64,000 bases of DNA from Antarctobacter heliothermus (GTDB taxonomy: Bacteria > Pseudomonadota > Alphaproteobacteria > Rhodobacterales > Rhodobacteraceae). This document shows positions 1 through 64,000 of this stretch, piece by piece. The position numbers were made by a program, and so were the translations under genes. A model generated the notes under the pieces. It ran no database searches, was not told the origin of the DNA, and saw only the letters and a program-made list of their open reading frames with translations. The stretch is from contig NZ_CP022540.1 in assembly GCF_002237555.1 (NCBI RefSeq), positions 2,178,501-2,242,500 of the forward strand, given 5' to 3'. Positions within the stretch are counted from its first letter, which is position 1. Every line of letters begins with the position of its first letter.

Positions 1-122
1 CCAGCACAAACTGCAGAAATGGCATTGATGCACAGCCCCTAATCGTTGTGTTTTGCCCCCACATCCGGTTTTATTGCGTTTGAGAGGCCCTAAGTGTGAC
101 GGGCAGTGAAGGAGACCATGAA

Positions 123-410
123 ATGGCGAAACCCATGACAAAAACCCAGCTGGTGGCTGCACTGGCGGAAAAGATGGATGCGGACAAGAAAGTGGCTGGT
201 GCCGCTCTGGACGCGATCACAGAGATCATCACGTCCGAAGTGGCCGCAGGCGGTGCTGTGACCCTGCCCGGTGTCGGCAAGGTCTATTGCCGCGAACGCC
301 CCGAGCGTATGGTGCGCAACCCGGCAACCGGCGCGCAGTTCAAGAAAGAGGCCGACAAGCAGGTCAAAGTGACCATTGCCAAGGCGCTCAAGGACAGCGT
401 AAACGCCTGA
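123..410 (+). CDS. hup: HU-family DNA-binding protein
   Basis: This is a 95-residue basic protein of normal HU length. The C-terminal half carries the HU arm signature (RxxRNPATG, about residues 58-68) that inserts into the DNA minor groove, followed by the usual lysine-rich helix. HU proteins are dimeric nucleoid architectural proteins. I chose the ATG at 123 because GGAG lies 8 nt upstream; a GTG at 96 would add nine residues with no family support. A strong hairpin terminator follows at 442-469, so it is probably monocistronic. The sequence diverges somewhat from classical HupB, so a specialised HU/IHF paralogue is possible. Confidence 0.9.
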   Translation: MAKPMTKTQLVAALAEKMDADKKVAGAALDAITEIITSEVAAGGAVTLPGVGKVYCRERPERMVRNPATGAQFKKEADKQVKVTIAKALKDSVNA

Positions 411-441
411 TCCCCGGCATCTGCCCGGAGACACAGGAATG

Positions 442-470
442 AAAGGGTCGCTTTGGCGACCCTTTTTCTT
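442..470 (+). terminator. Rho-independent terminator after hup (bidirectional)
   Basis: A perfect 10-bp stem (AAAGGGTCGC paired with GCGACCCTTT, 442-451 and 456-465) closes a TTTG loop and runs into a T-rich tract. A-rich sequence on the other side means it can also stop the convergent gene ending at 504. Confidence 0.9.
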
Positions 471-503
471 TGCCTGTTTCCCGGATCGGGTAGATCGGCG
501 ACG

Positions 504-1100
504 TCAGTACCGGCCTGAGACCTGAGCGCGCGTCTTCCATTCGAATTTGTTGCCCCGACCGTCATCGGTGGGGATGTCCAGCGTAGTGGCGCGTTCGTAA
601 ACCGCCTGCGTGGGAACATTCAGCGTGTCGGCCACCAGATTGGCACGGCCCTCATACCAGAGGCTGCAAAAAACCTCGCCCGGCATCAAAAGGATTCGGG
701 CAAAGCGGACCGCCTCTGCCTGTGCGGTGCGGTCGGTCGGTCTGAGCAGTGCCTGAATTCCGCAACCCGGGTTCGCCTCGCGCGTTGTCGGCACATGCAG
801 AATCCAGTGACCCACCCCCATGGCGGCCATAAAGCGGTCCTGACGCGGCTTGCCCTTTTTCGGCAACCAGATGCAGGATTTCCTTCCTTGCGGCACGTCC
901 AACAGGATTTCATGCGGCGGGCTAGAATATTCGATGTCCACGTTCAGCGCCCGGCAGATCGGGTCCATCGGATCGCCATGGGGCAGGGACATGCCGGGCG
1001 ACTGGGACACCAGATCATCGATAATCTCTTCGATCTCGGTGTCGCTGACGCCGGTCGCCATCGGTTCGACGTAGGCGTAGTTGGGGTACTTGGGCGGCAT
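504..1100 (-). CDS. ImmA/IrrE-like domain protein with degenerate metal site
   Basis: The product has 198 residues when started at the ATG at 1100, which has GGAG 7 nt upstream; a TTG at 1178 has no such site. The second half resembles ImmA/IrrE zinc peptidases: RFMAAMGVGHWILH at about residues 88-101, then AEAVRFARILLMP and a terminal winged-helix-like stretch. In active members the first segment reads RFxxAHELGHxxLH. Here the zinc-binding and catalytic His-Glu pair is Met-Gly, so peptidase activity is unlikely and a regulatory or sensor role is inferred. It converges on hup and no phage genes lie beside it. The family call rests on motif spacing only. Confidence 0.6.
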   Translation of the reverse strand: MPPKYPNYAYVEPMATGVSDTEIEEIIDDLVSQSPGMSLPHGDPMDPICRALNVDIEYSSPPHEILLDVPQGRKSCIWLPKKGKPRQDRFMAAMGVGHWILHVPTTREANPGCGIQALLRPTDRTAQAEAVRFARILLMPGEVFCSLWYEGRANLVADTLNVPTQAVYERATTLDIPTDDGRGNKFEWKTRAQVSGRY

Positions 1101-1228
1101 GGAAATCTCCGCTTCGACGAAGGGCGCATGGGTTTGACCAGCCCGGATGCCGAATGTTGTCACGAAAGAGGTTTCCAAACTCTGAACAGCAGGGCGAACC
1201 CCTAAGATTGCAGGTGTATTGTCCCGCT

Positions 1229-1933
1229 TCAGGGCTTTGCGGAGGCGATCAGCGCGCTTAGGGATTGCCGCTGTTGGCCCTGCGCGTCGAAATTCTCAGG
1301 CTTCAGCCAAATCTCAAATCCTTGGCGCAGGGCGGGCCATTCGCCGTCGAGGATCGAATACCACGCCGTATCGCGGTTGCGTCCCTTGTAGACCAGCGCC
1401 TGTCGAAAGATGCCCTCAAAGGAGAACCCCAACCGCAGGGCGGCGCGGCGTGATGGCGCATTCAGCGCGTCGCATTTCCACTCGTAGCGGCGATAGCCGA
1501 GATCCTCAAAAACGTGGCGCATCAGCAAGAATTGCACCTCAGTCGCGGCGCGGGTGCCCTGCAATGCCGGGGAGAAATGGATGAAGCCCACTTCGATCGA
1601 TGCGGCCTGTGGATTGATCCGGAGCAGCGACAGAAAGCCAACGGCGCGGCCCTGAACAAGGACGGTATAGAACTGCGGGTCACGGCTGGCGGCCTTGCCT
1701 GCGGTCCAGTCCCGCGCATGTTGGCGGTCGTCAAAGGGCGTTTCCTCACCCAGATAGGTCCAGCCGGAGGGATCGGAAAAGGCGTTAAAGAACCCATCGG
1801 CATGGTCGACCGATAGCGGTTCCAGCGTCGCATACCGACCTTCCAGCGCCTGATGCGGGGGGTGCGGGCGGGGCAAGGGCAGATCGACGAACAGCCCTAT
1901 GGGCTGTCCGTACTGGTTCAAACGGTGGTCCAT
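1229..1933 (-). CDS. GNAT family N-acetyltransferase (RimJ/RimL-like)
   Basis: This 234-residue protein begins with an extended segment, then shows the RimJ-type acetyltransferase order: a LEPLSVDHADGFF start, a central β-strand region (FLSLLRINPQAASIEVGFIHFSPALQGTRAATEV) with the acetyl-CoA pyrophosphate-binding turn, and the NAPSRRAALRLGFSFEGIFR segment typical of this family. It should transfer acetyl from acetyl-CoA to an amine or protein N-terminus; the substrate cannot be read. Its ATG lies 3 nt downstream of the tpa stop on the same strand, so it is probably cotranscribed with tpa, although no role in taurine use is known to me. Confidence 0.85.
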   Translation of the reverse strand: MDHRLNQYGQPIGLFVDLPLPRPHPPHQALEGRYATLEPLSVDHADGFFNAFSDPSGWTYLGEETPFDDRQHARDWTAGKAASRDPQFYTVLVQGRAVGFLSLLRINPQAASIEVGFIHFSPALQGTRAATEVQFLLMRHVFEDLGYRRYEWKCDALNAPSRRAALRLGFSFEGIFRQALVYKGRNRDTAWYSILDGEWPALRQGFEIWLKPENFDAQGQQRQSLSALIASAKP

Positions 1934-1936
1934 CCC

Positions 1937-3328
1937 TCAGCCGAAAACGCGGCCAAGCGCACCATCGACCGCCGAGAGGATCTCATCGATATCATCCTTG
2001 GTGGCGATCAACGCAGGAGAGAAACACAGCGTGTTGTTGCGGCCGGGCACCGAGCGGTTGGTGGCACCGATGATGACGCCCTGCGCCATGCAGTCGCCAA
2101 CGACGGCCTGCACCTGCGCCTCTGCAACCGGGTCTTTGGTGCTCCGGTCCGACACCAGTTCGGCACCCAGAAACAGACCCTTGCCGCGCACGTCGCCGAT
2201 CACCGCATGACGGTCGGCCAGCGCGCCCAGTTGGTCCAGCATGTAGTCGCCCATGGCCACAGTGTTGCCCAGTAGGTTCTCATCCTCGATGATGGCCATG
2301 TTCTCAATCGCCGCCGCCGGACCGGCGGTGCACCCGCCAAAGGTGGAAATGTCGCGGAAGTAGTTCAGCGGGTCGCTGGCATCGTCCTTGAACAGCTCAA
2401 ACACCCGTTCAGAGGTCACGCAGCAGGCAATCGCCGCATAGCCCGATGCCACGCCCTTGGCCATGGTCACAAAATCAGGCTCGATCCCATAGTGCTGATA
2501 GCCGAACCAGGTGCCGGTGCGACCCACGCCGCACACCACCTCGTCAATGTGCAAAAGAATGTCGTACTTGCGGCAAATCTCTTGCACCTTCTGCCAATAC
2601 CCATCCGGCGCGGCGATCACACCACCGCCCGCCGTCACCGGCTCTAGGCACAATGCGCCCACGGTGTCCGGTCCTTCGGCAAGGATCACCTGTTCGATCT
2701 GCTCTGCCGCCCACAGGCCATAGTTCTCGTCTGGCGCGCCGTCCTGTTCGTGCTTGCGATACTCAAGGCAATGCGGCACGCGCACGAAACCGGGCGTGTA
2801 GGGGCCGTATTGCGCGTTACGCTCTTCCTGACCGCCTGCGGACAGGCAGGCAATGGTGGTGCCGTGATAGTCGCGGTCACGGTAAAGGATCTTGTGCTTC
2901 TTGCCGCCGTACCGCTTGTGCGCGATCTGGCGCACCATCTTGAACGCCTTCTCATTCGCTTCGGAGCCAGAGTTGCAATAATAGACCCGCGTCAGGCCGG
3001 GCATCTTTCTGATCAGCTTTTCAGAAAACAGCGCGCCCGGCACCGACCCGGCAGAGCCTGCGAAATAGTTCATACGCAGCAGTTGGTCGTAAACGGCCTT
3101 GGCGATCCGCTCACGCCCGTAGCCGACATTGACCGTCCAGACCCCGCCCGACACGGCATCCAGATGTTCCTTGCCCGCCTGATTCCAGACGCGCATGCCC
3201 TTGCCTTCGACGATGATGTTCGGGTCCTTGCTCTCAAACCCTTTGTGCTGAATCAGATGATGCCAGACATGGGCCTTGTCAGCCTCGACAACATGGCTGA
3301 GGTCGTTCTTGGAATAGGTGCCGTCCAT
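1937..3328 (-). CDS. tpa: Taurine:pyruvate aminotransferase
   Basis: A class III PLP aminotransferase of 463 residues. It should move the amino group of taurine to pyruvate, giving sulfoacetaldehyde and alanine in the cytoplasm. Visible features include YYCNSGSEANEKAFK (PLP phosphate cup), the HIDEVVCGVGRTG segment with the PLP-contacting Asp, and MAKGVASGYAA with the Schiff-base lysine. The ATG at 3328 has AAGGAG upstream; an in-frame start at 3484 would add 52 residues unlike the family. The divergent neighbour is tauABC, which supports taurine over other ω-amino acids. Sulfoacetaldehyde acetyltransferase (xsc), pta and tauR are not in the window. TauR-type repeats lie 75-107 nt upstream. 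Confidence 0.88.
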   Translation of the reverse strand: MDGTYSKNDLSHVVEADKAHVWHHLIQHKGFESKDPNIIVEGKGMRVWNQAGKEHLDAVSGGVWTVNVGYGRERIAKAVYDQLLRMNYFAGSAGSVPGALFSEKLIRKMPGLTRVYYCNSGSEANEKAFKMVRQIAHKRYGGKKHKILYRDRDYHGTTIACLSAGGQEERNAQYGPYTPGFVRVPHCLEYRKHEQDGAPDENYGLWAAEQIEQVILAEGPDTVGALCLEPVTAGGGVIAAPDGYWQKVQEICRKYDILLHIDEVVCGVGRTGTWFGYQHYGIEPDFVTMAKGVASGYAAIACCVTSERVFELFKDDASDPLNYFRDISTFGGCTAGPAAAIENMAIIEDENLLGNTVAMGDYMLDQLGALADRHAVIGDVRGKGLFLGAELVSDRSTKDPVAEAQVQAVVGDCMAQGVIIGATNRSVPGRNNTLCFSPALIATKDDIDEILSAVDGALGRVFG

Positions 3329-3402
3329 ACTGTTGTTCTCCTTGGACCGTCGCGCGGTTTGTGTAGGGATGCTACCACATGGGCCAGTTTTATGGGCAGC
3401 CG

Positions 3403-3435
3403 TTAGGTCCAGAATTTCCATGCATATAAGTCCAC
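3403..3435 (-). promoter_or_regulatory. TauR-like operator direct repeats upstream of tpa
   Basis: Read toward tpa, the sequence holds GTGGACTTAT (3435-3426) and CTGGACCTAA (3412-3403), with starts 23 bp apart. The second matches exactly, and the first at 8 of 10 bases, the direct repeat CTGGACYTAA that I recall as the site of the MocR/GntR-type activator TauR in Rhodobacter capsulatus. They lie 75-107 bp upstream of the tpa start, inside the 368-bp tpa/tauA divergent region that otherwise shows no gene. Confidence 0.65.
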
Positions 3436-3696
3436 AGTTGCGGAGATTCGCCGAACCCTCAATGGCCACGACGTGCGTTTCCAAACATTTTCAGAACGAT
3501 AGATAGATTTGGCTTTCTGGAAAGGAACAACTGCTGCGACGAAATCCGGGCAAACAGTGGGAAAAACCGTTGATCCGTTGCCTGTTTTCCGGTCCGAATT
3601 GGCCAGAGCGCCCGGCACGAGGCGCCGCCAAGCGCGCGACTCCGTGCGTAAGGACCAATCCGCCGACGTCGCGGACAGACAACAGGGAGACGAACT

Positions 3697-4695
3697 ATGA
3701 TGATCAAATCAACGCTCATGGGGGCCGCAGCGGCTATGGCCGTGCTGGCCGGAACCTCAGCCGTGTCGGCCCAAGAGATCACCGTGGGCTATTTCCTCGA
3801 ATGGCCGATGCCGTTCCAGTACGCCAAGGCGACCGGCATGTATGATGAGGCGATGGGCGTCACCATCAACTGGGTCAGCTTTGACACGGGTACGGCCATG
3901 TCGGCGGCGATGGCCTCTGGCGATGTGCAACTCAGCGTGTCGCAGGGCGTGCCGCCCTTCGTGGTGGCCACCAGCGCCGGGCAGGATCTGCAAATCCTCG
4001 ATGTGGCGGTCACCTATTCCGAAAACGATAACTGCGTCGTGCTCGAGGCGTTGGAGATCGACAAGGATTCGGCGATCGAGTTGGAAGGCAAGAAAGTCGC
4101 CGTGCCTCTGGGCACGGCCGCGCACTACGGTTTCCTCAAGCAGATGAGCCATTTCGGCGTCGATATCGGCACGATGGAAGTTGTTGACATGGCCCCGCCC
4201 GATGGCGCGGCTGCGCTTGCGCAAGGATCCGTGGACATGGCTTGCGGCTGGGGCGGTTCGCTGCGTCGTATGATGGAACATGGCAACATCCTGCTGACCG
4301 GCGCCGAAAAGGAAGAGCTGGGCATTCTGGTCTTTGACGTCACCTCTGGCCCGGCCGGTTGGGTCGCGGAAAACTCTGACGTGGTCACGGCCTTCCTCCA
4401 AGTCACCGCTGAGGCGAATGCCATGTGGGCGGATGAGGCAAACCACGACACGATGCTGCCGGTGATCGCCAAAGACGCGGGCATGGATCCGGATGCCACA
4501 TTGGCGACCATCTCGACCTTTGGCTTCCCGACTGTCGAAGAGCAACTCTCTGCCAAGTGGCTGGGCGGCGGTGCTCAGGAGTTCATGAAGGGCGTCGCGG
4601 ATGTCTTTGTCGAGGCAGGTTCCATTGATGCCGCGCTGGATAGCTACGTCGACAACGTGAATGTCGATCCGTTGACAGCCGCAAACGGCATGTAA
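3697..4695 (+). CDS. tauA: Taurine ABC transporter, periplasmic binding protein
   Basis: 332 residues with a clear Sec signal peptide: Met-Met-Ile-Lys, an alanine-rich hydrophobic core, and a likely AxA cut after SAVSA near residue 25. The mature part reads as an NMT1/SsuA-type solute-binding fold (EITVGYFLEWPMPFQYAKATG; VSFDTGTAMSAAMASGDVQL). In TauA/SsuA proteins this captures taurine or alkanesulfonates for the TauBC importer. GGGAG lies 8 nt before the ATG. It is separated from tauB by 127 bp holding a hairpin, the usual arrangement for making more binding protein than permease. Divergence from tpa supports taurine as ligand. Confidence 0.88.
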   Translation: MMIKSTLMGAAAAMAVLAGTSAVSAQEITVGYFLEWPMPFQYAKATGMYDEAMGVTINWVSFDTGTAMSAAMASGDVQLSVSQGVPPFVVATSAGQDLQILDVAVTYSENDNCVVLEALEIDKDSAIELEGKKVAVPLGTAAHYGFLKQMSHFGVDIGTMEVVDMAPPDGAAALAQGSVDMACGWGGSLRRMMEHGNILLTGAEKEELGILVFDVTSGPAGWVAENSDVVTAFLQVTAEANAMWADEANHDTMLPVIAKDAGMDPDATLATISTFGFPTVEEQLSAKWLGGGAQEFMKGVADVFVEAGSIDAALDSYVDNVNVDPLTAANGM

Positions 4696-4764
4696 GCGAC
4701 CACTGGCCCGGGGCATCCGCAAGGGATGTCGCGGGCCTACAGGTTCTCTGTGTCGAACCTGACG

Positions 4765-4786
4765 AAAGGTGTCTCTGGGCACCTTT
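4765..4786 (+). promoter_or_regulatory. Intercistronic hairpin between tauA and tauB
   Basis: AAAGGTG (4765-4771) pairs perfectly with CACCTTT (4780-4786) across an 8-nt loop, 70 nt past the tauA stop. It is followed by CCCCCTCCTG rather than a T tract, so it looks more like a partial stop or RNA-stabilising hairpin than a full terminator. Confidence 0.45.
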
Positions 4787-4822
4787 CCCCCTCCTGTAAC
4801 ATCCAGTGAAAGACCGGAGGCC

Positions 4823-5629
4823 ATGAGCGGACTAACCATCGAAAAGATCTCCATGCGGTTCGACCTGCCCAACGGATCCTCCGTTCAGGCGCTCAAGGAC
4901 GTGTCGCTGCAACTCGCCGAGGGTGAGTTGCTCAGCGTGCTGGGCCCATCGGGCTGCGGCAAGACCACCCTATTGAACATCGTCGCGGGCTTTCTGGCCC
5001 CCACCGACGGCACCATCACCCTCAACGGTCACCGTGTGAAAGGCCCCGATGCCGAACGCGGCATGGTGTTCCAACAAGGCGCGCTGTTTGAATGGATGAG
5101 CGTGCGGGAAAACGTCAGTTTCGGCCCCCGGATGGCGGGCAAACGCGAACGCGACTGGGGCGAACACGTCGATCACCTGCTGGATGTGGTTGGTCTGCGC
5201 GACTTCAAGGAAAAGGCGGTCTACGAACTGTCGGGCGGCATGCAGCAGCGCGTCGCGCTGGCCCGCTGTCTGGCCAATGACCCGGACGTGATCCTGATGG
5301 ACGAACCGCTGGGCGCGCTGGACGCGCTGACCCGCGAAAAGATGCAGGGGCTGGTGCTGAAGCTCTGGAAAGAGACTGGCAAGACCATCATCCTGATCAC
5401 CCACTCGGTCGAAGAGGCGCTGCTGTTGGGCGAACGCCTACTTGTCATGGCGCCGCGTCCGGGCCGCATCCACCGTGAATACCGTCTGCCCTTTGCCGAC
5501 ATGGGCGTGAATGCTGACCTGAGAGAGGTCAAGAAACACCCCGATTTCAGTCAAAAACGCGAAGAGATCCTGAGCATGATCTGGGACATGGAAGAGGAAA
5601 TTATGGGCCGCACGGAGGAAAGTGCATGA
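4823..5629 (+). CDS. tauB: Taurine ABC transporter, ATP-binding protein
   Basis: 268 residues, the normal length for TauB/SsuB. Walker A GPSGCGKTT lies at about residues 43-51, the signature LSGGMQQRVALARCL in the middle, and Walker B VILMDEPLGALDALT after it, with a switch histidine in LITHSVEEAL. It hydrolyses ATP in the cytoplasm to drive import through TauC. The ATG at 4823 has GGAGG five bases upstream; an upstream GTG at 4769 would add 18 residues that overlap the hairpin region. It overlaps tauC by ATGA, so translation is coupled. Confidence 0.92.
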   Translation: MSGLTIEKISMRFDLPNGSSVQALKDVSLQLAEGELLSVLGPSGCGKTTLLNIVAGFLAPTDGTITLNGHRVKGPDAERGMVFQQGALFEWMSVRENVSFGPRMAGKRERDWGEHVDHLLDVVGLRDFKEKAVYELSGGMQQRVALARCLANDPDVILMDEPLGALDALTREKMQGLVLKLWKETGKTIILITHSVEEALLLGERLLVMAPRPGRIHREYRLPFADMGVNADLREVKKHPDFSQKREEILSMIWDMEEEIMGRTEESA

Positions 5630-6891
5630 TCGTCTTTGCCATCTATATCGCGATCTTTGTCGTCTCTTTCTTTGTGGTCAAATTTGTCGTCCACCGGGCG
5701 GCAACCGATTTCACTTCGCTCAAGACAGTGACCTTTGGCGACGAAAGCGCGGTCAAGCCGAACCGGATCGCCAGCGTGATCTCCGTTCTGTCGATCTTTC
5801 TGCTTTGGGGGGCCTTTACAGGCTCGTCACTTGTACCGGGGTTCCTGCACGCGCCGGGTCCGTTTGTCGGTGATGCGACCTTTACCTATACCGCGCAGGC
5901 AGAGGGACAGACCCCCGACGATGCCACAGTGACGGTCCGCGTCTTTGAGGTCGGGACAGAGGTCGATGATCCGGTCGTCGACCCCGGCGACGGCTGGGCC
6001 AAGAATGATGTCGACACCGTCGGCGCATGGCGATCTGGCCTGATTCGGGTGGACAACAACGACGAATTTGGCCGCGACGAAGGGCACACTGTCATTGCCA
6101 TCAATGGCGAACCCATCTCGCCCGGACAGTCCGTCCATACGAAATTTGGCCGGGTCGGCATGTCACCCAAGGGAACGCTGAACTTTGAACCCGCAAAAGG
6201 CTGGCAGATGGAGCCGATCTGGCTGCCCGCGCCAGAGGCGGTCTGGGTCCGTGTCGGTGAGATCGCCTCTGAAGGCTATCGCAGTTTCACCTTGCTGGAG
6301 CACCTTGGCTATTCGCTGTTTCGTGTCGTGGTGGGCTTTGTATTCGGGGCGCTGGTGGGCATCCCGCTGGGTTATGCCATGGGCCTGTCGAACTGGTTTC
6401 GCGGCTGGTTCGATCCGATTGTCGAATTCATGCGTCCGGTGCCGCCGCTGGCGCTGATCCCGCTGGTGATCATCTGGGCGGGCATCGGCGAAGTGGGCAA
6501 GATCATCTTGTTGTTTCTGGCCGCGCTGTGGATCATGGCCATTGCCGCCCGCGCCGGGGTGTCGGGCGTCGCGATTTCCAAGGTGCACGCGGCCTATTCT
6601 CTGGGCGCATCCAAGTTCCAGATCATGCGCCATGTCATCATGCCCAATTCGCTGCCAGAGATCTTTACCGGCGCACGGGTTGCGATGGGGGTCTGTTGGG
6701 GCACCGTGGTGGCCGCAGAACTGGTCGCGGCGGAAAAAGGCGCAGGCATGATGATCATGGTGGCGTCAAAGTTCCAGCAGACCGACATCGTTCTGATGGG
6801 TATCATCCTGATTGGTGTGATCGGCTTTGGCATCGATATTCTGATGCGTATGGCGGAAAAGGCCCTGGTGCCGTGGAAAGGCCGGATCTGA
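5626..6891 (+). CDS. tauC: Taurine ABC transporter, permease with extra periplasmic domain
   Basis: 421 residues, about 150 longer than a standard TauC/SsuC. The C-terminal 200 residues form the BPD_transp_1 permease, with an EAA-like loop around YSLGASKFQIMRHVIMPNSLPEIFTGARVA that contacts TauB. The N-terminus has two hydrophobic helices (about 1-20 and 48-70), then roughly 130 polar, acidic residues (about 75-205) predicted to face the periplasm before the permease core begins near 225. The start overlaps the tauB stop by 4 nt. The extra domain may dock the binding protein or sense ligand, but that is inference. Confidence 0.88.
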   Translation: MIVFAIYIAIFVVSFFVVKFVVHRAATDFTSLKTVTFGDESAVKPNRIASVISVLSIFLLWGAFTGSSLVPGFLHAPGPFVGDATFTYTAQAEGQTPDDATVTVRVFEVGTEVDDPVVDPGDGWAKNDVDTVGAWRSGLIRVDNNDEFGRDEGHTVIAINGEPISPGQSVHTKFGRVGMSPKGTLNFEPAKGWQMEPIWLPAPEAVWVRVGEIASEGYRSFTLLEHLGYSLFRVVVGFVFGALVGIPLGYAMGLSNWFRGWFDPIVEFMRPVPPLALIPLVIIWAGIGEVGKIILLFLAALWIMAIAARAGVSGVAISKVHAAYSLGASKFQIMRHVIMPNSLPEIFTGARVAMGVCWGTVVAAELVAAEKGAGMMIMVASKFQQTDIVLMGIILIGVIGFGIDILMRMAEKALVPWKGRI

Positions 6892-6904
6892 CGGTTAGCG
6901 GTGT

Positions 6905-6936
6905 CGGGGCGGGACGCCGTTAAGGCGCCCGCCCCG
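6905..6936 (+). terminator. Strong GC hairpin after tauC
   Basis: A 13-bp stem with one bulged A (6905-6918 against 6924-6936) closes a GTTAA loop, 13 nt beyond the tauC stop. No T tract follows on either strand, so termination efficiency is uncertain; it sits between convergent tauC and the zinc-ribbon gene. Confidence 0.5.
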
Positions 6937-7016
6937 CCCACCATCCTGCAGAGCGCGCCTTTGGCGCGTTTCTTGCGTTTCGGGCCCGCGCGCCCGGCGC
7001 GCGGTCATTTGGTGGC

Positions 7017-7892
7017 TTAGTTGGCGGGGTCCGGGACAGCAGCGTCGGGGACCGCGGCCTCGGAACTCATCTGGTCAAGCTGCGACAGCAGGGCCTTGAC
7101 CTGCCCGTCCAACCAGACGCGTCCCTTGTCCACCGTCGCGACATAAGTGTCGAGGTAGGGGGCCGCTTGCGGCATTTGCTGCGACAGTTTCGGCGCGCTG
7201 ACATAAATCGCCACGCCGATCACTGCCAGCAACACGACCAGCATAAAGCCGCGGGCAAAGGGATTGCCGGTTTGGCGCGGCGCGCCGTGGGACGGCGTTC
7301 CGGCCTCGCGGTCGATCACGCGCGGCTCAGACGATGCGCGCAGAGTCTGGTTGATTTCGTCCACATCGGGCAGCAATTCGCGCCGCGATGCTGCGGCTGC
7401 GGCCACGGCGGCAGCCTGAAGTTCGGCATCGGCCGCTGCGGGGGGCGGAATGGAACGCCCTGCGCCTTGGGCGATCTCTTCGCCCTTTATCTGCGCCATC
7501 CGTTCGCGGCTTTCGCGAGTGCGGCGCGCCTTTTCATCCTCAGCCGGGGGTTCAAGTCCCAGATCCGGCTGCGTTTCCAGCCCCTCGGCCGCGCGTTGGC
7601 GCGCTTCGAATTCGCGCTCTTCGCGGAACAACTCGGCCATCTCCGGGTCGATGCTTTTCTTGGGGCTGCGCAATTCTGTTTCGGGCGGACCCGGATCAGG
7701 TGATTCCGGTATCGGGTCGGGCATCGTTTCGGGCATCGGCGCAGGTTCTGAAGGCGCTGCCGATCCGGGCGACACTCGTTTTTGAAACCAGGTATGCCCA
7801 CAGTTCGAGCATTGTACGTCGCGGCCCGCTTCCGGGATCACTTCGACGGGCACGTCATATTGAGCGCCGCAATTTGGGCAAACCAGCCGCAT
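7017..7892 (-). CDS. Zinc-ribbon (MJ0042-type) single-pass membrane protein
   Basis: The 291-residue product starts with a zinc ribbon (CPNCGAQYDVP and CSNCGHTW, residues 5-33), followed by about 180 residues rich in Pro, Glu, Ala and Arg with no obvious fold. A transmembrane helix (FARGFMLVVLLAVIGVAIYV, about 214-233) and a short C-terminal tail follow. Proteins with this N-terminal ribbon and linker are widespread in alphaproteobacteria, and their function is not established to my knowledge. It is transcribed divergently from ftsE, 185 bp away. A role linked to envelope or division can only be guessed from that position. Confidence 0.8.
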   Translation of the reverse strand: MRLVCPNCGAQYDVPVEVIPEAGRDVQCSNCGHTWFQKRVSPGSAAPSEPAPMPETMPDPIPESPDPGPPETELRSPKKSIDPEMAELFREEREFEARQRAAEGLETQPDLGLEPPAEDEKARRTRESRERMAQIKGEEIAQGAGRSIPPPAAADAELQAAAVAAAAASRRELLPDVDEINQTLRASSEPRVIDREAGTPSHGAPRQTGNPFARGFMLVVLLAVIGVAIYVSAPKLSQQMPQAAPYLDTYVATVDKGRVWLDGQVKALLSQLDQMSSEAAVPDAAVPDPAN

Positions 7893-8077
7893 TCCGTCCC
7901 GATCCCCTGTCTATTCCTGCATGTGTCGACTATTGCGGTGCCTCGTCGGGCGACCGCCTGAACCTTAAGCTGCCCGTTTCGGCGGGAAAAGTCCAATTCT
8001 GTGGCCCACGCGTTGCAACAGCGCGATAGCTCGGGCAAAACTGCGTTCTGAACGCCAATCATAAAGGCAGACCCCCT

Positions 8078-8755
8078 GTGATCGAGCTGGACAATGTGGC
8101 CTATTCCTACAGCGGAGCGGCGCTGTTTTCGGGCCTGTCCCTGCAGCTGGCGCCCGGATCCTTTCATTTCCTGACCGGCCCGTCAGGATCGGGTAAGACA
8201 ACCTTCCTGAAACTCTGTTACGGCGCGCTGCGGGCGACAGAGGGGCGGGTGTCGATCTTTGACACCGATGTCGCGGACATGGACCGCGACGCGGTGGCCT
8301 TTGCCCGCCGCCGCATCGGCGTGGTGCATCAGGACTGCCAGTTCCTTGACCATCTGCCGCTGGCAGAAAATGTGGCGCTGCCATTGACCGTGACCGGACA
8401 GGCGACGGTCGATCAGGTGGACAACCTGCGCGAACTGCTGACATGGGTCGGATTGACGGCCAAGGCCGAGGCGCTGCCGCCGGAACTGTCGGGGGGCGAA
8501 CGTCAGCGCGCCGCGCTGGCCCGCGCGTTGATTCTCAGCCCGGATGTGATTTTGGCGGATGAGCCCACCGGCAACGTCGACTGGGAGATGTCGCAACGCC
8601 TGCTGCGCCTGCTGGTCGAGTTGAACAAGATGGGCAAGACGGTGATGATTGCCACCCATGACCTGATGCTGATACGCGCCGCCAAAAGTCTGGTGCCCGC
8701 GCGCATCCTGCGCATCGCGGGTGGCACGCTGCAATCGGCGGGGGCGGACCTGTGA
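8078..8755 (+). CDS. ftsE: Cell division ATP-binding protein FtsE
   Basis: 225 residues, typical of FtsE. Walker A GPSGSGKTT lies near residues 34-42, the Q-loop in VVHQDCQFLDHLPLAENVALPL, the signature LSGGERQRAALARAL near 138, and Walker B VILADEPTGNVD. With FtsX it forms an inner-membrane ABC complex that activates cell-wall hydrolases at the septum. The start is GTG at 8078, at the family's expected MIELDNV position; the upstream region has no strong ribosome site. It overlaps ftsX by 4 nt (GTGA), indicating translational coupling. Confidence 0.9.
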   Translation: MIELDNVAYSYSGAALFSGLSLQLAPGSFHFLTGPSGSGKTTFLKLCYGALRATEGRVSIFDTDVADMDRDAVAFARRRIGVVHQDCQFLDHLPLAENVALPLTVTGQATVDQVDNLRELLTWVGLTAKAEALPPELSGGERQRAALARALILSPDVILADEPTGNVDWEMSQRLLRLLVELNKMGKTVMIATHDLMLIRAAKSLVPARILRIAGGTLQSAGADL

Positions 8756-9657
8756 TCGCGATGCTGGACCGGTTCAAAGGGCTGATCGCCCGTGACGCAG
8801 GCGCGGACCGCGTGGTGCCACCTGCCGGGTTCACCGTACGCCTGACGCTGTTCACCGCCGCCGCCATGGCCTTTCTGACGGTCTTCGCACTGGCCCTCAG
8901 CCTTGCCGCCGGGCGACTGGCAACCTCTTGGGGCGAGGAATTGGCCCGCGCCTCAACCATCCGCATTTCCGCGCCCGAGGGGCAACTGGCGGCACAAACC
9001 ACCACCGTCCTGCGCGTGCTCGAACAGACACCGGGGATCGACTCGGCCCGTGCGCTGACGGCGGATGAACAACGCGCGCTGTTAGAGCCGTGGTTTGGCC
9101 CCGACCTGCCGCTGGAAAGCCTGCCGATGCCACAGATCGTCGAGGTGCAAGAGGCATCGGGCGGCTATGATGCCGACGGCCTGCGTCTGCGTCTGCAGGC
9201 AGAGGCACCGGGTGCTGTGCTGGATGAACACAACCGCTGGCGTAGGCCGCTGGTGACGGCGGCGGGTCGCTTGCGCTTGTTGGGCTGGGCGGCGATCGTG
9301 CTCATCGGCGCGGCCACCGGCGCGATGGTCACGCTGGCCGCCCATGCCGCACTTGCCGCCAACGCGCAGGTCATCGCCGTGTTGCGGTTGGTCGGGGCCA
9401 CCGATGGTTATATTGCAGGCGCCTTTGTGCGCCGCTTTACCCTGCGCACGCTGACCGGGGCGGCGGTGGGCACGTTGGTTGGTGTGGCCGCACTGCTGCT
9501 GATGCCCTCCGCCGGGGACACGGGCGGTATCCTGACCGGCCTGCGCTTTAGCGGGTTTCAATGGCTCTGGCCGCTGCTCGTGCCATTTCTGGCCGCTGCC
9601 GTGGCCTTTCTGGCCACCGAACTGGCCGCACGCCGTGTCTTGGGGGAATTGGCCTGA
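8752..9657 (+). CDS. ftsX: Cell division protein FtsX
   Basis: 301 residues with the FtsX layout: one N-terminal transmembrane helix (about 28-50), a periplasmic domain (about 55-170) and three C-terminal helices from about 175 onward. It is the membrane partner of FtsE and relays ATP hydrolysis to periplasmic amidase activators. It starts at GTG overlapping the ftsE stop, and its TGA shares one base with the ATG of the plsC-like gene, so the three genes form one translation-coupled unit. Confidence 0.87.
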   Translation: MIAMLDRFKGLIARDAGADRVVPPAGFTVRLTLFTAAAMAFLTVFALALSLAAGRLATSWGEELARASTIRISAPEGQLAAQTTTVLRVLEQTPGIDSARALTADEQRALLEPWFGPDLPLESLPMPQIVEVQEASGGYDADGLRLRLQAEAPGAVLDEHNRWRRPLVTAAGRLRLLGWAAIVLIGAATGAMVTLAAHAALAANAQVIAVLRLVGATDGYIAGAFVRRFTLRTLTGAAVGTLVGVAALLLMPSAGDTGGILTGLRFSGFQWLWPLLVPFLAAAVAFLATELAARRVLGELA

Positions 9658-10379
9658 TGCGTTGGGTGATGTCGTTTCTTTTCGTTGTTCAAATGTACGG
9701 CATGATGGCGATCATGGGCATCGTCTTCCTGCCGTGGGCATTGATCTCAAAACAGGGCGCCCGCGCGGCCTGCAAGACCTACTGCCGCTGGGTGCGCTTT
9801 ACCGCGCGCTGGATGGTGGGCCTGCGGACAGAGGTCCGAGGCCCGATCCCGCGCGATGAGGTGCTGATCGCTGCCAAACACCAAAGCTTTCTGGACATCA
9901 TCCTGATCTTTGGTGCGATCCCGGCGGGCAAGTTCATCATGAAACGCGAACTGATGTGGGCACCGGTCATTGGCCAATACGCCCTGCGCATCGGATGCGT
10001 GCCTGTGGCGCGCGGTAAGCGCGGACAAGCCATCGCCAAGATGCTGAGCGATGTGGATCGCGGTGCAGCTGATCCGGGCCAGCTGATCATCTACCCCCAA
10101 GGCACCCGCATCGCGCCCGGTGTCAAAGCCCCGTATAAAGTTGGCACCGCGTTGCTCTATGAACAGACGGGCCAGCCCTGCGTCCCGGCGGCCACCAACG
10201 TGGGCCTGTTCTGGCCGCGCAAGGGGATCTACCGCAAATCGGGCCTTGCCGTGGTTGAGTTCCTGCCCAGAATCGAACCGGGGCTGGGCCGCGATGCTTT
10301 TCTGGCGCGCCTCCAGAATGAGGTGGAAACCGCGTCCAATGCACTGATGAAAGAGGCCGGATTCGATGCGCAGACTTGA
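9657..10379 (+). CDS. plsC: 1-acyl-sn-glycerol-3-phosphate acyltransferase
   Basis: 240 residues with an N-terminal membrane helix (about 3-25), the HX4D catalytic motif as HQSFLD (about 79-84), and YPQGTR (about 144-149) of the second conserved block. PlsC acylates lysophosphatidate at the sn-2 position to make phosphatidate at the inner membrane. The ATG at 9657 shares a base with the ftsX stop and its frame extends 14 nt into the next gene, so the cluster is tightly packed. Another lysophospholipid acyltransferase of the same family cannot be excluded. Confidence 0.85.
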   Translation: MRWVMSFLFVVQMYGMMAIMGIVFLPWALISKQGARAACKTYCRWVRFTARWMVGLRTEVRGPIPRDEVLIAAKHQSFLDIILIFGAIPAGKFIMKRELMWAPVIGQYALRIGCVPVARGKRGQAIAKMLSDVDRGAADPGQLIIYPQGTRIAPGVKAPYKVGTALLYEQTGQPCVPAATNVGLFWPRKGIYRKSGLAVVEFLPRIEPGLGRDAFLARLQNEVETASNALMKEAGFDAQT

Positions 10380-10971
10380 AACACAGGACGATCTGCACGC
10401 GCTGTACGGCGCACCGGTTCCTGCGGCGATGAGCAAGGTCGCCACCCGTCTGACCCCGCTTTATCGCCAATGGATCGAGGGCGCGCGCTTTGGCGTGCTG
10501 TCGACCGCCGGACCAGACGGCGTGCATGGCTCGCCCCGTGGCGACAATGGCCCGCTGGTGCGGGTCGCGGATGAAACGACGCTGATGATGCCGGACTGGT
10601 GGGGCAACAACCGGCTAGATTGCCTGCGCGACATCGTGCAGGACGGGCGCGCGGCGCTGCTGTTTCTGGTGCCGGGAACCAACACCACGGTGCGCGTCAA
10701 TGGCCGCGCCTTCCTGACCGATGATGCGGACCTGCGCCGCAGCTTCGCCAAAGGCGACAAGCAGCCTGCCACCGTCATCGTGATTGAGGTGGCAGAGGTC
10801 TATACTCAATGCGCCAAGGCGCTGATGCGCTCGGCCCTCTGGACCTGCGGAGACATCTCAAAAGGCCTGCCCACGACCGGAGAGATCATCGCCGACATGA
10901 CAAACGGCGCATATGGCGGCAAGGACTATGACCGCACCTACCCGGAATACGCCAAGCCCAAGATGTGGTAG
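10366..10971 (+). CDS. Pyridoxamine 5'-phosphate oxidase family (FMN-binding) protein
   Basis: 201 residues in a split-barrel flavin-binding fold: GARFGVLSTAGPDGVHGSPRGDNGP near 38-62 and TLMMPDWWGNNRLDCLRDIVQDGRAALLFLVPG around 75-105. These proteins usually bind FMN or F420 and act as oxidoreductases of unknown substrate, and true PdxH activity is not expected. The ATG overlaps plsC by 14 nt, so it is the last gene of the ftsEX-plsC unit. Its stop lies 4 nt from the stop of the convergent gene at 10976. Confidence 0.8.
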   Translation: MRRLETQDDLHALYGAPVPAAMSKVATRLTPLYRQWIEGARFGVLSTAGPDGVHGSPRGDNGPLVRVADETTLMMPDWWGNNRLDCLRDIVQDGRAALLFLVPGTNTTVRVNGRAFLTDDADLRRSFAKGDKQPATVIVIEVAEVYTQCAKALMRSALWTCGDISKGLPTTGEIIADMTNGAYGGKDYDRTYPEYAKPKMW

Positions 10972-10975
10972 CCGC

Positions 10976-11503
10976 TCAGCCCGGCGGGTCGGGATAAAAA
11001 AGCGTCAAGGAACTGCCCGCGCCGTCTTCCATCTCGGGATAGGCGAAAAACACCACGCCGCGCCGCTCGGGTGACATCGCCTCACCACGCATCCAGCCGC
11101 GTGAGATGGTGCCGTCGCCTAGGGTCACGCTGGGATCAAACGCCAGATCGGGAAAGCTGTCCAAAACGATCGGTTCAATCCGCGCCGCCAGTTTTTCCGC
11201 GTCAACGCGGCTCAGCGCATTGGGATCGTGGGTTTTGAGGTCGCATTTTGCGTCCGGTATCTCTAGAAAACTGGCCGACACCGGGTCCACCCACAGGCGC
11301 GTGTTGTCAAATGACCGGACCGGAACCACTTTCTGATAGGGCGGTTCCGTCCGCGCCTCCCCAAACGCCTGCCGCACGCAGACCTCTTCGAACAGGGTCG
11401 CAATCCGCTGGTCTCGGGACGGCGGACCAAATATCAGCCCTCCGGCCATGTATCCGACAGATCCGCCAACGACGAGGATGGCACCCATGATGGTCCTGTT
11501 CAC
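10976..11503 (-). CDS. Membrane-anchored hypothetical protein
   Basis: 175 residues with one N-terminal hydrophobic helix (IMGAILVVGGSVGYMAGGLIFG, about 5-26) and a soluble remainder of about 145 residues, probably periplasmic. No domain is recognisable. There are two cysteines (about 42 and 88). The GTG at 11503 is used here; an ATG at 11488 preceded by AGGA is equally good and would shorten the protein by five residues. It is upstream of nothing obvious and converges with the PPOX gene. Confidence 0.65.
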   Translation of the reverse strand: MNRTIMGAILVVGGSVGYMAGGLIFGPPSRDQRIATLFEEVCVRQAFGEARTEPPYQKVVPVRSFDNTRLWVDPVSASFLEIPDAKCDLKTHDPNALSRVDAEKLAARIEPIVLDSFPDLAFDPSVTLGDGTISRGWMRGEAMSPERRGVVFFAYPEMEDGAGSSLTLFYPDPPG

Positions 11504-11573
11504 ACTGACCCCCGCCCATCATCCGATCTGTCCAAAAAGCGGGCGGCAGTCCTGAAAACAACCTCCGCCCGCA

Positions 11574-11627
11574 GCTTCTTCTCTGGAAAAATACACCCAC
11601 GGGGGTGCGGGGGTGTGAAACCCCCGC
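11574..11627 (-). repeat. Dispersed roseobacter-type intergenic repeat, possible lpd terminator
   Basis: On the minus strand, downstream of lpd, a hairpin (GCGGGGGT paired with ACCCCCGC, 11607-11614 and 11620-11627) is followed by GGGTGTATTTTTCC and AGAGAAGAAGC. The last part is nearly repeated at 52597-52621. The T run after GC-rich sequence could also terminate lpd transcription. Confidence 0.55.
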
Positions 11628-11651
11628 TCTGTCCCCGCCAGCTACGCAGGC

Positions 11652-13046
11652 TTACATGTGGATCGCGCCGTCGCCACAGGCCAGCGCCGCCTCACGCACC
11701 GCCTCCGAGAAGGTCGGGTGCGCGTGGCAGGTCAGCGCGATGTCCTCGGCAGAGGCCCCGAACTCCATGCCGACACAGATCTCATGGATCAGATCGCCTG
11801 CCGCCGGGCCGATGATGTGACAGCCAAGGATCCGATCCGTGTCCTTGTCCGCCAGCAGCTTGACGAACCCGTCGCCCTGGAACACTGCCTTGGCGCGACC
11901 GTTGCCCATGAACGAGAACTTGCCAACCTTGTAGTTGACGCCCTCTTCCTTCAGCTGCTCTTCGGTCTTGCCGACAGAGGCCACCTCGGGCGTGGTGTAG
12001 ATCACACCGGGGATCACGCCATAGTTGACGTGGCCATGTTTGCCCGCGATCACCTCGGCGGCGGCCATGCCTTCATCCTCGGCCTTGTGGGCCAGCATCG
12101 GGCCGTCAATGGCGTCCCCGATGGCATAAACGCCGGGCACGTTGGTGCGCCACTGGGCGTCGGTCTTGATCTGGCCGCGCGGGCTTGTCTCGACCCCCAG
12201 CGCGTCCAGTCCCAGCCCGTCGGTGTAGGGCTTGCGGCCCGTTGCCACCAACACCACATCCGCGTCCACGGTGTGTTCACTGTCGTCCTTGCGCAACTTG
12301 TAAGTCACCTTGGCCTTGGTCTTCAGCGTTTCGACCTTCGACACCGCCGCCCCAAGGGTGAACTCCAGCCCCTGCTTCTTGAGGATCTTCAGCAGACCTT
12401 TCTGCACGTCCGAATCCATCCCCGGCGTGATCTGGTCGAGGTATTCGATCACATGCACCTCGGTCCCCAGACGCTTGTAAACAGACCCCAGCTCCAGCCC
12501 GATCACACCGGCTCCGATCACCACCATCTTTTTCGGCACCTTCGGCAGGTCCAGCGCCCCGGTCGAGGTCACGACGATCTTTTCGTCAATCGTCACCTCG
12601 GCACCCGGCACCGATGACGGCTCGGACCCAGAGGCGATGATGATGTTCTTGGCCTCATGGACCTCATCGCCGACCTTGACCTTGCCCGCCTCGGGGATCG
12701 AGGCCCAGCCCTTGATCCAGTCGACCTTGTTCTTCTTCAACAGGAACTCGACGCCCTTGGTGTTCTGGTCCACCACGTCCTGCTTGTACGCCTTCATCTG
12801 GTCCCAATCGACCGAAGGCGACTTGCCCTTCAGGCCCATCTTGACGAAATTGTGCTCTGCCTCGTGCAGCGAATGGGTCGCGTGCAGCATCGCCTTGGAC
12901 GGAATGCAGCCGATGTTCAGGCAGGTGCCGCCAAGGGTCTCACGCCCTTCGACGCAGGCGGTTTTCAGACCCAGCTGGGCGGCGCGGATCGCGGCCACAT
13001 AGCCGCCGGGGCCAGAACCGATAACGATCAGGTCATAGTTTGCCAT
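11652..13046 (-). CDS. lpdA: Dihydrolipoyl dehydrogenase (E3)
   Basis: 464 residues, full length. The FAD-binding motif [17 protein letters not shown] is at residues 10-26, the redox disulfide in [13 protein letters not shown] near 39-51, the NAD motif [17 protein letters not shown] near 178-194, and the catalytic [15 protein letters not shown] at the C-terminus. It re-oxidises dihydrolipoamide of 2-oxo acid dehydrogenase complexes using NAD+. Position near sucA and sucB suggests that it serves the 2-oxoglutarate complex, perhaps shared with others. AAGGAAAA precedes the ATG. Two unrelated genes separate it from sucB. Confidence 0.95.
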
Positions 13047-13163
13047 GAAGTTTTCCTTTCATTGTCAGCGGGGCAGGGGCGCGCTGCCCCCAGACTGCCT
13101 GCGGCAGCCGTCCCCGTTATGCGTGCAGCCCCGGAGGGGCCGGTGTTGGTACGGGCAGGGGGC

Positions 13164-13574
13164 TCATATCAGGGCCACCAGCAGCAAGAGCGCGGTGGCA
13201 CCAAAGCCCACCAGCCAGATGACTGATCGCCACGGCGTCCAGCCGAAATAATACGCTGGAACGTACAGCACACGCGCCAGCAGGTAGAGGAACGACAGCA
13301 GTGCGGTGATCCCGGTGCCCTGATCCGAAAAGGTAATCACGAAGACTGCGATCGAAAACAGGATCAACCCCTCAAAGTGATTGTTCAGGGCCCGCAACAG
13401 CCGCGCGGTTTTCGGCGACAGTTGATCCTCCAGCGCGCCACCCAGCCTTGCACGGTCACGCGGGCTCATGGTCTTGCGTGGGCCCACCTCCATGTTGGCG
13501 GGCACCGCCATCAGCACAAATTGCACAACCTGCAACAGCGCGGCGAGGGTGAGGGCCGTCAGTTCAGGGGTCAT
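13164..13574 (-). CDS. MAPEG family membrane protein
   Basis: 136 residues with about four hydrophobic helices (near 5-25, 68-85, 88-108 and 113-135) and the short ALNNHFEGLILF segment typical of bacterial MAPEG proteins (membrane-associated proteins in eicosanoid and glutathione metabolism). Enzymatic activity of the bacterial members is mostly unknown. The ATG overlaps by ATGA the stop of a 23-codon reading frame that follows the glycosyltransferase, so it is probably read through from upstream. It lies between sucB and lpd without any evident link to the TCA cycle. Confidence 0.8.
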   Translation of the reverse strand: MTPELTALTLAALLQVVQFVLMAVPANMEVGPRKTMSPRDRARLGGALEDQLSPKTARLLRALNNHFEGLILFSIAVFVITFSDQGTGITALLSFLYLLARVLYVPAYYFGWTPWRSVIWLVGFGATALLLLVALI

Positions 13575-13642
13575 CGCGCGCCCCCGTCCCGGGCGTGACC
13601 CAGGACCTCAAGGCTGGTTTCGTGTGTCGTCGAGGAGGTCAT
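13571..13642 (-). CDS. Possible 23-residue coupling peptide
   Basis: A 23-codon frame begins with ATGA overlapping the glycosyltransferase stop (13642-13639) and ends with ATGA overlapping the MAPEG start (13574-13571). Such a frame could carry ribosomes from one gene to the next. However, 16 bases inside it (13586-13601) belong to a dispersed intergenic repeat also present at 55585-55600, so the frame may be fortuitous. Confidence 0.25.
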   Translation of the reverse strand: MTSSTTHETSLEVLGHARDGGAR

Positions 13643-14637
13643 GCCTTTGCCTTTCCACGGGTCCACGCCGCCCGGTTTCCCGGCGTCAACAGACGCCCGC
13701 GAGTGGCAATGAACCAGTCCTGACAGACCTGTTCGGCCTTGGCGATAGCTGGATTGGCGCGCCACGCGGCCAATGTCTCGCGCAGGGCGGGCACGCGATC
13801 CGCCAGTCGGCGGTCCTCAACATCGTTGCGGTTCGCCGTTCGGTGCCAACTGCTGTTCAGGTGGTATTTGGTGTCGCCCTGCTTGCCCTGACCATCGCCC
13901 CGATCGCTCTTCATCAGGAAACAATCCTGCGCGCGAACGGCATAGTGATACAACTGCGCGCTGCGGGTTGACGCCGCGATCTCATGAGGGCGAAATCGGG
14001 CGGATTTCCTTTGAAACAAAGACGCGTTGGACAGCGGCGCACCATCTGCAGTCAGGACTTGCGGGTCATCCACCAGCGGTTCCAACGGGTTGTGATCGGT
14101 GGCCCGGGCAAAGCTGGCCACACGAAAGAGACATTTGAACTTGGTCACACCCGGCTCCGGCGCAGGCTCGGCCCGGGTATTGGCCTCTGTCACCAGATCG
14201 CCGGGCGTCCAGTCCGTCACGTCGCTATCGCCAAACATGCGCCACGGGATCGGAACCACATCCGCCCCTTCGGTGCGCGCCAGCAGATCGGTCAAAGAGC
14301 CTTGGCGCAAAGCCAGAAATTCGTCGCTGTCGATGTGCAGGACGTGGGTGATGCCCCTGTCGCGGGCATGGCGCAGGACAAGGTCCATACCGCTGTCCTG
14401 CGGCGCGGCACCCTCGGGCACGTCCTGCGTGATATGGGTGACAAGCCCTTTGGCCGCCAACGCATCCAGCAGCCTGTCAGAGCCATCGGTGATGTCATTC
14501 GTCACCACGATCACCTCATCAAAGCTAAGCGAGCGGTGATGCGCCAGCCATTCCATGAGGAAGATACCTTCGTTGCGCATGCAAGAAGCAAGGGCGATGC
14601 GCCGCGAAAAGGACGTTTTGTCTTGGGCATCGCTCAT
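13639..14637 (-). CDS. Glycosyltransferase family 2-like protein
   Basis: 332 residues. The N-terminus (IALASCMRNEGIFLMEWLAHHRSLSFDEVIVVTNDITDGSDRLLDAL) matches the nucleotide-sugar-binding half of GT2/DUF4422-like transferases, and HIDSDEFLAL near residue 115-124 supplies the DxD metal motif. The acceptor is unknown; capsule, exopolysaccharide or surface glycan synthesis is likely. The ATG at 14637 is preferred over a TTG at 14652, although neither has a strong ribosome site. It sits between sucB and the MAPEG gene on the same strand. Confidence 0.78.
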   Translation of the reverse strand: MSDAQDKTSFSRRIALASCMRNEGIFLMEWLAHHRSLSFDEVIVVTNDITDGSDRLLDALAAKGLVTHITQDVPEGAAPQDSGMDLVLRHARDRGITHVLHIDSDEFLALRQGSLTDLLARTEGADVVPIPWRMFGDSDVTDWTPGDLVTEANTRAEPAPEPGVTKFKCLFRVASFARATDHNPLEPLVDDPQVLTADGAPLSNASLFQRKSARFRPHEIAASTRSAQLYHYAVRAQDCFLMKSDRGDGQGKQGDTKYHLNSSWHRTANRNDVEDRRLADRVPALRETLAAWRANPAIAKAEQVCQDWFIATRGRLLTPGNRAAWTRGKAKA

Positions 14638-14703
14638 GAGGGACAGGCGCAATTCAGTGAGATGGGGAAGGTGCGCACTGACCGCGCACCTCTTCGATAG
14701 GTA

Positions 14704-14729
14704 GGTGTAGGCCGGGCTTCAGCCCGGCC
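14704..14729 (-). repeat. REP-like palindrome downstream of sucB
   Basis: GGCCGGGC and GCCCGGCC (14710-14717, 14722-14729) form a perfect stem around TTCA, flanked by GGTGTA. The same element, slightly altered, lies just after sucD at 19776-19800. It begins 12 nt beyond the sucB stop and lacks a T tract, so it is better described as a dispersed palindrome that may stabilise the 3' end of the transcript. Confidence 0.6.
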
Positions 14730-14740
14730 TTTGAGGTGGA

Positions 14741-16282
14741 TTACAGATCCATCAGTAACCGGCGCGGATCTTCCAGCGCCTCTTTGACCCGCACAAGGAA
14801 GGTCACGGCACCTTTGCCGTCGACGATGCGGTGATCGTAGGACAGGGCCAGATACATCATCGGGCGGATCTTGATCTCACCGTTGATGACCATCGGGCGG
14901 TCTTGGATCTTGTGCATGCCAAGGATACCCGACTGCGGCGGGTTCAGGATCGGCGAGGACATCAGCGAGCCGTACACACCACCGTTCGAGATGGTAAAGG
15001 TTCCGCCCTGCATTTCCGCCATCGACAGCTTGCCGTCACGGGCGCGCTTGCCCTTTTCGGCAATCGCTTTTTCGATCTCGGCAAAGGACATCTGGTCAGC
15101 GTCACGGATGACCGGAACCACCAGACCCTGCGGCGTACCTGCCGCGATGCCCATGTGCACAAAGTTCTTGTAGACGATGTCGGTGCCGTCGATCTCGGCG
15201 TTGACCTCGGGCACCTCCCTCAGGGCGTGGCAGCAGGCTTTGGTGAAAAAGGACATGAAGCCCAGTTTGACGCCATGCTTCTTCTCGAACAGATCCTTGT
15301 ACTCTTTGCGCAGGGTCATGACCTCGGTCATGTCCACCTCGTTGTAGGTGGTCAGGATCGCGGCGGCGTTCTGCGCGTCTTTCAGGCGGCGCGCGATGGT
15401 CTGGCGCAGGCGGGTCATCTTGACCCGCTCTTCCCGCGCGGCGTCATCGGCAGGCACCGGCGCGCGCGGCGCGGCGGCGGCCGGGGCCGCAGCCTTGGGC
15501 GCGGCGCTTGCAGCGGCCACGGCGGCGGCGACATCGGATTTGGTCGCGCGGCCATCGCGGCCGGTCCCGGTCACGGCGTCGCGCGTGACGCCAGCCTCTG
15601 CCATCGCCTTTTCGGCGGCGGGGCCGTCCTTGATGTCCTTACCCGGACCACCGTCACCGGCAGGCGGAGTGGTGTACTGCTCGCCGCCAGCAGCTTCGGC
15701 CTTGGCCGCCGGAGCAGCGGCACCCGCACCCGAGGACAGAACCGCCAGCTTGGCGTCGGCCTGCACGGTGTCGCCCTCGTTGGCGATGATCTCGGTCAGC
15801 GTACCTGCGGCGGGGGCGGGCACCTCGACCGACACCTTGTCGGTTTCCAGCTCACACAGCATCTCATCCTGCGCGACGGTATCCCCGACCTTCTTGAACC
15901 ATGTCGAGACGGTCGCCTCTGTCACAGATTCGCCCAGCGTGGGTACCATGACATCGACGCTGGACCCGCCGGCATCGGCCGTGTCCTTGGGCGCGTCGGC
16001 AGAGGCGTCCTTTGCCTTGGCCTTGGGGGCGGCAGCCGATCCGCTGTCCCCTTCGGAGATATTGGCCAGCAGGGCATCCACGCCCACCGTCTCGCCCTCT
16101 GCGGCGACAATGTCCGACAGGGTGCCGGCAATGGGCGAGGGCACCTCGACCGTGACCTTGTCGGTCTCCAGTTCGCAGAGCATCTCATCCACTGCCACGG
16201 CATCGCCTGGCTTCTTGAACCAGGTTGCGACGGTGGCTTCGGTCACCGATTCCCCAAGCGTGGGAACGCGTACTTCGGTCAT
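14741..16282 (-). CDS. sucB: 2-oxoglutarate dehydrogenase E2 with two lipoyl domains
   Basis: Dihydrolipoamide succinyltransferase, 513 residues. Two lipoyl domains occur in tandem (about 2-76 and 108-182), each with the lipoylated lysine in CELETDK, joined by Ala/Pro-rich linkers. The E3-binding domain lies near 220-255 and the catalytic domain follows, with the active-site histidine in [12 protein letters not shown] near the C-terminus. E. coli SucB has one lipoyl domain and about 405 residues. It transfers succinyl from E1 to CoA. The ATG lies 4 nt after the sucA stop, so the two are cotranslated. Confidence 0.95.
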
Positions 16283-16286
16283 GATC

Positions 16287-19259
16287 TCAGTTTCCTTCCA
16301 TCGTCAGCGCTTCGTTCACGAGCGCCTCTTGCTGTGCTTTGTGCTGGCTGGCCAGACCCGTCGCAGGGCTGGCCGATGTGGCGCGGCCCACATAACGCGG
16401 GCGCGGGTGGTCGGCCTTGATACGGCCAAGGACCCATTCGATATTGGGTTCGATAAAGCTCCATGCGCCCTGGTTCTTGGGCTCTTCCTGACACCAGAGC
16501 ATTTCTGCGCCCTTGAACCGTTCCAGTTCCTTCACAAGGCTGATCGCCGGGAAGGGATAGAACTGTTCGACCCGCAGCAAATAGATGTCGTCGATGCCGC
16601 GCGCGTCGCGTTCCTCCAGCAGGTCGTAATAGACCTTGCCCGAACACATCACCACGCGCTTGATCTTGTCGTCAGCCACCAGCTTGGTGTCGCTCTCGCC
16701 CGATTCCGCGCTGTCCCACAACACGCGGTGGAACGACGATCCGCCGGTGAAATCCTTGGCGGTCGACACGCACAATTTATGCCGCAGCAGCGACTTGGGC
16801 GTCATCAGGATCAGCGGCTTGCGGAAGGTCCGGTGCAGCTGGCGGCGCATGATGTGGAAATAGTTGGCGGGCGTCGAACAGTTCGCCACGATCCAGTTGT
16901 CCTGACCGCAGGCCTGCAGGAACCGCTCCAGCCGCGCTGAGGAGTGTTCCGGCCCCTGACCCTCAAACCCGTGCGGCAGCAGGCAGACAAGGCCCGACAT
17001 CCGCAACCATTTCGATTCACCCGAAGAGATGAACTGGTCGAACATGATCTGCGCACCGTTGGCAAAGTCACCAAACTGCGCCTCCCAAAGGGTCAGCGCG
17101 TTGGGCTCTGCCAGCGAATAGCCGTATTCAAAACCCAGCACCGCATATTCCGACAGCGCACTGTCGATCACCTCAAAACGGGCCTGCCCCTCGCGGATAT
17201 TGTTGAGAGGATAGTACCGCTCTTCGGTCTCTTGGTTGATAAAGGCCGAATGCCGCTGCGAGAACGTGCCGCGCGTGCTGTCCTGACCGGACAGACGCAC
17301 CGGATACCCTTCGAGCTGCAGCGACCCAAAGGCCAGCGACTCGGCAGTGGCCCAGTCAAACCCTTCGCCGGTCTCGAACATCTTGGCGCGGGTATCGATC
17401 AGGCGGCCCACGGTGCGGTGGATCGGAAAGCCGTCCGGCACCCGTGTCAGCGCATTGCCGATGTCCTTCATCGCCTCTTTGGACAATGAGGTTTTGCCGC
17501 GCTGGTATTTGCCCTCTTTCTGCTTGTCCAGATGGGACCAACGGCCATCCAGCCAGTCCGCCTTGTTGGGGCGATAGACTTTGCCGGCCTCGAATTCCTC
17601 GTTCAGCTGCGCCTGAAACGAGGCCTTCATGTCCTCGATCTCGCCCTCGGGGATCAACCCGTCCTTGACCAGACGTTCGGTGTACAAGGTCAGCGTGGTC
17701 TTATGCTTCTTGATCTTGTTGTACATCATCGGGTTGGTGAACATGGGCTCATCGCCCTCGTTGTGACCAAACCGGCGGTAGCAGAAGATATCCAGCACCA
17801 CGTCCTTGCCAAACTTCTGGCGGAACTCGGTCGCAACCTTGGCGGCATGCACCACGGCCTCCGGGTCATCGCCGTTGACGTGGAAAATCGGCGCCTCGAC
17901 CACCAGCGCATTGTCGGTGGGATAGGGCGAGGACCGCGAAAAGTGCGGCGCGGTGGTAAAGCCGATCTGGTTGTTCACCACGATATGCATGGTGCCGCCG
18001 GTGCGGTGGCCGCGCAGACCCGACAGGGCGAAACATTCCGCCACAACACCCTGACCGGCAAAGGCCGCGTCGCCGTGCAGCAGGATCGGCATGACCTGTG
18101 TGCGGTTCGTGTCGTTTAGCTGGTCCTGTTTGGCGCGGACCTTGCCCAGAACGACCGGGTTCACCGCCTCCAGGTGGCTGGGGTTGGCGGTCAGTGACAG
18201 GTGTACGTTATTGCCGTCAAACTCTCGGTCCGATGAGGCACCAAGGTGGTACTTCACGTCGCCCGACCCATCGACATCCTCAGGCTTAAAGCTGCCGCCC
18301 TGAAATTCGTTGAAGATTGCCTTGTAGGGTTTGTTCATGACGTTCGCCAGAACAGACAAGCGGCCCCGGTGGGGCATCCCGATGATGATTTCCTTGATGC
18401 CAAGGTTGCCACCGCGCTTGATGATCTGTTCCATCGCGGGGATCAGGCTTTCGCCGCCATCAAGGCCGAACCGCTTGGTTCCCATGTATTTCACATGCAG
18501 GAACTTCTCGAACCCTTCGGCCTCGACCATCTTGTTCAGGATTGCCTTGCGGCCTTCGCGGGTGAATTTGACCTCTTTGCCAAAGCCCTCGATCCGCTCT
18601 TTCAGCCAGCTTGCCTGCTCAGGGTCGGAAATATGCATGTACTGCAGGGCAAAGGTGCCGCAATAGGTGCGCCGGATGATCGAGAGGATCTCACGCAGGC
18701 TTGCGATCTGCAGGCCCAGCACGTTGTCGATAAAGATCGGCCGGTCCATGTCGGCCTCGGTAAAGCCATAGGACTTCGGGTCCAACTCCGGGTGGTTCGA
18801 GGTGTCACGCAGGCCCAGCGGGTCCAGATCGGCGGCCAGATGGCCCCGGATGCGGAACGCGCGGATGATCATCAACGCGCGGATGCTGTCCAGAACGGCG
18901 CGCTGGATCGCCTCGTCACTGACGGTGACGCCCTTGGCCTCGGCCTTGTCCTTGATCTTTTTGGCGGCGCCTTTGGCCTCTGCCGGAACGGCGGGCATCG
19001 GCCATTCGCCAGTCAGCGCGCCGGTCAGATCATCGTCAGGCTGCGGCGGCCAGTCTTTGCGCGCCCAACTGGGGCCCTGCGCCTCTTTCTGCACGTCCAT
19101 GTCGGCGTCGCCAAGCTGGCTGAAAAACGCGGCCCATGCGTCATCGACTGCGTTCGGATCGGCCGCATAGCGGGCATACATCTGTTCAAGGTATTCCGCG
19201 TTGTGCCCCTGCATGAAACTAGAGGCGTGAAACAGGTCGTTGGGGCTTTGGTCGGTCAT
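16287..19259 (-). CDS. sucA: 2-oxoglutarate dehydrogenase E1
   Basis: 990 residues, slightly longer than the E. coli enzyme. The thiamine-diphosphate E1 decarboxylates 2-oxoglutarate and hands succinyl to SucB. Visible landmarks are the N-terminal [40 protein letters not shown] (about 304-321), the [20 protein letters not shown] region, and [20 protein letters not shown] precedes the ATG by 7 nt. A 541-bp spacer separates it from sucD, holding a 16-bp palindrome and a weak 91-codon frame that ends in ATGA over this start. Confidence 0.96.
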
Positions 19260-19531
19260 AAAGGCACCTCATTAGGGTTGGGACCGTCTGTGTTGGGACC
19301 GGGGTGAGAGGGCAGGAGACGTCCTGCGGCGAGGAACAGGGCGCGGTCGGTCGCATTTTCAGGCAGGAGCGGGGTGGCTGGCCGGGCAGTCGCGTGACTG
19401 GCACGCCTTGCCATGATCGGGGGCCGAACATCGGTGGGCAAGTTTTCCAGCACAACAAGGTTACGGCACCGGGTGATCCCTGTGCCTCCGCGTCTTGCGG
19501 CTTTTGGCCGATGTTTGGCGCGACGTGCCAT
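19256..19531 (-). CDS. Doubtful 91-residue reading frame upstream of sucA
   Basis: A frame starting at ATG 19531 has GAGGA upstream and ends in ATGA overlapping the sucA start. The peptide is very basic at first (MARRAKHRPKAARR) and then proline-rich. I see no domain, and its third-position GC (about 60 percent by my count) is lower than in neighbouring genes. It could be a leader affecting sucA translation or simply non-coding spacer. Confidence 0.22.
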   Translation of the reverse strand: MARRAKHRPKAARRGGTGITRCRNLVVLENLPTDVRPPIMARRASHATARPATPLLPENATDRALFLAAGRLLPSHPGPNTDGPNPNEVPL

Positions 19532-19689
19532 CTGGTCCTCGTGTGTGCCCCGGGCCGTGCCCCGTGGCTTTCTGCGTGTTACCCGGTCCGGGAAAAGACC
19601 GGGCCGGGAAAGGGAGCTTTTGCCTCCCCGCTTTGTGCCAATTCGCCCACCGGCCAAATGTTCCGGCGGCGGGCGTCATGGGGCGGACG

Positions 19690-19760
19690 TTAACAGAGTG
19701 TAAAAACGCCTCTGTAAGCCCTTGATTTTTAACACCCGGAAACCTGTCCACGCGTGGACA
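19690..19760 (-). promoter_or_regulatory. Operator-like palindromes upstream of sucA
   Basis: The 541-bp space between sucD and sucA contains a perfect 16-bp palindrome TGTCCACGCGTGGACA (19745-19760). Nearby is a weaker dyad, TAACAGAG (19691-19698) against CTCTGTAA (19710-19717), inside an AT-rich stretch with runs of A and T. Both would lie upstream of any sucA-specific promoter. The regulator is unknown to me. Confidence 0.4.
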
Positions 19761-19775
19761 CGCCCCGGCGGGTAG

Positions 19776-19800
19776 GCCGGGCTTAAGCCCGGCTTACACC
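19776..19800 (-). repeat. REP-like palindrome downstream of sucD
   Basis: GCCGGGCTTAAGCCCGGC (19776-19793) is a perfect 18-bp palindrome followed by TTACACC, 7 nt beyond the sucD stop. It matches the element after sucB at 14704-14729 in core and flank. Confidence 0.6.
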
Positions 19801-20682
19801 TTAGCCGATGGCCTTCAGCACGGCCTCACCCAGCGTCGCGGGGCTGTCGGCGACCACGATGCCAGCCTCTTTCATGGCCTCGATCTTGCTCTCTGCATCG
19901 CCCTTGCCGCCGGCAACAATCGCGCCCGCGTGGCCCATGCGACGTCCCGGAGGGGCGGTGCGGCCCGCGATAAAGCCAGCCGTCGGCTTCCAACGGCCCT
20001 TCTTGCGCTCATCGGCCAGAAACTGCGCCGCTTCTTCTTCGGCAGAGCCACCGATCTCACCGATCATGATGATCGACTGGGTCTCATCGTCGGCCAGGAA
20101 CATCTCCAGCACGTCGATATGCTCGGTCCCTTTGATCGGGTCGCCACCGATGCCCACGGCCGTCGATTGACCCAGACCGATGTCAGCGGTCTGCTTGACC
20201 GCCTCATAGGTGAGCGTGCCCGAACGCGAGACCACACCAACGCTGCCACGCTTGTGGATGTGACCGGGCATGATGCCGATCTTGCAGGCGTCAGGCGTGA
20301 TGACACCGGGGCAGTTCGGGCCGATCAGACGGCTCTTGCTGCCTTCCAGCGCGCGCTTGACCTTCATCATGTCCAGCACCGGGATGCCTTCGGTGATGCA
20401 GATGATCAGCTCCATCTCGGCGTCGATCGCCTCAAGGATCGAGTCGCCCGCGAAAGGCGGCGGCACATAGATCACAGAGGCGTTCGCCTCGGTCACGGCT
20501 TTGGCCTCATGCACCGAGTTGAAGACCGGCAGGTCCAGATGGGTCTGCCCACCTTTGCCGGGCGTCACGCCGCCAACCATCTTGGTGCCGTAGGCGATCG
20601 CCTGTTCAGTGTGAAAAGTGCCCTGCGAGCCGGTGAGGCCCTGACAGATGACTTTGGTGTTTTCGTCTACGAGGACGGCCAT
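19801..20682 (-). CDS. sucD: Succinyl-CoA synthetase, alpha subunit
   Basis: 293 residues, full length. The CoA-binding Rossmann domain includes [22 protein letters not shown] (about 11-32) and [11 protein letters not shown] (about 120-130). The phosphorylated active-site histidine lies in [13 protein letters not shown] (about 246-258). With SucC it interconverts succinyl-CoA and succinate with substrate-level phosphorylation. AGGAAAG precedes the ATG. It belongs to the minus-strand suc block but is separated from sucC by a sulfotransferase-like gene. Confidence 0.96.
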
Positions 20683-20782
20683 GTGCTTTCCTGTCTTTGC
20701 TTCGGTTAGGTGCGGCGCGACTGCGCGGCGTCGGTTTGTGCCTGTGAACAGGCGAAACTGTAGGTCGGGGGTGTCGGATCGT

Positions 20783-21667
20783 TCATCGCCCCGCCTCCGG
20801 TCCCGCCGCCCAATTCCGGAATTCCGTCCGGCGGTCGGCGAAAAAGGTACTTTCGACCCAGCTCATGTCGTCAGCATTGAGCTGAGAGATCTTTTCACGG
20901 GTCTGCGCTGACAAGGCGGGGCGCTTCGGTGCGCGTGACCAAGGCGTCATGCGAGCGCGGAACGATGTATTTACACGTTTCGACCGCGAAGGCAGAGTTC
21001 CGGCGGGTAGACCGAGCACCGTCTGGAAATCCGTGATCAACCCGCCACCGTCGAGCCAACTTTCGTCAAAAAGGCGCACGTCCAGCGCATCTTGTCCGAC
21101 GGCAGAGCGCCACAAATCCAGCAGACGGGCAAAAGGCGCCGGGCCAAAGCGATCAACAAAGGCAGTCAACTCTTCGGCACTGGCAGTCTTGCGCAGCTGG
21201 TGGCCGAACAAGCTGACCAGCCATGTTTCCGGGCGACGAACATAGGCGACATAACGCACGTTCCCAAAAAGACCCGACAACCATTCTGCCAGTGCTGAAA
21301 TCGCTTCGGGGGTCATGAAGCGAGACACCAGTGCCTCGCTGGACCCGACCCAAGTTGTGAAACCACCGTTTGCAACCTGTGCCTCGAACTGTTCGCGAAA
21401 CGCATGTGCAACCGCATCCTGAGCGACGCGGTCCCCCTCCGGTATGCCCAGAACCGCGTTCATCGGTCGGCTGGGCACTGGCTGACCCGCAAGGGTAAAG
21501 GCCAGTACCTGCAGGTGGGGGTTGGTGCAGACCACGTCGGTCCGTGGATCCATCCTGCGATACCAGATGCTGCGCGCCAGCAATGCGTCCTCCTGCGCGC
21601 CCAACCATTGTTGAAGCGCGGTCGAGCCACATTTGTTGAAGCCGATATGTAGAATTGCGTCTGGCAT
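20783..21667 (-). CDS. Sulfotransferase-like P-loop protein between sucC and sucD
   Basis: 294 residues. The N-terminus [19 protein letters not shown] (about 4-22) is the 5'-phosphosulfate P-loop pattern of bacterial sulfotransferase-like proteins, and [20 protein letters not shown] (about 134-153) fits the second, 3'-phosphate-binding block (R and S). Such proteins may sulfate cell-surface glycans or other acceptors using PAPS; this one's substrate is unknown. It is on the same strand as its neighbours, 55 bp after sucC. It resembles the gene at 33255 inside the sdh operon in its P-loop and following segment. Confidence 0.72.
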
Positions 21668-21722
21668 GAGCCTCGGTGTTCCAGCACAGGCGGTAGGGGG
21701 GCCGTTGGCCCGCCCCGAACGA

Positions 21723-22916
21723 TTACCCTTTGACCGCTTTCACGATCTTCTCGGCGCCATCTGACAGATTGTCAGCCGCGATGACGTTCAGCCCAGAGGT
21801 CGAGATGATCTCTTTGCCCTTCTCCACATTGGTGCCTTCAAGGCGCACAACCAGCGGAACCTGCAGGCCGACCTCTTTGACCGCGGCGATCACGCCCTCG
21901 GCAATGACGTCGCAGCGCATGATGCCGCCGAAGATGTTGACCAGAATGCCTTTGACCTGCGGGTCAGAGGTGATGATCTTGAACGCCTCAGTGACCTTTT
22001 CCTTGGTGGCGCCACCGCCCACGTCGAGGAAGTTGGCAGGCTCCGCGCCGTACAGCTTGATGATGTCCATCGTCGCCATGGCAAGGCCCGCGCCGTTGAC
22101 CATGCAACCGATTTCGCCGTCGAGAGCGATATAGTTGAGGTCGTACTTGGACGCCTCCAATTCCTTGGAGTCCTCTTCAGATGTGTCGCGCAGTTCGGCG
22201 ATATCGGCGTGACGGTAGATCGCGTTGCCGTCAAAGCTCATCTTGGCGTCGAGGCATTTCAGGTCGCCCGTGTCAGTCACGATCAGCGGGTTGATCTCCA
22301 GCATCTCGACGTCTTTTTCGACAAAGATCTGGTACAGCGTACCCATCAGCGCGACGCACTGTTTGACCTGCTTGCCGGTCAGACCAAGGTTGAAGGCAAT
22401 GCGGCGACCGTGGAACGCCTGATACCCAGTGGCCGGGTCAACGCTGAACGACAGGATCTTTTCGGGGGTCGACTCGGCGACCTCTTCGATGTCCATGCCG
22501 CCCTCGGTCGAGGCAACAAACGACACTCGGCTGGTCTGACGATCGACCAGCAGGGCAAGGTAGAGTTCGGTCTCGATGCCAGAGCCGTCTTCGATGTAGA
22601 TCCGGTTGACCTGCTTGCCGACGTCGCCGGTCTGCTTGGTCACAAGGGTGCGGCCCAGCATACGCTTGGCCTCCATCTCGGCTTCCTCAACCGATTTGGC
22701 GAGGCGCACGCCGCCCTTTTCGCCTGCATCGGCTTCTTTGAAAGAGCCCTTGCCGCGGCCACCAGCGTGGATCTGCGCCTTGACCACCCAAAGCGGGCCG
22801 TCAAGCGCGCCAGCTGCGGTTTTTGCCTCTTCGGCTTTGAGAACGACGCGGCCGTCCGAGACAGGTGCCCCGTAGCTGCGAAGTAGGGCCTTGGCCTGGT
22901 ATTCGTGGATGTTCAT
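21723..22916 (-). CDS. sucC: Succinyl-CoA synthetase, beta subunit
   Basis: 397 residues, normal length. The ATP-grasp domain starts [19 protein letters not shown] and includes [16 protein letters not shown] (about 44-59). [21 protein letters not shown] lies near 199-219, and the nucleotide-proximal FLDVGGGA and [10 protein letters not shown] motifs lie near 264 and 294-303. It partners SucD. It is the first gene of its unit: the 187-bp upstream gap carries the TGTGATCACA pair 112 nt before the start, so this operon probably has its own regulated promoter. Confidence 0.96.
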
Positions 22917-23028
22917 GGGTCGACTGTCCCCGTTTTGCTGCGGATTTGCCCTACCTATTCAGGGTCTGGCGCGGGTTTGAACCGCTATTTTGCCGCATGG
23001 GCGGTTTCGGGGGTAGGTTTCCGACATT

Positions 23029-23059
23029 TGTGATCACACCCCCGAAAGCTGTGATCACA
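23029..23059 (-). promoter_or_regulatory. Paired TGTGATCACA operator upstream of sucC
   Basis: Two identical 10-bp palindromes TGTGATCACA (23029-23038 and 23050-23059) have centres exactly 21 bp apart, two helical turns. The nearer one ends 112 nt before the sucC ATG. The same pair, with the same spacing, occurs upstream of sdhC at 30435-30465. Read toward the gene, the proximal copies share GTGTGATCACAAA plus ATGT. The regulator is not identified. Confidence 0.7.
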
Positions 23060-23103
23060 AATTAATCAAGGCTTGTATGCAAAGTGATTCGCGGTGAGCG
23101 CTA

Positions 23104-24297
23104 TCAGTTTAGCCAGACCATGAAGAGAAGGGCATCACCGCGGAACATCTGTTCAAACCGGCGCAGATTGCCGTCGTCCACAAGTGGCCCCTGTTCCATG
23201 TAGGGCAGCAGGCCATTGCCATGAACCCATGTCACGATGTCCACCGGAATGGGGGCCTGCAACAGTCGCGCAACATTGACCCCCGCTGCCGGTTCGACGC
23301 GCCAATGGGGTACCAGCAAGCGCCCCTCCAAAAGACCTTCGGCATCATCCAGGACCTTCATCCACACGGGGCCGGCGTCCTCGGGCAATTCGATGCCCAA
23401 GGCCGAGATCTGCCCAGCCCCAGGAATCCACTCGCGGTCGTTGTCGGTCTCCAGCGCCAGAAGATCCCAGAACCGTCGGTTTTGGGCGACCATGGCCAGC
23501 AGGTTTTCCCGCATGGCGCGGGTATGCGCTGGGTCCGGTTGCCGGTTCAGCGCGCCATAGAACATCGAAAATGTGTCGATCCAGCTTTCGAACCCACGCA
23601 GATAGCTGTGACGGGTGTTCGGCTGCGCGCCCCTCAGATCGGACATGGCATCAATGCTCTGGCTGACATCGGCGATGACCTCGGTTGGGTCAAACGCAAG
23701 GACGACATCGGTAATCGCCTCCAGCAGGTGAGTGTAGGCCGTCAACCATGCGGCATCCGCCGTATCAAACCGAACCACCAGACTGTTCAGATCACTCTGC
23801 GGCGCGGCGCGGCCAAAGGCAGCACGGGCGGCGGACATCAGACCCTCACCCTTATCCCGTGCGCCGTTTTCATTGATGTCGAACCAGACGCGTGTCAGGT
23901 CAAGGATCACACCAAAATCGCCCTGCACGTTAGTCAGCACGGCGCGCGCACCCTGCATGTCCGTACCAAGGTCGCGGAACAGATCGGTCACCAAGCCGGG
24001 GTAAAAGGGCGTGGCCTCAGGATTTGCGGGCAAGGGCAGCCGCAACACTGGCAGGTCCAATTTCCCGAAATCGGCATTGTGGCGATAGCGTAGTTGCAGC
24101 GTCTTTTCGATACCACGCAGGAACAGCACGCCGCCCAGGGCAAAGTCGCGCCCCGGGCTGGGTTGATCGTTTTCCAACGCCACGATCGTGTCCGTCAATC
24201 CGACACTTGAAACAAGCGGTGTCAGATCGATGTCCTGCGCGGCAGCAACGCTTGCCGTAAAGGTCAGGGCCAATAAGCTCTTGCGAAATAGCATCAT
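23104..24297 (-). CDS. Hypothetical secreted protein downstream of mdh
   Basis: 397 residues with a probable signal peptide (MMLFRKSLLALTFTASVAAAQ, cut near residue 21). The rest is soluble, with VWFDINENGARDKGEG (about 125-140) resembling an EF-hand or dockerin-type calcium loop, and no other recognisable domain. Similar roseobacter proteins are annotated as hypothetical. The start (ATG at 24297 or 24294) follows only three bases behind the T run of the mdh terminator and has no ribosome site, so it may be expressed by read-through or from a promoter inside mdh. The cellular role is unknown. Confidence 0.75.
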   Translation of the reverse strand: MMLFRKSLLALTFTASVAAAQDIDLTPLVSSVGLTDTIVALENDQPSPGRDFALGGVLFLRGIEKTLQLRYRHNADFGKLDLPVLRLPLPANPEATPFYPGLVTDLFRDLGTDMQGARAVLTNVQGDFGVILDLTRVWFDINENGARDKGEGLMSAARAAFGRAAPQSDLNSLVVRFDTADAAWLTAYTHLLEAITDVVLAFDPTEVIADVSQSIDAMSDLRGAQPNTRHSYLRGFESWIDTFSMFYGALNRQPDPAHTRAMRENLLAMVAQNRRFWDLLALETDNDREWIPGAGQISALGIELPEDAGPVWMKVLDDAEGLLEGRLLVPHWRVEPAAGVNVARLLQAPIPVDIVTWVHGNGLLPYMEQGPLVDDGNLRRFEQMFRGDALLFMVWLN

Positions 24298-24299
24298 GG

Positions 24300-24327
24300 A
24301 AAAAAGAATGCGCGCCCGAGGGCGCGC
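24300..24327 (-). terminator. Rho-independent terminator after mdh
   Basis: On the minus strand GCGCGCC pairs with GGCGCGC (24327-24321 and 24316-24310) around a CTCG loop, then ATTC and six T. It starts 30 nt after the mdh stop. Confidence 0.85.
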
Positions 24328-24356
24328 AATCAAGTATTTCAAATCGGCGGCAGCGT

Positions 24357-26234
<1,878 letters not shown>

Positions 26235-26300
26235 CACGGAAAGAACCGGAGCAGGTGTTTCAGGAACCGATCCTTCTGCGAAAAACCGGTTCCATGTCGA

Positions 26301-26621
26301 TCACGCATCGTCCCCCTTGGCAGGCAGCGCCTCGGCCAGTTCCTCAAACGCCTGACCGCTGGCGACAAGGCAGGTGATGCCATTGGCCATAGTCACGGTG
26401 ATGGTCCATGATCCAGAGTCGGGTGAGGCAAAAACCTCCATCACCGCATTGTTTGCGCCAAGGCCCATGCTTTGCCGGGTTTCACCGAACTTGGCGGCCA
26501 GTCTGTCGACCACCTCGTCGCGTGGGGCGCAGTGGCGCAGGTTCTGCGCCTCGACAATGTTGGCCGCGCCCAGCAGTAAGCCTGCCGCAAGCAGCGTCAG
26601 CTTGAAATATTTCTCCGTCAT
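26301..26621 (-). CDS. Small secreted hypothetical protein
   Basis: 106 residues. A signal peptide (KLTLLAAGLLLGAANIVEAQ, cut near residue 26) is followed by a compact domain with two cysteines (CAPRDEVVDRLAAKFGETRQ and GITCLVASGQ) that may form a disulfide, and a polar tail. Alphaproteobacterial proteins of this length and pattern are common and uncharacterised. AAAGGTGA precedes the ATG at 26621. It is convergent with the TauE-like gene. The 325 bp between it and the malyl-CoA thioesterase gene hold divergent promoters (a TTGACA at 26834) but no gene that I can support. Confidence 0.72.
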   Translation of the reverse strand: MTEKYFKLTLLAAGLLLGAANIVEAQNLRHCAPRDEVVDRLAAKFGETRQSMGLGANNAVMEVFASPDSGSWTITVTMANGITCLVASGQAFEELAEALPAKGDDA

Positions 26622-26946
26622 AGTGTCACCTTTCGGCTGCGCGCCGGGCCGATCTGGCGGATTGTCCGCAAGCCCGACACAGGGAATGTCCCCTCTGATC
26701 CGGGGCACCATCCTTGTGGCCTTATTGCCCCGTTGCCGCGTTCAACGACATGTCCCGATAGTCCGCTTGAGGCCGCTTAAAACAAGTTAACGCACCGCGC
26801 GTTGCATCGAATCCGCTAGGTTCGGTAGTCGGTTTGACACAAAAATACGCTGGTATTCTGCGGTGCGGCGTATTCGACCTTGAATTATCCGGCAAAAAAT
26901 GCGCATCTCCGCGCAACAAAATTTCGCCCCGTCAAGGGGGGCTTAG

Positions 26947-27807
26947 ATGGAGACCCCAATGGACCTGCGCGCGCGCCCTTACCGATCCGTTCTCTACATT
27001 CCCGGCTCCAAGGAGCGGGCGTTGGAAAAGGCCCGCGCCCTGCCCATCGACGCCATCATCTTTGACCTCGAGGACGCGGTTGCGCCGGGAGAAAAGACCG
27101 CCGCCCGCGAAACGCTGGCAGAAGCGCTGTCGCGCCCCTATGGCAATCGCACGCGCATCGTGCGCATCAACGGTTTCGACACCGAATGGGGAGAGGCGGA
27201 CGCCCGCGCCGCGGCAGCGATGGACTGCGATGCGATCCTGTTGCCCAAGGTAGAAACCACAGCACAGCTTGATGTGTTGGCTGCTCTAACGGACAAGCCG
27301 CTTTGGGCAATGATGGAAACCCCAATGGGTATGATGAACGCGGGCCAGATTGCCGCGCATCCGCGCCTGCAGGGGATGGTTATGGGGACCAACGATCTTG
27401 CCAAGGATCTTAATTCCCGTTTTCGCGCCGACCGCCTGCCGATGCTAACCGGGCTGGGGCTGTGCGTGCTGGCGGCCAAAGCCCACGGCGTCACCATCGT
27501 TGACGGTGTGTACAACGCATTCAAGGACGATGAGGGCTTGCAGGCCGAATGCGTCCAGGGACGTGATTTGGGTATGGACGGCAAAACCCTGATTCACCCG
27601 GCACAGGTCGAGATTGCCAATGCGGCCTTCGCCCCCGGGACGGATGAGATCGACCTCGCCCGCCGCCAGATCGATGCGTTCGAAGAGGCCGCCAAGGCCG
27701 GGCAGGGAGTTGCTGTGGTCGACGGAAAGATCGTCGAAAACCTACACGTTGAAACCGCCCGAAAAATGCTTGCCAAGGCCGAAGCCATTGCGGCTTTGGC
27801 TGAATAA
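26947..27807 (+). CDS. mcl2: (3S)-malyl-CoA thioesterase (CitE/Mcl2-like)
   Basis: 286 residues of the HpcH/HpaI-CitE barrel family, with DAIIFDLEDAVAPGEK (about 38-53; Asp/Glu for magnesium), RIVRINGFDTEW (about 73-84) and LWAMMETPMGMMNA (about 119-132). The length and the opening YRSVLYIPGSKERALEKA fit the Mcl2 thioesterase of Rhodobacter, which splits (3S)-malyl-CoA to malate, better than the longer Mcl1 lyase (about 318 residues). It serves the end of the ethylmalonyl-CoA pathway. ATG at 26947 follows AAGGGGGG; ATG at 26959 following GGAG is an alternative. Confidence 0.85.
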   Translation: METPMDLRARPYRSVLYIPGSKERALEKARALPIDAIIFDLEDAVAPGEKTAARETLAEALSRPYGNRTRIVRINGFDTEWGEADARAAAAMDCDAILLPKVETTAQLDVLAALTDKPLWAMMETPMGMMNAGQIAAHPRLQGMVMGTNDLAKDLNSRFRADRLPMLTGLGLCVLAAKAHGVTIVDGVYNAFKDDEGLQAECVQGRDLGMDGKTLIHPAQVEIANAAFAPGTDEIDLARRQIDAFEEAAKAGQGVAVVDGKIVENLHVETARKMLAKAEAIAALAE

Positions 27808-27840
27808 ACGCAGGTTCACGCCGAAACCATGGAGGCCAAT

Positions 27841-28386
27841 ATGCTGCTATTGATTCTCGGCGTCGCGCTCTGGTGGGGCGCGCATTTGTTCAAGCGGGTC
27901 GCTCCCGGTGTGCGCGCACCCATGGGCGACAAGGGCAAGGGCGTTGTGGCGCTGGCGATCGTTGTCAGTATCGTCCTGATGATCTTTGGCTACCGGATGG
28001 CGGACGGCGCCTTTTTCTGGGGACGTCACCCGGCCACCGTTGGCATCAACAACCTGATCATGATCTTCGCCCTGTACCTGACTTCACCGGGACCGTCCAA
28101 GGGGGCGCTGTTCTACAAGATGCGCCACCCGATGCTGACCGGCTTTTTCCTGTGGACCGTGGCGCACCTGTTGGTGAACGGCGACGTCCCCAGTTTTGTC
28201 CTCTTTGGGGGGCTGGGTGTCTGGGCGCTGGTGGAAATGGCAGTGATCAACCGGGCAGAGCCGCACTGGACGCCGAATTCCAAAGGCGCGATCAAGAAGG
28301 ATGCGATCTTTTTGGCTGCCTCTGTCGTATTGCTGGCGGTGATCGGCTATATTCATGGCCTTCTCGGCTATCCGGCCTTTGGATAA
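27841..28386 (+). CDS. NnrU family membrane protein
   Basis: 181 residues with about five hydrophobic helices and the NnrU pattern WWGAHLFKRVAPGVRAP (about 11-27) and KMRHPMLTGFFLWTVAHLL (about 94-112). NnrU-like proteins were first linked to nitrite and nitric oxide metabolism, but relatives (isoprenoid O-methyltransferase-like fold) are widespread and of unclear function. I start at ATG 27841 because GGAGG lies directly before it, inside the alternative ATG at 27829. It follows the malyl-CoA thioesterase by 33 nt and precedes a DUF1737 gene by 4 nt, so it is within the ethylmalonyl-CoA operon. Confidence 0.8.
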   Translation: MLLLILGVALWWGAHLFKRVAPGVRAPMGDKGKGVVALAIVVSIVLMIFGYRMADGAFFWGRHPATVGINNLIMIFALYLTSPGPSKGALFYKMRHPMLTGFFLWTVAHLLVNGDVPSFVLFGGLGVWALVEMAVINRAEPHWTPNSKGAIKKDAIFLAASVVLLAVIGYIHGLLGYPAFG

Positions 28387-28390
28387 GCCA

Positions 28391-28594
28391 GTGAAACTGT
28401 ATCGTTTCCTGTCGAGCGACGACACTTCTGCATTTTGCCACAAGGTCACCGCCGCGCTGAACGCTGGATGGGATCTACACGGCGGGCCGACCTATGCGTT
28501 TGACGCCGCCAACGGCGTCATGCGCTGCGGTCAGGCGGTGGTCAAGGATGCCCCCGGCACCTATTCCCCCGACATCAAGCTTGGAGAACAGTGA
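28391..28594 (+). CDS. DUF1737 small protein
   Basis: 67 residues, starting at GTG 28391 (KLYRFLSSDDTSAFCHKVTAALNAGWDLHG). The pattern of aromatic residues and GW-LHG-PTYAFD is typical of the DUF1737 family of small cytoplasmic proteins with no known function. It lies 4 nt after the NnrU gene and 3 nt before the mesaconyl-CoA hydratase gene, so all are surely cotranscribed. Whether it assists an enzyme here is unknown. Confidence 0.8.
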   Translation: MKLYRFLSSDDTSAFCHKVTAALNAGWDLHGGPTYAFDAANGVMRCGQAVVKDAPGTYSPDIKLGEQ

Positions 28595-28597
28595 CAC

Positions 28598-29626
28598 ATG
28601 GCAAAGACCAATCCGGGCCGGTTTTTCGAAGACTATACCGTGGGCGAAGTCATAGATCATGCCGTACCGCGCACCATCTCGGGCGGAGAGCGGGCGCTGT
28701 ATCACGCGCTCTACCCGATGCGGCACGCGCTTTATTCGTCCGATGAATTTGCGCGCGACTGCGGATTGTCTGCGGCCCCCATCGACGACCTTGCCGCGTT
28801 TCACATCGTCTTTGGCAAGACGGTCCCGGATGTCTCGTTGAATGCCGTTGCCAACCTTGGCTATGCCGAGGGGCGCTGGCTAAAGCCGGTCTGGCAGGGG
28901 GATACGATCCGGTCGCAATCCGAGGTGATCGGGGTCAAGCAGAACTCCAACGGACGCACCGGCGTGGTTTACGTTCGCTCACGCGGACTCAACCAGCGGG
29001 ATGAGGTAGTCATGGAATATGCGCGCTGGGTCATGCTGCGCAAACGAGACATGGACGCACCCGCCCCTGAGACAGTCATCCCCGAGTTGAAGAAAAGCCT
29101 TGAACCGTCCGACCTTGTGATCCCCGACGGACTGGATTTTTCCAGTTACGATTTCACACTCGCGGGGGAAAAACATCGCCTGTCGCACTACGAAGTTGGT
29201 GAAACCATCGACCATGTCGATGGCGTCACCATCGAAGAAGCCGAACACATGATGGCAACGCGGCTGTGGCAGAACACTTCAAAGGTGCATTTCGACATCA
29301 CAGCGCGCCCGGACCAACGTCTGATCTATGGCGGGCACGTCATTTCGATGGCGCGGGCGCTGTCATTCAATGGTCTTGCCAATGCGCAGATCATCGCTGG
29401 CCTGAATGGCGGCGCACATGCCAACCCCTGCCTTGCTGGCAACACGATCAAGGCGTGGTCAGAAGTGCTGGATAAGGCCGAAACCGCAGCCCCCGGTGTC
29501 GGTGCAATCCGCCTGCGGCTGGTCGCAACCAAAGGCGGCGCGCCGTTCGAGTTGAAGGGGCCGGATGGCAAGTATTTGCCGGACGTGCTGCTGGATCTGG
29601 ATTATTGGGCGTTGATGCCGGTCTGA
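28598..29626 (+). CDS. mch: Mesaconyl-CoA hydratase
   Basis: 342 residues with two hot-dog (MaoC-like) halves: GRFFEDYTVGEVIDHAVPRTISGGERALY (about 7-35) and HYEVGETIDHVDGVTIEEAEHMMATRLWQNTSKVHFD (about 198-234), the double-domain form known for Rhodobacter Mch. It hydrates mesaconyl-C1-CoA to β-methylmalyl-CoA in the ethylmalonyl-CoA pathway. The genes ecm and ccrA of the same pathway are in this window at 38.5 and 42.4 kb. The malyl-CoA thioesterase upstream in the same operon handles the later step, which supports the assignment. Confidence 0.93.
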   Translation: MAKTNPGRFFEDYTVGEVIDHAVPRTISGGERALYHALYPMRHALYSSDEFARDCGLSAAPIDDLAAFHIVFGKTVPDVSLNAVANLGYAEGRWLKPVWQGDTIRSQSEVIGVKQNSNGRTGVVYVRSRGLNQRDEVVMEYARWVMLRKRDMDAPAPETVIPELKKSLEPSDLVIPDGLDFSSYDFTLAGEKHRLSHYEVGETIDHVDGVTIEEAEHMMATRLWQNTSKVHFDITARPDQRLIYGGHVISMARALSFNGLANAQIIAGLNGGAHANPCLAGNTIKAWSEVLDKAETAAPGVGAIRLRLVATKGGAPFELKGPDGKYLPDVLLDLDYWALMPV

Positions 29627-29754
29627 GCCGGACCAATTAGCGGGCCTACCTTATCTCGGACCAAGTGAAAGCACCCGGTGTCTGTGGGGGAGGCTGCTGC
29701 CATGTCACCTTGACGTGACTTGCGTGCCGACGTCGGTCACGCTCTGTTTGAGCC

Positions 29755-30426
29755 ATGCGCCTTTGTTTGGTCATCGCCTTCTGTCTATTGCCCGCGCGTC
29801 TGATCGCCTGCGAGGTTGCACTGGTCTTGTCGGTTGATGTTTCGGGGTCGGTGGATACACAGGAATATGACATCCAGATGCAGGGGGTGGCCCAAGCGCT
29901 GCGCGACAGTGCCGTGGCCGAGGCGTTGATCCGGGGGCGTGCGCAGGTGGCGCTGGTGCAATGGACCGGCAGTTCACGCCAGCAGGTGACACTGCCATGG
30001 CAAGAGGTCCGCAGCTTTGCCGATACCCGTGCACTGGCCGATGAAGTGGCCAACGCCCCGCGCGCCTGGCGGCATTATTCGACTGCCATCGGAGAGGCGC
30101 TGCGTGTCTCCGCCAACCTGTTCGACAGCGTTCCACATTGTCTTCGCCGGGTGATCGACCTGTCCGGTGACGGCGTGTCCAATGAGGGGGTACCTCCGGC
30201 CGTGCTACGCGCGGACTTTGGTCAACGGGGAATTATCGTGAACGCGCTGGCCATCGAAGGCGCGCAGGCGGGCGATCTCACCGCCTATTTCTTTGAAAAC
30301 GTCATCGTTGGCTCCGGTGCCTTTGTCGCTACAGCAAACAGTTATGCCGAGTATCCCGACAGAATCCGTCAAAAACTCTTGCGTGAGTTGACCAAACAGA
30401 CAGCGGGAACACAGCGCGTACGTTAG
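29755..30426 (+). CDS. DUF1194 (VWA-like) secreted protein
   Basis: 223 residues with a signal peptide (MRLCLVIAFCLLPARLIAC, about 1-19) followed by a von Willebrand A-like fold beginning EVALVLSVDVSGSVD, where DVSGS is the metal-ion-dependent adhesion motif. HYSTAIGEAL and IDLSGDGVSNEG are its other conserved strands. DUF1194 proteins are periplasmic or secreted and uncharacterised. The cysteine at about residue 19 sits near the cleavage site but lacks a proper lipobox. It stands alone between mch and the sdh operon. Confidence 0.85.
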   Translation: MRLCLVIAFCLLPARLIACEVALVLSVDVSGSVDTQEYDIQMQGVAQALRDSAVAEALIRGRAQVALVQWTGSSRQQVTLPWQEVRSFADTRALADEVANAPRAWRHYSTAIGEALRVSANLFDSVPHCLRRVIDLSGDGVSNEGVPPAVLRADFGQRGIIVNALAIEGAQAGDLTAYFFENVIVGSGAFVATANSYAEYPDRIRQKLLRELTKQTAGTQRVR

Positions 30427-30434
30427 CGCGAAAC

Positions 30435-30465
30435 TGTGATCACACACTCCGAGTGTGTGATCACA
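30435..30465 (+). promoter_or_regulatory. Paired TGTGATCACA operator upstream of sdhC
   Basis: Two identical palindromes TGTGATCACA (30435-30444 and 30456-30465), centres 21 bp apart, end 117 nt before the sdhC ATG. This is the same motif, spacing and distance as upstream of sucC. These four sites are the only copies I found in the window. Confidence 0.7.
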
Positions 30466-30582
30466 AAATGTGAAAATCCCACCAGTTGCGCCAAAAAACC
30501 GCAGGATTAACGGGGCCACCCCCGTGACACGCCGCGTGAAAGAAGTAGAACAAGAGGCAACGGACCCGAAAGGACATCATCC

Positions 30583-30966
30583 ATGGCCGACGTGAACCGG
30601 GGCAATCGCCCACTCTCTCCGCATCTGCAGGTGTATCGCCCGCAGCTTACCTCGATTTCCTCAATCCTCACCCGCATTACCGGCAATGCGCTGTTGCTGG
30701 CCGCGCTGATGATAGTCTGGTGGTTCCTCGCTGCGGCGACCTCGCCAGAGTACTTCGCAACCGCAGACGCAGTTGTGCGTTCATGGTTTGGCGATCTGGT
30801 GATGCTAGGCTCTGTCTGGGCGATCTGGTATCACCTGCTGGCTGGTGTGCGTCACATGATCTGGGACGAGGCCAAGATGCTCGAGATCGACTCCGCCGAA
30901 ATGCTGGGGTGGGGTGTGATCATCGGCTCTGTCCTGCTGACCCTCTTTACCATCATCGTTGTCTGA
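30583..30966 (+). CDS. sdhC: Succinate dehydrogenase cytochrome b556 subunit
   Basis: 127 residues with the SdhC opening RPLSPHLQVYRPQLTSISSILTRITGNAL (about 7-35) and three transmembrane helices (about 30-52, 66-90 and 103-126). The heme-ligand histidine lies in WYHLLAGVRHMIWD (about 85-98), which is the second SdhC signature. It anchors SdhAB and helps form the ubiquinone site. It is the first gene of sdhCDA-B, 13 nt before sdhD. Confidence 0.93.
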   Translation: MADVNRGNRPLSPHLQVYRPQLTSISSILTRITGNALLLAALMIVWWFLAAATSPEYFATADAVVRSWFGDLVMLGSVWAIWYHLLAGVRHMIWDEAKMLEIDSAEMLGWGVIIGSVLLTLFTIIVV

Positions 30967-30979
30967 GGAGGCCCGAAAC

Positions 30980-31351
30980 ATGGCATTTCTGACCGATCGC
31001 AAGCGCGCAGTGGGCTGGGGCGCAGCCAAATCCGGCACCGAACACCACTGGGCAATGAAGAAAAGCAGCGTCGCGCTGCTTATTCTAGTGCCTTTCTTCA
31101 TCTTTACCTTTGGCGGCGCACTGGGCGGCACCTATGAAGAGGTGCTGGCCTACTACAGCCGCCCCTTCCCGGCGATCGTCGCTGCGCTGACCATCCTTGT
31201 GGGCTTTCACCACTTCAACATGGGGGTGCAGGTGCTGATCGAGGATTATGTGCATGGGGTGATGGAGAAAATCCTGATCCTGATCATGACCTGCCTCAGC
31301 TACGGCGCCGCCGCAGTCGGCGTTTTCGCCATCGCCCGCATCGCCCTCTGA
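30980..31351 (+). CDS. sdhD: Succinate dehydrogenase membrane anchor subunit
   Basis: 123 residues, three helices (about 29-50, 60-80 and 92-115), with the SdhD pattern FHHFNMGVQVLIEDYVHG (about 76-93) carrying the heme histidine and quinone-site residues. Together with SdhC it embeds complex II in the inner membrane. GGAGG precedes ATG 30980. An inverted repeat lies between it and sdhA. Confidence 0.92.
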   Translation: MAFLTDRKRAVGWGAAKSGTEHHWAMKKSSVALLILVPFFIFTFGGALGGTYEEVLAYYSRPFPAIVAALTILVGFHHFNMGVQVLIEDYVHGVMEKILILIMTCLSYGAAAVGVFAIARIAL

Positions 31352-31380
31352 GACGACGCGCCAGACCCATCCGCCAGTGA

Positions 31381-31401
31381 CGATTTTTCGACGAAAAATC
31401 G
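31381..31401 (+). repeat. Perfect inverted repeat between sdhD and sdhA
   Basis: CGATTTTTCG (31381-31390) is the exact reverse complement of CGAAAAATCG (31392-31401), with one A between. It lies 30 nt past the sdhD stop and 31 nt before sdhA. Its TTTTCGACG core also forms the arm of the hairpin at 51258-51313. Confidence 0.6.
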
Positions 31402-31432
31402 CCTCCCGCTACAGATCGACAGGTACATTCCA

Positions 31433-33235
31433 ATGGCAGCATACGAATACGAGACGCATGATTATGACGTCGTGGTCGTCGGGGCCGGGGGCGCAGGGCT
31501 GCGCGCCACGCTCGGCATGGCGGAACAAGGGCTGCGCACCGCATGCGTGACCAAAGTATTCCCGACACGTTCGCACACCGTCGCCGCCCAAGGCGGCATC
31601 GCGGCCTCGCTGTCGAACATGGGTCCCGATCACTGGCAGTGGCACATGTACGACACGGTCAAGGGCTCCGACTGGCTGGGTGATACCGACGCAATGGAGT
31701 ACCTCGCGCGTGAGGCGCCCAAGGCTGTCTATGAATTGGAGCATTACGGTGTTCCATTCAGCCGCACCGAAGAGGGCAAGATCTATCAGCGTCCCTTCGG
31801 CGGTCACACCACCGAATTTGGCGAAGGCCCGCCCGTGCAGCGCACTTGCGCCGCCGCGGACCGCACCGGCCACGCAATCCTGCACACGCTTTATGGCCAG
31901 TCGCTGAAGAACAACGCCGAGTTCTACATCGAATACTTTGCCATCGACCTTTTGATGGAAGATGGTGTCTGCAAAGGTGTTCTCTGCTGGAAGTTGGACG
32001 ACGGCACCTTCCACGTCTTCAACGCCAAAATGGTGGTGCTAGCGACCGGCGGCTATGGTCGTGCTTATTTCTCTGCCACATCGGCGCACACCTGCACCGG
32101 CGACGGTGGTGGTATGGTGGCCCGCGCGGGGCTGCCGCTTCAGGACATGGAATTTGTTCAGTTCCACCCCACCGGCATCTACGGTTCCGGCTGCCTGATC
32201 ACCGAAGGTGCGCGCGGCGAAGGCGGCTACCTCACCAACTCCGAAGGTGAGCGTTTCATGGAACGCTACGCCCCGACATACAAAGACCTCGCGCCGCGCG
32301 ACTATGTCTCGCGCTCCATGACCATGGAAATCCGCGAAGGTCGCGGTGTGGGTTCAGAAGGCGATCACATCCACCTGAACCTGTCGCACCTGCCCGCAGA
32401 GGCATTGGCCGAACGCCTGCCCGGCATTTCGGAAAGTGCCAAGATCTTTGCTGGTGTCGACGTGACCAAGGAACCGATCCCGGTTCTGCCGACGGTCCAC
32501 TACAACATGGGCGGCATTCCCACGAACTACTGGGGTGAGGTGTTGAACCCGACCGAGGGCGATTCCAACGCCGTTGTTCCTGGCCTGATGGCCGTGGGCG
32601 AGGCAGGCTGCGCAAGCGTCCACGGGGCCAACCGCCTTGGATCAAACTCGCTGATTGACCTAGTGGTCTTTGGCCGTGCAGCCGCGATCCGCGCCGGGAA
32701 GGTTGTCGACCCCGAAACCGCTGTGCCAACAGCGCCCAAAGATCAGATCGAAAAAGCCTTTGACCGCTTTGACGGCATCCGCAACGCGGACGGTGGAACG
32801 CCCACCGCCGAACTGCGGCTGGAAATGCAGAAGACCATGCAGCGCGACGCCGCCGTTTTCCGGACCGCCAAGACCATGGCCGAGGGTGTCGAGGCGATGA
32901 CCGCCATCGCTGGCAAGATGGATGACATCAAAGTCACCGATCGGAGCCTTGTCTGGAACTCGGACCTGATGGAAAGCCTTGAGCTGACCAACTTGATGCC
33001 CAACGCACTGGCAACCATCGTCGGGGCCGAAGCGCGCAAGGAAAGCCGCGGCGCGCACGCGCATGAAGATTTCTCGACCCGCGACGATGAAAACTGGCGC
33101 GTGCACACCATCGCCCGGGTCGACGGCAACAAGGTCGATCTCAGCCATCGACCGGTTGTCGTAGATCCTCTGTCAACCGAAGAGCAGGGCGGTATCTCGC
33201 TCCAGAGGATCGCGCCCAAGGCACGGACCTTCTGA
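31433..33235 (+). CDS. sdhA: Succinate dehydrogenase flavoprotein subunit
   Basis: 600 residues, full length. The FAD-binding [17 protein letters not shown] (about 18-34) is followed by [15 protein letters not shown] (about 44-58), whose histidine carries the covalent flavin. [26 protein letters not shown] (about 242-267) holds active-site residues, and [14 protein letters not shown] (about 396-409) closes the FAD domain. It oxidises succinate to fumarate on the cytoplasmic face. The sdhB gene does not follow directly; three small genes lie in between. Confidence 0.97.
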
Positions 33236-33254
33236 GGTCGGCAGAGTGGTCGGT

Positions 33255-34085
33255 ATGGCTCGCAAACATGTCATCTTTCACGTCGGGCTCCCCAAGACCG
33301 GGACCTCGGCGTTTCAGGACGCACTTGTTCTGAATCGGGATGCCCTGCGGGCCCGTGGGATCGCGTTCAGCCGTAAACAGGACGTCGGCTCCGACTTTCG
33401 CAGCGCTGCGCGCGACACTGTTCGGTATGGCCCGTCGCGCCTGCGGCAGAGGCGGCTAGATCGCGCCGCGCGCCGCATCCGCGACTGGGCCGACGCGCAG
33501 AAATCTCCCGTCGTGTTGATCACTGACGAAAACCTGCTTGGCTGGCGCGTCCGCGACATGTACCGGATGACGTTCGACAGGGGACCGGCGCAGGCCATGC
33601 GGGCGCTGCAAAAAGCCTTTGACGGCGATGAAATCTCTTGGGTGCTGTTTCGGCGCGATCCGGCAGCGCATATGCAGTCATCCTATCGCTACGCGGTCAA
33701 ATTGCGCGGCGTCAGCGCGGACTATGACGATTGGGCGCGCGAGATCGGACGGCCCGAGGCTCTTGGGCAATTGGTTGCCGAGGCGGAAAAGGCGTTTGGT
33801 GTTGCGGGTCATGTTTTTGACATGGAAGAGCAAATCGCCTCACCCCGCTTTTGGGGGGCGCCGATCCTGGAACTTGCCGGGATGTGCCCAGAGGATGTTG
33901 ACGCGCTGAAGCCCGCGCCGCGCACCAACGCTGGGGTGCCGGACGATCTTTTGGAATACGTCCGCCGGATCAATGCGATCGGGCTGGAAAAAGAGCAGCG
34001 GCTTAAGGCCGTGGATGTTCTTTTGACCATGCATTCGGACCTGACGGACGGTGTGTCGCGTGCAGCCTATGGGAGGGTGGAATAG
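33255..34085 (+). CDS. Sulfotransferase-like P-loop protein inside the sdh operon
   Basis: 276 residues. KHVIFHVGLPKTGTSAFQDAL (about 3-23) is a 5'-phosphosulfate P-loop as in bacterial sulfotransferases, and ISWVLFRRDPAAHMQSSYRYAV (about 130-151) fits the second cofactor block. The acceptor is unknown. I use ATG 33255; an in-frame GTG at 33246 adds three residues. It starts 20 nt after sdhA and its TAG abuts the next ATG, so it is cotranscribed with sdh. It resembles the gene between sucC and sucD. Confidence 0.7.
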   Translation: MARKHVIFHVGLPKTGTSAFQDALVLNRDALRARGIAFSRKQDVGSDFRSAARDTVRYGPSRLRQRRLDRAARRIRDWADAQKSPVVLITDENLLGWRVRDMYRMTFDRGPAQAMRALQKAFDGDEISWVLFRRDPAAHMQSSYRYAVKLRGVSADYDDWAREIGRPEALGQLVAEAEKAFGVAGHVFDMEEQIASPRFWGAPILELAGMCPEDVDALKPAPRTNAGVPDDLLEYVRRINAIGLEKEQRLKAVDVLLTMHSDLTDGVSRAAYGRVE

Positions 34086-34490
34086 ATGTTTGAGACTTCA
34101 GCAACGACCCATACATCAAAGGGTAGCAGAGGGGCGCGCGGCTCGATCCTCGCGGCCTGCAAGCGCGCGTTCAGCGCGGAACACCCGATATTGTGGTCAA
34201 CGCTTGCCGCAGCGCTGTTCACCGTCTCGGCGTTGCCAGCAATGGCAAACGGATATGGTCAAACCTCTCGCACCTGTGAGGCCTTGGCACACGACTACGC
34301 CTACACAGGATCGAAATCGGGCTATGTTAATCGCTATCAGCAGGCGCTTTATGACTGCCGCAACCGACAAGCCGCCCCCTCGCCACAGCAGAGATATCGC
34401 AGACCAGTCGTTGTCGTGCCAGCAGAGCAGGTCGGCTGCTACCCTGGCGCGCCGCGCATGTACCGAGGAACACTCTATTGTTTCGATTGA
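34086..34490 (+). CDS. Hypothetical exported protein in the sdh operon
   Basis: 134 residues. After a basic 30-residue N-terminus comes a hydrophobic segment (ILWSTLAAALFTVSALPAMANG, about 35-56) that could be an internal signal peptide with an AxA cut. The mature part has four cysteines (TCEALAHDYAYTG, YDCRN, GCYPG, LYCFD) likely to be disulfide-bonded in the periplasm. No family is recognised. It begins at the base after the previous stop and overlaps the lipoprotein gene by 13 nt. Confidence 0.65.
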   Translation: MFETSATTHTSKGSRGARGSILAACKRAFSAEHPILWSTLAAALFTVSALPAMANGYGQTSRTCEALAHDYAYTGSKSGYVNRYQQALYDCRNRQAAPSPQQRYRRPVVVVPAEQVGCYPGAPRMYRGTLYCFD

Positions 34491-34804
34491 TCCGTCATTG
34501 CCTTGTTGGTGTTGCGCTTGCGACCCTCATAGGCTGCTCGCCGCAGGCGCAGGATCAACTTGCTCGCAACGCAGCGCGCAGTGCGCTCACCCCAGTGGTG
34601 TCTGAGCAATTCCCCGGAGTTCCGCTGCAGCCGACGCTGGACTGCCTCATTGATAATGCCAATGCGCAGCAGATCCGCGCGCTGGCTGCCGACGCCGTGC
34701 TGGGGCCGACGGAAAGCACGTTTCAGATTGCAAAGGACATCGCGTCCAAACCCGAAACCCTCCGCTGTCTGGCCGTGAACGGCCTGCCAGCTTTGCTTCG
34801 CTAA
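34478..34804 (+). CDS. Small lipoprotein in the sdh operon
   Basis: 108 residues starting at TTG 34478 with GAGGA 9 nt upstream. A signal peptide ends in the lipobox LIGC (about 17-20), so the mature protein should be an outer- or inner-membrane lipoprotein of about 89 residues. The body is predicted helical and has two further cysteines (LDCLIDN, LRCLAVN). Its function is unknown. It lies 10 nt before sdhB, a position that makes a role in complex II assembly or the envelope worth testing. Confidence 0.72.
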
Positions 34805-34814
34805 GGAGAGAGAA

Positions 34815-35594
34815 ATGGTACAGTTCACGCTCCCCAAGAACTCGCAGATCAAGACCGGCAAGACTTGGCCTAAGCCCAAGAATGCCAAGACGATACGCAA
34901 GTTCAGCATCTACCGCTGGAATCCGGATGACGGCAAAAACCCGCAGGTTGATACCTATTTCATCGACATGGACACCTGCGGTCCGATGGTTCTGGACGCG
35001 CTGATCAAGATCAAGAACGAGATCGATCCGACGCTGACCTTCCGCCGGTCTTGCCGCGAAGGGATCTGTGGTTCCTGCGCGATGAACATCGACGGGATCA
35101 ACACGTTGGCGTGCATCTATGGCTTGGACGAGGTCGAGGGCGACGTCAAAATCTATCCGCTGCCGCACATGCCGGTGGTCAAGGATCTGATCCCGGACCT
35201 GACGCATTTCTATGCTCAGCACGCCAGCATCATGCCTTGGCTGGAAACCAAGACCAACCGCCCCGCCAAGGAGTGGAAGCAGTCGATCGAAGACCGTAAA
35301 AAGCTGGACGGTCTGTATGAATGCGTGATGTGCGCCTCCTGTTCGACCGCATGTCCGTCGTATTGGTGGAATGGTGACCGCTACCTTGGACCGGCGGCCT
35401 TGTTGCACGCGTATCGCTGGATTATCGACAGCCGCGATGAGGCTACCGGCGAACGTCTGGATGAGCTTGAAGATCCGTTCAAGCTTTACCGCTGCCACAC
35501 GATCATGAACTGCGCCAAGACTTGCCCCAAGGGTTTGAACCCGGCGCTGGCGATTGCCGAGATCAAGAAAATGATGGTCGATCGCGCAGTCTGA
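34815..35594 (+). CDS. sdhB: Succinate dehydrogenase iron-sulfur subunit
   Basis: 259 residues. The [2Fe-2S] ligands are in [12 protein letters not shown] (about 77-88) plus a later Cys, the [4Fe-4S] ligands in [13 protein letters not shown] (about 171-183), and the [3Fe-4S] ligands in [17 protein letters not shown] (about 228-244). It carries electrons from SdhA to the quinone site. AGGAGAGA precedes the ATG. A terminator follows at 35629. Confidence 0.96.
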
Positions 35595-35628
35595 TCGCGC
35601 GGGCGGTCGGTTCCTGTCAATTGCACAA

Positions 35629-35668
35629 GCGCCCCGGCCGCCTTTGCGCGGTTGGGGCGCATTTCTTT
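35629..35668 (+). terminator. Terminator after sdhB
   Basis: A 13-bp stem including two G-U pairs (35629-35641 with 35648-35660) closes a 6-nt loop and is followed by ATTTCTTT. It ends the sdh operon. Confidence 0.8.
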
Positions 35669-35793
35669 GGGTGACGCAACTTCCCTTGCATTGGGTGCAA
35701 CACGCGTTTGCGGCTTTGACGGGTGTCACGACCGCAAAGGTGGACTAGGTAGCACGGCAGGGAGGGGGTCGCTGTAGATCGAAAGGCAACCCC

Positions 35794-35925
35794 ATGACAG
35801 AGAACCAAAAAAGCAAGGCGAACGCCGCCCTTGAAGCCCTCAATCAGGCTTGGGCCTATTACACTCCTGAAAGACGACCTGAAAGCACGGTGCCGGTCTA
35901 TGAGGATCTGCCCTTTGCCGCATGA
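35794..35925 (+). CDS. Conserved-looking 43-residue protein
   Basis: A short gene with AAAGG upstream of ATG 35794. The peptide is polar and begins MTENQKSKANAALEALNQ, followed by AWAYYTPE and an acidic YEDLPFAA end. I recall short roseobacter proteins with ALNQAWAYYTP, so it is probably real and conserved in the family, but no function is known. It has its own terminator at 35941 and no partner gene. Confidence 0.65.
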   Translation: MTENQKSKANAALEALNQAWAYYTPERRPESTVPVYEDLPFAA

Positions 35926-35940
35926 CACCAAGATGATCTC

Positions 35941-35967
35941 GCCCGGCCCGTCGGACCGGGCGTTTTA
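35941..35967 (+). terminator. Rho-independent terminator after the 43-residue gene
   Basis: GCCCGGCCC (35941-35949) pairs with GGACCGGGC (35953-35961), with one mismatch and a GTC loop, followed by G and TTTT. Confidence 0.8.
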
Positions 35968-36079
35968 GTCTGAGCGGCGTGGGCTGCGGGCTTTATCCGC
36001 TTCCGCGCTTCTGGCACCACACCGCCGAATGCTGGCTATGCGCGACAGGTTGCTTTTCCTACGCGGCCGCGACCGCTAC

Positions 36080-36292
36080 ATGACCTCTATGTTTGTCATC
36101 GTCGGTCTTATCATCGCCTTTGTCCTGATTGCCGTGTTTTCCAACAGGGCCACCCGCCTTTGCCGGTGGCGTGAGCGGCGGAAAGATGGACTCAGTACGT
36201 GGACCTGTGTGCATTGCGGCGCGCAGTTGTCAGGTGCCATTGGGCAACCTCCACGCGAATGCCATCGCCCGGACGCGCAAGCGCGCCGCTGA
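36080..36292 (+). CDS. Small membrane protein with C-terminal zinc ribbon
   Basis: 70 residues from ATG 36080: one transmembrane helix (MFVIVGLIIAFVLIAVFSN, about 4-22), an arginine-rich linker, then CVHCGAQLSGAIGQPPRECH, which can bind one zinc ion (C-x2-C, then C-H). Similar short one-helix zinc-ribbon proteins occur in Rhodobacteraceae without known function. The start is uncertain, with in-frame ATGs at 36029 and 36038. It ends 83 nt before the DUF1989 gene on the same strand. Confidence 0.55.
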   Translation: MTSMFVIVGLIIAFVLIAVFSNRATRLCRWRERRKDGLSTWTCVHCGAQLSGAIGQPPRECHRPDAQARR

Positions 36293-36374
36293 TGTCATCG
36301 CAGGGGGAGTGGGCAGTCACCTCTTGCGTTATATCGACCTCGGGGGTTCACTCGCCGGAAAAAGGAGCCGCGCC

Positions 36375-37220
36375 ATGACCACACCGCCCTCTGACGCCGA
36401 GGCCCGCCGGGCCATACCGCCGGTGATCTGCTACCCCAATGAGACGCTGCCGCAGCCCGATCTGCCTGTGTATCGTGCGGCGTTGGAATCCGCAGCGGTC
36501 ATCGAGACGATTTTGGCACAGCCCCGCAATGCCTGCAGCTTTGCCGTGCCTGCCGGGCATTTCTTCCGTATTTCCTCTGTCGAAGGTCCGCAGGTCGGCG
36601 ACCTGAACCTGTGGAACGCGCAGGACCTGTCCGAGCGGTTCTATTCTGGCAAAACCCGCGCCCTGCACGGCACCCATGTCACCACAGGGGAACGCCTCTG
36701 GTCCAGTTTTCCCAACCTGCGGCCGATGGCGACCATCGTAGAGGACAGCCTGGATTGGTACGGCATCGACGCCTTTGGTGGATCCGTGCATGATGTGATT
36801 GGCACGCGCTGTGATCCTTACACCGGCAATCTGTTGGCAGGTACGCAATACCATCACTGCTGCCACTCCAACCTGACACGCGCCTTGGCGGTGGCGCGTC
36901 AGATGTCCGTGGAAGAGGCCGAAACCCATGTCCACGACGTGCTCAACGTCTTCATGTGCACTGGGTTCACCCGCGACACCGGTCAATATTTCATGAAGGC
37001 AAGCCCGGTCCGACCGGGAGATCAGATCACATTTTTTGCTGAGATTGATCTTTTGGGAGCGCTCAGCGCCTGTCCGGGCGGCGATTGTTCGGCCCAGCAC
37101 AGTTCAGATACGGCTGAGTGCCACCCACTGAAGGTTGAGGTGCTTGCCCCTGCTACAGGTGCGTTGGGCGACTGGCAAAGCCCGCCGCCCAACGGTTATG
37201 ATAGAACGCATGGTGTCTAG
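36375..37220 (+). CDS. DUF1989 (urea carboxylase-associated family) protein
   Basis: 281 residues with a perfect AAAGGAG before ATG 36375. The DUF1989 pattern is visible: FAVPAGHFFRISSVEGPQVGDLNLWNA (about 57-83), TRCDPYTGNLL and YHHCCHSNLTRAL with clustered His and Cys that could bind metal, and CPGGDCSA near the end. Members named UAAP1/2 accompany urea carboxylase, and others are aminomethyltransferase-linked. No urea genes lie beside this one, so its substrate is open. Confidence 0.82.
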   Translation: MTTPPSDAEARRAIPPVICYPNETLPQPDLPVYRAALESAAVIETILAQPRNACSFAVPAGHFFRISSVEGPQVGDLNLWNAQDLSERFYSGKTRALHGTHVTTGERLWSSFPNLRPMATIVEDSLDWYGIDAFGGSVHDVIGTRCDPYTGNLLAGTQYHHCCHSNLTRALAVARQMSVEEAETHVHDVLNVFMCTGFTRDTGQYFMKASPVRPGDQITFFAEIDLLGALSACPGGDCSAQHSSDTAECHPLKVEVLAPATGALGDWQSPPPNGYDRTHGV

Positions 37221-37247
37221 TGTGGGGACGAGCTCGCCGCCGTTCGA

Positions 37248-37952
37248 TTAATTAAAGGCCGCTTCCAACGCGATCGCGACCATTTCGCCGAAAGACCGTT
37301 CACGGTCTTCGGCTGGCAGCGCCGCCCCGGTTGCTAGGTGATCAGAAACGGTCAGCACAGCCAAGGCCCGCGCATTGTGACGGGCGGCGACAGAATATAG
37401 CTCGGCGGCCTCCATCTCGACCGCAAGAACGCCGTGCCGCACCATCTGCTCATTCAGGTCTGGCCGTTCGTCGTAGAAGACGTCCGACGAATAGATTCCG
37501 CCCACATGGGTCGTTGCCCCGTGCCTGCGCGCCGCAGCGACTGCCGCTTCCAACAGTCCGAAATCCGCGCAGGGCGCAAAGCTCAATTCCCGGAACAGAC
37601 CCTTTGAGGGAGTGGATAAGGTCGATGCCGTCATTGCAATGACGATGTCACGCAAGCCGACATGTTCCTGCATCGCGCCACAGGATCCGATCCGGATTAG
37701 CGTCTTTGCCCCGTAGTCACGCAGCAATTCATTGGCATAGATTGAAAGGCTGGGCATTCCCATGCCCGACCCCTGGATAGTAACACGATGGCCTTTCCAG
37801 GTGCCGGTATACCCCAGCATTCCCCGTGTTTTGTTCACACAGAGGGCATTATCCAAAAATTTTTCTGCGGCCCACTTTGCCCGCTGCGGGTCCCCGGGCA
37901 TCAGCACGGTTTCGGCGATATCACCCGCAGCGGCCCCAATGTGAATCGTCAT
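37248..37952 (-). CDS. deoD: Purine-nucleoside phosphorylase
   Basis: 234 residues, the bacterial hexameric DeoD type. PGDPQRAKW (about 19-27) binds phosphate, [16 protein letters not shown] (about 61-76) follows, and [15 protein letters not shown] (about 175-189) contacts the nucleoside. It splits purine (deoxy)nucleosides to base and ribose-1-phosphate for salvage. Its ATG lies 1 nt after the stop of the H-NS-like gene, so the two are coupled. Confidence 0.93.
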
Positions 37953-37953
37953 G

Positions 37954-38262
37954 TTAGATCGCGAGATCGTCTAGGGACTTGCCACCGTCCAGCGCCTCAA
38001 TTACCCAATTGGGTTTGCGACCACGCCCGGTCCATGTTTGAGTTGGGTCGGCAGGGTTGGCGTATTTCGGCGCGCCCTTGCTGCCTTTCACATTAGCCGA
38101 ATACACCTCGTCCAACGAAAAGCCGAACTCTTTCACAGCCAACTCCGCTGCGCGTTTTGCTTCTGCCCGTTTACGCGTCTCGACAGTCTTGAGCGCTTTC
38201 TGCGCATCGGCGATCAATTGCACAAGTTCTTCGCGAGAGAGCTTTTCCAGATTAATATCCAT
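37954..38262 (-). CDS. H-NS-like DNA-binding protein
   Basis: 102 residues: an N-terminal helix suited to oligomerisation ([35 protein letters not shown], about 6-40) and a C-terminal domain with the H-NS core [16 protein letters not shown] (about 76-91). Such HvrA/Spb-type proteins bind curved AT-rich DNA in Rhodobacter. Its start is preceded by an AT-rich region (38263-38450), itself a possible autoregulatory target. Cotranscribed with deoD downstream. Confidence 0.88.
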
Positions 38263-38450
38263 GTTTCTTCTCCATTATTTAGGACGCTACTTCTTTATCC
38301 GTTTCCACTAAGTTTCAACTTCTTTTTTGTGACATTTGCAAGGGTGTGCGATTTGTAGCCAAAAGTATAGGTAATTCAATGTGACCACTTATGACCCGCG
38401 GTTGCGAGAAAATACTAGGCCGATTTGACGCCGACTAGAGGCAGACATGT

Positions 38451-38478
38451 AAAAGCCCCGCAAAAATTGCGGGGCTTT
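38451..38478 (-). terminator. Rho-independent terminator after ecm
   Basis: A perfect 12-bp stem (AAAGCCCCGCAA with TTGCGGGGCTTT, 38452-38463 and 38467-38478) closes a 3-nt loop. On the minus strand it continues into TTTT, 28 nt past the ecm stop. Confidence 0.9.
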
Positions 38479-38506
38479 GCGGCGATGACAGGACGCTTGA
38501 CGTCTT

Positions 38507-40480
38507 TTACTCTGCGGCAACAGAAGCAGGATCGGCAAGAGTCACAATATCGCGCATTATTGTGTTCAACTTAAAATCCTTGGGCGTATAGACTTGCGCG
38601 ACCCCCATGACTTTCAAGCGCCGGGCGTCTTCGTCAGGAATAATGCCGCCGACAATCACCGGCACATGGCCCAGCCCGTCTGCCCGCATCCGCTCCATCA
38701 GGTCTTCGACCAGTGGAATATGGCTGCCGGACAGGATCGACAGGCCGACCACATGCGCACCGTTGCGCGCCGCATCGACGATCTGTTCCGGTGTTAGGCG
38801 AATCCCCTCATAGTCGATCTCCATACCGCAATCCCGTGCCCGGAACGCGATCTGTTCGGCGCCATTAGAATGCCCGTCCAGTCCCGGTTTGCCGACCAGA
38901 AATCGGAGCCGCGTGCCCAGCCGGTCACTGACCATGTTCACCGCTTCGCGTAGGTCTTCCAGCCCCTCGGTTTTATTGGACACCGACCGCGATACGCCTG
39001 TGGGGCCACGGTATTCGCCAAACACTGCGCGCATCTGCGCCGCCCATTCGCCGGTGGTCACCCCCGCCTTGGCGCAGGCGATAGAGGCGGGCATCACATT
39101 GCGGCCCTCGGCCGCGGCCGCGCGCAGGTCCGCGAGTGCGGCGCGGACCTCTCCATCGTTACGTTCGTCCCGCCATGCGCTCAGCCGGCCGATCTGATCC
39201 TGCTCCATCGCCGGATCGACCGTCATGATGCCGCCTTCCGCGTCCATCAACGGGCTGGGTTCGCCGTGAGTGAACTTGTTGACGCCCACCACCACGGTCT
39301 CTCCACGTTCAATACGGTTCAGCCGTTCGGCATTGCTGTCGACCAGCCGCCCCTTCATGTATTCGATCGCCTCGACCGCGCCGCCCATGCTGTCGATATT
39401 GGCCAGTTCGGCGCGCGCCCCCGCTTTTAGGACCTCCACCTTGGCATCCACCGCGGGGTTGCCGTCAAACAGGTCATCGTATTCCAGCAAATCGGTTTCA
39501 TAGGCCATTATCTGCTGCATGCGCATCGACCATTGCTGATCCCAGGGCCGGGGCAAGCCAAGCGCTTCGTTCCACGCGGGCAATTGGACGGCGCGCGCAC
39601 GGGCATTTTTCGACAGGGTGACTGCCAGCATCTCGATCAGGATACGGTAGACGTTGTTTTCCGGCTGTTGTTCGGTCAGCCCAAGGCTATTCACCTGAAC
39701 GCCATAGCGGAACCGACGGTATTTGGGATCCTCGACACTGTATCGATCGCGGCAGATCTCATCCCAGAGGTCCACAAAGGCGCGCATCTTGCACATCTCG
39801 GTCACAAACCGGATGCCGGCGTTTACAAAGAAGCTGATCCGCCCGACCAGTGTCGGGAAATCCTCGGCCGGGACACGCGTCTTCAGCTCATCCAGAACTG
39901 CCGTGGCCGTGGCCAGTGCAAAGGCCAATTCCTGTTCCGGTGTCGCACCCGCCTCTTGCAGGTGGTAGGAGCAGACATTCATCGGGTTCCATTTGGGCAC
40001 ATTAGTATAGCAGTATTCCGCAACATCTCCGATCAGCTTCAGGCTGGGTTTCGGTGGGCAGATATAGGTGCCGCGGCTGAGGTACTCTTTGATCAGGTCG
40101 TTCTGCACCGTGCCTTGCAGTTTAGAGATATCCGCGCCTTGTTCCTCGGCCACCGCGATGTAAAGCGACAGCAGCCACGGCGCGGTCGCATTGATCGTCA
40201 TCGAGGTGTTCATCTGTTCCAGCGGAATATCCTGAAACAATGCGCGCATATCGCCCAGATGGCAGACCGGCACACCGACCTTGCCGACCTCGCCGCGTGC
40301 TAGAATGTGGTCACTGTCATAGCCCGTCTGCGTCGGCAGGTCGAAAGCGACAGACAGTCCGGTCTGGCCCTTGGCTAGATTGCCGCGATACAATTCGTTC
40401 GAGGCTTTGGCCGTCGAATGACCGGCATATGTGCGGATCAACCAAGGTTTGTCGCGTTGCGGCATCTGGGTTTCGGTCAT
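38507..40480 (-). CDS. ecm: Ethylmalonyl-CoA mutase
   Basis: 657 residues. The N-terminal methylmalonyl-CoA-mutase-like barrel starts RDKPWLIRTYAGHSTAKASNELYRGNL and includes LSVAFDLPTQTGYDSDH (about 42-58). The C-terminal cobalamin domain holds GKPGLDGHSNGAEQIA, where Asp-x-His-x-x-Gly positions the lower-ligand histidine. The enzyme rearranges (2R)-ethylmalonyl-CoA to methylsuccinyl-CoA and needs adenosylcobalamin. TRTYAGHSTA-type starts and the neighbouring ccrA separate it from methylmalonyl-CoA mutase. CGGAG precedes ATG 40480. Confidence 0.93.
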   Translation of the reverse strand: MTETQMPQRDKPWLIRTYAGHSTAKASNELYRGNLAKGQTGLSVAFDLPTQTGYDSDHILARGEVGKVGVPVCHLGDMRALFQDIPLEQMNTSMTINATAPWLLSLYIAVAEEQGADISKLQGTVQNDLIKEYLSRGTYICPPKPSLKLIGDVAEYCYTNVPKWNPMNVCSYHLQEAGATPEQELAFALATATAVLDELKTRVPAEDFPTLVGRISFFVNAGIRFVTEMCKMRAFVDLWDEICRDRYSVEDPKYRRFRYGVQVNSLGLTEQQPENNVYRILIEMLAVTLSKNARARAVQLPAWNEALGLPRPWDQQWSMRMQQIMAYETDLLEYDDLFDGNPAVDAKVEVLKAGARAELANIDSMGGAVEAIEYMKGRLVDSNAERLNRIERGETVVVGVNKFTHGEPSPLMDAEGGIMTVDPAMEQDQIGRLSAWRDERNDGEVRAALADLRAAAAEGRNVMPASIACAKAGVTTGEWAAQMRAVFGEYRGPTGVSRSVSNKTEGLEDLREAVNMVSDRLGTRLRFLVGKPGLDGHSNGAEQIAFRARDCGMEIDYEGIRLTPEQIVDAARNGAHVVGLSILSGSHIPLVEDLMERMRADGLGHVPVIVGGIIPDEDARRLKVMGVAQVYTPKDFKLNTIMRDIVTLADPASVAAE

Positions 40481-40776
40481 CGGGGTCTCCGTCAGGCATG
40501 AATCGAGTTCAGCAATCTTGTTGCGTTTCAGCAGAGATACGCGAAAGATTGTGTCTCTGTCAATTCGCCGCATCGCAGCGCGAGCACATGCAGCATGGGC
40601 CGTCTCTGGCGCGAGCGCAATATTCTGCGGCGCGGCAGGCTTTGGGTTTTGGGGCGATGAGGTCGGTCTTGAAAAAATTCAACCGGGTTGAGGATTTATC
40701 GCCCCGTTTGTACAAAACACCGCTCGGCGATACCTGCCCCTTGCCGCCCAGCCATACCCCTGCAAGAGTCACCGCA

Positions 40777-42120
40777 ATGACGTCGCAAGTATCCCTGCCG
40801 TTCTGGCTCTTTGCCCTGATCCTCGCCTTTGCGGTGGTCAGTTTCGCGACGCACTTTCTGTTTCCATCTGTGCGCTGGGTGTTGCGACGTAGGCTGGAAC
40901 GGGCGGTGGCGCAGTTGAACCAACGGTTGGAACGCCCGATCGAACCTTTTCGCCTGTTGCGCCGATACGATCTGATTCAGCGGCTTCTATATCATCCGGA
41001 CGTCACTCAGGCGATTGTTGAGCATGCGGCCGAACACGGCCTGCGTGAGGATGTCGCCTTTGAACAGGCCCGCCGTTATGCGCGCGAGATCGTGCCGTCG
41101 TTTTCCGCGTTCGCCTATTTTGGCCTTGGGCTTCGCTTTGCGCGCTGGTTGTCGAACACCCTGTATCGCGTGCGGTTGGGCCGGCATGACGGCGAAGGGC
41201 TTGCCGCAATTGACCCGGAGGCCACGGTGGTTTTTGTCATGAACCATCGGTCCAACATGGACTATGTGCTGGTCACGCATCTGGCGGCCAACCGTTCAGC
41301 CCTGTCCTATGCGGTGGGTGAATGGGCGCGTGTCTGGCCGTTGTCGCGTCTGATCCGATCTATGGGGGCTTACTTCATCCGCCGGACATCGCGGGACGGT
41401 TTGTATCGCACGATTTTGCGGCGCTATGTCCAGATGGCGACCAGCGGTGGCGTGACACAGGCCATCTTTCCCGAAGGCGGGCTAAGTCTGGATGGCGGCA
41501 TTGCGCCGCCGAAACTGGGGCTTCTGGCCTACCTTCTAGATGATCTCGATCTGGCAGCCCGTGATGTTGCCTTCGTTCCAGTGGGCCTGAACTATGATCG
41601 CGTGTTGGAAGATAAGGTGCTGATAGCTGCCGATCGTCAGGGAACACGCCGGTTTGATGCCTCCGTCACCCGTGTCATTCGATCTGTCCTTCGTCAGGTC
41701 TGGTTGCGCCTGACAGGACGGTTCCACCGTTTCGGGTATGCGGCGGTCAGCTTTGGTCCGCCCGTTTCCCTGCGCGCGCATCCCGCACTTGCCAGCGATG
41801 CCGAGGCGCTGGCCAAGGCGCTCATGGCGAGGATCGCGGCCATCATTCCGGTGCTGCCGGTGCCTCTTGTCGCGCATCTTCTGATGCGTGGGCCGCAAAC
41901 CCGCGTCGAATTGGAGCGTGGCTTTTCCGACGCGGTTGCCGCCTTGCCTGAAGCGCATGTCCATCTCGCCCGGAACAACCGGGGCTACAGCGTCGAATTT
42001 GGTCTACGCGCCATGATCGAGCGCGGTCTGGTGGAGGAACGCGACGACTCGTTCCATCTCACGCCCCAAGGGGCACCGCTGGCCGCCTACTACGCGCGTT
42101 CCATCGACCACCTGTTCTAA
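40777..42120 (+). CDS. PlsB-like glycerol-3-phosphate acyltransferase
   Basis: 447 residues. An N-terminal hydrophobic helix (PFWLFALILAFAVVSFATHFLF, about 8-29) is followed by the acyltransferase core: HX4D motif HRSNMD (about 151-156), GAYFIRRTSRDGLYRTIL (about 190-207) and FPEGG (about 227-231). These blocks match the PlsB/DHAPAT family that acylates glycerol-3-phosphate, but the protein is about half the size of E. coli PlsB. It is divergent from ecm across 296 bp with no other gene. The start has only a weak GCAAGAG site; longer in-frame starts look non-coding. Confidence 0.8.
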   Translation: MTSQVSLPFWLFALILAFAVVSFATHFLFPSVRWVLRRRLERAVAQLNQRLERPIEPFRLLRRYDLIQRLLYHPDVTQAIVEHAAEHGLREDVAFEQARRYAREIVPSFSAFAYFGLGLRFARWLSNTLYRVRLGRHDGEGLAAIDPEATVVFVMNHRSNMDYVLVTHLAANRSALSYAVGEWARVWPLSRLIRSMGAYFIRRTSRDGLYRTILRRYVQMATSGGVTQAIFPEGGLSLDGGIAPPKLGLLAYLLDDLDLAARDVAFVPVGLNYDRVLEDKVLIAADRQGTRRFDASVTRVIRSVLRQVWLRLTGRFHRFGYAAVSFGPPVSLRAHPALASDAEALAKALMARIAAIIPVLPVPLVAHLLMRGPQTRVELERGFSDAVAALPEAHVHLARNNRGYSVEFGLRAMIERGLVEERDDSFHLTPQGAPLAAYYARSIDHLF

Positions 42121-42352
42121 AATACCTCATCTGTCGAGTTCTCAGGGCATTAGGCGCAATGCTTTGGCCAGACCGCCAGTGGTTAATGCTGCGCTCGCAT
42201 AGATTATTCTGCGTTCGCGAGGTCATAAAATTTCAAAAACGATGCAAATGATGTTGCAATGTTGCGCGACGAAGAATATTCCGGGGTCAGACGCCGCGAT
42301 TCTGCACCGCAGAACCGGTCAACCCGTCCACTCTGGCCTACAGGAGACCGAT

Positions 42353-43639
42353 ATGGCTCTGGATACGCAAACGAACATCGCTCAATATGATGCGCCGGAA
42401 AAAGACCTCTACGAAGTCGGTGAAATGCCCCCGATGGGCTACGTCCCTAAAAAGATGTACGCTTGGGCGATCCGTCGTGATCGTCATGGCGAGCCGGATC
42501 AGAGCTTTCAGCAGGAGGTGGTCGATGTCTGGGACATTGACAGCCACGAGGTGCTGGTTCTGGTGATGGCGGCAGGCGTCAACTATAATGGCGTCTGGGC
42601 TGGTCTGGGTCAGCCGATCTCACCCTTTGATGTGCATGGTCAGGACTACCACATCGCAGGGTCAGACGCGGCGGGTATCGTCTGGAAGGTGGGCGACAAG
42701 GTCAAGACCTGGAAGGTCGGTGATGAGGTTGTCATCCATTGTAATCAGGACGATGGCGACGATGAGGAATGCAACGGCGGCGACCCGATGTTTTCCCCCA
42801 CCCAGCGGATCTGGGGCTATGAGACTGGCGATGGGTCGTTTTCACAGTTCACCAAGGTGCAGGCCCAGCAGTTGATGCCGCGTCCCAAGCATCTGACCTG
42901 GGAGGAAAGCGCCTGCTACACGCTGACTTTGGCCACCGCGTACCGGATGCTTTTCGGTCACCATCCTCATGAACTGAAGCCGGGCCAGAACGTTTTGGTC
43001 TGGGGCGCCTCGGGCGGACTGGGCTCTTACGCGATTCAGCTGGCGAACACGGCGGGTGCAAATGCGATCGGCGTGATTTCGGATGAAAGCAAGCGTGAGT
43101 TCGTGATGGCGCAAGGCGCCAAGGGCGTAATCAACCGCAAGGATTTCGATTGTTGGGGCCAGTTGCCCATCGTGAACTCGCCCGAATACAATGCGTGGCT
43201 GAAAGAGGCGCGCAAGTTCGGCAAGGCAATCTGGGATATCACTGGCAAAGGTGTGAGCGTTGACATGGTGTTCGAACACCCGGGTGAGGCGACCTTCCCG
43301 GTCTCCACGCTGGTGGTCAAGAAGGGCGGCATCGTCGTGATCTGTGCTGGCACGTCCGGGTTCAACTGCACGTTTGACGTGCGCTACATGTGGATGCACC
43401 AAAAGCGCCTGCAGGGTTCGCACTTTGCCAACCTCAAGCAAGCCGCATCAGCCAACCGCCTGATGATCGAGCGCCGCCTTGATCCCTGCATGTCCGAGGT
43501 TTTTCCGTGGGCAGAAATCCCCGACGCCCACATGAAGATGCTGCGCAATGAGCACAAGCCCGGCAACATGTCGGTTCTGGTGCAGGCCCCCAAGACCGGG
43601 CTGCGCACCCTTGAGGATGCATTGGCCGCCCGCAAGTAA
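42353..43639 (+). CDS. ccrA: Crotonyl-CoA carboxylase/reductase
   Basis: 428 residues, of the medium-chain dehydrogenase fold. AGVNYNGVWAGLGQPISPFDVHG (about 74-96), the NADP motif LVWGASGGLGSYAIQLA (about 217-233), and the CO2-site region FEHPGEATFPVSTLVVKKGG (about 307-326) match Ccr. It converts crotonyl-CoA, CO2 and NADPH to (2S)-ethylmalonyl-CoA, the committing step of the ethylmalonyl-CoA pathway. AGGAGA precedes ATG 42353. The upstream 232 bp contain three TGC(AA) repeats at 42243, 42255 and 42263 that could be operator parts. It has its own terminator. Confidence 0.95.
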   Translation: MALDTQTNIAQYDAPEKDLYEVGEMPPMGYVPKKMYAWAIRRDRHGEPDQSFQQEVVDVWDIDSHEVLVLVMAAGVNYNGVWAGLGQPISPFDVHGQDYHIAGSDAAGIVWKVGDKVKTWKVGDEVVIHCNQDDGDDEECNGGDPMFSPTQRIWGYETGDGSFSQFTKVQAQQLMPRPKHLTWEESACYTLTLATAYRMLFGHHPHELKPGQNVLVWGASGGLGSYAIQLANTAGANAIGVISDESKREFVMAQGAKGVINRKDFDCWGQLPIVNSPEYNAWLKEARKFGKAIWDITGKGVSVDMVFEHPGEATFPVSTLVVKKGGIVVICAGTSGFNCTFDVRYMWMHQKRLQGSHFANLKQAASANRLMIERRLDPCMSEVFPWAEIPDAHMKMLRNEHKPGNMSVLVQAPKTGLRTLEDALAARK

Positions 43640-43667
43640 CCTTTGGCCGCCAATCTTCGGCTCTCTG

Positions 43668-43706
43668 ACGCCCGCGAATCGCCCCTGGCATCGCGGGCGT
43701 TTTGCG
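43668..43706 (+). terminator. Rho-independent terminator after ccrA
   Basis: ACGCCCGCGA (43668-43677) pairs perfectly with TCGCGGGCGT (43691-43700) across a 13-nt loop and leads into TTTGCG. Confidence 0.8.
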
Positions 43707-43854
43707 TTTGAGGCCCGGCCTGAACGGTTTCAAATACTTGGCGAAACGCCCCCTCGCTATTTCTGGGGAGGAAGATTCCGCGAATATCGGCAAGTTCGAG
43801 TGCGTGCTATGGTTGTTTTAATGAAGCGTTAACCATCTATACACGAGGCTGATC

Positions 43855-44064
43855 ATGGGACATGACTGGATTTTGGACGTTCTCACTGACCTGAAATCAT
43901 TCGCTCGGGCCAATGGCATGCAGTCACTGGCCGCGCAGTTGGATGATGCATCCTTCGTCGCACAGGCAGAGATTGCGTCCCAGGCCGAGGGTAATGGCAT
44001 TGGGCTTTTTGTCGGGAAACGCACTGCGACTGGACGGACTGATAGAGCGGCTCGAATCCGCTGA
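43855..44064 (+). CDS. 69-residue conserved-looking protein overlapping luxR
   Basis: ATG 43855 has CGAGG upstream. The peptide GHDWILDVLTDLKSFARANGMQSLAAQLDDASFVAQAEIAS reads as a well-formed helical protein. I recall a short protein with ILDVL-DL--FA--NGL-ALA-QLDD that is widespread in Rhodobacteraceae, so I consider it real. Its last 24 codons overlap the luxR start (43994-44064) in another frame, an unusually long overlap suggesting translational control of luxR. Its role is unknown; the C-terminal part looks less conserved. Confidence 0.7.
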   Translation: MGHDWILDVLTDLKSFARANGMQSLAAQLDDASFVAQAEIASQAEGNGIGLFVGKRTATGRTDRAARIR

Positions 44065-44731
44065 GGGACTCGAGGATCTGCAAATCCTGATTGAGGAATT
44101 GCGAGACAGCTATGGGGTCGACCACATTGTTTATCACTGGGTCAACAGCAATGGCGAACAGTACGGATGTGGCACCTATGACCTGGAGTGGGTCAACCGC
44201 TATGTCGAAAAGGGCTATTTGCGTGTCGACCCAGTGGTGGTGGGTTGCTATCAGCGGTTCCACCCCGTGGATTGGAAGCGGCTGGATTGGTCAAGCAAGG
44301 CTGCACGCGCGCTCATGCAGGATGCAATCGCCTATGGCATTGGGAACCAGGGTTTTTCAATTCCTCTTCGTGGACCCAACGGTCAATTCGCGCTGTTTAC
44401 ACTTTCGCACAACTGCAATGACACCGAATGGGAGGATTTTACCTTAACCAACCGGCGCGATCTGATCCTGATCGCGCACTACTTCAACCAGAAAGCGCTT
44501 GAATTCGAACCCGGTCGCACGCCAGAGGCCTCGCAGTCCTTGTCCCCGCGTGAGATCGAAGCCATGACACTACTTGCAGTTGGCTACAGCAGGGCACAAG
44601 CCGCTGATACTCTTTCGATTTCCGAGCACACCTTGCGAGTTTATGTCGAAAGCGCCCGGCACAAACTGGGTGCTCTGAACACCACTCATGCGGTCGCGCG
44701 GGCCCTGAGCCGGGGCGTCATCGTGGTCTGA
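43994..44731 (+). CDS. luxR: LuxR-type quorum-sensing regulator
   Basis: 245 residues. The autoinducer-binding domain (about 10-160) shows the aromatic and acidic pocket pattern VYHWVNSN, YDLEWVNRYVEKGYLRVDPVV, with the conserved Asp-Pro. The C-terminal GerE HTH starts LSPREIEAMTLLAVGYSRAQAADTLSISEHTLRVYVESARHKLGA (about 179-223). It should bind an acyl-homoserine lactone made by the adjacent LuxI. I start at ATG 43994, with GAGGG just before; an upstream frame from 43913 is arginine-rich and unlikely. The luxI gene follows after 114 bp. Confidence 0.9.
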   Translation: MALGFLSGNALRLDGLIERLESAEGLEDLQILIEELRDSYGVDHIVYHWVNSNGEQYGCGTYDLEWVNRYVEKGYLRVDPVVVGCYQRFHPVDWKRLDWSSKAARALMQDAIAYGIGNQGFSIPLRGPNGQFALFTLSHNCNDTEWEDFTLTNRRDLILIAHYFNQKALEFEPGRTPEASQSLSPREIEAMTLLAVGYSRAQAADTLSISEHTLRVYVESARHKLGALNTTHAVARALSRGVIVV

Positions 44732-44845
44732 ACGCGCGCTTTGGTAAAGCATGTGTTTGGTCAGCGCGCGCTCAGGTTGAATCTCGTTAACCACTCTGCC
44801 GGCAATCTCTCCTCATCGAATTTACATTCCGAGGGGAAAACGAAA

Positions 44846-45484
44846 ATGATCCGCTACATCTACGGCACTGACCTGCACAAGTTCCCGAAGCTCGCAGAGG
44901 CGATGTTCCGCGACCGCGCCGACCAGTTCAAGACGCGTCTTGGCTGGGAAGTGTCCGTCGACGAAAGCGGTCTTGAGCGTGACGAATACGATGATGAGAA
45001 CCCTCTGTATGTCATCTGGGAAAACGCCGATGGCACACATGGCGGATCCATGCGTCTGCTGCCCACAGTGGGTCGCACCATGATAAACGATCATTTCATT
45101 CACCTGACAGACGGCGTGCGTATCCAGTCTCCGTTGATCTGGGAGTGCACCCGATTTTGTTTGGCCCGCGGTGCGACCCCCGGTGTGGCGGCGGCACTGA
45201 TGCTGGCCGGTGGCGAGGTCATGCAGGAATTTGGTGTAGAGCACTATGTCGGCGTCTTTGATGCGCGGATGGTGCGGATCTATCGTCGTATTGGCTCTTC
45301 ACCAGAGGTGTTGGGACAACAAGGGGAAGGTCGCGAACAGATCAGCGTCGGACTGTGGGAGTTTACCAAAGCAGCACAAGCACAAGTGTCGAAAAGTGCG
45401 GGCATCACGCCGGAAATGTCCAAACGGTGGTTCGCGCGCTCCTTTGGCGACATCGTTGTGCCAAAGGAACGGGAAGCGGCCTGA
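44846..45484 (+). CDS. luxI: Acyl-homoserine-lactone synthase
   Basis: 212 residues. The conserved synthase residues are visible: MFRDRADQFKTRLGWEV (about 20-36; Arg, Phe, Trp), ERDEYDDENPLYVIWEN (about 44-60; Asp, Tyr), GSMRLLPT (about 67-74) and WECTRFCLARG (about 99-109). LuxI-type enzymes make acyl-homoserine lactones from S-adenosylmethionine and acyl-ACP. GAGGGG precedes ATG 44846. The luxR-luxI gap holds an 8-bp dyad TGCCGGCA (44797-44804), too short to call a lux box with confidence. A terminator follows. Confidence 0.92.
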   Translation: MIRYIYGTDLHKFPKLAEAMFRDRADQFKTRLGWEVSVDESGLERDEYDDENPLYVIWENADGTHGGSMRLLPTVGRTMINDHFIHLTDGVRIQSPLIWECTRFCLARGATPGVAAALMLAGGEVMQEFGVEHYVGVFDARMVRIYRRIGSSPEVLGQQGEGREQISVGLWEFTKAAQAQVSKSAGITPEMSKRWFARSFGDIVVPKEREAA

Positions 45485-45521
45485 GGAACTTCGGACAAAG
45501 GTAATTCCAACCGATGCTTCA

Positions 45522-45557
45522 AAAACGCGCGTAGGGTGATCCCTGCGCGCGTTTTCC
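45522..45557 (+). terminator. Rho-independent terminator after luxI
   Basis: A 15-bp stem with a single T-G pair (45522-45536 with 45541-45555) closes a TGAT loop, with AAAA and TTTT at its ends. It can act in both directions. Confidence 0.9.
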
Positions 45558-45602
45558 ATTTCCAGCCAAGGCAGCAGGGCCGTCAGCGGCAGAAAAGAGT
45601 AT

Positions 45603-47207
45603 GTGAGCCAAAAAGAAGCCGCAAAGGGTTCTGGTGGCCCCTCGCCGGGCGCGTTATTGTCCGATATGACCTTGCCCTCCCTCGTATTTTCCGACGACCA
45701 GGCCGCTGCCTATGACAGCGTCACACAGCTTTTGCGTGAGGCTGGCGTTGATCTGGACGAAGGGTTGTGCCTCCCGGCACAGGAGGGACGCGCGCGAGTG
45801 ATGGCCTTGATGGGCAAGGCGGGCAGCGGCAAGACGCTGTTGCTGGCTGAGTTGGTCAAGGCGTTGGAGGCGGTCGGGGTCGAGACGGTCTCTGGCGATT
45901 ATGAAAGCAGGCGGTCACGCGAAAAGCGTACCCTTGCCGTGCTGGCGCCCACCAACAAAGCGGCCAGCGTATTGCGGATGCGGGGGGTGCCTGCCACCAC
46001 CATTCACCGGATCATCTACACACCCGTCTATGATCCGGAATATGAAAAGATTGCCGAGTGGCTCATGGGCAATGAGGACGAGCGGCCAGAGATTGAGGGG
46101 CTGACCGACGTGGCTCTGGAACGAGCGCAGGCGGTTTATGCACAGCACAAATCCGTTCCCGCAGCATTGGCGGCCGCCGGTTTGAGGGGGAGTGACTTCA
46201 TCACCGGCTGGAAGCGGCGCGAAGAACCGTTGGACATCGGTTTTGTCGACGAATCCTCAATGCTGGACGAACGCCAGTTCGAAGACCTGCAAGAGATCTT
46301 TCCCAACCTTGTGCTGTTTGGCGATCCAGCGCAGTTGGCGCCCGTCAACCAATCGGGAAAGATGGTGTTTGACGGCCTGAAAAACAGCCAGAAACGTGAG
46401 CTGAGCCGCGTCCACCGACAGGCGGCGGACAACCCGATCCTTGATCTGGCCCATGCGCTGGCTGACCCCGCACTGGGGTTTGAAGATTTTGAGCACATGG
46501 TCGAAGATGCGTCGCGGCGTGACGACCGGGTTGTCTTTGCCAATCGCGTCGAGGTCGATCTGATGGCGCGCTCGCCTGTGCTGGTCTGGCGCAATGCCAC
46601 GCGCATTCGGTTGATCAATGCCTTTCGAAGGGTGCATGAAGCCCCTGCCGATAGCCTGTTGCCCGGTGAACCGCTGATCTGTGACGGTCTGGAACTGCCG
46701 CTGAAGCACCGCAAGAAACGGCTGGATCTTGAGGCGCGTGGCCTGATCAAAGGCGCGCAGGTTATCTATCTGGGCCCGGGGAAAAAGCCGGGGTTTTCGC
46801 GTCTGCATGTGGTCGGCGCGATGGAACCACAAGTCTCTGCGGCGTCTATCGTCAAGATCGAGATGCCCGATGAGGAAGAACCGTTCCTGCCCTATGCGGC
46901 GCGAATGGGGGCGACCTTTTTGCACGGGGCAGCGGTGACAATCCACAAGGCGCAAGGCAGCCAATGGGAGGCGGTGCAGGTTTTTGCGCCCGATCTGTTT
47001 GCCGCTGCGCGGGCCGGTCGGAACGAGGCGGGACAACCTTTGTGGAAACGGCTGGCTTATGTGGCGATCACTCGGGCGCAGTCGCGACTTTTGTGGGTGG
47101 TGCGCAACCGGCTGGCGCGGCCATCAGGGCCGCTGCGGGTGGATGATCTGGCGGGCGCACCTGCGCCACTGGCGTTAGAGGCTGAGGTGGACGGGTCCGC
47201 CATCTGA
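45603..47207 (+). CDS. RecD-like SF1 DNA helicase
   Basis: 534 residues. Walker A (motif I) is ALMGKAGSGKTLLLAEL near 67-83, motif II VDESSMLDERQF near 218, LFGDPAQLAPVNQSGKMVF (motif III) near 238-256, and VTIHKAQGSQWEAVQVF plus VAITRAQSRLLWVV (motifs V and VI) near the end. This is the UvrD-C/RecD2-type 5'-3' helicase layout without RecBC partners nearby, so a stand-alone repair helicase is likely. It begins at GTG 45603 with a weak ribosome site; ATG 45666 is an alternative. Confidence 0.85.
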   Translation: MSQKEAAKGSGGPSPGALLSDMTLPSLVFSDDQAAAYDSVTQLLREAGVDLDEGLCLPAQEGRARVMALMGKAGSGKTLLLAELVKALEAVGVETVSGDYESRRSREKRTLAVLAPTNKAASVLRMRGVPATTIHRIIYTPVYDPEYEKIAEWLMGNEDERPEIEGLTDVALERAQAVYAQHKSVPAALAAAGLRGSDFITGWKRREEPLDIGFVDESSMLDERQFEDLQEIFPNLVLFGDPAQLAPVNQSGKMVFDGLKNSQKRELSRVHRQAADNPILDLAHALADPALGFEDFEHMVEDASRRDDRVVFANRVEVDLMARSPVLVWRNATRIRLINAFRRVHEAPADSLLPGEPLICDGLELPLKHRKKRLDLEARGLIKGAQVIYLGPGKKPGFSRLHVVGAMEPQVSAASIVKIEMPDEEEPFLPYAARMGATFLHGAAVTIHKAQGSQWEAVQVFAPDLFAAARAGRNEAGQPLWKRLAYVAITRAQSRLLWVVRNRLARPSGPLRVDDLAGAPAPLALEAEVDGSAI

Positions 47208-47234
47208 TGGGCGCGCCGTAGGGAATAAGGCAAA

Positions 47235-48053
47235 ATGACCAAACGTATTCTCAAGGTGGCTGTCGGCGGATTTGGCGCCATTGGCAAGGCGGTGGCGGCG
47301 GCACTGGATCAGGGCATCGACGGGCTGGAACTTGTTGCTATCTCAGCGCGCGATGTAACCAAAGCCAAGGCCCATATGTCCGCTCAATTCCGGCGCAGTT
47401 ACGATGTGTATTCACTGGACGCACTGGCCACGACCGCCGATGTGGTCGTCGAATGCTGTCCGGCGCATCTTCTGGATCAGGTGGCTCGTCCGACGCTTGA
47501 GGCTGGAAAAGTCGTTGTGGTGGCCAGCGTTGGGGGGCTGCTTGACGCGCCGCACCTCAAGGAGATCGCGGCCCGAACAGGGGGGCGAATCCTAGTGCCA
47601 TCGGGCGCATTGTTGGGCCTTGATGCGGTGCAGGCCGCCGCGCAGGGCAGGATCGACAGTGTGACGATCATCACCCGCAAACCGCCTGCCAGCCTGAGAG
47701 GCGCCCCGGCGATTGAAAAGTTGGGACTGGATCTGGACGGCCTGACCGACCCGGTTCAGTGTTTCGCCGGATCGGCGCAGGACGCGATCAATGGATTTCC
47801 GGCAAACACAAATGTCGCCGTGGCACTTGGGCTTGCCGGGATCGGCACTGAACGCACGCGGGTTGAGGTCTGGGCCGACCCGACCGTGGATCGAAACACG
47901 CATAGCATCACGGTCATGTCCCACAGCGCCAATATGACCATGAAGATCGAGGGAATTCCGTCCGAGGACAACCCACGGACGGGCCGGATCACGCCGCTTA
48001 GCGTGATCTCGACCCTCAAGCGGTTGACGGCCCCTTTGGTGATCGGGGCCTGA
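47235..48053 (+). CDS. Aspartate dehydrogenase-like protein
   Basis: 272 residues. The NAD(P) motif VGGFGAIGKAVAAALDQG (about 10-27) and the closing SVISTLKRL match the aspartate dehydrogenase (NadX-type) family, which oxidises L-aspartate to iminoaspartate or oxaloacetate plus ammonia. VPSGALLGLDAVQAAAQG (about 122-139) is the family's central block. No nadA or nadC lies beside it, so a role in NAD synthesis is not shown. It follows the helicase by 27 nt. Confidence 0.8.
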   Translation: MTKRILKVAVGGFGAIGKAVAAALDQGIDGLELVAISARDVTKAKAHMSAQFRRSYDVYSLDALATTADVVVECCPAHLLDQVARPTLEAGKVVVVASVGGLLDAPHLKEIAARTGGRILVPSGALLGLDAVQAAAQGRIDSVTIITRKPPASLRGAPAIEKLGLDLDGLTDPVQCFAGSAQDAINGFPANTNVAVALGLAGIGTERTRVEVWADPTVDRNTHSITVMSHSANMTMKIEGIPSEDNPRTGRITPLSVISTLKRLTAPLVIGA

Positions 48054-48064
48054 AAACCGCGCAA

Positions 48065-49087
48065 TCAGTTCGCGACTTTGACGATCTGCTTGCCCGTGTT
48101 CCCGCCTTTCAGCATGGCCATGAAAGCGGCCGGTGCGTTTTCCAACCCCTCGGCGATATCCTCAAGGAACGACAGTTCGCCCGCCGCGACCTTGGGGCTG
48201 ACCTCTTGCAGGAAAGTCGGAAAGTTTCCCCAGTGATCAAAGATGATGAAGCCGTTGACGGACAACCGCTTGACCAGAATGGATCGCCAGACTGCTGGCA
48301 GGCGGTCGGCGCAATCCTCGGTCCCGCCATACCATGAAATCGCGCCGCAGATCGGGATGCGTCCGTGCACGTTCATAAGCGGAAGCACCGCCTCCAATAC
48401 TTTGCCGCCGACGTTTTCCCAGTAGATGTCGACGCCGCCCGGGGTCTCGGCGGCGATTGCCTTGCGCAGGCTGGAGGCGTCGTCAAAGGCGCGGTGGTCG
48501 ATGGCGGAGTCAAAACCGAAGCTCTCAACAGCAAGGCGGCACTTTTCGGCCCCGCCCGCGATGGCCACGGTGCGAAGGCCCGCCGCCTTGGCCAGTTGAC
48601 CAACCAGCGATCCTACCGGACCGGTGGCCGCCGCCACGACCAGCGTTTCGCCCGCCTTGGGGCGACCGTATTCGCGCAGGCCGGTCCACGCTGTGAACCC
48701 CGGCATCCCCAGCACGCCAAGGGCGGTTGACGGGGGCAGGGCGTCGTCCAGCCGTCGCACCTCTGCCGCAGGCAATACGGCATGGCTCGCCCAGCCGGTC
48801 ATTCCGGTGACCAAGTCGCCGGACGTGAAATCGGTGCCCGGGGCCGTAACAACGCGGCCAACGCCCTGACCGGTCATTGTGCCGTCGATCTGGACAGCAG
48901 GAGCATAGCTTTTCACGTCATCCATGCGGCCGCGCATGTAGGGGTCAAGCGACAGGTGCGTGACCTCGATCAACACCTCACCTTGCGCGGGGGCGGGCAT
49001 TGGGTCGGTCTTGAGCGCAAAATCTTCGGCGACCGGATGGCCCGAGGGCCGTCGGGCAAGGGCAATGCGCTGCATCTGGCTGGTCAT
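48065..49087 (-). CDS. NADP-dependent oxidoreductase (CurA/YncB-like MDR)
   Basis: 340 residues of the zinc-free medium-chain reductase family, close to leukotriene B4 dehydrogenase/YncB types. The nucleotide motif is AATGPVGSLVGQLAKAAGL (about 151-169), the N-terminal half reads LALRRPSGHPVAEDFAL-like, and IYWENVGGKVLEAVLPLM is the typical later block. It probably reduces a 2-alkenal or enone with NADPH. AAGGA precedes ATG 49087. Divergent from the ligase cluster at 49186, with 98 bp between the two starts. Confidence 0.85.
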   Translation of the reverse strand: MTSQMQRIALARRPSGHPVAEDFALKTDPMPAPAQGEVLIEVTHLSLDPYMRGRMDDVKSYAPAVQIDGTMTGQGVGRVVTAPGTDFTSGDLVTGMTGWASHAVLPAAEVRRLDDALPPSTALGVLGMPGFTAWTGLREYGRPKAGETLVVAAATGPVGSLVGQLAKAAGLRTVAIAGGAEKCRLAVESFGFDSAIDHRAFDDASSLRKAIAAETPGGVDIYWENVGGKVLEAVLPLMNVHGRIPICGAISWYGGTEDCADRLPAVWRSILVKRLSVNGFIIFDHWGNFPTFLQEVSPKVAAGELSFLEDIAEGLENAPAAFMAMLKGGNTGKQIVKVAN

Positions 49088-49185
49088 GGGGAATCCTTGC
49101 GTCACTATTTGGGAAAAACGGTTGCACGCGGGGCGCGCTCTCGCACAGTCTAGCGGGACGTGAAGTATCGGCAAGGGAGGGTTGG

Positions 49186-50809
<1,624 letters not shown>

Positions 50810-50820
<11 letters not shown>

Positions 50821-51247
50821 CGATCTGCGCGACCTTGCCCCGCGTGAAAGTGACTGGGTGACGCTGGATTCGGCGCGCGTCAAGGCATTTGCCGATGCGA
50901 CGGAGGACTGGCAGTTTATCCACCTTGATCCGGAACGCGCGTCCAAGACCGCGTTTGGCGGGACTGTGGCGCATGGCTTCCTGACGCTGTCGATGCTGTC
51001 GATGATGTCCTATCAGGTGATGGAGGGTATCCCGGGCGTCCTGTCCAGCGTGAACTACGGTTTTGATCGCATCCGCTTTGTCTCACCCGTGCGGGTTGGG
51101 CTCCGGGTGCGCGGGCGGTTTGCCGTGGCCAGCGTGGACGAGGGCGATGGCTGGCTGGATGTGCATTGGGACGTGGAGGTCGAGATAGAGGGCGCGGCGC
51201 GGCCGGCGCTTGTCGCGAACTGGATCACACGGCTGTATTTGGGGTGA
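50810..51247 (+). CDS. MaoC-like (R)-enoyl-CoA hydratase
   Basis: 145 residues in a single hot-dog domain. FADATEDWQFIHLDPERA (about 27-44) followed by FGGTVAHGFLTLSML contains the catalytic Asp and His of the MaoC hydratases. It should hydrate trans-2-enoyl-CoA to (R)-3-hydroxyacyl-CoA. ATG 50810 overlaps the ligase end by 11 nt, so the two are coupled. Confidence 0.87.
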
Positions 51248-51257
51248 GGCGCCGCCC

Positions 51258-51313
51258 GCGCGATTTTCGACGCGACGCCCCACCCGCCCACCCGCGCGCG
51301 TCGAAAAGCGCGC
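51258..51313 (+). repeat. Long hairpin between the MaoC and acyl-CoA dehydrogenase genes
   Basis: GCGCGATTTTCGACGCG (51258-51274) pairs with CGCGTCGAAAAGCGCGC (51297-51313) with one mismatch. It shares the TTTTCGACG core with 31381-31401. No T tract follows, so it is better seen as a processing or stabilising hairpin in the operon. Confidence 0.6.
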
Positions 51314-51342
51314 GCGCGGCGTGAGACGATCAAGGAGGGATC

Positions 51343-52578
51343 ATGGATCTTGGGATGACGGAGCGGGTGAAACCGCTGGTGGGGCAAGTGCGCCGAATGA
51401 TCGACGAAGACATCGCGCCATTGGACGCAGAGTTCCACGCACTGGTGGGGACACATCCCTCGGGGGATCGGTTCAAACATGTGCCGCGCCAGTTGGAAAT
51501 CCTGAACGAGCTCAAGGCGTTGGCGAAAGAGCGCGGGTTGTGGAATTTCTGGCTGACCGGGTCGGACCGCGGGTATGGGCTGACCACCGTGGAATATGCC
51601 TATCTGGCTGAGGAGATGGGCAAAGTCAGCATCGCTGCAGAGGTGTTCAACTGCAATGCACCGGATACGGGCAACATGGAGGTGCTGGAACGCTACGGCG
51701 ACGACTGGATGAAAGAGCGCTGGCTGACTCGCCTGCTGGAGGGCGAGATCCGGTCGGCCTATGTAATGACAGAGCCGGACGTGGCCTCATCCGATGCGGC
51801 GCAACTGGCGTTTGCAGCGAAAAGGGACGGCAATGACTATGTCCTGAATGGTGAGAAATGGTGGATCAGCGGCGCGGGCGATCCGCGCTGTGGTCTGTAT
51901 ATCGTAATGGCCTGCACCGATCCGGGGGCGGCGAAACACGCCCGCCACACGATGTTTGTGATGGATGCGGATACGCCGGGGATTGAGATCCTGCGCCCCA
52001 TGCAAGTGTTCGGCCAGGATGATGCGCCGCATGGGCATATGCACCTGCGGTTTACCGATGTGCGCATCCCCGCGACTCATGTCGTGCTGGGAGAGTCGCG
52101 CGGGTTCGAGGTCGCGCAAGGGCGGCTGGGGCCCGGTCGCATCCACCATTGCATGCGCGCCATCGGGCAGGCGGAAAAGGCGTTGGAAATGATGTGCAAG
52201 CGCGGGTTGTCGCGTGAGGCCTTTGGCAAGCGGATCGCGGATCTGGGCGCCAATTATGACATCATCGCCAACGCACGGATGGAGATTGAGATGGCGCGCC
52301 TGTTGTGCCTCAAGGCGGCCTGGATGATGGACACGGCAGGCGTGCGGGCCGCGCAACCATGGATTTCCAAGATCAAGGTGGTGGCCCCGTTGATGGCGGG
52401 TAAGGTTGTGGATGAGGCGATGCAGTTGCATGGCGCGGGCGGCATCAGTCAGGACTATGATCTGGCATCCATGTGGACACACATCCGCACACTGCGGTTT
52501 GCCGATGGTCCGGATGCGGTGCATCGCCGTCAAGTGGCGCGCGCCGAGTTGCGCAAATACGCCAACGAAAGGATCTGA
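51343..52578 (+). CDS. Acyl-CoA dehydrogenase
   Basis: 411 residues of the FAD acyl-CoA dehydrogenase family. AYVMTEPDVASSDAAQL (about 140-156) is the substrate and flavin-binding signature, GEKWWISGAGDP follows, and the C-terminal LHGAGGISQDYDLASMWTHIRTLRFADGPDAVHRR closes the active site. The length and the partner APH-like gene resemble the ACAD10/11 type, which may act on 4-hydroxy or branched acyl-CoA. AAGGAGGG precedes the ATG. Confidence 0.88.
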   Translation: MDLGMTERVKPLVGQVRRMIDEDIAPLDAEFHALVGTHPSGDRFKHVPRQLEILNELKALAKERGLWNFWLTGSDRGYGLTTVEYAYLAEEMGKVSIAAEVFNCNAPDTGNMEVLERYGDDWMKERWLTRLLEGEIRSAYVMTEPDVASSDAAQLAFAAKRDGNDYVLNGEKWWISGAGDPRCGLYIVMACTDPGAAKHARHTMFVMDADTPGIEILRPMQVFGQDDAPHGHMHLRFTDVRIPATHVVLGESRGFEVAQGRLGPGRIHHCMRAIGQAEKALEMMCKRGLSREAFGKRIADLGANYDIIANARMEIEMARLLCLKAAWMMDTAGVRAAQPWISKIKVVAPLMAGKVVDEAMQLHGAGGISQDYDLASMWTHIRTLRFADGPDAVHRRQVARAELRKYANERI

Positions 52579-52596
52579 CATCTGCCGCCGCAAGAT

Positions 52597-52621
52597 GGGA
52601 ATTTTTTTGCCAAGAAGAAGC
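52597..52621 (+). repeat. Second copy of the AGAAGAAGC intergenic repeat
   Basis: GGGAATTTTTTTGCC followed by AAGAAGAAGC (52597-52621) closely matches the reverse complement of 11574-11598. It lies in the 54-bp gap after the acyl-CoA dehydrogenase gene. Confidence 0.5.
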
Positions 52622-52632
52622 GTGGGGGCGGT

Positions 52633-53655
52633 ATGAACACGGATGAGCTGGCGCGTGTGGCGGCATGGATGACGGCCCATGTGCCGGGGTTTCAAGGGCC
52701 TGTCAGGGCAGAGAAATTCGTGGTTGGCCAGTCCAATCCGACCTTCCAGCTGGAGAGTCCCTCGGGGGCCTATGTGTTGCGCCGCAAGCCCGCTGGGGAC
52801 TTGTTGAAATCCGCCCATGCGGTGGACCGGGAGTTTCGTGTGCAACGGGCGCTGGCCGGGACATCCGTGCCGGTCCCTCAGGTGTTCGCACTGTGTGAGG
52901 ACAAGACCGTGCTGGGGTCGATGTTCTATGTCATGGAACACATCGACGGCCGTAACCATGTTGACCCTTCGCTGCCGGGAGAGACAGCAAAGGGCCGCGC
53001 GGCGATCGTGGACGAAATGAGCCGGGTTCTGGCTGCGATCCATGACGTTGATCTGGCTGCTGTCGGGTTGGAGGATTTCGGCGCGCCGGGGAATTATCAC
53101 GCGCGCCAGTTGGGGCGCTGGACCAAACAGTATCGCGCGTCGGAGACAGAAGAGTTGCGCGATATGGAAACGCTGATGTCATGGCTGGGCGAGGCGATGC
53201 CCGAAGAGGACGGGCAGCGGACGTTGGTGCATGGCGACTACCGGATCGACAATTTGCTTTTCGCTGCTGACGGGTCCGCCTGTGTCGCAGTGCTGGATTG
53301 GGAGTTGTCGACGCTGGGGCATCCCTATGCCGACCTTGCGGGTGTGTTGATGCAGTGGCAACTGCCGCCGGGGGCCGAAGGGCGCGGTCTGTCGGGGGTG
53401 GACCGTGCGGCGCTGGGTTTGCCGTCGGATGCGGATTTTGTGGCCGACTATTGTGCGCGGCGCGGCATCGACGGCATCGACAGTCTTGGATTCTATGTCT
53501 CCTTTGCGTTCTTTCGCATGGCGGCGATCCTGCAGGGGGTCAAGAAACGCGCCCTTGACGGCAATGCGGCGAACCCCGAAAAGGCACTAAAATTAGGTGC
53601 TTATGTGCCGCTGTTTGCGAAACTTGGGTTGGAGGCCCGGCACCGTTATGGATGA
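52633..53655 (+). CDS. APH-family phosphotransferase (ACAD10/11-like)
   Basis: 340 residues with the aminoglycoside-phosphotransferase/choline-kinase fold. LVHGDYRIDNLLF (about 199-211) holds the catalytic Asp and VLDWELSTLGHPYADLA (about 221-237) the metal Asp. In roseobacters and eukaryotes this fold is paired with an acyl-CoA dehydrogenase, as here. ACAD10/11-type pairs phosphorylate 4-hydroxyacyl-CoA before dehydrogenation, which is a plausible role. It overlaps the next gene by 8 nt. Confidence 0.83.
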   Translation: MNTDELARVAAWMTAHVPGFQGPVRAEKFVVGQSNPTFQLESPSGAYVLRRKPAGDLLKSAHAVDREFRVQRALAGTSVPVPQVFALCEDKTVLGSMFYVMEHIDGRNHVDPSLPGETAKGRAAIVDEMSRVLAAIHDVDLAAVGLEDFGAPGNYHARQLGRWTKQYRASETEELRDMETLMSWLGEAMPEEDGQRTLVHGDYRIDNLLFAADGSACVAVLDWELSTLGHPYADLAGVLMQWQLPPGAEGRGLSGVDRAALGLPSDADFVADYCARRGIDGIDSLGFYVSFAFFRMAAILQGVKKRALDGNAANPEKALKLGAYVPLFAKLGLEARHRYG

Positions 53656-54043
53656 GGCTTTACGCGAAGATCCCTATGCTTTTGCCGCCCACATCGGGAT
53701 GGTGATGACCGATTGGCGCGAGGGATATGCCGCGTTTGACGTGCCGTTGGAGCCGTTCTTGATGAACCGGCACGGCAATCCGCATGGCGGGGTGCATGCG
53801 TCCTTGCTGGACACTGTCATGGGCTATGCCGGGTGCTGGACAGGCGATGCGGCGCGGCGACAGATGTGTCTGACGTTGAACTTGAATGTACAGTATCTGT
53901 CGCGCCCCCGGGGCGTGATGCTGAAGGGCGAGGGGTGGAAGACTGGCGGCGGCAAGAGCACATTTTTTGCCGAAGGTCAGATTGCCGATGAAACGGGTGA
54001 GGTGATCGCCAAGGGAACGGGCGTTTTCAAGTATCGGTCGTGA
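53648..54043 (+). CDS. PaaI-type hot-dog thioesterase
   Basis: 131 residues. NRHGNPHGGVHASLLDTVMGYAGCW (about 39-63) has the HGGV-x7-D pattern of 4HBT/PaaI thioesterases, which hydrolyse acyl-CoA esters. The ATG overlaps the APH-like gene end, placing it last in the ligase-MaoC-ACAD-APH unit. The acyl substrate is unknown. Confidence 0.82.
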   Translation: MDEALREDPYAFAAHIGMVMTDWREGYAAFDVPLEPFLMNRHGNPHGGVHASLLDTVMGYAGCWTGDAARRQMCLTLNLNVQYLSRPRGVMLKGEGWKTGGGKSTFFAEGQIADETGEVIAKGTGVFKYRS

Positions 54044-54175
54044 TCTCGGGAGAGCCATGGTTAATGCACAGAAATGAAAGCATTATTTGGGAACAAAACG
54101 CCTGCATAACCGGTGCATACTCCGTACACATTGATGTGCGGACTCGGCAGGTCAATGGTGGCCCACCGGGGACCG

Positions 54176-54820
54176 TTACATATGAATTTGCACCAGACCG
54201 GGAAGGTCCGCGAAATCCGAAAACCGGGCGGTGTGAGGCAGCGCCTCGACCGGGGTCGTGCGGTAGCCTTCGGTGTAGAGCAGGAACGGAACCTGGCCGC
54301 GCTGCGCGGTTTCCGCGTCGGTTTCGCTATCGCCGACGTAGAGAACCTGCGTTGCGCCGTCGAGCGCGGCAAACAGCATCTCTGGGTCGGGCTTGCGGGT
54401 CGGCAGGCTGTCGCCGCCGATTACAATATCAAAAAACTTGTCCAACCCGGTATCACGCAGGCACGCGCGGCTGGCCTCTATCGGTTTGTTGGTACACAGA
54501 GTCAGACGGAACCCCTGCGCCTTCAGGTCCGTCAGCGCGTCACGCGCGCCGGGATAGACCGAGGCCGGATCGGACGGTGTGCCGACATAGTGGAACATGG
54601 TGCGGCGGGACAGTTCGGCGTGATGTGCCTGTGGCGCACCGATGTGGTCCAGCACCTGTTGCAGCAGGATCGGCAGGCCGCGTCCGACAAACCCCTGAGT
54701 GTCCGCGCGGCTGACTGTTGGCAGACCCATTTCCGAAAGCGCCTGTGAGACGCCGTGATGAATATGGCCCACGCTGTCGATCAGGGTGCCGTCGAGGTCA
54801 AAGGCAATGGTGAGGCTCAT
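54176..54820 (-). CDS. gph: HAD phosphatase, phosphoglycolate phosphatase-like
   Basis: 214 residues. [16 protein letters not shown] (about 5-20) supplies the nucleophile Asp, LTLCTNKPI (about 106-114) the motif II Thr, [11 protein letters not shown] the motif III Lys, and [17 protein letters not shown] (about 160-176) the metal-binding Asp pair. The neighbour rpe and typical length favour phosphoglycolate phosphatase (GphA/CbbZ type), which salvages 2-phosphoglycolate, though another phosphate monoester is possible. It overlaps the rpe stop by 4 nt. Confidence 0.82.
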
Positions 54821-55506
54821 GCGGTCAGCGTGGTCGCGGCCATGCGGATGGCGCGGATGTTGTCGCCGTAGGGCGTGGGGTTGTCGACCGAGCCGCCCTT
54901 GAACACGGCAGATCCCGCCACCAGCACGTCCGCACCAGCGTTGACCACCAGCGGCGCGGTTTCAGGCGTCACGCCGCCGTCGATCTCGATATGCACCGGG
55001 CGGTCGCCGATCATGGCGCGCAGGGTGCGCACCTTATCGGTCATGTCGATGAATTTCTGCCCGCCAAAGCCGGGGTTCACAGTCATGACGCAGACAAGAT
55101 CGGCCAGATCCAGCAGGTGTTCAACCGCCTGTGCTGGTGTGCCGGGGTTCAGCGCCACGCCTGCCTTCATCCCGGCGGCGCGGATCGCTTGCAGGGTGCG
55201 ATGGGTGTGGGGGCCGGCCTCGACATGCGCGGTGAGGATGTCAGTGCCCGCCTCGGCATAGGCGTCGATGTAGGGATCAACGGGTGCGATCATCAGATGC
55301 ACGTCCATGACCGTCTTGACGTGTTTGCGGAACGCTTTGACGGCAGGTGGGCCGAAGGTGAGGTTTGGCACGAAGTGCCCGTCCATCACATCGACATGGA
55401 TCCAGTCGGCGCCTTGCGCCTCGATCGCTTGGATCTCGCGCCCGAAGTCGGCGAAATCGGCAGAGAGGATGGACGGGGCGATTTTCACGTTGCGGTCAAA
55501 GGGCAT
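54817..55506 (-). CDS. rpe: Ribulose-phosphate 3-epimerase
   Basis: 229 residues in the normal TIM-barrel form. [13 protein letters not shown] (about 9-21) and [18 protein letters not shown] (about 36-53) hold the metal ligands, and DGGV lies near 175. It interconverts ribulose-5-phosphate and xylulose-5-phosphate. AGGA precedes ATG 55506; an upstream start at 55533 has less support. It shares the transcription unit with gph. Confidence 0.93.
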
Positions 55507-55536
55507 GGGGCATCCTGAAGTCTGGGCGGTCACGCG

Positions 55537-55600
55537 CCCCGGACCTGATCCGGGGCCTCTGGCTTGTGGCTGCTGGAAAGTCTCGGGTCAAGCCCGGGAC
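55537..55600. repeat. Dispersed palindromic intergenic repeat upstream of rpe
   Basis: CCCCGGA...TCCGGGG (55537-55543, 55549-55555) and CGGG...CCCG (55584-55596) form two hairpins. The run GGGTCAAGCCCGGGAC (55585-55600) recurs with one change, as reverse complement, at 13586-13601. Confidence 0.6.
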
Positions 55601-55610
55601 AGCGCGCACG

Positions 55611-56543
55611 TCAGTACCCGGCGTTGCGGTCCACGACATGCTGCAGTGGCGTGCCGTCCTCTGCACGGCGGATATTGTCGGCAATGACACGCGCGGCCGT
55701 CTCTGGCCGCGTGGTGGAGGCGATGTGCGGAGTCACCGTGACTTTTGGGTGGGTCCAATAGGTGTGATCATCGGGCAGCGGTTCGGTGCGGAACACATCC
55801 AGCGTGGCATGGCTGATCTGGCCGCTGTCCAGCGCGGCCAACAGCGCGTCATCGTCAATCAGCGGGCCGCGTCCGGGGTTCAGGATCATCGCGCCGGGGG
55901 CCATCACGGCCAGAGTGCCGGCGTTGATGACGTTGGCTGTGGCGGCGGTGTCGGGCAGCAGCAGAATGACAATCTGCGCATCGCGCAAAGCGTCGTGCAG
56001 GCCGTCATCCCCGGCGTAGGTCGTGATTCCGGGCAGGTTCTTGGCGGACCGGCTCCACCCGCTGACAGGAAATCCCAGAGCGGTCAGCGCGTGGGCGCAG
56101 GCCTGTCCCAATGTCCCAAGGCCAAGTATCGTGACTGGGCGATCCGCAGACAGCGGTGGCGGGGTCGTGTCCCACGCCCGATCCGGGTTCACGATATGTG
56201 CGTCCATACCCAGGTGATGGCGCAGCGTATGGCCCGTCACCCATTCCACCATGCCCTGCGTCAGACCGTCCTCGTCGACCATGCGGGCCAGCGGTACGGT
56301 CAACGTGCTGTTGCCCACCACATCTTCGACCCCGGCCCAGAGATTCAGCACCGCCTTCAGCCGCGTGAAGGGAGTGAAATCCTGCACGTCCGAGTTTGGG
56401 GCATAGACGATATAGTCGACCTGTTCGGGGGCAATGTCTGTGCCCAAGGTGTACGGCAGGCCGGTCGCGTCGAGCGCGGCGTTCAGCGGCGTTTCATATT
56501 CGTCCCAGCTTTCGGAGCGGGCGGCGAAAAGGATGTTGGGCAT
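55611..56543 (-). CDS. Glyoxylate/hydroxypyruvate reductase A-like dehydrogenase
   Basis: 310 residues of the D-2-hydroxyacid dehydrogenase superfamily, GhrA branch. NAD(P) binds at TILGLGTLGQACAHALTALG (about 138-157), with NPGRGPLIDDDALLAALDSGQI (about 218-239) and the HIAS/PETAARV end. It would reduce glyoxylate or hydroxypyruvate. It is the first gene before rpe on the minus strand, separated by the repeat region. Confidence 0.85.
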   Translation of the reverse strand: MPNILFAARSESWDEYETPLNAALDATGLPYTLGTDIAPEQVDYIVYAPNSDVQDFTPFTRLKAVLNLWAGVEDVVGNSTLTVPLARMVDEDGLTQGMVEWVTGHTLRHHLGMDAHIVNPDRAWDTTPPPLSADRPVTILGLGTLGQACAHALTALGFPVSGWSRSAKNLPGITTYAGDDGLHDALRDAQIVILLLPDTAATANVINAGTLAVMAPGAMILNPGRGPLIDDDALLAALDSGQISHATLDVFRTEPLPDDHTYWTHPKVTVTPHIASTTRPETAARVIADNIRRAEDGTPLQHVVDRNAGY

Positions 56544-56606
56544 GGCTGTGCTCCTTTGCTGTGTCGTCCGACTGCTTAAAGGAGGAGCGGGTGGAAAGGA
56601 AAGCCG

Positions 56607-57752
56607 TCAGGTCTGCCTTGGCCGGTGGATATGCGCGCTTTGCACCATGCCAAAGGCCAGCATCAGCACCAGCATCGCAGAGCCGCCGTAGCTGACCATC
56701 GGCAAGGGCACACCGACAACCGGGGCCAGCCCCATGACCATCGACATGTTTACCGCAAAGTACAGGAAAAAGGTCAGCCCGACCCCCAGGATCAACAACG
56801 ATGAGAAACGGTCGCGGTTCTGGATTGCTGCTACGATACAAAACAGCAGGATCAGCACATAGAGCGCCAGCAGGGAGACACCGCCGATAAAGCCGAACTC
56901 CTCCGCCAACGTATTGAAAATAAAGTCTGTGTGTTTCTCTGGCAGAAAGTTCAGACGGCTTTGAGTGCCCTGCATGAAGCCGCGCCCGGTCCAACCGCCG
57001 GACCCCATGGCGATTTTGGCCTGCGTGATGTGATAACCCGCGCCCAGTGGGTCGGATGACGGATCAAGGAAGGTGTCGATGCGACGGAACTGGTAGTCTT
57101 CCAGCAATTGCCATTCGGTGCCGCGCGATTTGAACACCGCCCAGATGCCGCCGCAGGCCGCGCCCAGCACGGTTGCGAAATAAAGCCAGTGGACCCCGGC
57201 GAGGAACATCATCAACCCGCCCGCCGTCATCAGCAGGATCGCTGTACCAAGGTCGGGCTGGGTCAACACCAGTCCGGTGGGAAGCAGGATGATGAGGATG
57301 GGGACCAGCACCCACAAAGGACGGGAGGTGCGGCTGAGCGGTAGTCGGTCATAGTAGGCGGCCAACAGCATGACCATCGCAATTTTCATCACCTCGGAGG
57401 GTTGCAGTCGCATGAAACCAAGGTCGATCCAGCGCTGGGCGCCCATGCCCACGGCGCCGAAGAATTCGACCATGACCAGAAGGCCGAGTGAGCCGACATA
57501 GGCGATCAAAGCCATGTTGCGCCAGAAATAGATCGGCACCATGGCAACGATGAACATGAGCGCGAGACCCAAACCGAACCGTTTGATCTGCGGTTCTGCC
57601 CACGGGCTGAACGAGCCACCCGCAACTGAGTAGAGCATCAGGAAACCGACACCAGCCACGGCAGCCAGCAACACTACCAGCGGCCAGTTCAGATGCAGGA
57701 TCTTGCGCCAGCCGGTCGGAACCGTTTTTACGTTGTATTCAAGATAGGTCAC
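56607..57752 (-). CDS. rodA: Peptidoglycan glycosyltransferase RodA
   Basis: 381 residues with about ten transmembrane helices of the SEDS family. LVLTQPDLGTAILLMTAGGLMMFLAG (about 159-184) carries the catalytic Asp region, and VPLPMVSYGGSAML (about 350-363) is the C-terminal SEDS signature. It polymerises lipid II glycan chains in the elongasome with PBP2. It overlaps the PBP2 stop by 4 nt. Confidence 0.95.
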   Translation of the reverse strand: MTYLEYNVKTVPTGWRKILHLNWPLVVLLAAVAGVGFLMLYSVAGGSFSPWAEPQIKRFGLGLALMFIVAMVPIYFWRNMALIAYVGSLGLLVMVEFFGAVGMGAQRWIDLGFMRLQPSEVMKIAMVMLLAAYYDRLPLSRTSRPLWVLVPILIILLPTGLVLTQPDLGTAILLMTAGGLMMFLAGVHWLYFATVLGAACGGIWAVFKSRGTEWQLLEDYQFRRIDTFLDPSSDPLGAGYHITQAKIAMGSGGWTGRGFMQGTQSRLNFLPEKHTDFIFNTLAEEFGFIGGVSLLALYVLILLFCIVAAIQNRDRFSSLLILGVGLTFFLYFAVNMSMVMGLAPVVGVPLPMVSYGGSAMLVLMLAFGMVQSAHIHRPRQT

Positions 57753-59692
57753 GCGCTGTCGCTCCCGCCTGCGCGGCGTCCGTCGCGTTCGCGCGCAAGC
57801 CGTTCCTGCAACGCCTTGACGCGGCGGCGGTCGGCGGTCGGATAGGCCTCTAGCGGCGGGTCTTCGCCATACAGCGCCTGCAACGTAACGTCGCGCGCGA
57901 TGGGTGCTGCGACGGCGCTGCCGCCGCCGCCATGTTCGACCACCACCGACACGGCGATACGCGGGTTGTCGAAGGGGGCAAAATTGACAAACAGCGCATG
58001 GTCACGCCGATCCCAAGGCAGATCGTCGTTTGAGGTCACGCCACGCGCGCGTTCAGCGGCGGTGATATTGCGGACCTGGCTGGTGCCGGTCTTGCCCGCC
58101 ATGCGTAGCCCTTCGGCTACGATGCGCGACCGATATGCAGTGCCATGGCGGTGGTTCGACACGGCAAACATGGCGCGGCGTACCTGCAGCAGGTGGTTGG
58201 GGTTCAGGCCCAGATCGCCGGCAGCGGGCCGGGCCGCTTCGACACCGTCTACGCTCTTGACCAGACGCGGAGTGATTGCCCGTCCGGTCGCAATCCGTGC
58301 GGACATGACGGCGAGTTGCAACGGAGAAGCCAGTACAAACCCCTGACCGATGGAGGCGTTTACGGAATCGCCGATCACCCAGTCTGCACCGCGTTCGCGC
58401 AGTTTCCATGCCTTGTCCGGAACCAGCCCGCTGGTCACCGCCGACATGGGAATGTCATGCGACTCTCCCATGCCCAGCTTGCGGGCCATGGCGGCAATGC
58501 GTTCGATCCCGACCTTCAGCGCCAGATCGTAGTAATAGACGTCACAGCTTTCGCGCAGGCTTTGTTCTAGGTTCATGTGGCCGTGGCCGACACGTTTCCA
58601 GCAGTGGAACTTCCGCCCGCCGACCTCAAGATGGCCGGGGCACCAGACGGTATCGTCCGGCGCCATCAGTCCCGCGTCCATCGCGGCAAGTGCCGTAACC
58701 ATCTTGAAGGTCGAGCCGGGCGGATAGGCGTCTTGCACCGTCTTGGACGCCAGCGGGCGGTGATCGTTGTCGCGCAATTCGCCGTAGTCCTTGACGGAAA
58801 TGCCGCGCACGAACTTGTTGGGATCGTAGGAGGGTGACGAGGCGATGGCCAGCAGATCGCCGTGTTCCAGATCCATCACCACAACAGAGGCACTGTCGGG
58901 GCCCAGCCGCGCCTGCACATAGTCCTGCAATGCAGTATCGACCGTCAGTTGCAGATCGGCCCCTGCCACACCCTCGCGGCGGTCAAGTTCGCGCATAACG
59001 CGGCCCACGGCGTTGACCTCGACCCGCTTGGCCCCGGCGCTGCCGCGCAGCTCTTGCTCATAATTCGCCTCGACCCCGACCTTGCCGATCTGAAAGCGCG
59101 GGATGCGCAGCACCGGCGGCGGATCCTCATAGCGGCTCAGGTCGCGCTCCGAGACCGGACCGACATAGCCCGCCACATGAGCATAGAGATCACGTCCGGG
59201 GTAAAAACGGCTAAGGCCAACCTCTGTCGTCACACCCGGCAGGGCCGGGGCGTTGACGGCGACGCGGCTGATGTCCTCCCATGTGACGCGGTCGGCCACG
59301 GTGACTGGAAAGAACGGTGGCGTGCGTTCCATTTCTGCCAACGCGCGGTTGAGATCACCCTCATCCAGTTCCACCAGTTGGCCCAACCGCTGGATGACCG
59401 TGCCTACATCGCCTGCGTCCTCACGCGTCAGGGTGATGCGGTAGGTCTGTTCGTTTTCGGCGATCACCCGACCTTCGCGGTCAAAGATGCGGCCCCGCGC
59501 GGGTGGGATCAGCCGGATATTGATGCGGTTTTCTTCGGCCAGCAGGCGAAATTCATCCGCCTGATCGACCTGCATGTGGCGCATCCGCAGCGCCAGAACC
59601 CCGGCAAAGACCAGTTGGCCGCCGCCAAGGATCAGCCCGCGCCGGGTGATGCGGCGGGCACTTTCCTGGGTTTCGCGTGACGTGCGTCTCAT
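57749..59692 (-). CDS. mrdA: Penicillin-binding protein 2
   Basis: 647 residues. An N-terminal membrane anchor (about 21-41) is followed by the pedestal domain and the transpeptidase: active-site serine in YPPGSTFKMV (about 327-336), SCDVYYYD (about 382-389) and AGKTGTSQVR (about 531-540). It cross-links peptidoglycan during lateral growth and partners RodA. Its ATG overlaps the mreD stop by 4 nt. Confidence 0.95.
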   Translation of the reverse strand: MRRTSRETQESARRITRRGLILGGGQLVFAGVLALRMRHMQVDQADEFRLLAEENRINIRLIPPARGRIFDREGRVIAENEQTYRITLTREDAGDVGTVIQRLGQLVELDEGDLNRALAEMERTPPFFPVTVADRVTWEDISRVAVNAPALPGVTTEVGLSRFYPGRDLYAHVAGYVGPVSERDLSRYEDPPPVLRIPRFQIGKVGVEANYEQELRGSAGAKRVEVNAVGRVMRELDRREGVAGADLQLTVDTALQDYVQARLGPDSASVVVMDLEHGDLLAIASSPSYDPNKFVRGISVKDYGELRDNDHRPLASKTVQDAYPPGSTFKMVTALAAMDAGLMAPDDTVWCPGHLEVGGRKFHCWKRVGHGHMNLEQSLRESCDVYYYDLALKVGIERIAAMARKLGMGESHDIPMSAVTSGLVPDKAWKLRERGADWVIGDSVNASIGQGFVLASPLQLAVMSARIATGRAITPRLVKSVDGVEAARPAAGDLGLNPNHLLQVRRAMFAVSNHRHGTAYRSRIVAEGLRMAGKTGTSQVRNITAAERARGVTSNDDLPWDRRDHALFVNFAPFDNPRIAVSVVVEHGGGGSAVAAPIARDVTLQALYGEDPPLEAYPTADRRRVKALQERLARERDGRRAGGSDSA

Positions 59693-60228
59693 AGCGGGCG
59701 TCCTGTGTGATCATATTCTCCGGGGGTGCTTCGGCGCACACCCAAGGCCAGATAGCTGATCGCGGCGACCAGCGGATAGACCGCAACCGTCATACCATAT
59801 TGCATCACCCATAGAGAAAGCATTCCTGGCGTCACGATCAAGACCGCCAGAATGACGCGGTATATCACGGTTACAACAAATAGCGCCGTGGCGGCGGTGA
59901 TCCACTCAGCGACAAAGGTATTCTCGCGGACATGCCGACCGCGTACCTTGAGCCATTCAGCGGCCAGAAGCACAAGAAGCGCCCATAGGCCGGGCGGACG
60001 ATGGAACAGAAAATCAGCCAGCAGCATGACCACCGCCACTGACAGCATCGGCACATAGCTGGGCCTGCGCAGCGCCCATGCAAAGGTGAGCACCGTCAGA
60101 ATATCCGGCCCGGCGACGCGCGACGGCATGATCTGCAGCGGCAACAGGTGAAAGAAAAAGACTACAAACGCGAGGCCGAAATAGGTCGCCCGCATGCTCC
60201 AGAGCCGCGCGGGGCTGTTTTCAGCCAT
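59689..60228 (-). CDS. mreD: Rod shape-determining protein MreD
   Basis: 179 residues with five or six hydrophobic helices covering most of the protein, as in MreD. No catalytic motif is expected; MreD bridges MreC to the synthases. ATG 60228 overlaps mreC by 8 nt and has GGCGGAG at its edge; an earlier start at 60282 lies inside mreC and is not supported. Confidence 0.88.
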   Translation of the reverse strand: MAENSPARLWSMRATYFGLAFVVFFFHLLPLQIMPSRVAGPDILTVLTFAWALRRPSYVPMLSVAVVMLLADFLFHRPPGLWALLVLLAAEWLKVRGRHVRENTFVAEWITAATALFVVTVIYRVILAVLIVTPGMLSLWVMQYGMTVAVYPLVAAISYLALGVRRSTPGEYDHTGRPL

Positions 60229-61150
60229 CTCCGCCGTCCCCCGAAACCACGTCAGGTGCTGCTGTGGGCGGGACGCCGGCATCCGGCAATTCCTCGGGCA
60301 GAATCAGCGACGAGGGCGAATCGACTCGTCGCGTGCCGTGATCCCGCAAGACGCGCAGAAACTCCAGCCGTTCGTAGTCTGCGGCCAAACGCACGCGCAA
60401 ACGCCCACCGGGATCTTCGGCCACTTGCCCGATCAGCAGGCCGGGTGGAAACACCTCACCGTCGCCAGTGGTCACGATGCGGTCGCCGGGGCGGACAAGG
60501 TCAGGGTTTTCCAGAAAGTCGATGGGTGGGGCGGATGTGTTGTCTCCGGCGATCAGCGCGCGCTGGCCCGAGGGTTGGATTTCTGCCGGAATGCGGCTGG
60601 TGGCATCGGTCAGCAGGATCACGCGGCTGGTATTGGCCCCTACGCCGGACACGCGCCCGACAAGGCCGATGCCGTCCATCGTGGCCCAGCCGTCGACGAT
60701 TCCATCGCGGGAGCCCACGTTGATCAACACAGATTGCCGAAAGGGCGACCCGCTGTCCGCCAGTACCACGGCGGTAATGAAGGTCAGGCGCGGGTCCAGC
60801 CGCACGTTGTTCAGATCGCGCAGGCGGGCGTTTTCTTGCTCCAGCTGCAAGGCCGCCTCTTTCCAGGCGGTCATCTTGCGCAGCTCGCGGCGCAGTTCCT
60901 CATTCTGTTCGTAGAGGCGCTGATAGCTCTGGAAATCGCGCACAAGCCGGACAGAGGCGGTGACCGGCGCCATCGCCCAGTCCATGCGCGGCACCACCGC
61001 ATCCACGACCTGCGCACGAAATCGTTCGACGCGCGGGCTGTCGATCCGCCAGAGCAGAAAGATGCCCGCCAGAGACAGCGCTAGAACGACCAGCAGCAAC
61101 CGCTTGAGCGGGCCGGTGAAATCGTCTTGTGCGTTGCGGTCGCTGGCCAA
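60221..61150 (-). CDS. mreC: Rod shape-determining protein MreC
   Basis: 309 residues: a membrane helix (LKRLLLVVLALSLAGIFLLW, about 16-35), a coiled-coil stretch (FQSYQRLYEQNEELRRELRKMTAWKEAALQLEQENARL, about 74-111), then the periplasmic β-domain with VGSRDGIVDGWATMD and LIAGDNTSAPPI. It organises the elongasome outside the membrane. 110 bp separate it from mreB, the largest gap in this cluster. Confidence 0.93.
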   Translation of the reverse strand: MASDRNAQDDFTGPLKRLLLVVLALSLAGIFLLWRIDSPRVERFRAQVVDAVVPRMDWAMAPVTASVRLVRDFQSYQRLYEQNEELRRELRKMTAWKEAALQLEQENARLRDLNNVRLDPRLTFITAVVLADSGSPFRQSVLINVGSRDGIVDGWATMDGIGLVGRVSGVGANTSRVILLTDATSRIPAEIQPSGQRALIAGDNTSAPPIDFLENPDLVRPGDRIVTTGDGEVFPPGLLIGQVAEDPGGRLRVRLAADYERLEFLRVLRDHGTRRVDSPSSLILPEELPDAGVPPTAAPDVVSGDGGDG

Positions 61151-61260
61151 GGGTCTCTCGCATCGGGGTTGGCGGATGTTACAGAATGCCTTGGATCAAA
61201 TACAGCGGGAGTTGGGGGGAACGATCTCTCGCCGAGAAATCGCCTTGGCCCGCGGCATTC

Positions 61261-62454
<1,194 letters not shown>

Positions 62455-62502
62455 TCAAGTGTGACCGTGACTTGTACAGGCCCGTGCTCGCGTCAGCACC
62501 GC

Positions 62503-62649
62503 CTACTCTGTCAAAGTCAGTGCGAACTTGGCGTGAAGCGCCCGCGGCATTTCGTTGTCAGATGTCACTGACTGAGGGCGAATACCGCTGAGGTCGTTGG
62601 TCTGACAGAAGCGTTCGATGTGGAGGTCCGGCGCGCGGGCCGTGATCAT
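62503..62649 (-). CDS. Possible 48-residue protein coupled to the upstream small ORF
   Basis: A short frame starts at ATG 62649, sharing TGATG with the stop of the frame above it, and ends at TAG 62503. The peptide (opening MITARAPDLHIERFCQTN, then DLSGIRPQ) shows no motif. Codon third positions are GC-rich and second positions GC-poor, as in real genes of this genome. It might be a genuine small gene or the tail of a decayed one. Confidence 0.35.
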   Translation of the reverse strand: MITARAPDLHIERFCQTNDLSGIRPQSVTSDNEMPRALHAKFALTLTE

Positions 62650-62912
62650 CAGTCAACCTCGTCGAGCCGTGCCTCGAAGACGCCCAAACGATGCGGCCGG
62701 GCTCCGTTGTGGTCCGTTTTGACCGAGACGCGGACCTCAGGCCAACGCACACCCTGATAGGTTGCGTGTTCCAGCGAGTTGGACCTGGTGGCATTGAACC
62801 CACCAAGCTCAGAGTCTGTACACGACCCCTGGGCGGCATAGTCGGCGCAAAAGGCGCCCACACCGGTAGTCCGGGTCAGTTCGAGAACGACAACGACCCC
62901 TGCGAACGACAT
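62649..62912 (-). CDS. Possible 87-residue hypothetical protein upstream of mreB
   Basis: A frame from ATG 62912 closed by an in-frame stop just upstream. It starts hydrophobic (MSFAGVVVVLELTRTTGVG), has two Cys (FCADYAAQGSCTD) and ends acidic. My count gives third-position GC of roughly 70 percent against about 45 at the second position, the pattern of coding DNA here. No family is recognised. The rest of the 787-bp gap (62308-63094) contains only this pair of frames and presumably the mreB promoter. Confidence 0.38.
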   Translation of the reverse strand: MSFAGVVVVLELTRTTGVGAFCADYAAQGSCTDSELGGFNATRSNSLEHATYQGVRWPEVRVSVKTDHNGARPHRLGVFEARLDEVD

Positions 62913-63094
62913 GAAACACTGCTGTTCACCCTATGCTTGCAACTGCGACGCTCACTAGCGGCATGGGTTCGTCGGCGGCGGGACAAATTCGGCAAACTGG
63001 CGGCGGGGCGCGTCGTTCAAAAATGTTTGACAGGTCACTTATCGCAGGCGGAAGATGAGGTCAGGTCATTCTACCAAAAGCTAAAGGAACACCA

Positions 63095-63499
63095 ATGAAA
63101 CGATTTTTGACATTGATTCTTGCCAGTCTGATTGCCAGTCAGGCCGCCGCCGATTCCTGCTGGGATCACAACGGATCGGTGATGCGTTTACAGGCGCAAG
63201 GCAACAGCCGTTGGATCAGCTACGAGACAACGCCGCACAACTGGCAATGGCCGGCGGGCGTGCGTCCCGGCACCTTGTTGTTCAACGGGGTCAAGAATGG
63301 CAACTGGTATTCGGGTACGGCGCGCGTATTCTCCAGCGCTTGTCCCGGTAGCCCCAGCGAGTACCATGTAGAGGGGCCGGTCGCGGCAAACCAATTGCGC
63401 GTGCAGGTCAGCGGTGATCGACAGGTTTTTCACAACTGTCAGCCCACGGGTCAGTGGACGACCGATACGCTGGTCTTCACCTATCTCTACGACTGCTGA
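63095..63499 (+). CDS. Small secreted hypothetical protein
   Basis: 134 residues with AAAGGA before the ATG and a signal peptide (RFLTLILASLIASQAAA, cut near residue 19). The mature part has four cysteines (DSCWDHNG, SSACPGS, HNCQPTG, YLYDC) and a tryptophan-rich middle, suggesting a small disulfide-bonded periplasmic or secreted β-protein. No family is recognised. A terminator follows. Confidence 0.75.
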   Translation: MKRFLTLILASLIASQAAADSCWDHNGSVMRLQAQGNSRWISYETTPHNWQWPAGVRPGTLLFNGVKNGNWYSGTARVFSSACPGSPSEYHVEGPVAANQLRVQVSGDRQVFHNCQPTGQWTTDTLVFTYLYDC

Positions 63500-63580
63500 A
63501 CGCGTTTGGCGGCCTGTGCCGCATTAGGCCCGGTCGGCTGCCAAAGGTCGGTACGCCCCGGCTGCCGTGTGATTTTTCGT

Positions 63581-63617
63581 ACGCCGCCCCGCGCCTTGCA
63601 CGGGGCGGCGTCGTTTT
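63581..63617 (+). terminator. Rho-independent terminator
   Basis: ACGCCGCCCCG (63581-63591) pairs perfectly with CGGGGCGGCGT (63601-63611) over a 9-nt loop, followed by CGTTTTCC. It separates the secreted-protein gene from the edge gene. Confidence 0.85.
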
Positions 63618-63699
63618 CCCTACCTGAGATGTCGGGCGCGCGCGGCGCGGGTCTGCGCGGCGCGCTATGCACTCTTTCAAAGAACGGGAGAGTCGTGTG

Positions 63700-64000
63700 A
63701 TGAAAACCCATGTCAAAGCTTTGGTCGTCGGCGGCGGTGCCGTCGGCACCTCGATTGCCTATCATCTGGCCAAGGCGGGCTGGGATGACGTGATGCTGCT
63801 GGAACGCGATGAACTGACGTCGGGCAGCACATGGCATGCGGCTGGCCTGTTGCCCTACTTCAACATGTCTTTCGCCACGACCCACATCCACGACTACTCA
63901 ATCCGGTTCTACAAAACGCTGGAAGAAGAGACCGGGCTGAACGCTGGGTTTTCCGTGGTTGGCAACCTGCGCATGGCCCAGACGCAAGAGCGCATGGACG
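63700..64000 (+). CDS. FAD-dependent dimethylglycine/sarcosine dehydrogenase-like protein (partial)
   Basis: Only the first 100 codons are inside the window. GGGAG lies upstream of ATG 63700. ALVVGGGAVGTSIAYHLAKAG (about 7-27) is the FAD Rossmann motif, LLERDELTSGSTWHAAGLLP (about 34-53) the second FAD block, including the SGSTWHAAG histidine region of dimethylglycine and sarcosine dehydrogenases. The full protein probably continues with a GcvT-type folate domain. It would demethylate glycine betaine derivatives. Confidence 0.8.
   Translation, partial: MKTHVKALVVGGGAVGTSIAYHLAKAGWDDVMLLERDELTSGSTWHAAGLLPYFNMSFATTHIHDYSIRFYKTLEEETGLNAGFSVVGNLRMAQTQERMD

Follow-up and report, generated by a model that had tools for sequence, protein, structure and literature searches.

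Phased palindrome pairs upstream of sucC and sdhC in Antarctobacter heliothermus as probable operators of an AkgR-type GntR regulator

Palindrome pairs at the sucC and sdhC loci

The window, by which we mean the whole stretch of 64,000 nucleotides of the Antarctobacter heliothermus genome analysed here, carries sucC on its minus strand, with sucD and sucA presumed to belong to the same operon, and the sdh genes on its plus strand (Table 1). Ahead of both sucC and sdhC, whose products serve adjacent steps of the TCA cycle, lie two copies of the palindrome TGTGATCACA, and these are the only copies in the window; shuffled windows held 0.05 copies on average, and not one of 100 shuffles reached four. 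The preliminary description of this DNA had reported four copies at two places, with centres 21 bp, or two helical turns, apart and the nearer copies ending 112 and 117 nt before the respective start codons, and a motif count confirmed each of these points. The spacer between the two copies is 11 bp in both pairs. What had been said of the context of the proximal copies stood only in part: both share the flank GTGTGATCACAAA, but the ATGT said to follow it is found only at sdhC, and at sucC it is TGT.

Table 1. Features of the window, with the putative operators and the genes downstream of them
Feature	Coordinates	Strand	Basis
sucA, 2-oxoglutarate dehydrogenase E1, presumed in sucC operon	16287..19259	-	NCBIfam PRK09404
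sucD, succinate-CoA ligase alpha subunit, presumed in sucC operon	19801..20682	-	Pfam CoA_binding + Ligase_CoA
sucC, succinate-CoA ligase beta subunit	21723..22916 (ATG at 22916)	-	NCBIfam PRK00696, above cut-off
Inferred sucC promoter: -35-like CGGTTC (22984-22979), -10-like TGAATAGG (22961-22954)	22954..22984	-	Read from relatives
Proximal putative AkgR operator, sucC operon	23029..23038	-	Exact TGTGATCACA, centre 21 bp from distal, 112 nt before ATG
Distal putative AkgR operator, sucC operon	23050..23059	-	Exact TGTGATCACA; counterparts in relatives
Distal putative AkgR operator, sdh operon	30435..30444	+	Exact TGTGATCACA
Proximal putative AkgR operator, sdh operon	30456..30465	+	Exact TGTGATCACA, centre 21 bp from distal, 117 nt before ATG
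sdhC, succinate dehydrogenase cytochrome b556 subunit	30583..30966 (ATG at 30583)	+	TIGR02970, above cut-off
sdhA, succinate dehydrogenase flavoprotein	31433..33235	+	Pfam FAD_binding_2 + Succ_DH_flav_C

Across the whole genome (5.33 Mb) the exact palindrome occurs 11 times, and the seven copies found elsewhere than in the window all fall in long reading frames, named by eye as SCO1-like, thiolase-like, acetyl-CoA synthetase-like (two), maleylacetoacetate isomerase-like, SelD-like and PEP-utilising-enzyme-like. In the thiolase-like frame the palindrome begins just 11 nt past the ATG, and it may have a regulatory role there. Pairs with an 11-bp spacer and up to three mismatches over the 20 specified bases were found only at the sucC and sdhC loci, as were exact pairs when the spacer was allowed to vary between 0 and 30, so that the genome-wide scan places the pair at no unrelated gene. 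Because this survey was one of exact single sites and of pairs, the regulon in A. heliothermus may include further members with single, mismatched sites.

Recurrence of the pairs in related genomes

In a sample of the family comprising 295 genomes, one per genus, an exact pair (spacer 0 to 30) was present in 188, and the reversed-pattern control gave none. Among the 145 exact pairs whose places were listed, for 116 of those 188 genomes, the spacer was 11 bp in 128, 10 bp in 12 and of another length in five. Judged by eye, some odd-spaced pairs lie in long reading frames (G125:C6, 5 and 17 bp; G081:C1, 14 bp), one, close to the end of a contig, closely follows an oxidoreductase-like frame (G061:C169, 12 bp) and one is ahead of a TauE-like gene (G136:C8, 21 bp). 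We fetched 101 pair loci, taken from the best listed and by hand rather than at random, and the gene downstream was sucC or sdhC in 96 of these; 60 distinct promoters of sucC and 32 of sdhC were represented. Of the remaining five, two precede sucA in genomes where no adjacent sucC was found, one precedes lpd and another a TauE-like gene, and the last, with three mismatches, is in a genome that lacks the candidate regulator gene (akgR, below) and has none of the suc, sdh or mdh reference genes close by. The pair is thus conserved at orthologous suc and sdh operons.

Comparing 100 distinct pair sequences, third sites counted in, we found the sites themselves to be 91-97% identical between genomes, a figure that partly reflects selection, the sites having been found by pattern. 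In the spacer, in the 20 bp ahead of the pair and over most of the downstream stretch, identity was 26-36%; the two bases immediately past the proximal site reached 87% (sucC) and 44% (sdhC), and the inferred -35 region 45% and 30%, respectively. Since the promoters have otherwise diverged, recent common descent fails to explain the retained pairs. A third site in the 21-bp register is present in G125, G177 and G222, and also at the sucC locus of G197 (L018).

In a sample of the class, exact pairs were found in four of five family genomes versus three of 380 others, the latter with spacers of 12, 14 and 12 bp. One of these three adjoins genes for an FCD-GntR protein and an aldehyde dehydrogenase, and another lies by a class-III aminotransferase gene. 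The core palindrome may be common to other FCD-GntR proteins.

A candidate regulator and the site in its own promoter

It had been stated that the regulator is not encoded in the window, and indeed the best candidate gene is located 1.9 Mb away, at G000:C1:291518-292162. It came from a screen of FCD-type proteins, in which the 30 FCD matches of A. heliothermus were compared reciprocally with 30 others drawn from seven small genomes bearing the pair, two of these genomes being incomplete (G236, 85%; G033, 74%). Only the protein from locus L070 had a reciprocal best hit in every one of the seven genomes (48-77% identity), whereas the runners-up had one in three of them. It carries GntR (PF00392) and FCD (PF07729) domains, both above cut-off (protein P0001), its closest sequence relative with a solved structure is E. 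coli McbR (PDB 4p9f, E 3.5e-20), and its gene lies less than 9 kb from the suc pair in three of the seven small genomes (G090, G033 and G136). On the basis of regulon and motif, the product is probably an orthologue of AkgR of Rhodobacter sphaeroides, which we take to be RSP_0981, and the gene is called akgR here; the 80 named loci kept for comparison included no R. sphaeroides record. The gene of an FCD-GntR paralogue, in locus L062, has CGTGATCACG about 77 nt ahead of its ATG, and because of this site cross-binding by that paralogue is possible.

The akgR gene has a palindrome of its own. The comparison covered 37 distinct akgR loci, 30 of them the best matches to the A. heliothermus protein and seven taken from the small genomes. 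Immediately ahead of the start codon, the palindrome was exact in 31, had one mismatch in five and two mismatches in one; the A. heliothermus copy, CGTGATCACA, has one. The gap from an upstream TTGAC to the palindrome was 12 nt in 28 of the 37 and 10, 11, 13 or 14 nt in five, an exact TTGAC being absent from the other four. Given the usual promoter spacing, this single site would overlap the -10 region.

Co-occurrence of akgR and the pairs

Orthologues of akgR were called at E 1e-58, a threshold set after the next best match had been seen at 3e-47, and were present in 268 of the 295 family genomes; in the class sample, the same threshold found akgR in all five family genomes and in none of the 380 others. 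The exact pair was found in 184 of the 268 genomes with akgR versus four of the 27 without it (Fisher p 6e-8; tabulated by hand), and, when only genomes with completeness of 90% or more and contamination of 5% or less were counted, in 168 of 240 versus two of 20 (p 1.5e-7), though these p values are a guide only because related genomes are not independent. The four pair-bearing genomes without akgR (G019, G256, G264 and G273) have genuine suc or sdh pairs and are drafts of 91, 93, 77 and 73% completeness, respectively.

A relaxed pair, with up to three mismatches, was sought in 75 of the 107 genomes lacking the exact pair, all at least 97% complete; the other 32 were mostly less complete and included G248 (99%). 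Counted anywhere in the genome, with the position checked in the fetched loci, it was present in 58 of 61 genomes with akgR versus two of 14 without, and a reversed-pattern control gave 0 of 76. One genome, G114 (100% complete, in 320 contigs), is a genuine exception, with pairs of one to two mismatches, one of them before sucC (L143), and no akgR at the threshold, its best match being no better than 6e-30. The relaxed pair of G209, another genome without akgR, looks like chance. Conversely, G009, G201 and G286 have akgR, yet no pair within three mismatches. Taken together, the reciprocal hits of akgR, its co-occurrence with the pairs and the recurring targets uphold the earlier suggestion that one regulator with phased palindromes probably coordinates suc and sdh.

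Promoter position and proposed mechanism

A position-free EM search of the sucC promoters of 44 relatives, with leaders of 105-112 nt, found a -35-like CCGTTT 43-45 nt past the proximal site in 41 of them, and a weaker -10-like element a further 16-18 nt downstream. When the search was repeated, 40 of the 44 fell in one 3-bp window, while 20 shuffled sets gave 4 to 9. The corresponding elements of A. heliothermus (Table 1) are poor matches. Leaders of sdhC are less uniform than those of sucC, and a scan of 30380-30600 returned no sigma-70 match upstream of sdhC. If transcription of sucC starts 7 nt past the -10-like element, the proximal site would be centred near -88 and the distal near -109, which would put the doublet too far upstream for a direct block of polymerase.

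The interpretation that we favour, and consider very probable, is that both pairs are operators of the trans-encoded GntR/FCD protein AkgR, that paired dimers activate suc and sdh, and that akgR is autorepressed. It draws on the sites, their spacing and recurrence, the way pairs and akgR occur together and the palindrome within the promoter of akgR, all seen in the sequences at hand, and on the regulon prediction, the motif and the word activator in the portions of two papers available to us (PMC4344238, PMC6365646). From the site positions relative to the likely transcription start, together with that word (PMC6365646), we infer phased activation and akgR autorepression. One AkgR dimer would occupy each palindrome, and two dimers 21 bp apart would lie on the same face of the helix, where they would probably bind cooperatively and activate the suc and sdh operons jointly. 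At akgR, by the same reasoning, the lone site over the gene's own promoter would close that promoter once occupied.

Alternative readings

A rather unlikely alternative is that AkgR bound to the doublets represses suc and sdh until a metabolite lifts the repression. GntR proteins are mostly repressors, and the lone akgR site looks repressive, which is what this alternative has in its favour; in 41 of 44 relatives, however, some 43 bp separate the sucC doublet from the inferred -35 downstream of it, which is too far for a direct block, and the portion of the literature available to us calls AkgR an activator (PMC6365646). We give considerably less weight to binding of the pairs by another regulator, whether the FCD-GntR paralogue of L062 or a member of another family. 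The occurrence of CGTGATCACG upstream of the L062 gene and of FCD-GntR relatives (37-39% identity) in two of the three pair-bearing genomes from outside the family would fit such a regulator, but the L062 protein was a reciprocal best hit in one of the seven pair-bearing genomes versus all seven for that of L070, and, in a screen that covered the FCD group, it is the presence of akgR that predicts the pair.

The possibilities that the sites bind a CRP/FNR-type protein, or that they are chance repeats or hairpins of transcript terminators, are both exceedingly improbable. The half sites do read TGTGA and TCACA, as in CRP sites, which need a 6-bp spacer between the arms; in the window the arms touch at all four sites, as had been pointed out in the preliminary description, and CRP-type sites were rejected for this wrong arm spacing. 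In favour of a terminator, the sdh pair starts 9 bp past the end of a DUF1194 frame, but no terminator-like site was found in 30380-30600, and on the sdh side that reading was rejected accordingly. Chance was rejected in view of the shuffles, the genome-wide pair scan and the recurrence across the family, where 188 of 295 genera have exact pairs and the reversed-pattern controls gave none.

Returning to AkgR as activator, we can put forward a broader generalization, with slightly more doubt than belief, that the sites constitute a family-wide operator grammar of one GntR regulator. Far-upstream phased doublets, and sometimes triplets, would mean cooperative activation and would stay beside the leading gene of each suc, sdh, odh or lpd operon despite rearrangement, a lone copy over the regulator's own promoter would mean negative feedback, and the sign would be set by the number and position of the sites, not by their sequence.

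Relation to known systems

The AkgR regulon of R. sphaeroides was reportedly described by Imam et al. in mBio in 2015. The statement in the preliminary description that no described regulon has this architecture did not hold for the regulon itself: in the portions of the literature seen, the GntR regulator RSP_0981 is predicted to control succinyl-CoA synthetase (sucCD), sdh and 2-oxoglutarate dehydrogenase (odh) (PMC4344238), and GTGATCAC, which is the operator core present at the window sites, is named among AkgR binding sites (PMC6365646). The pair targets agree with this prediction, sucC and sdhC directly, and sucD and sucA as genes downstream on the same strand, an operon being assumed. 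The observation is best explained as a regulon already known, seen here in a further genome, whose operator layout is family-wide.

As to that layout, the literature text examined (including that of PMC11323563, PMC4419725, PMC7471390, PMC5507952 and PMC8557541, as far as it was available) described no paired operators, and papers containing the 10-mer, judged by title, dealt with plants, animals, human cells or pollutant degradation. The paired layout looks new, its novelty being unproven because the literature covered excluded the primary AkgR paper, figures and supplements. The significance is chiefly that of an extension of a known regulon, not the opening of a new one. What was an anonymous repeat becomes a switch that can be tested, one set on three adjacent TCA activities across a large family of bacteria. 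The family also offers a clean example from nature of one operator arranged in two ways, as a phased doublet before target genes and singly before the regulator gene.

Among other systems, CceR (RSP_1663, LacI family) resembles the present one in its predicted control of the TCA cycle, including sdh, in R. sphaeroides, where control of sdh by NtrC is predicted too; the motif given for CceR in the part of that paper available, GTT-N6-8-AAC, does not fit the window palindrome itself (PMC4344238). E. coli McbR is a distant relative of candidate AkgR. PS417_07240, described in the text seen as 32% identical to AkgR, has a proposed site with the same palindromic core, GTGATCAC, but at deoxyribonate catabolic clusters and at -47 to -40 from its own start codon (PMC6365646). 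The closest match is the R. sphaeroides AkgR regulon as described in the portions seen, which shares the GntR/FCD regulator, the core, the succinyl-CoA synthetase, succinate dehydrogenase and 2-oxoglutarate dehydrogenase targets and the label of activator (PMC4344238, PMC6365646); the pairing of operators at a fixed 21-bp pitch, the triplets found now and then and the palindrome at the promoter of akgR itself are features of the present family data that those portions do not mention.

Palindromes at other spacings and other genes

Exact pairs of the palindrome TGTGATCACA, the proposed core of the AkgR operator, were also found with spacers of other lengths. In one sampled genome, G136, the two members of an exact pair ahead of a TauE-like gene (locus L180, 1001-1041) are separated by a spacer of 21 bp, which places their centres 31 bp apart, or about three turns of the helix. 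At L207, a locus from the class sample beyond the Rhodobacteraceae, the genes for an FCD-GntR protein and an aldehyde dehydrogenase enclose an exact pair whose spacer is 14 bp long.

In the A. heliothermus genome itself (G000), an exact palindrome starts 11 nt past the ATG of a thiolase-like gene (locus L002, 1501-1510), and CGTGATCACG lies ~77 nt upstream of the ATG of another FCD-GntR gene (locus L062, position 2199; G000:C1, about 2387667). The position of the latter, ahead of a paralogue of akgR, hints that paralogues have the operator core in common.

Surroundings of the suc and sdh operons

Two genes located between the operons are candidates for the ethylmalonyl-CoA pathway, and an exact search of the window found no copy of TGTGATCACA in the stretch they occupy. 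Neither of the long minus-strand frames flanking sucC has a Pfam match.

Reading frames and genes around the suc and sdh operons
Feature	Position in window	Strand	Location
Long reading frame	20783-21667	minus	sucC/sucD gap, adjoining sucC
Long reading frame	23104-24543	minus	mdh/sucC gap, adjoining sucC
HpcH/HpaI lyase gene and mesaconyl-CoA hydratase-like gene	26947-29626		between suc and sdh operons

The effector site of AkgR

Residues N136, H140, H183 and D205 of the A. heliothermus AkgR protein (P0001) do not vary across 37 aligned orthologues. Of the 80 named records listed for this protein, the nearest is from Antarctobacter heliothermus (99%), though that list may have omitted the record of the window itself. 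The metal site of FCD domains is usually made up of Asp and His; since Asn and Asp seem to take the place of two of the usual metal-site positions in P0001, the effector site of AkgR, as judged from these residues, may be an unusual one.
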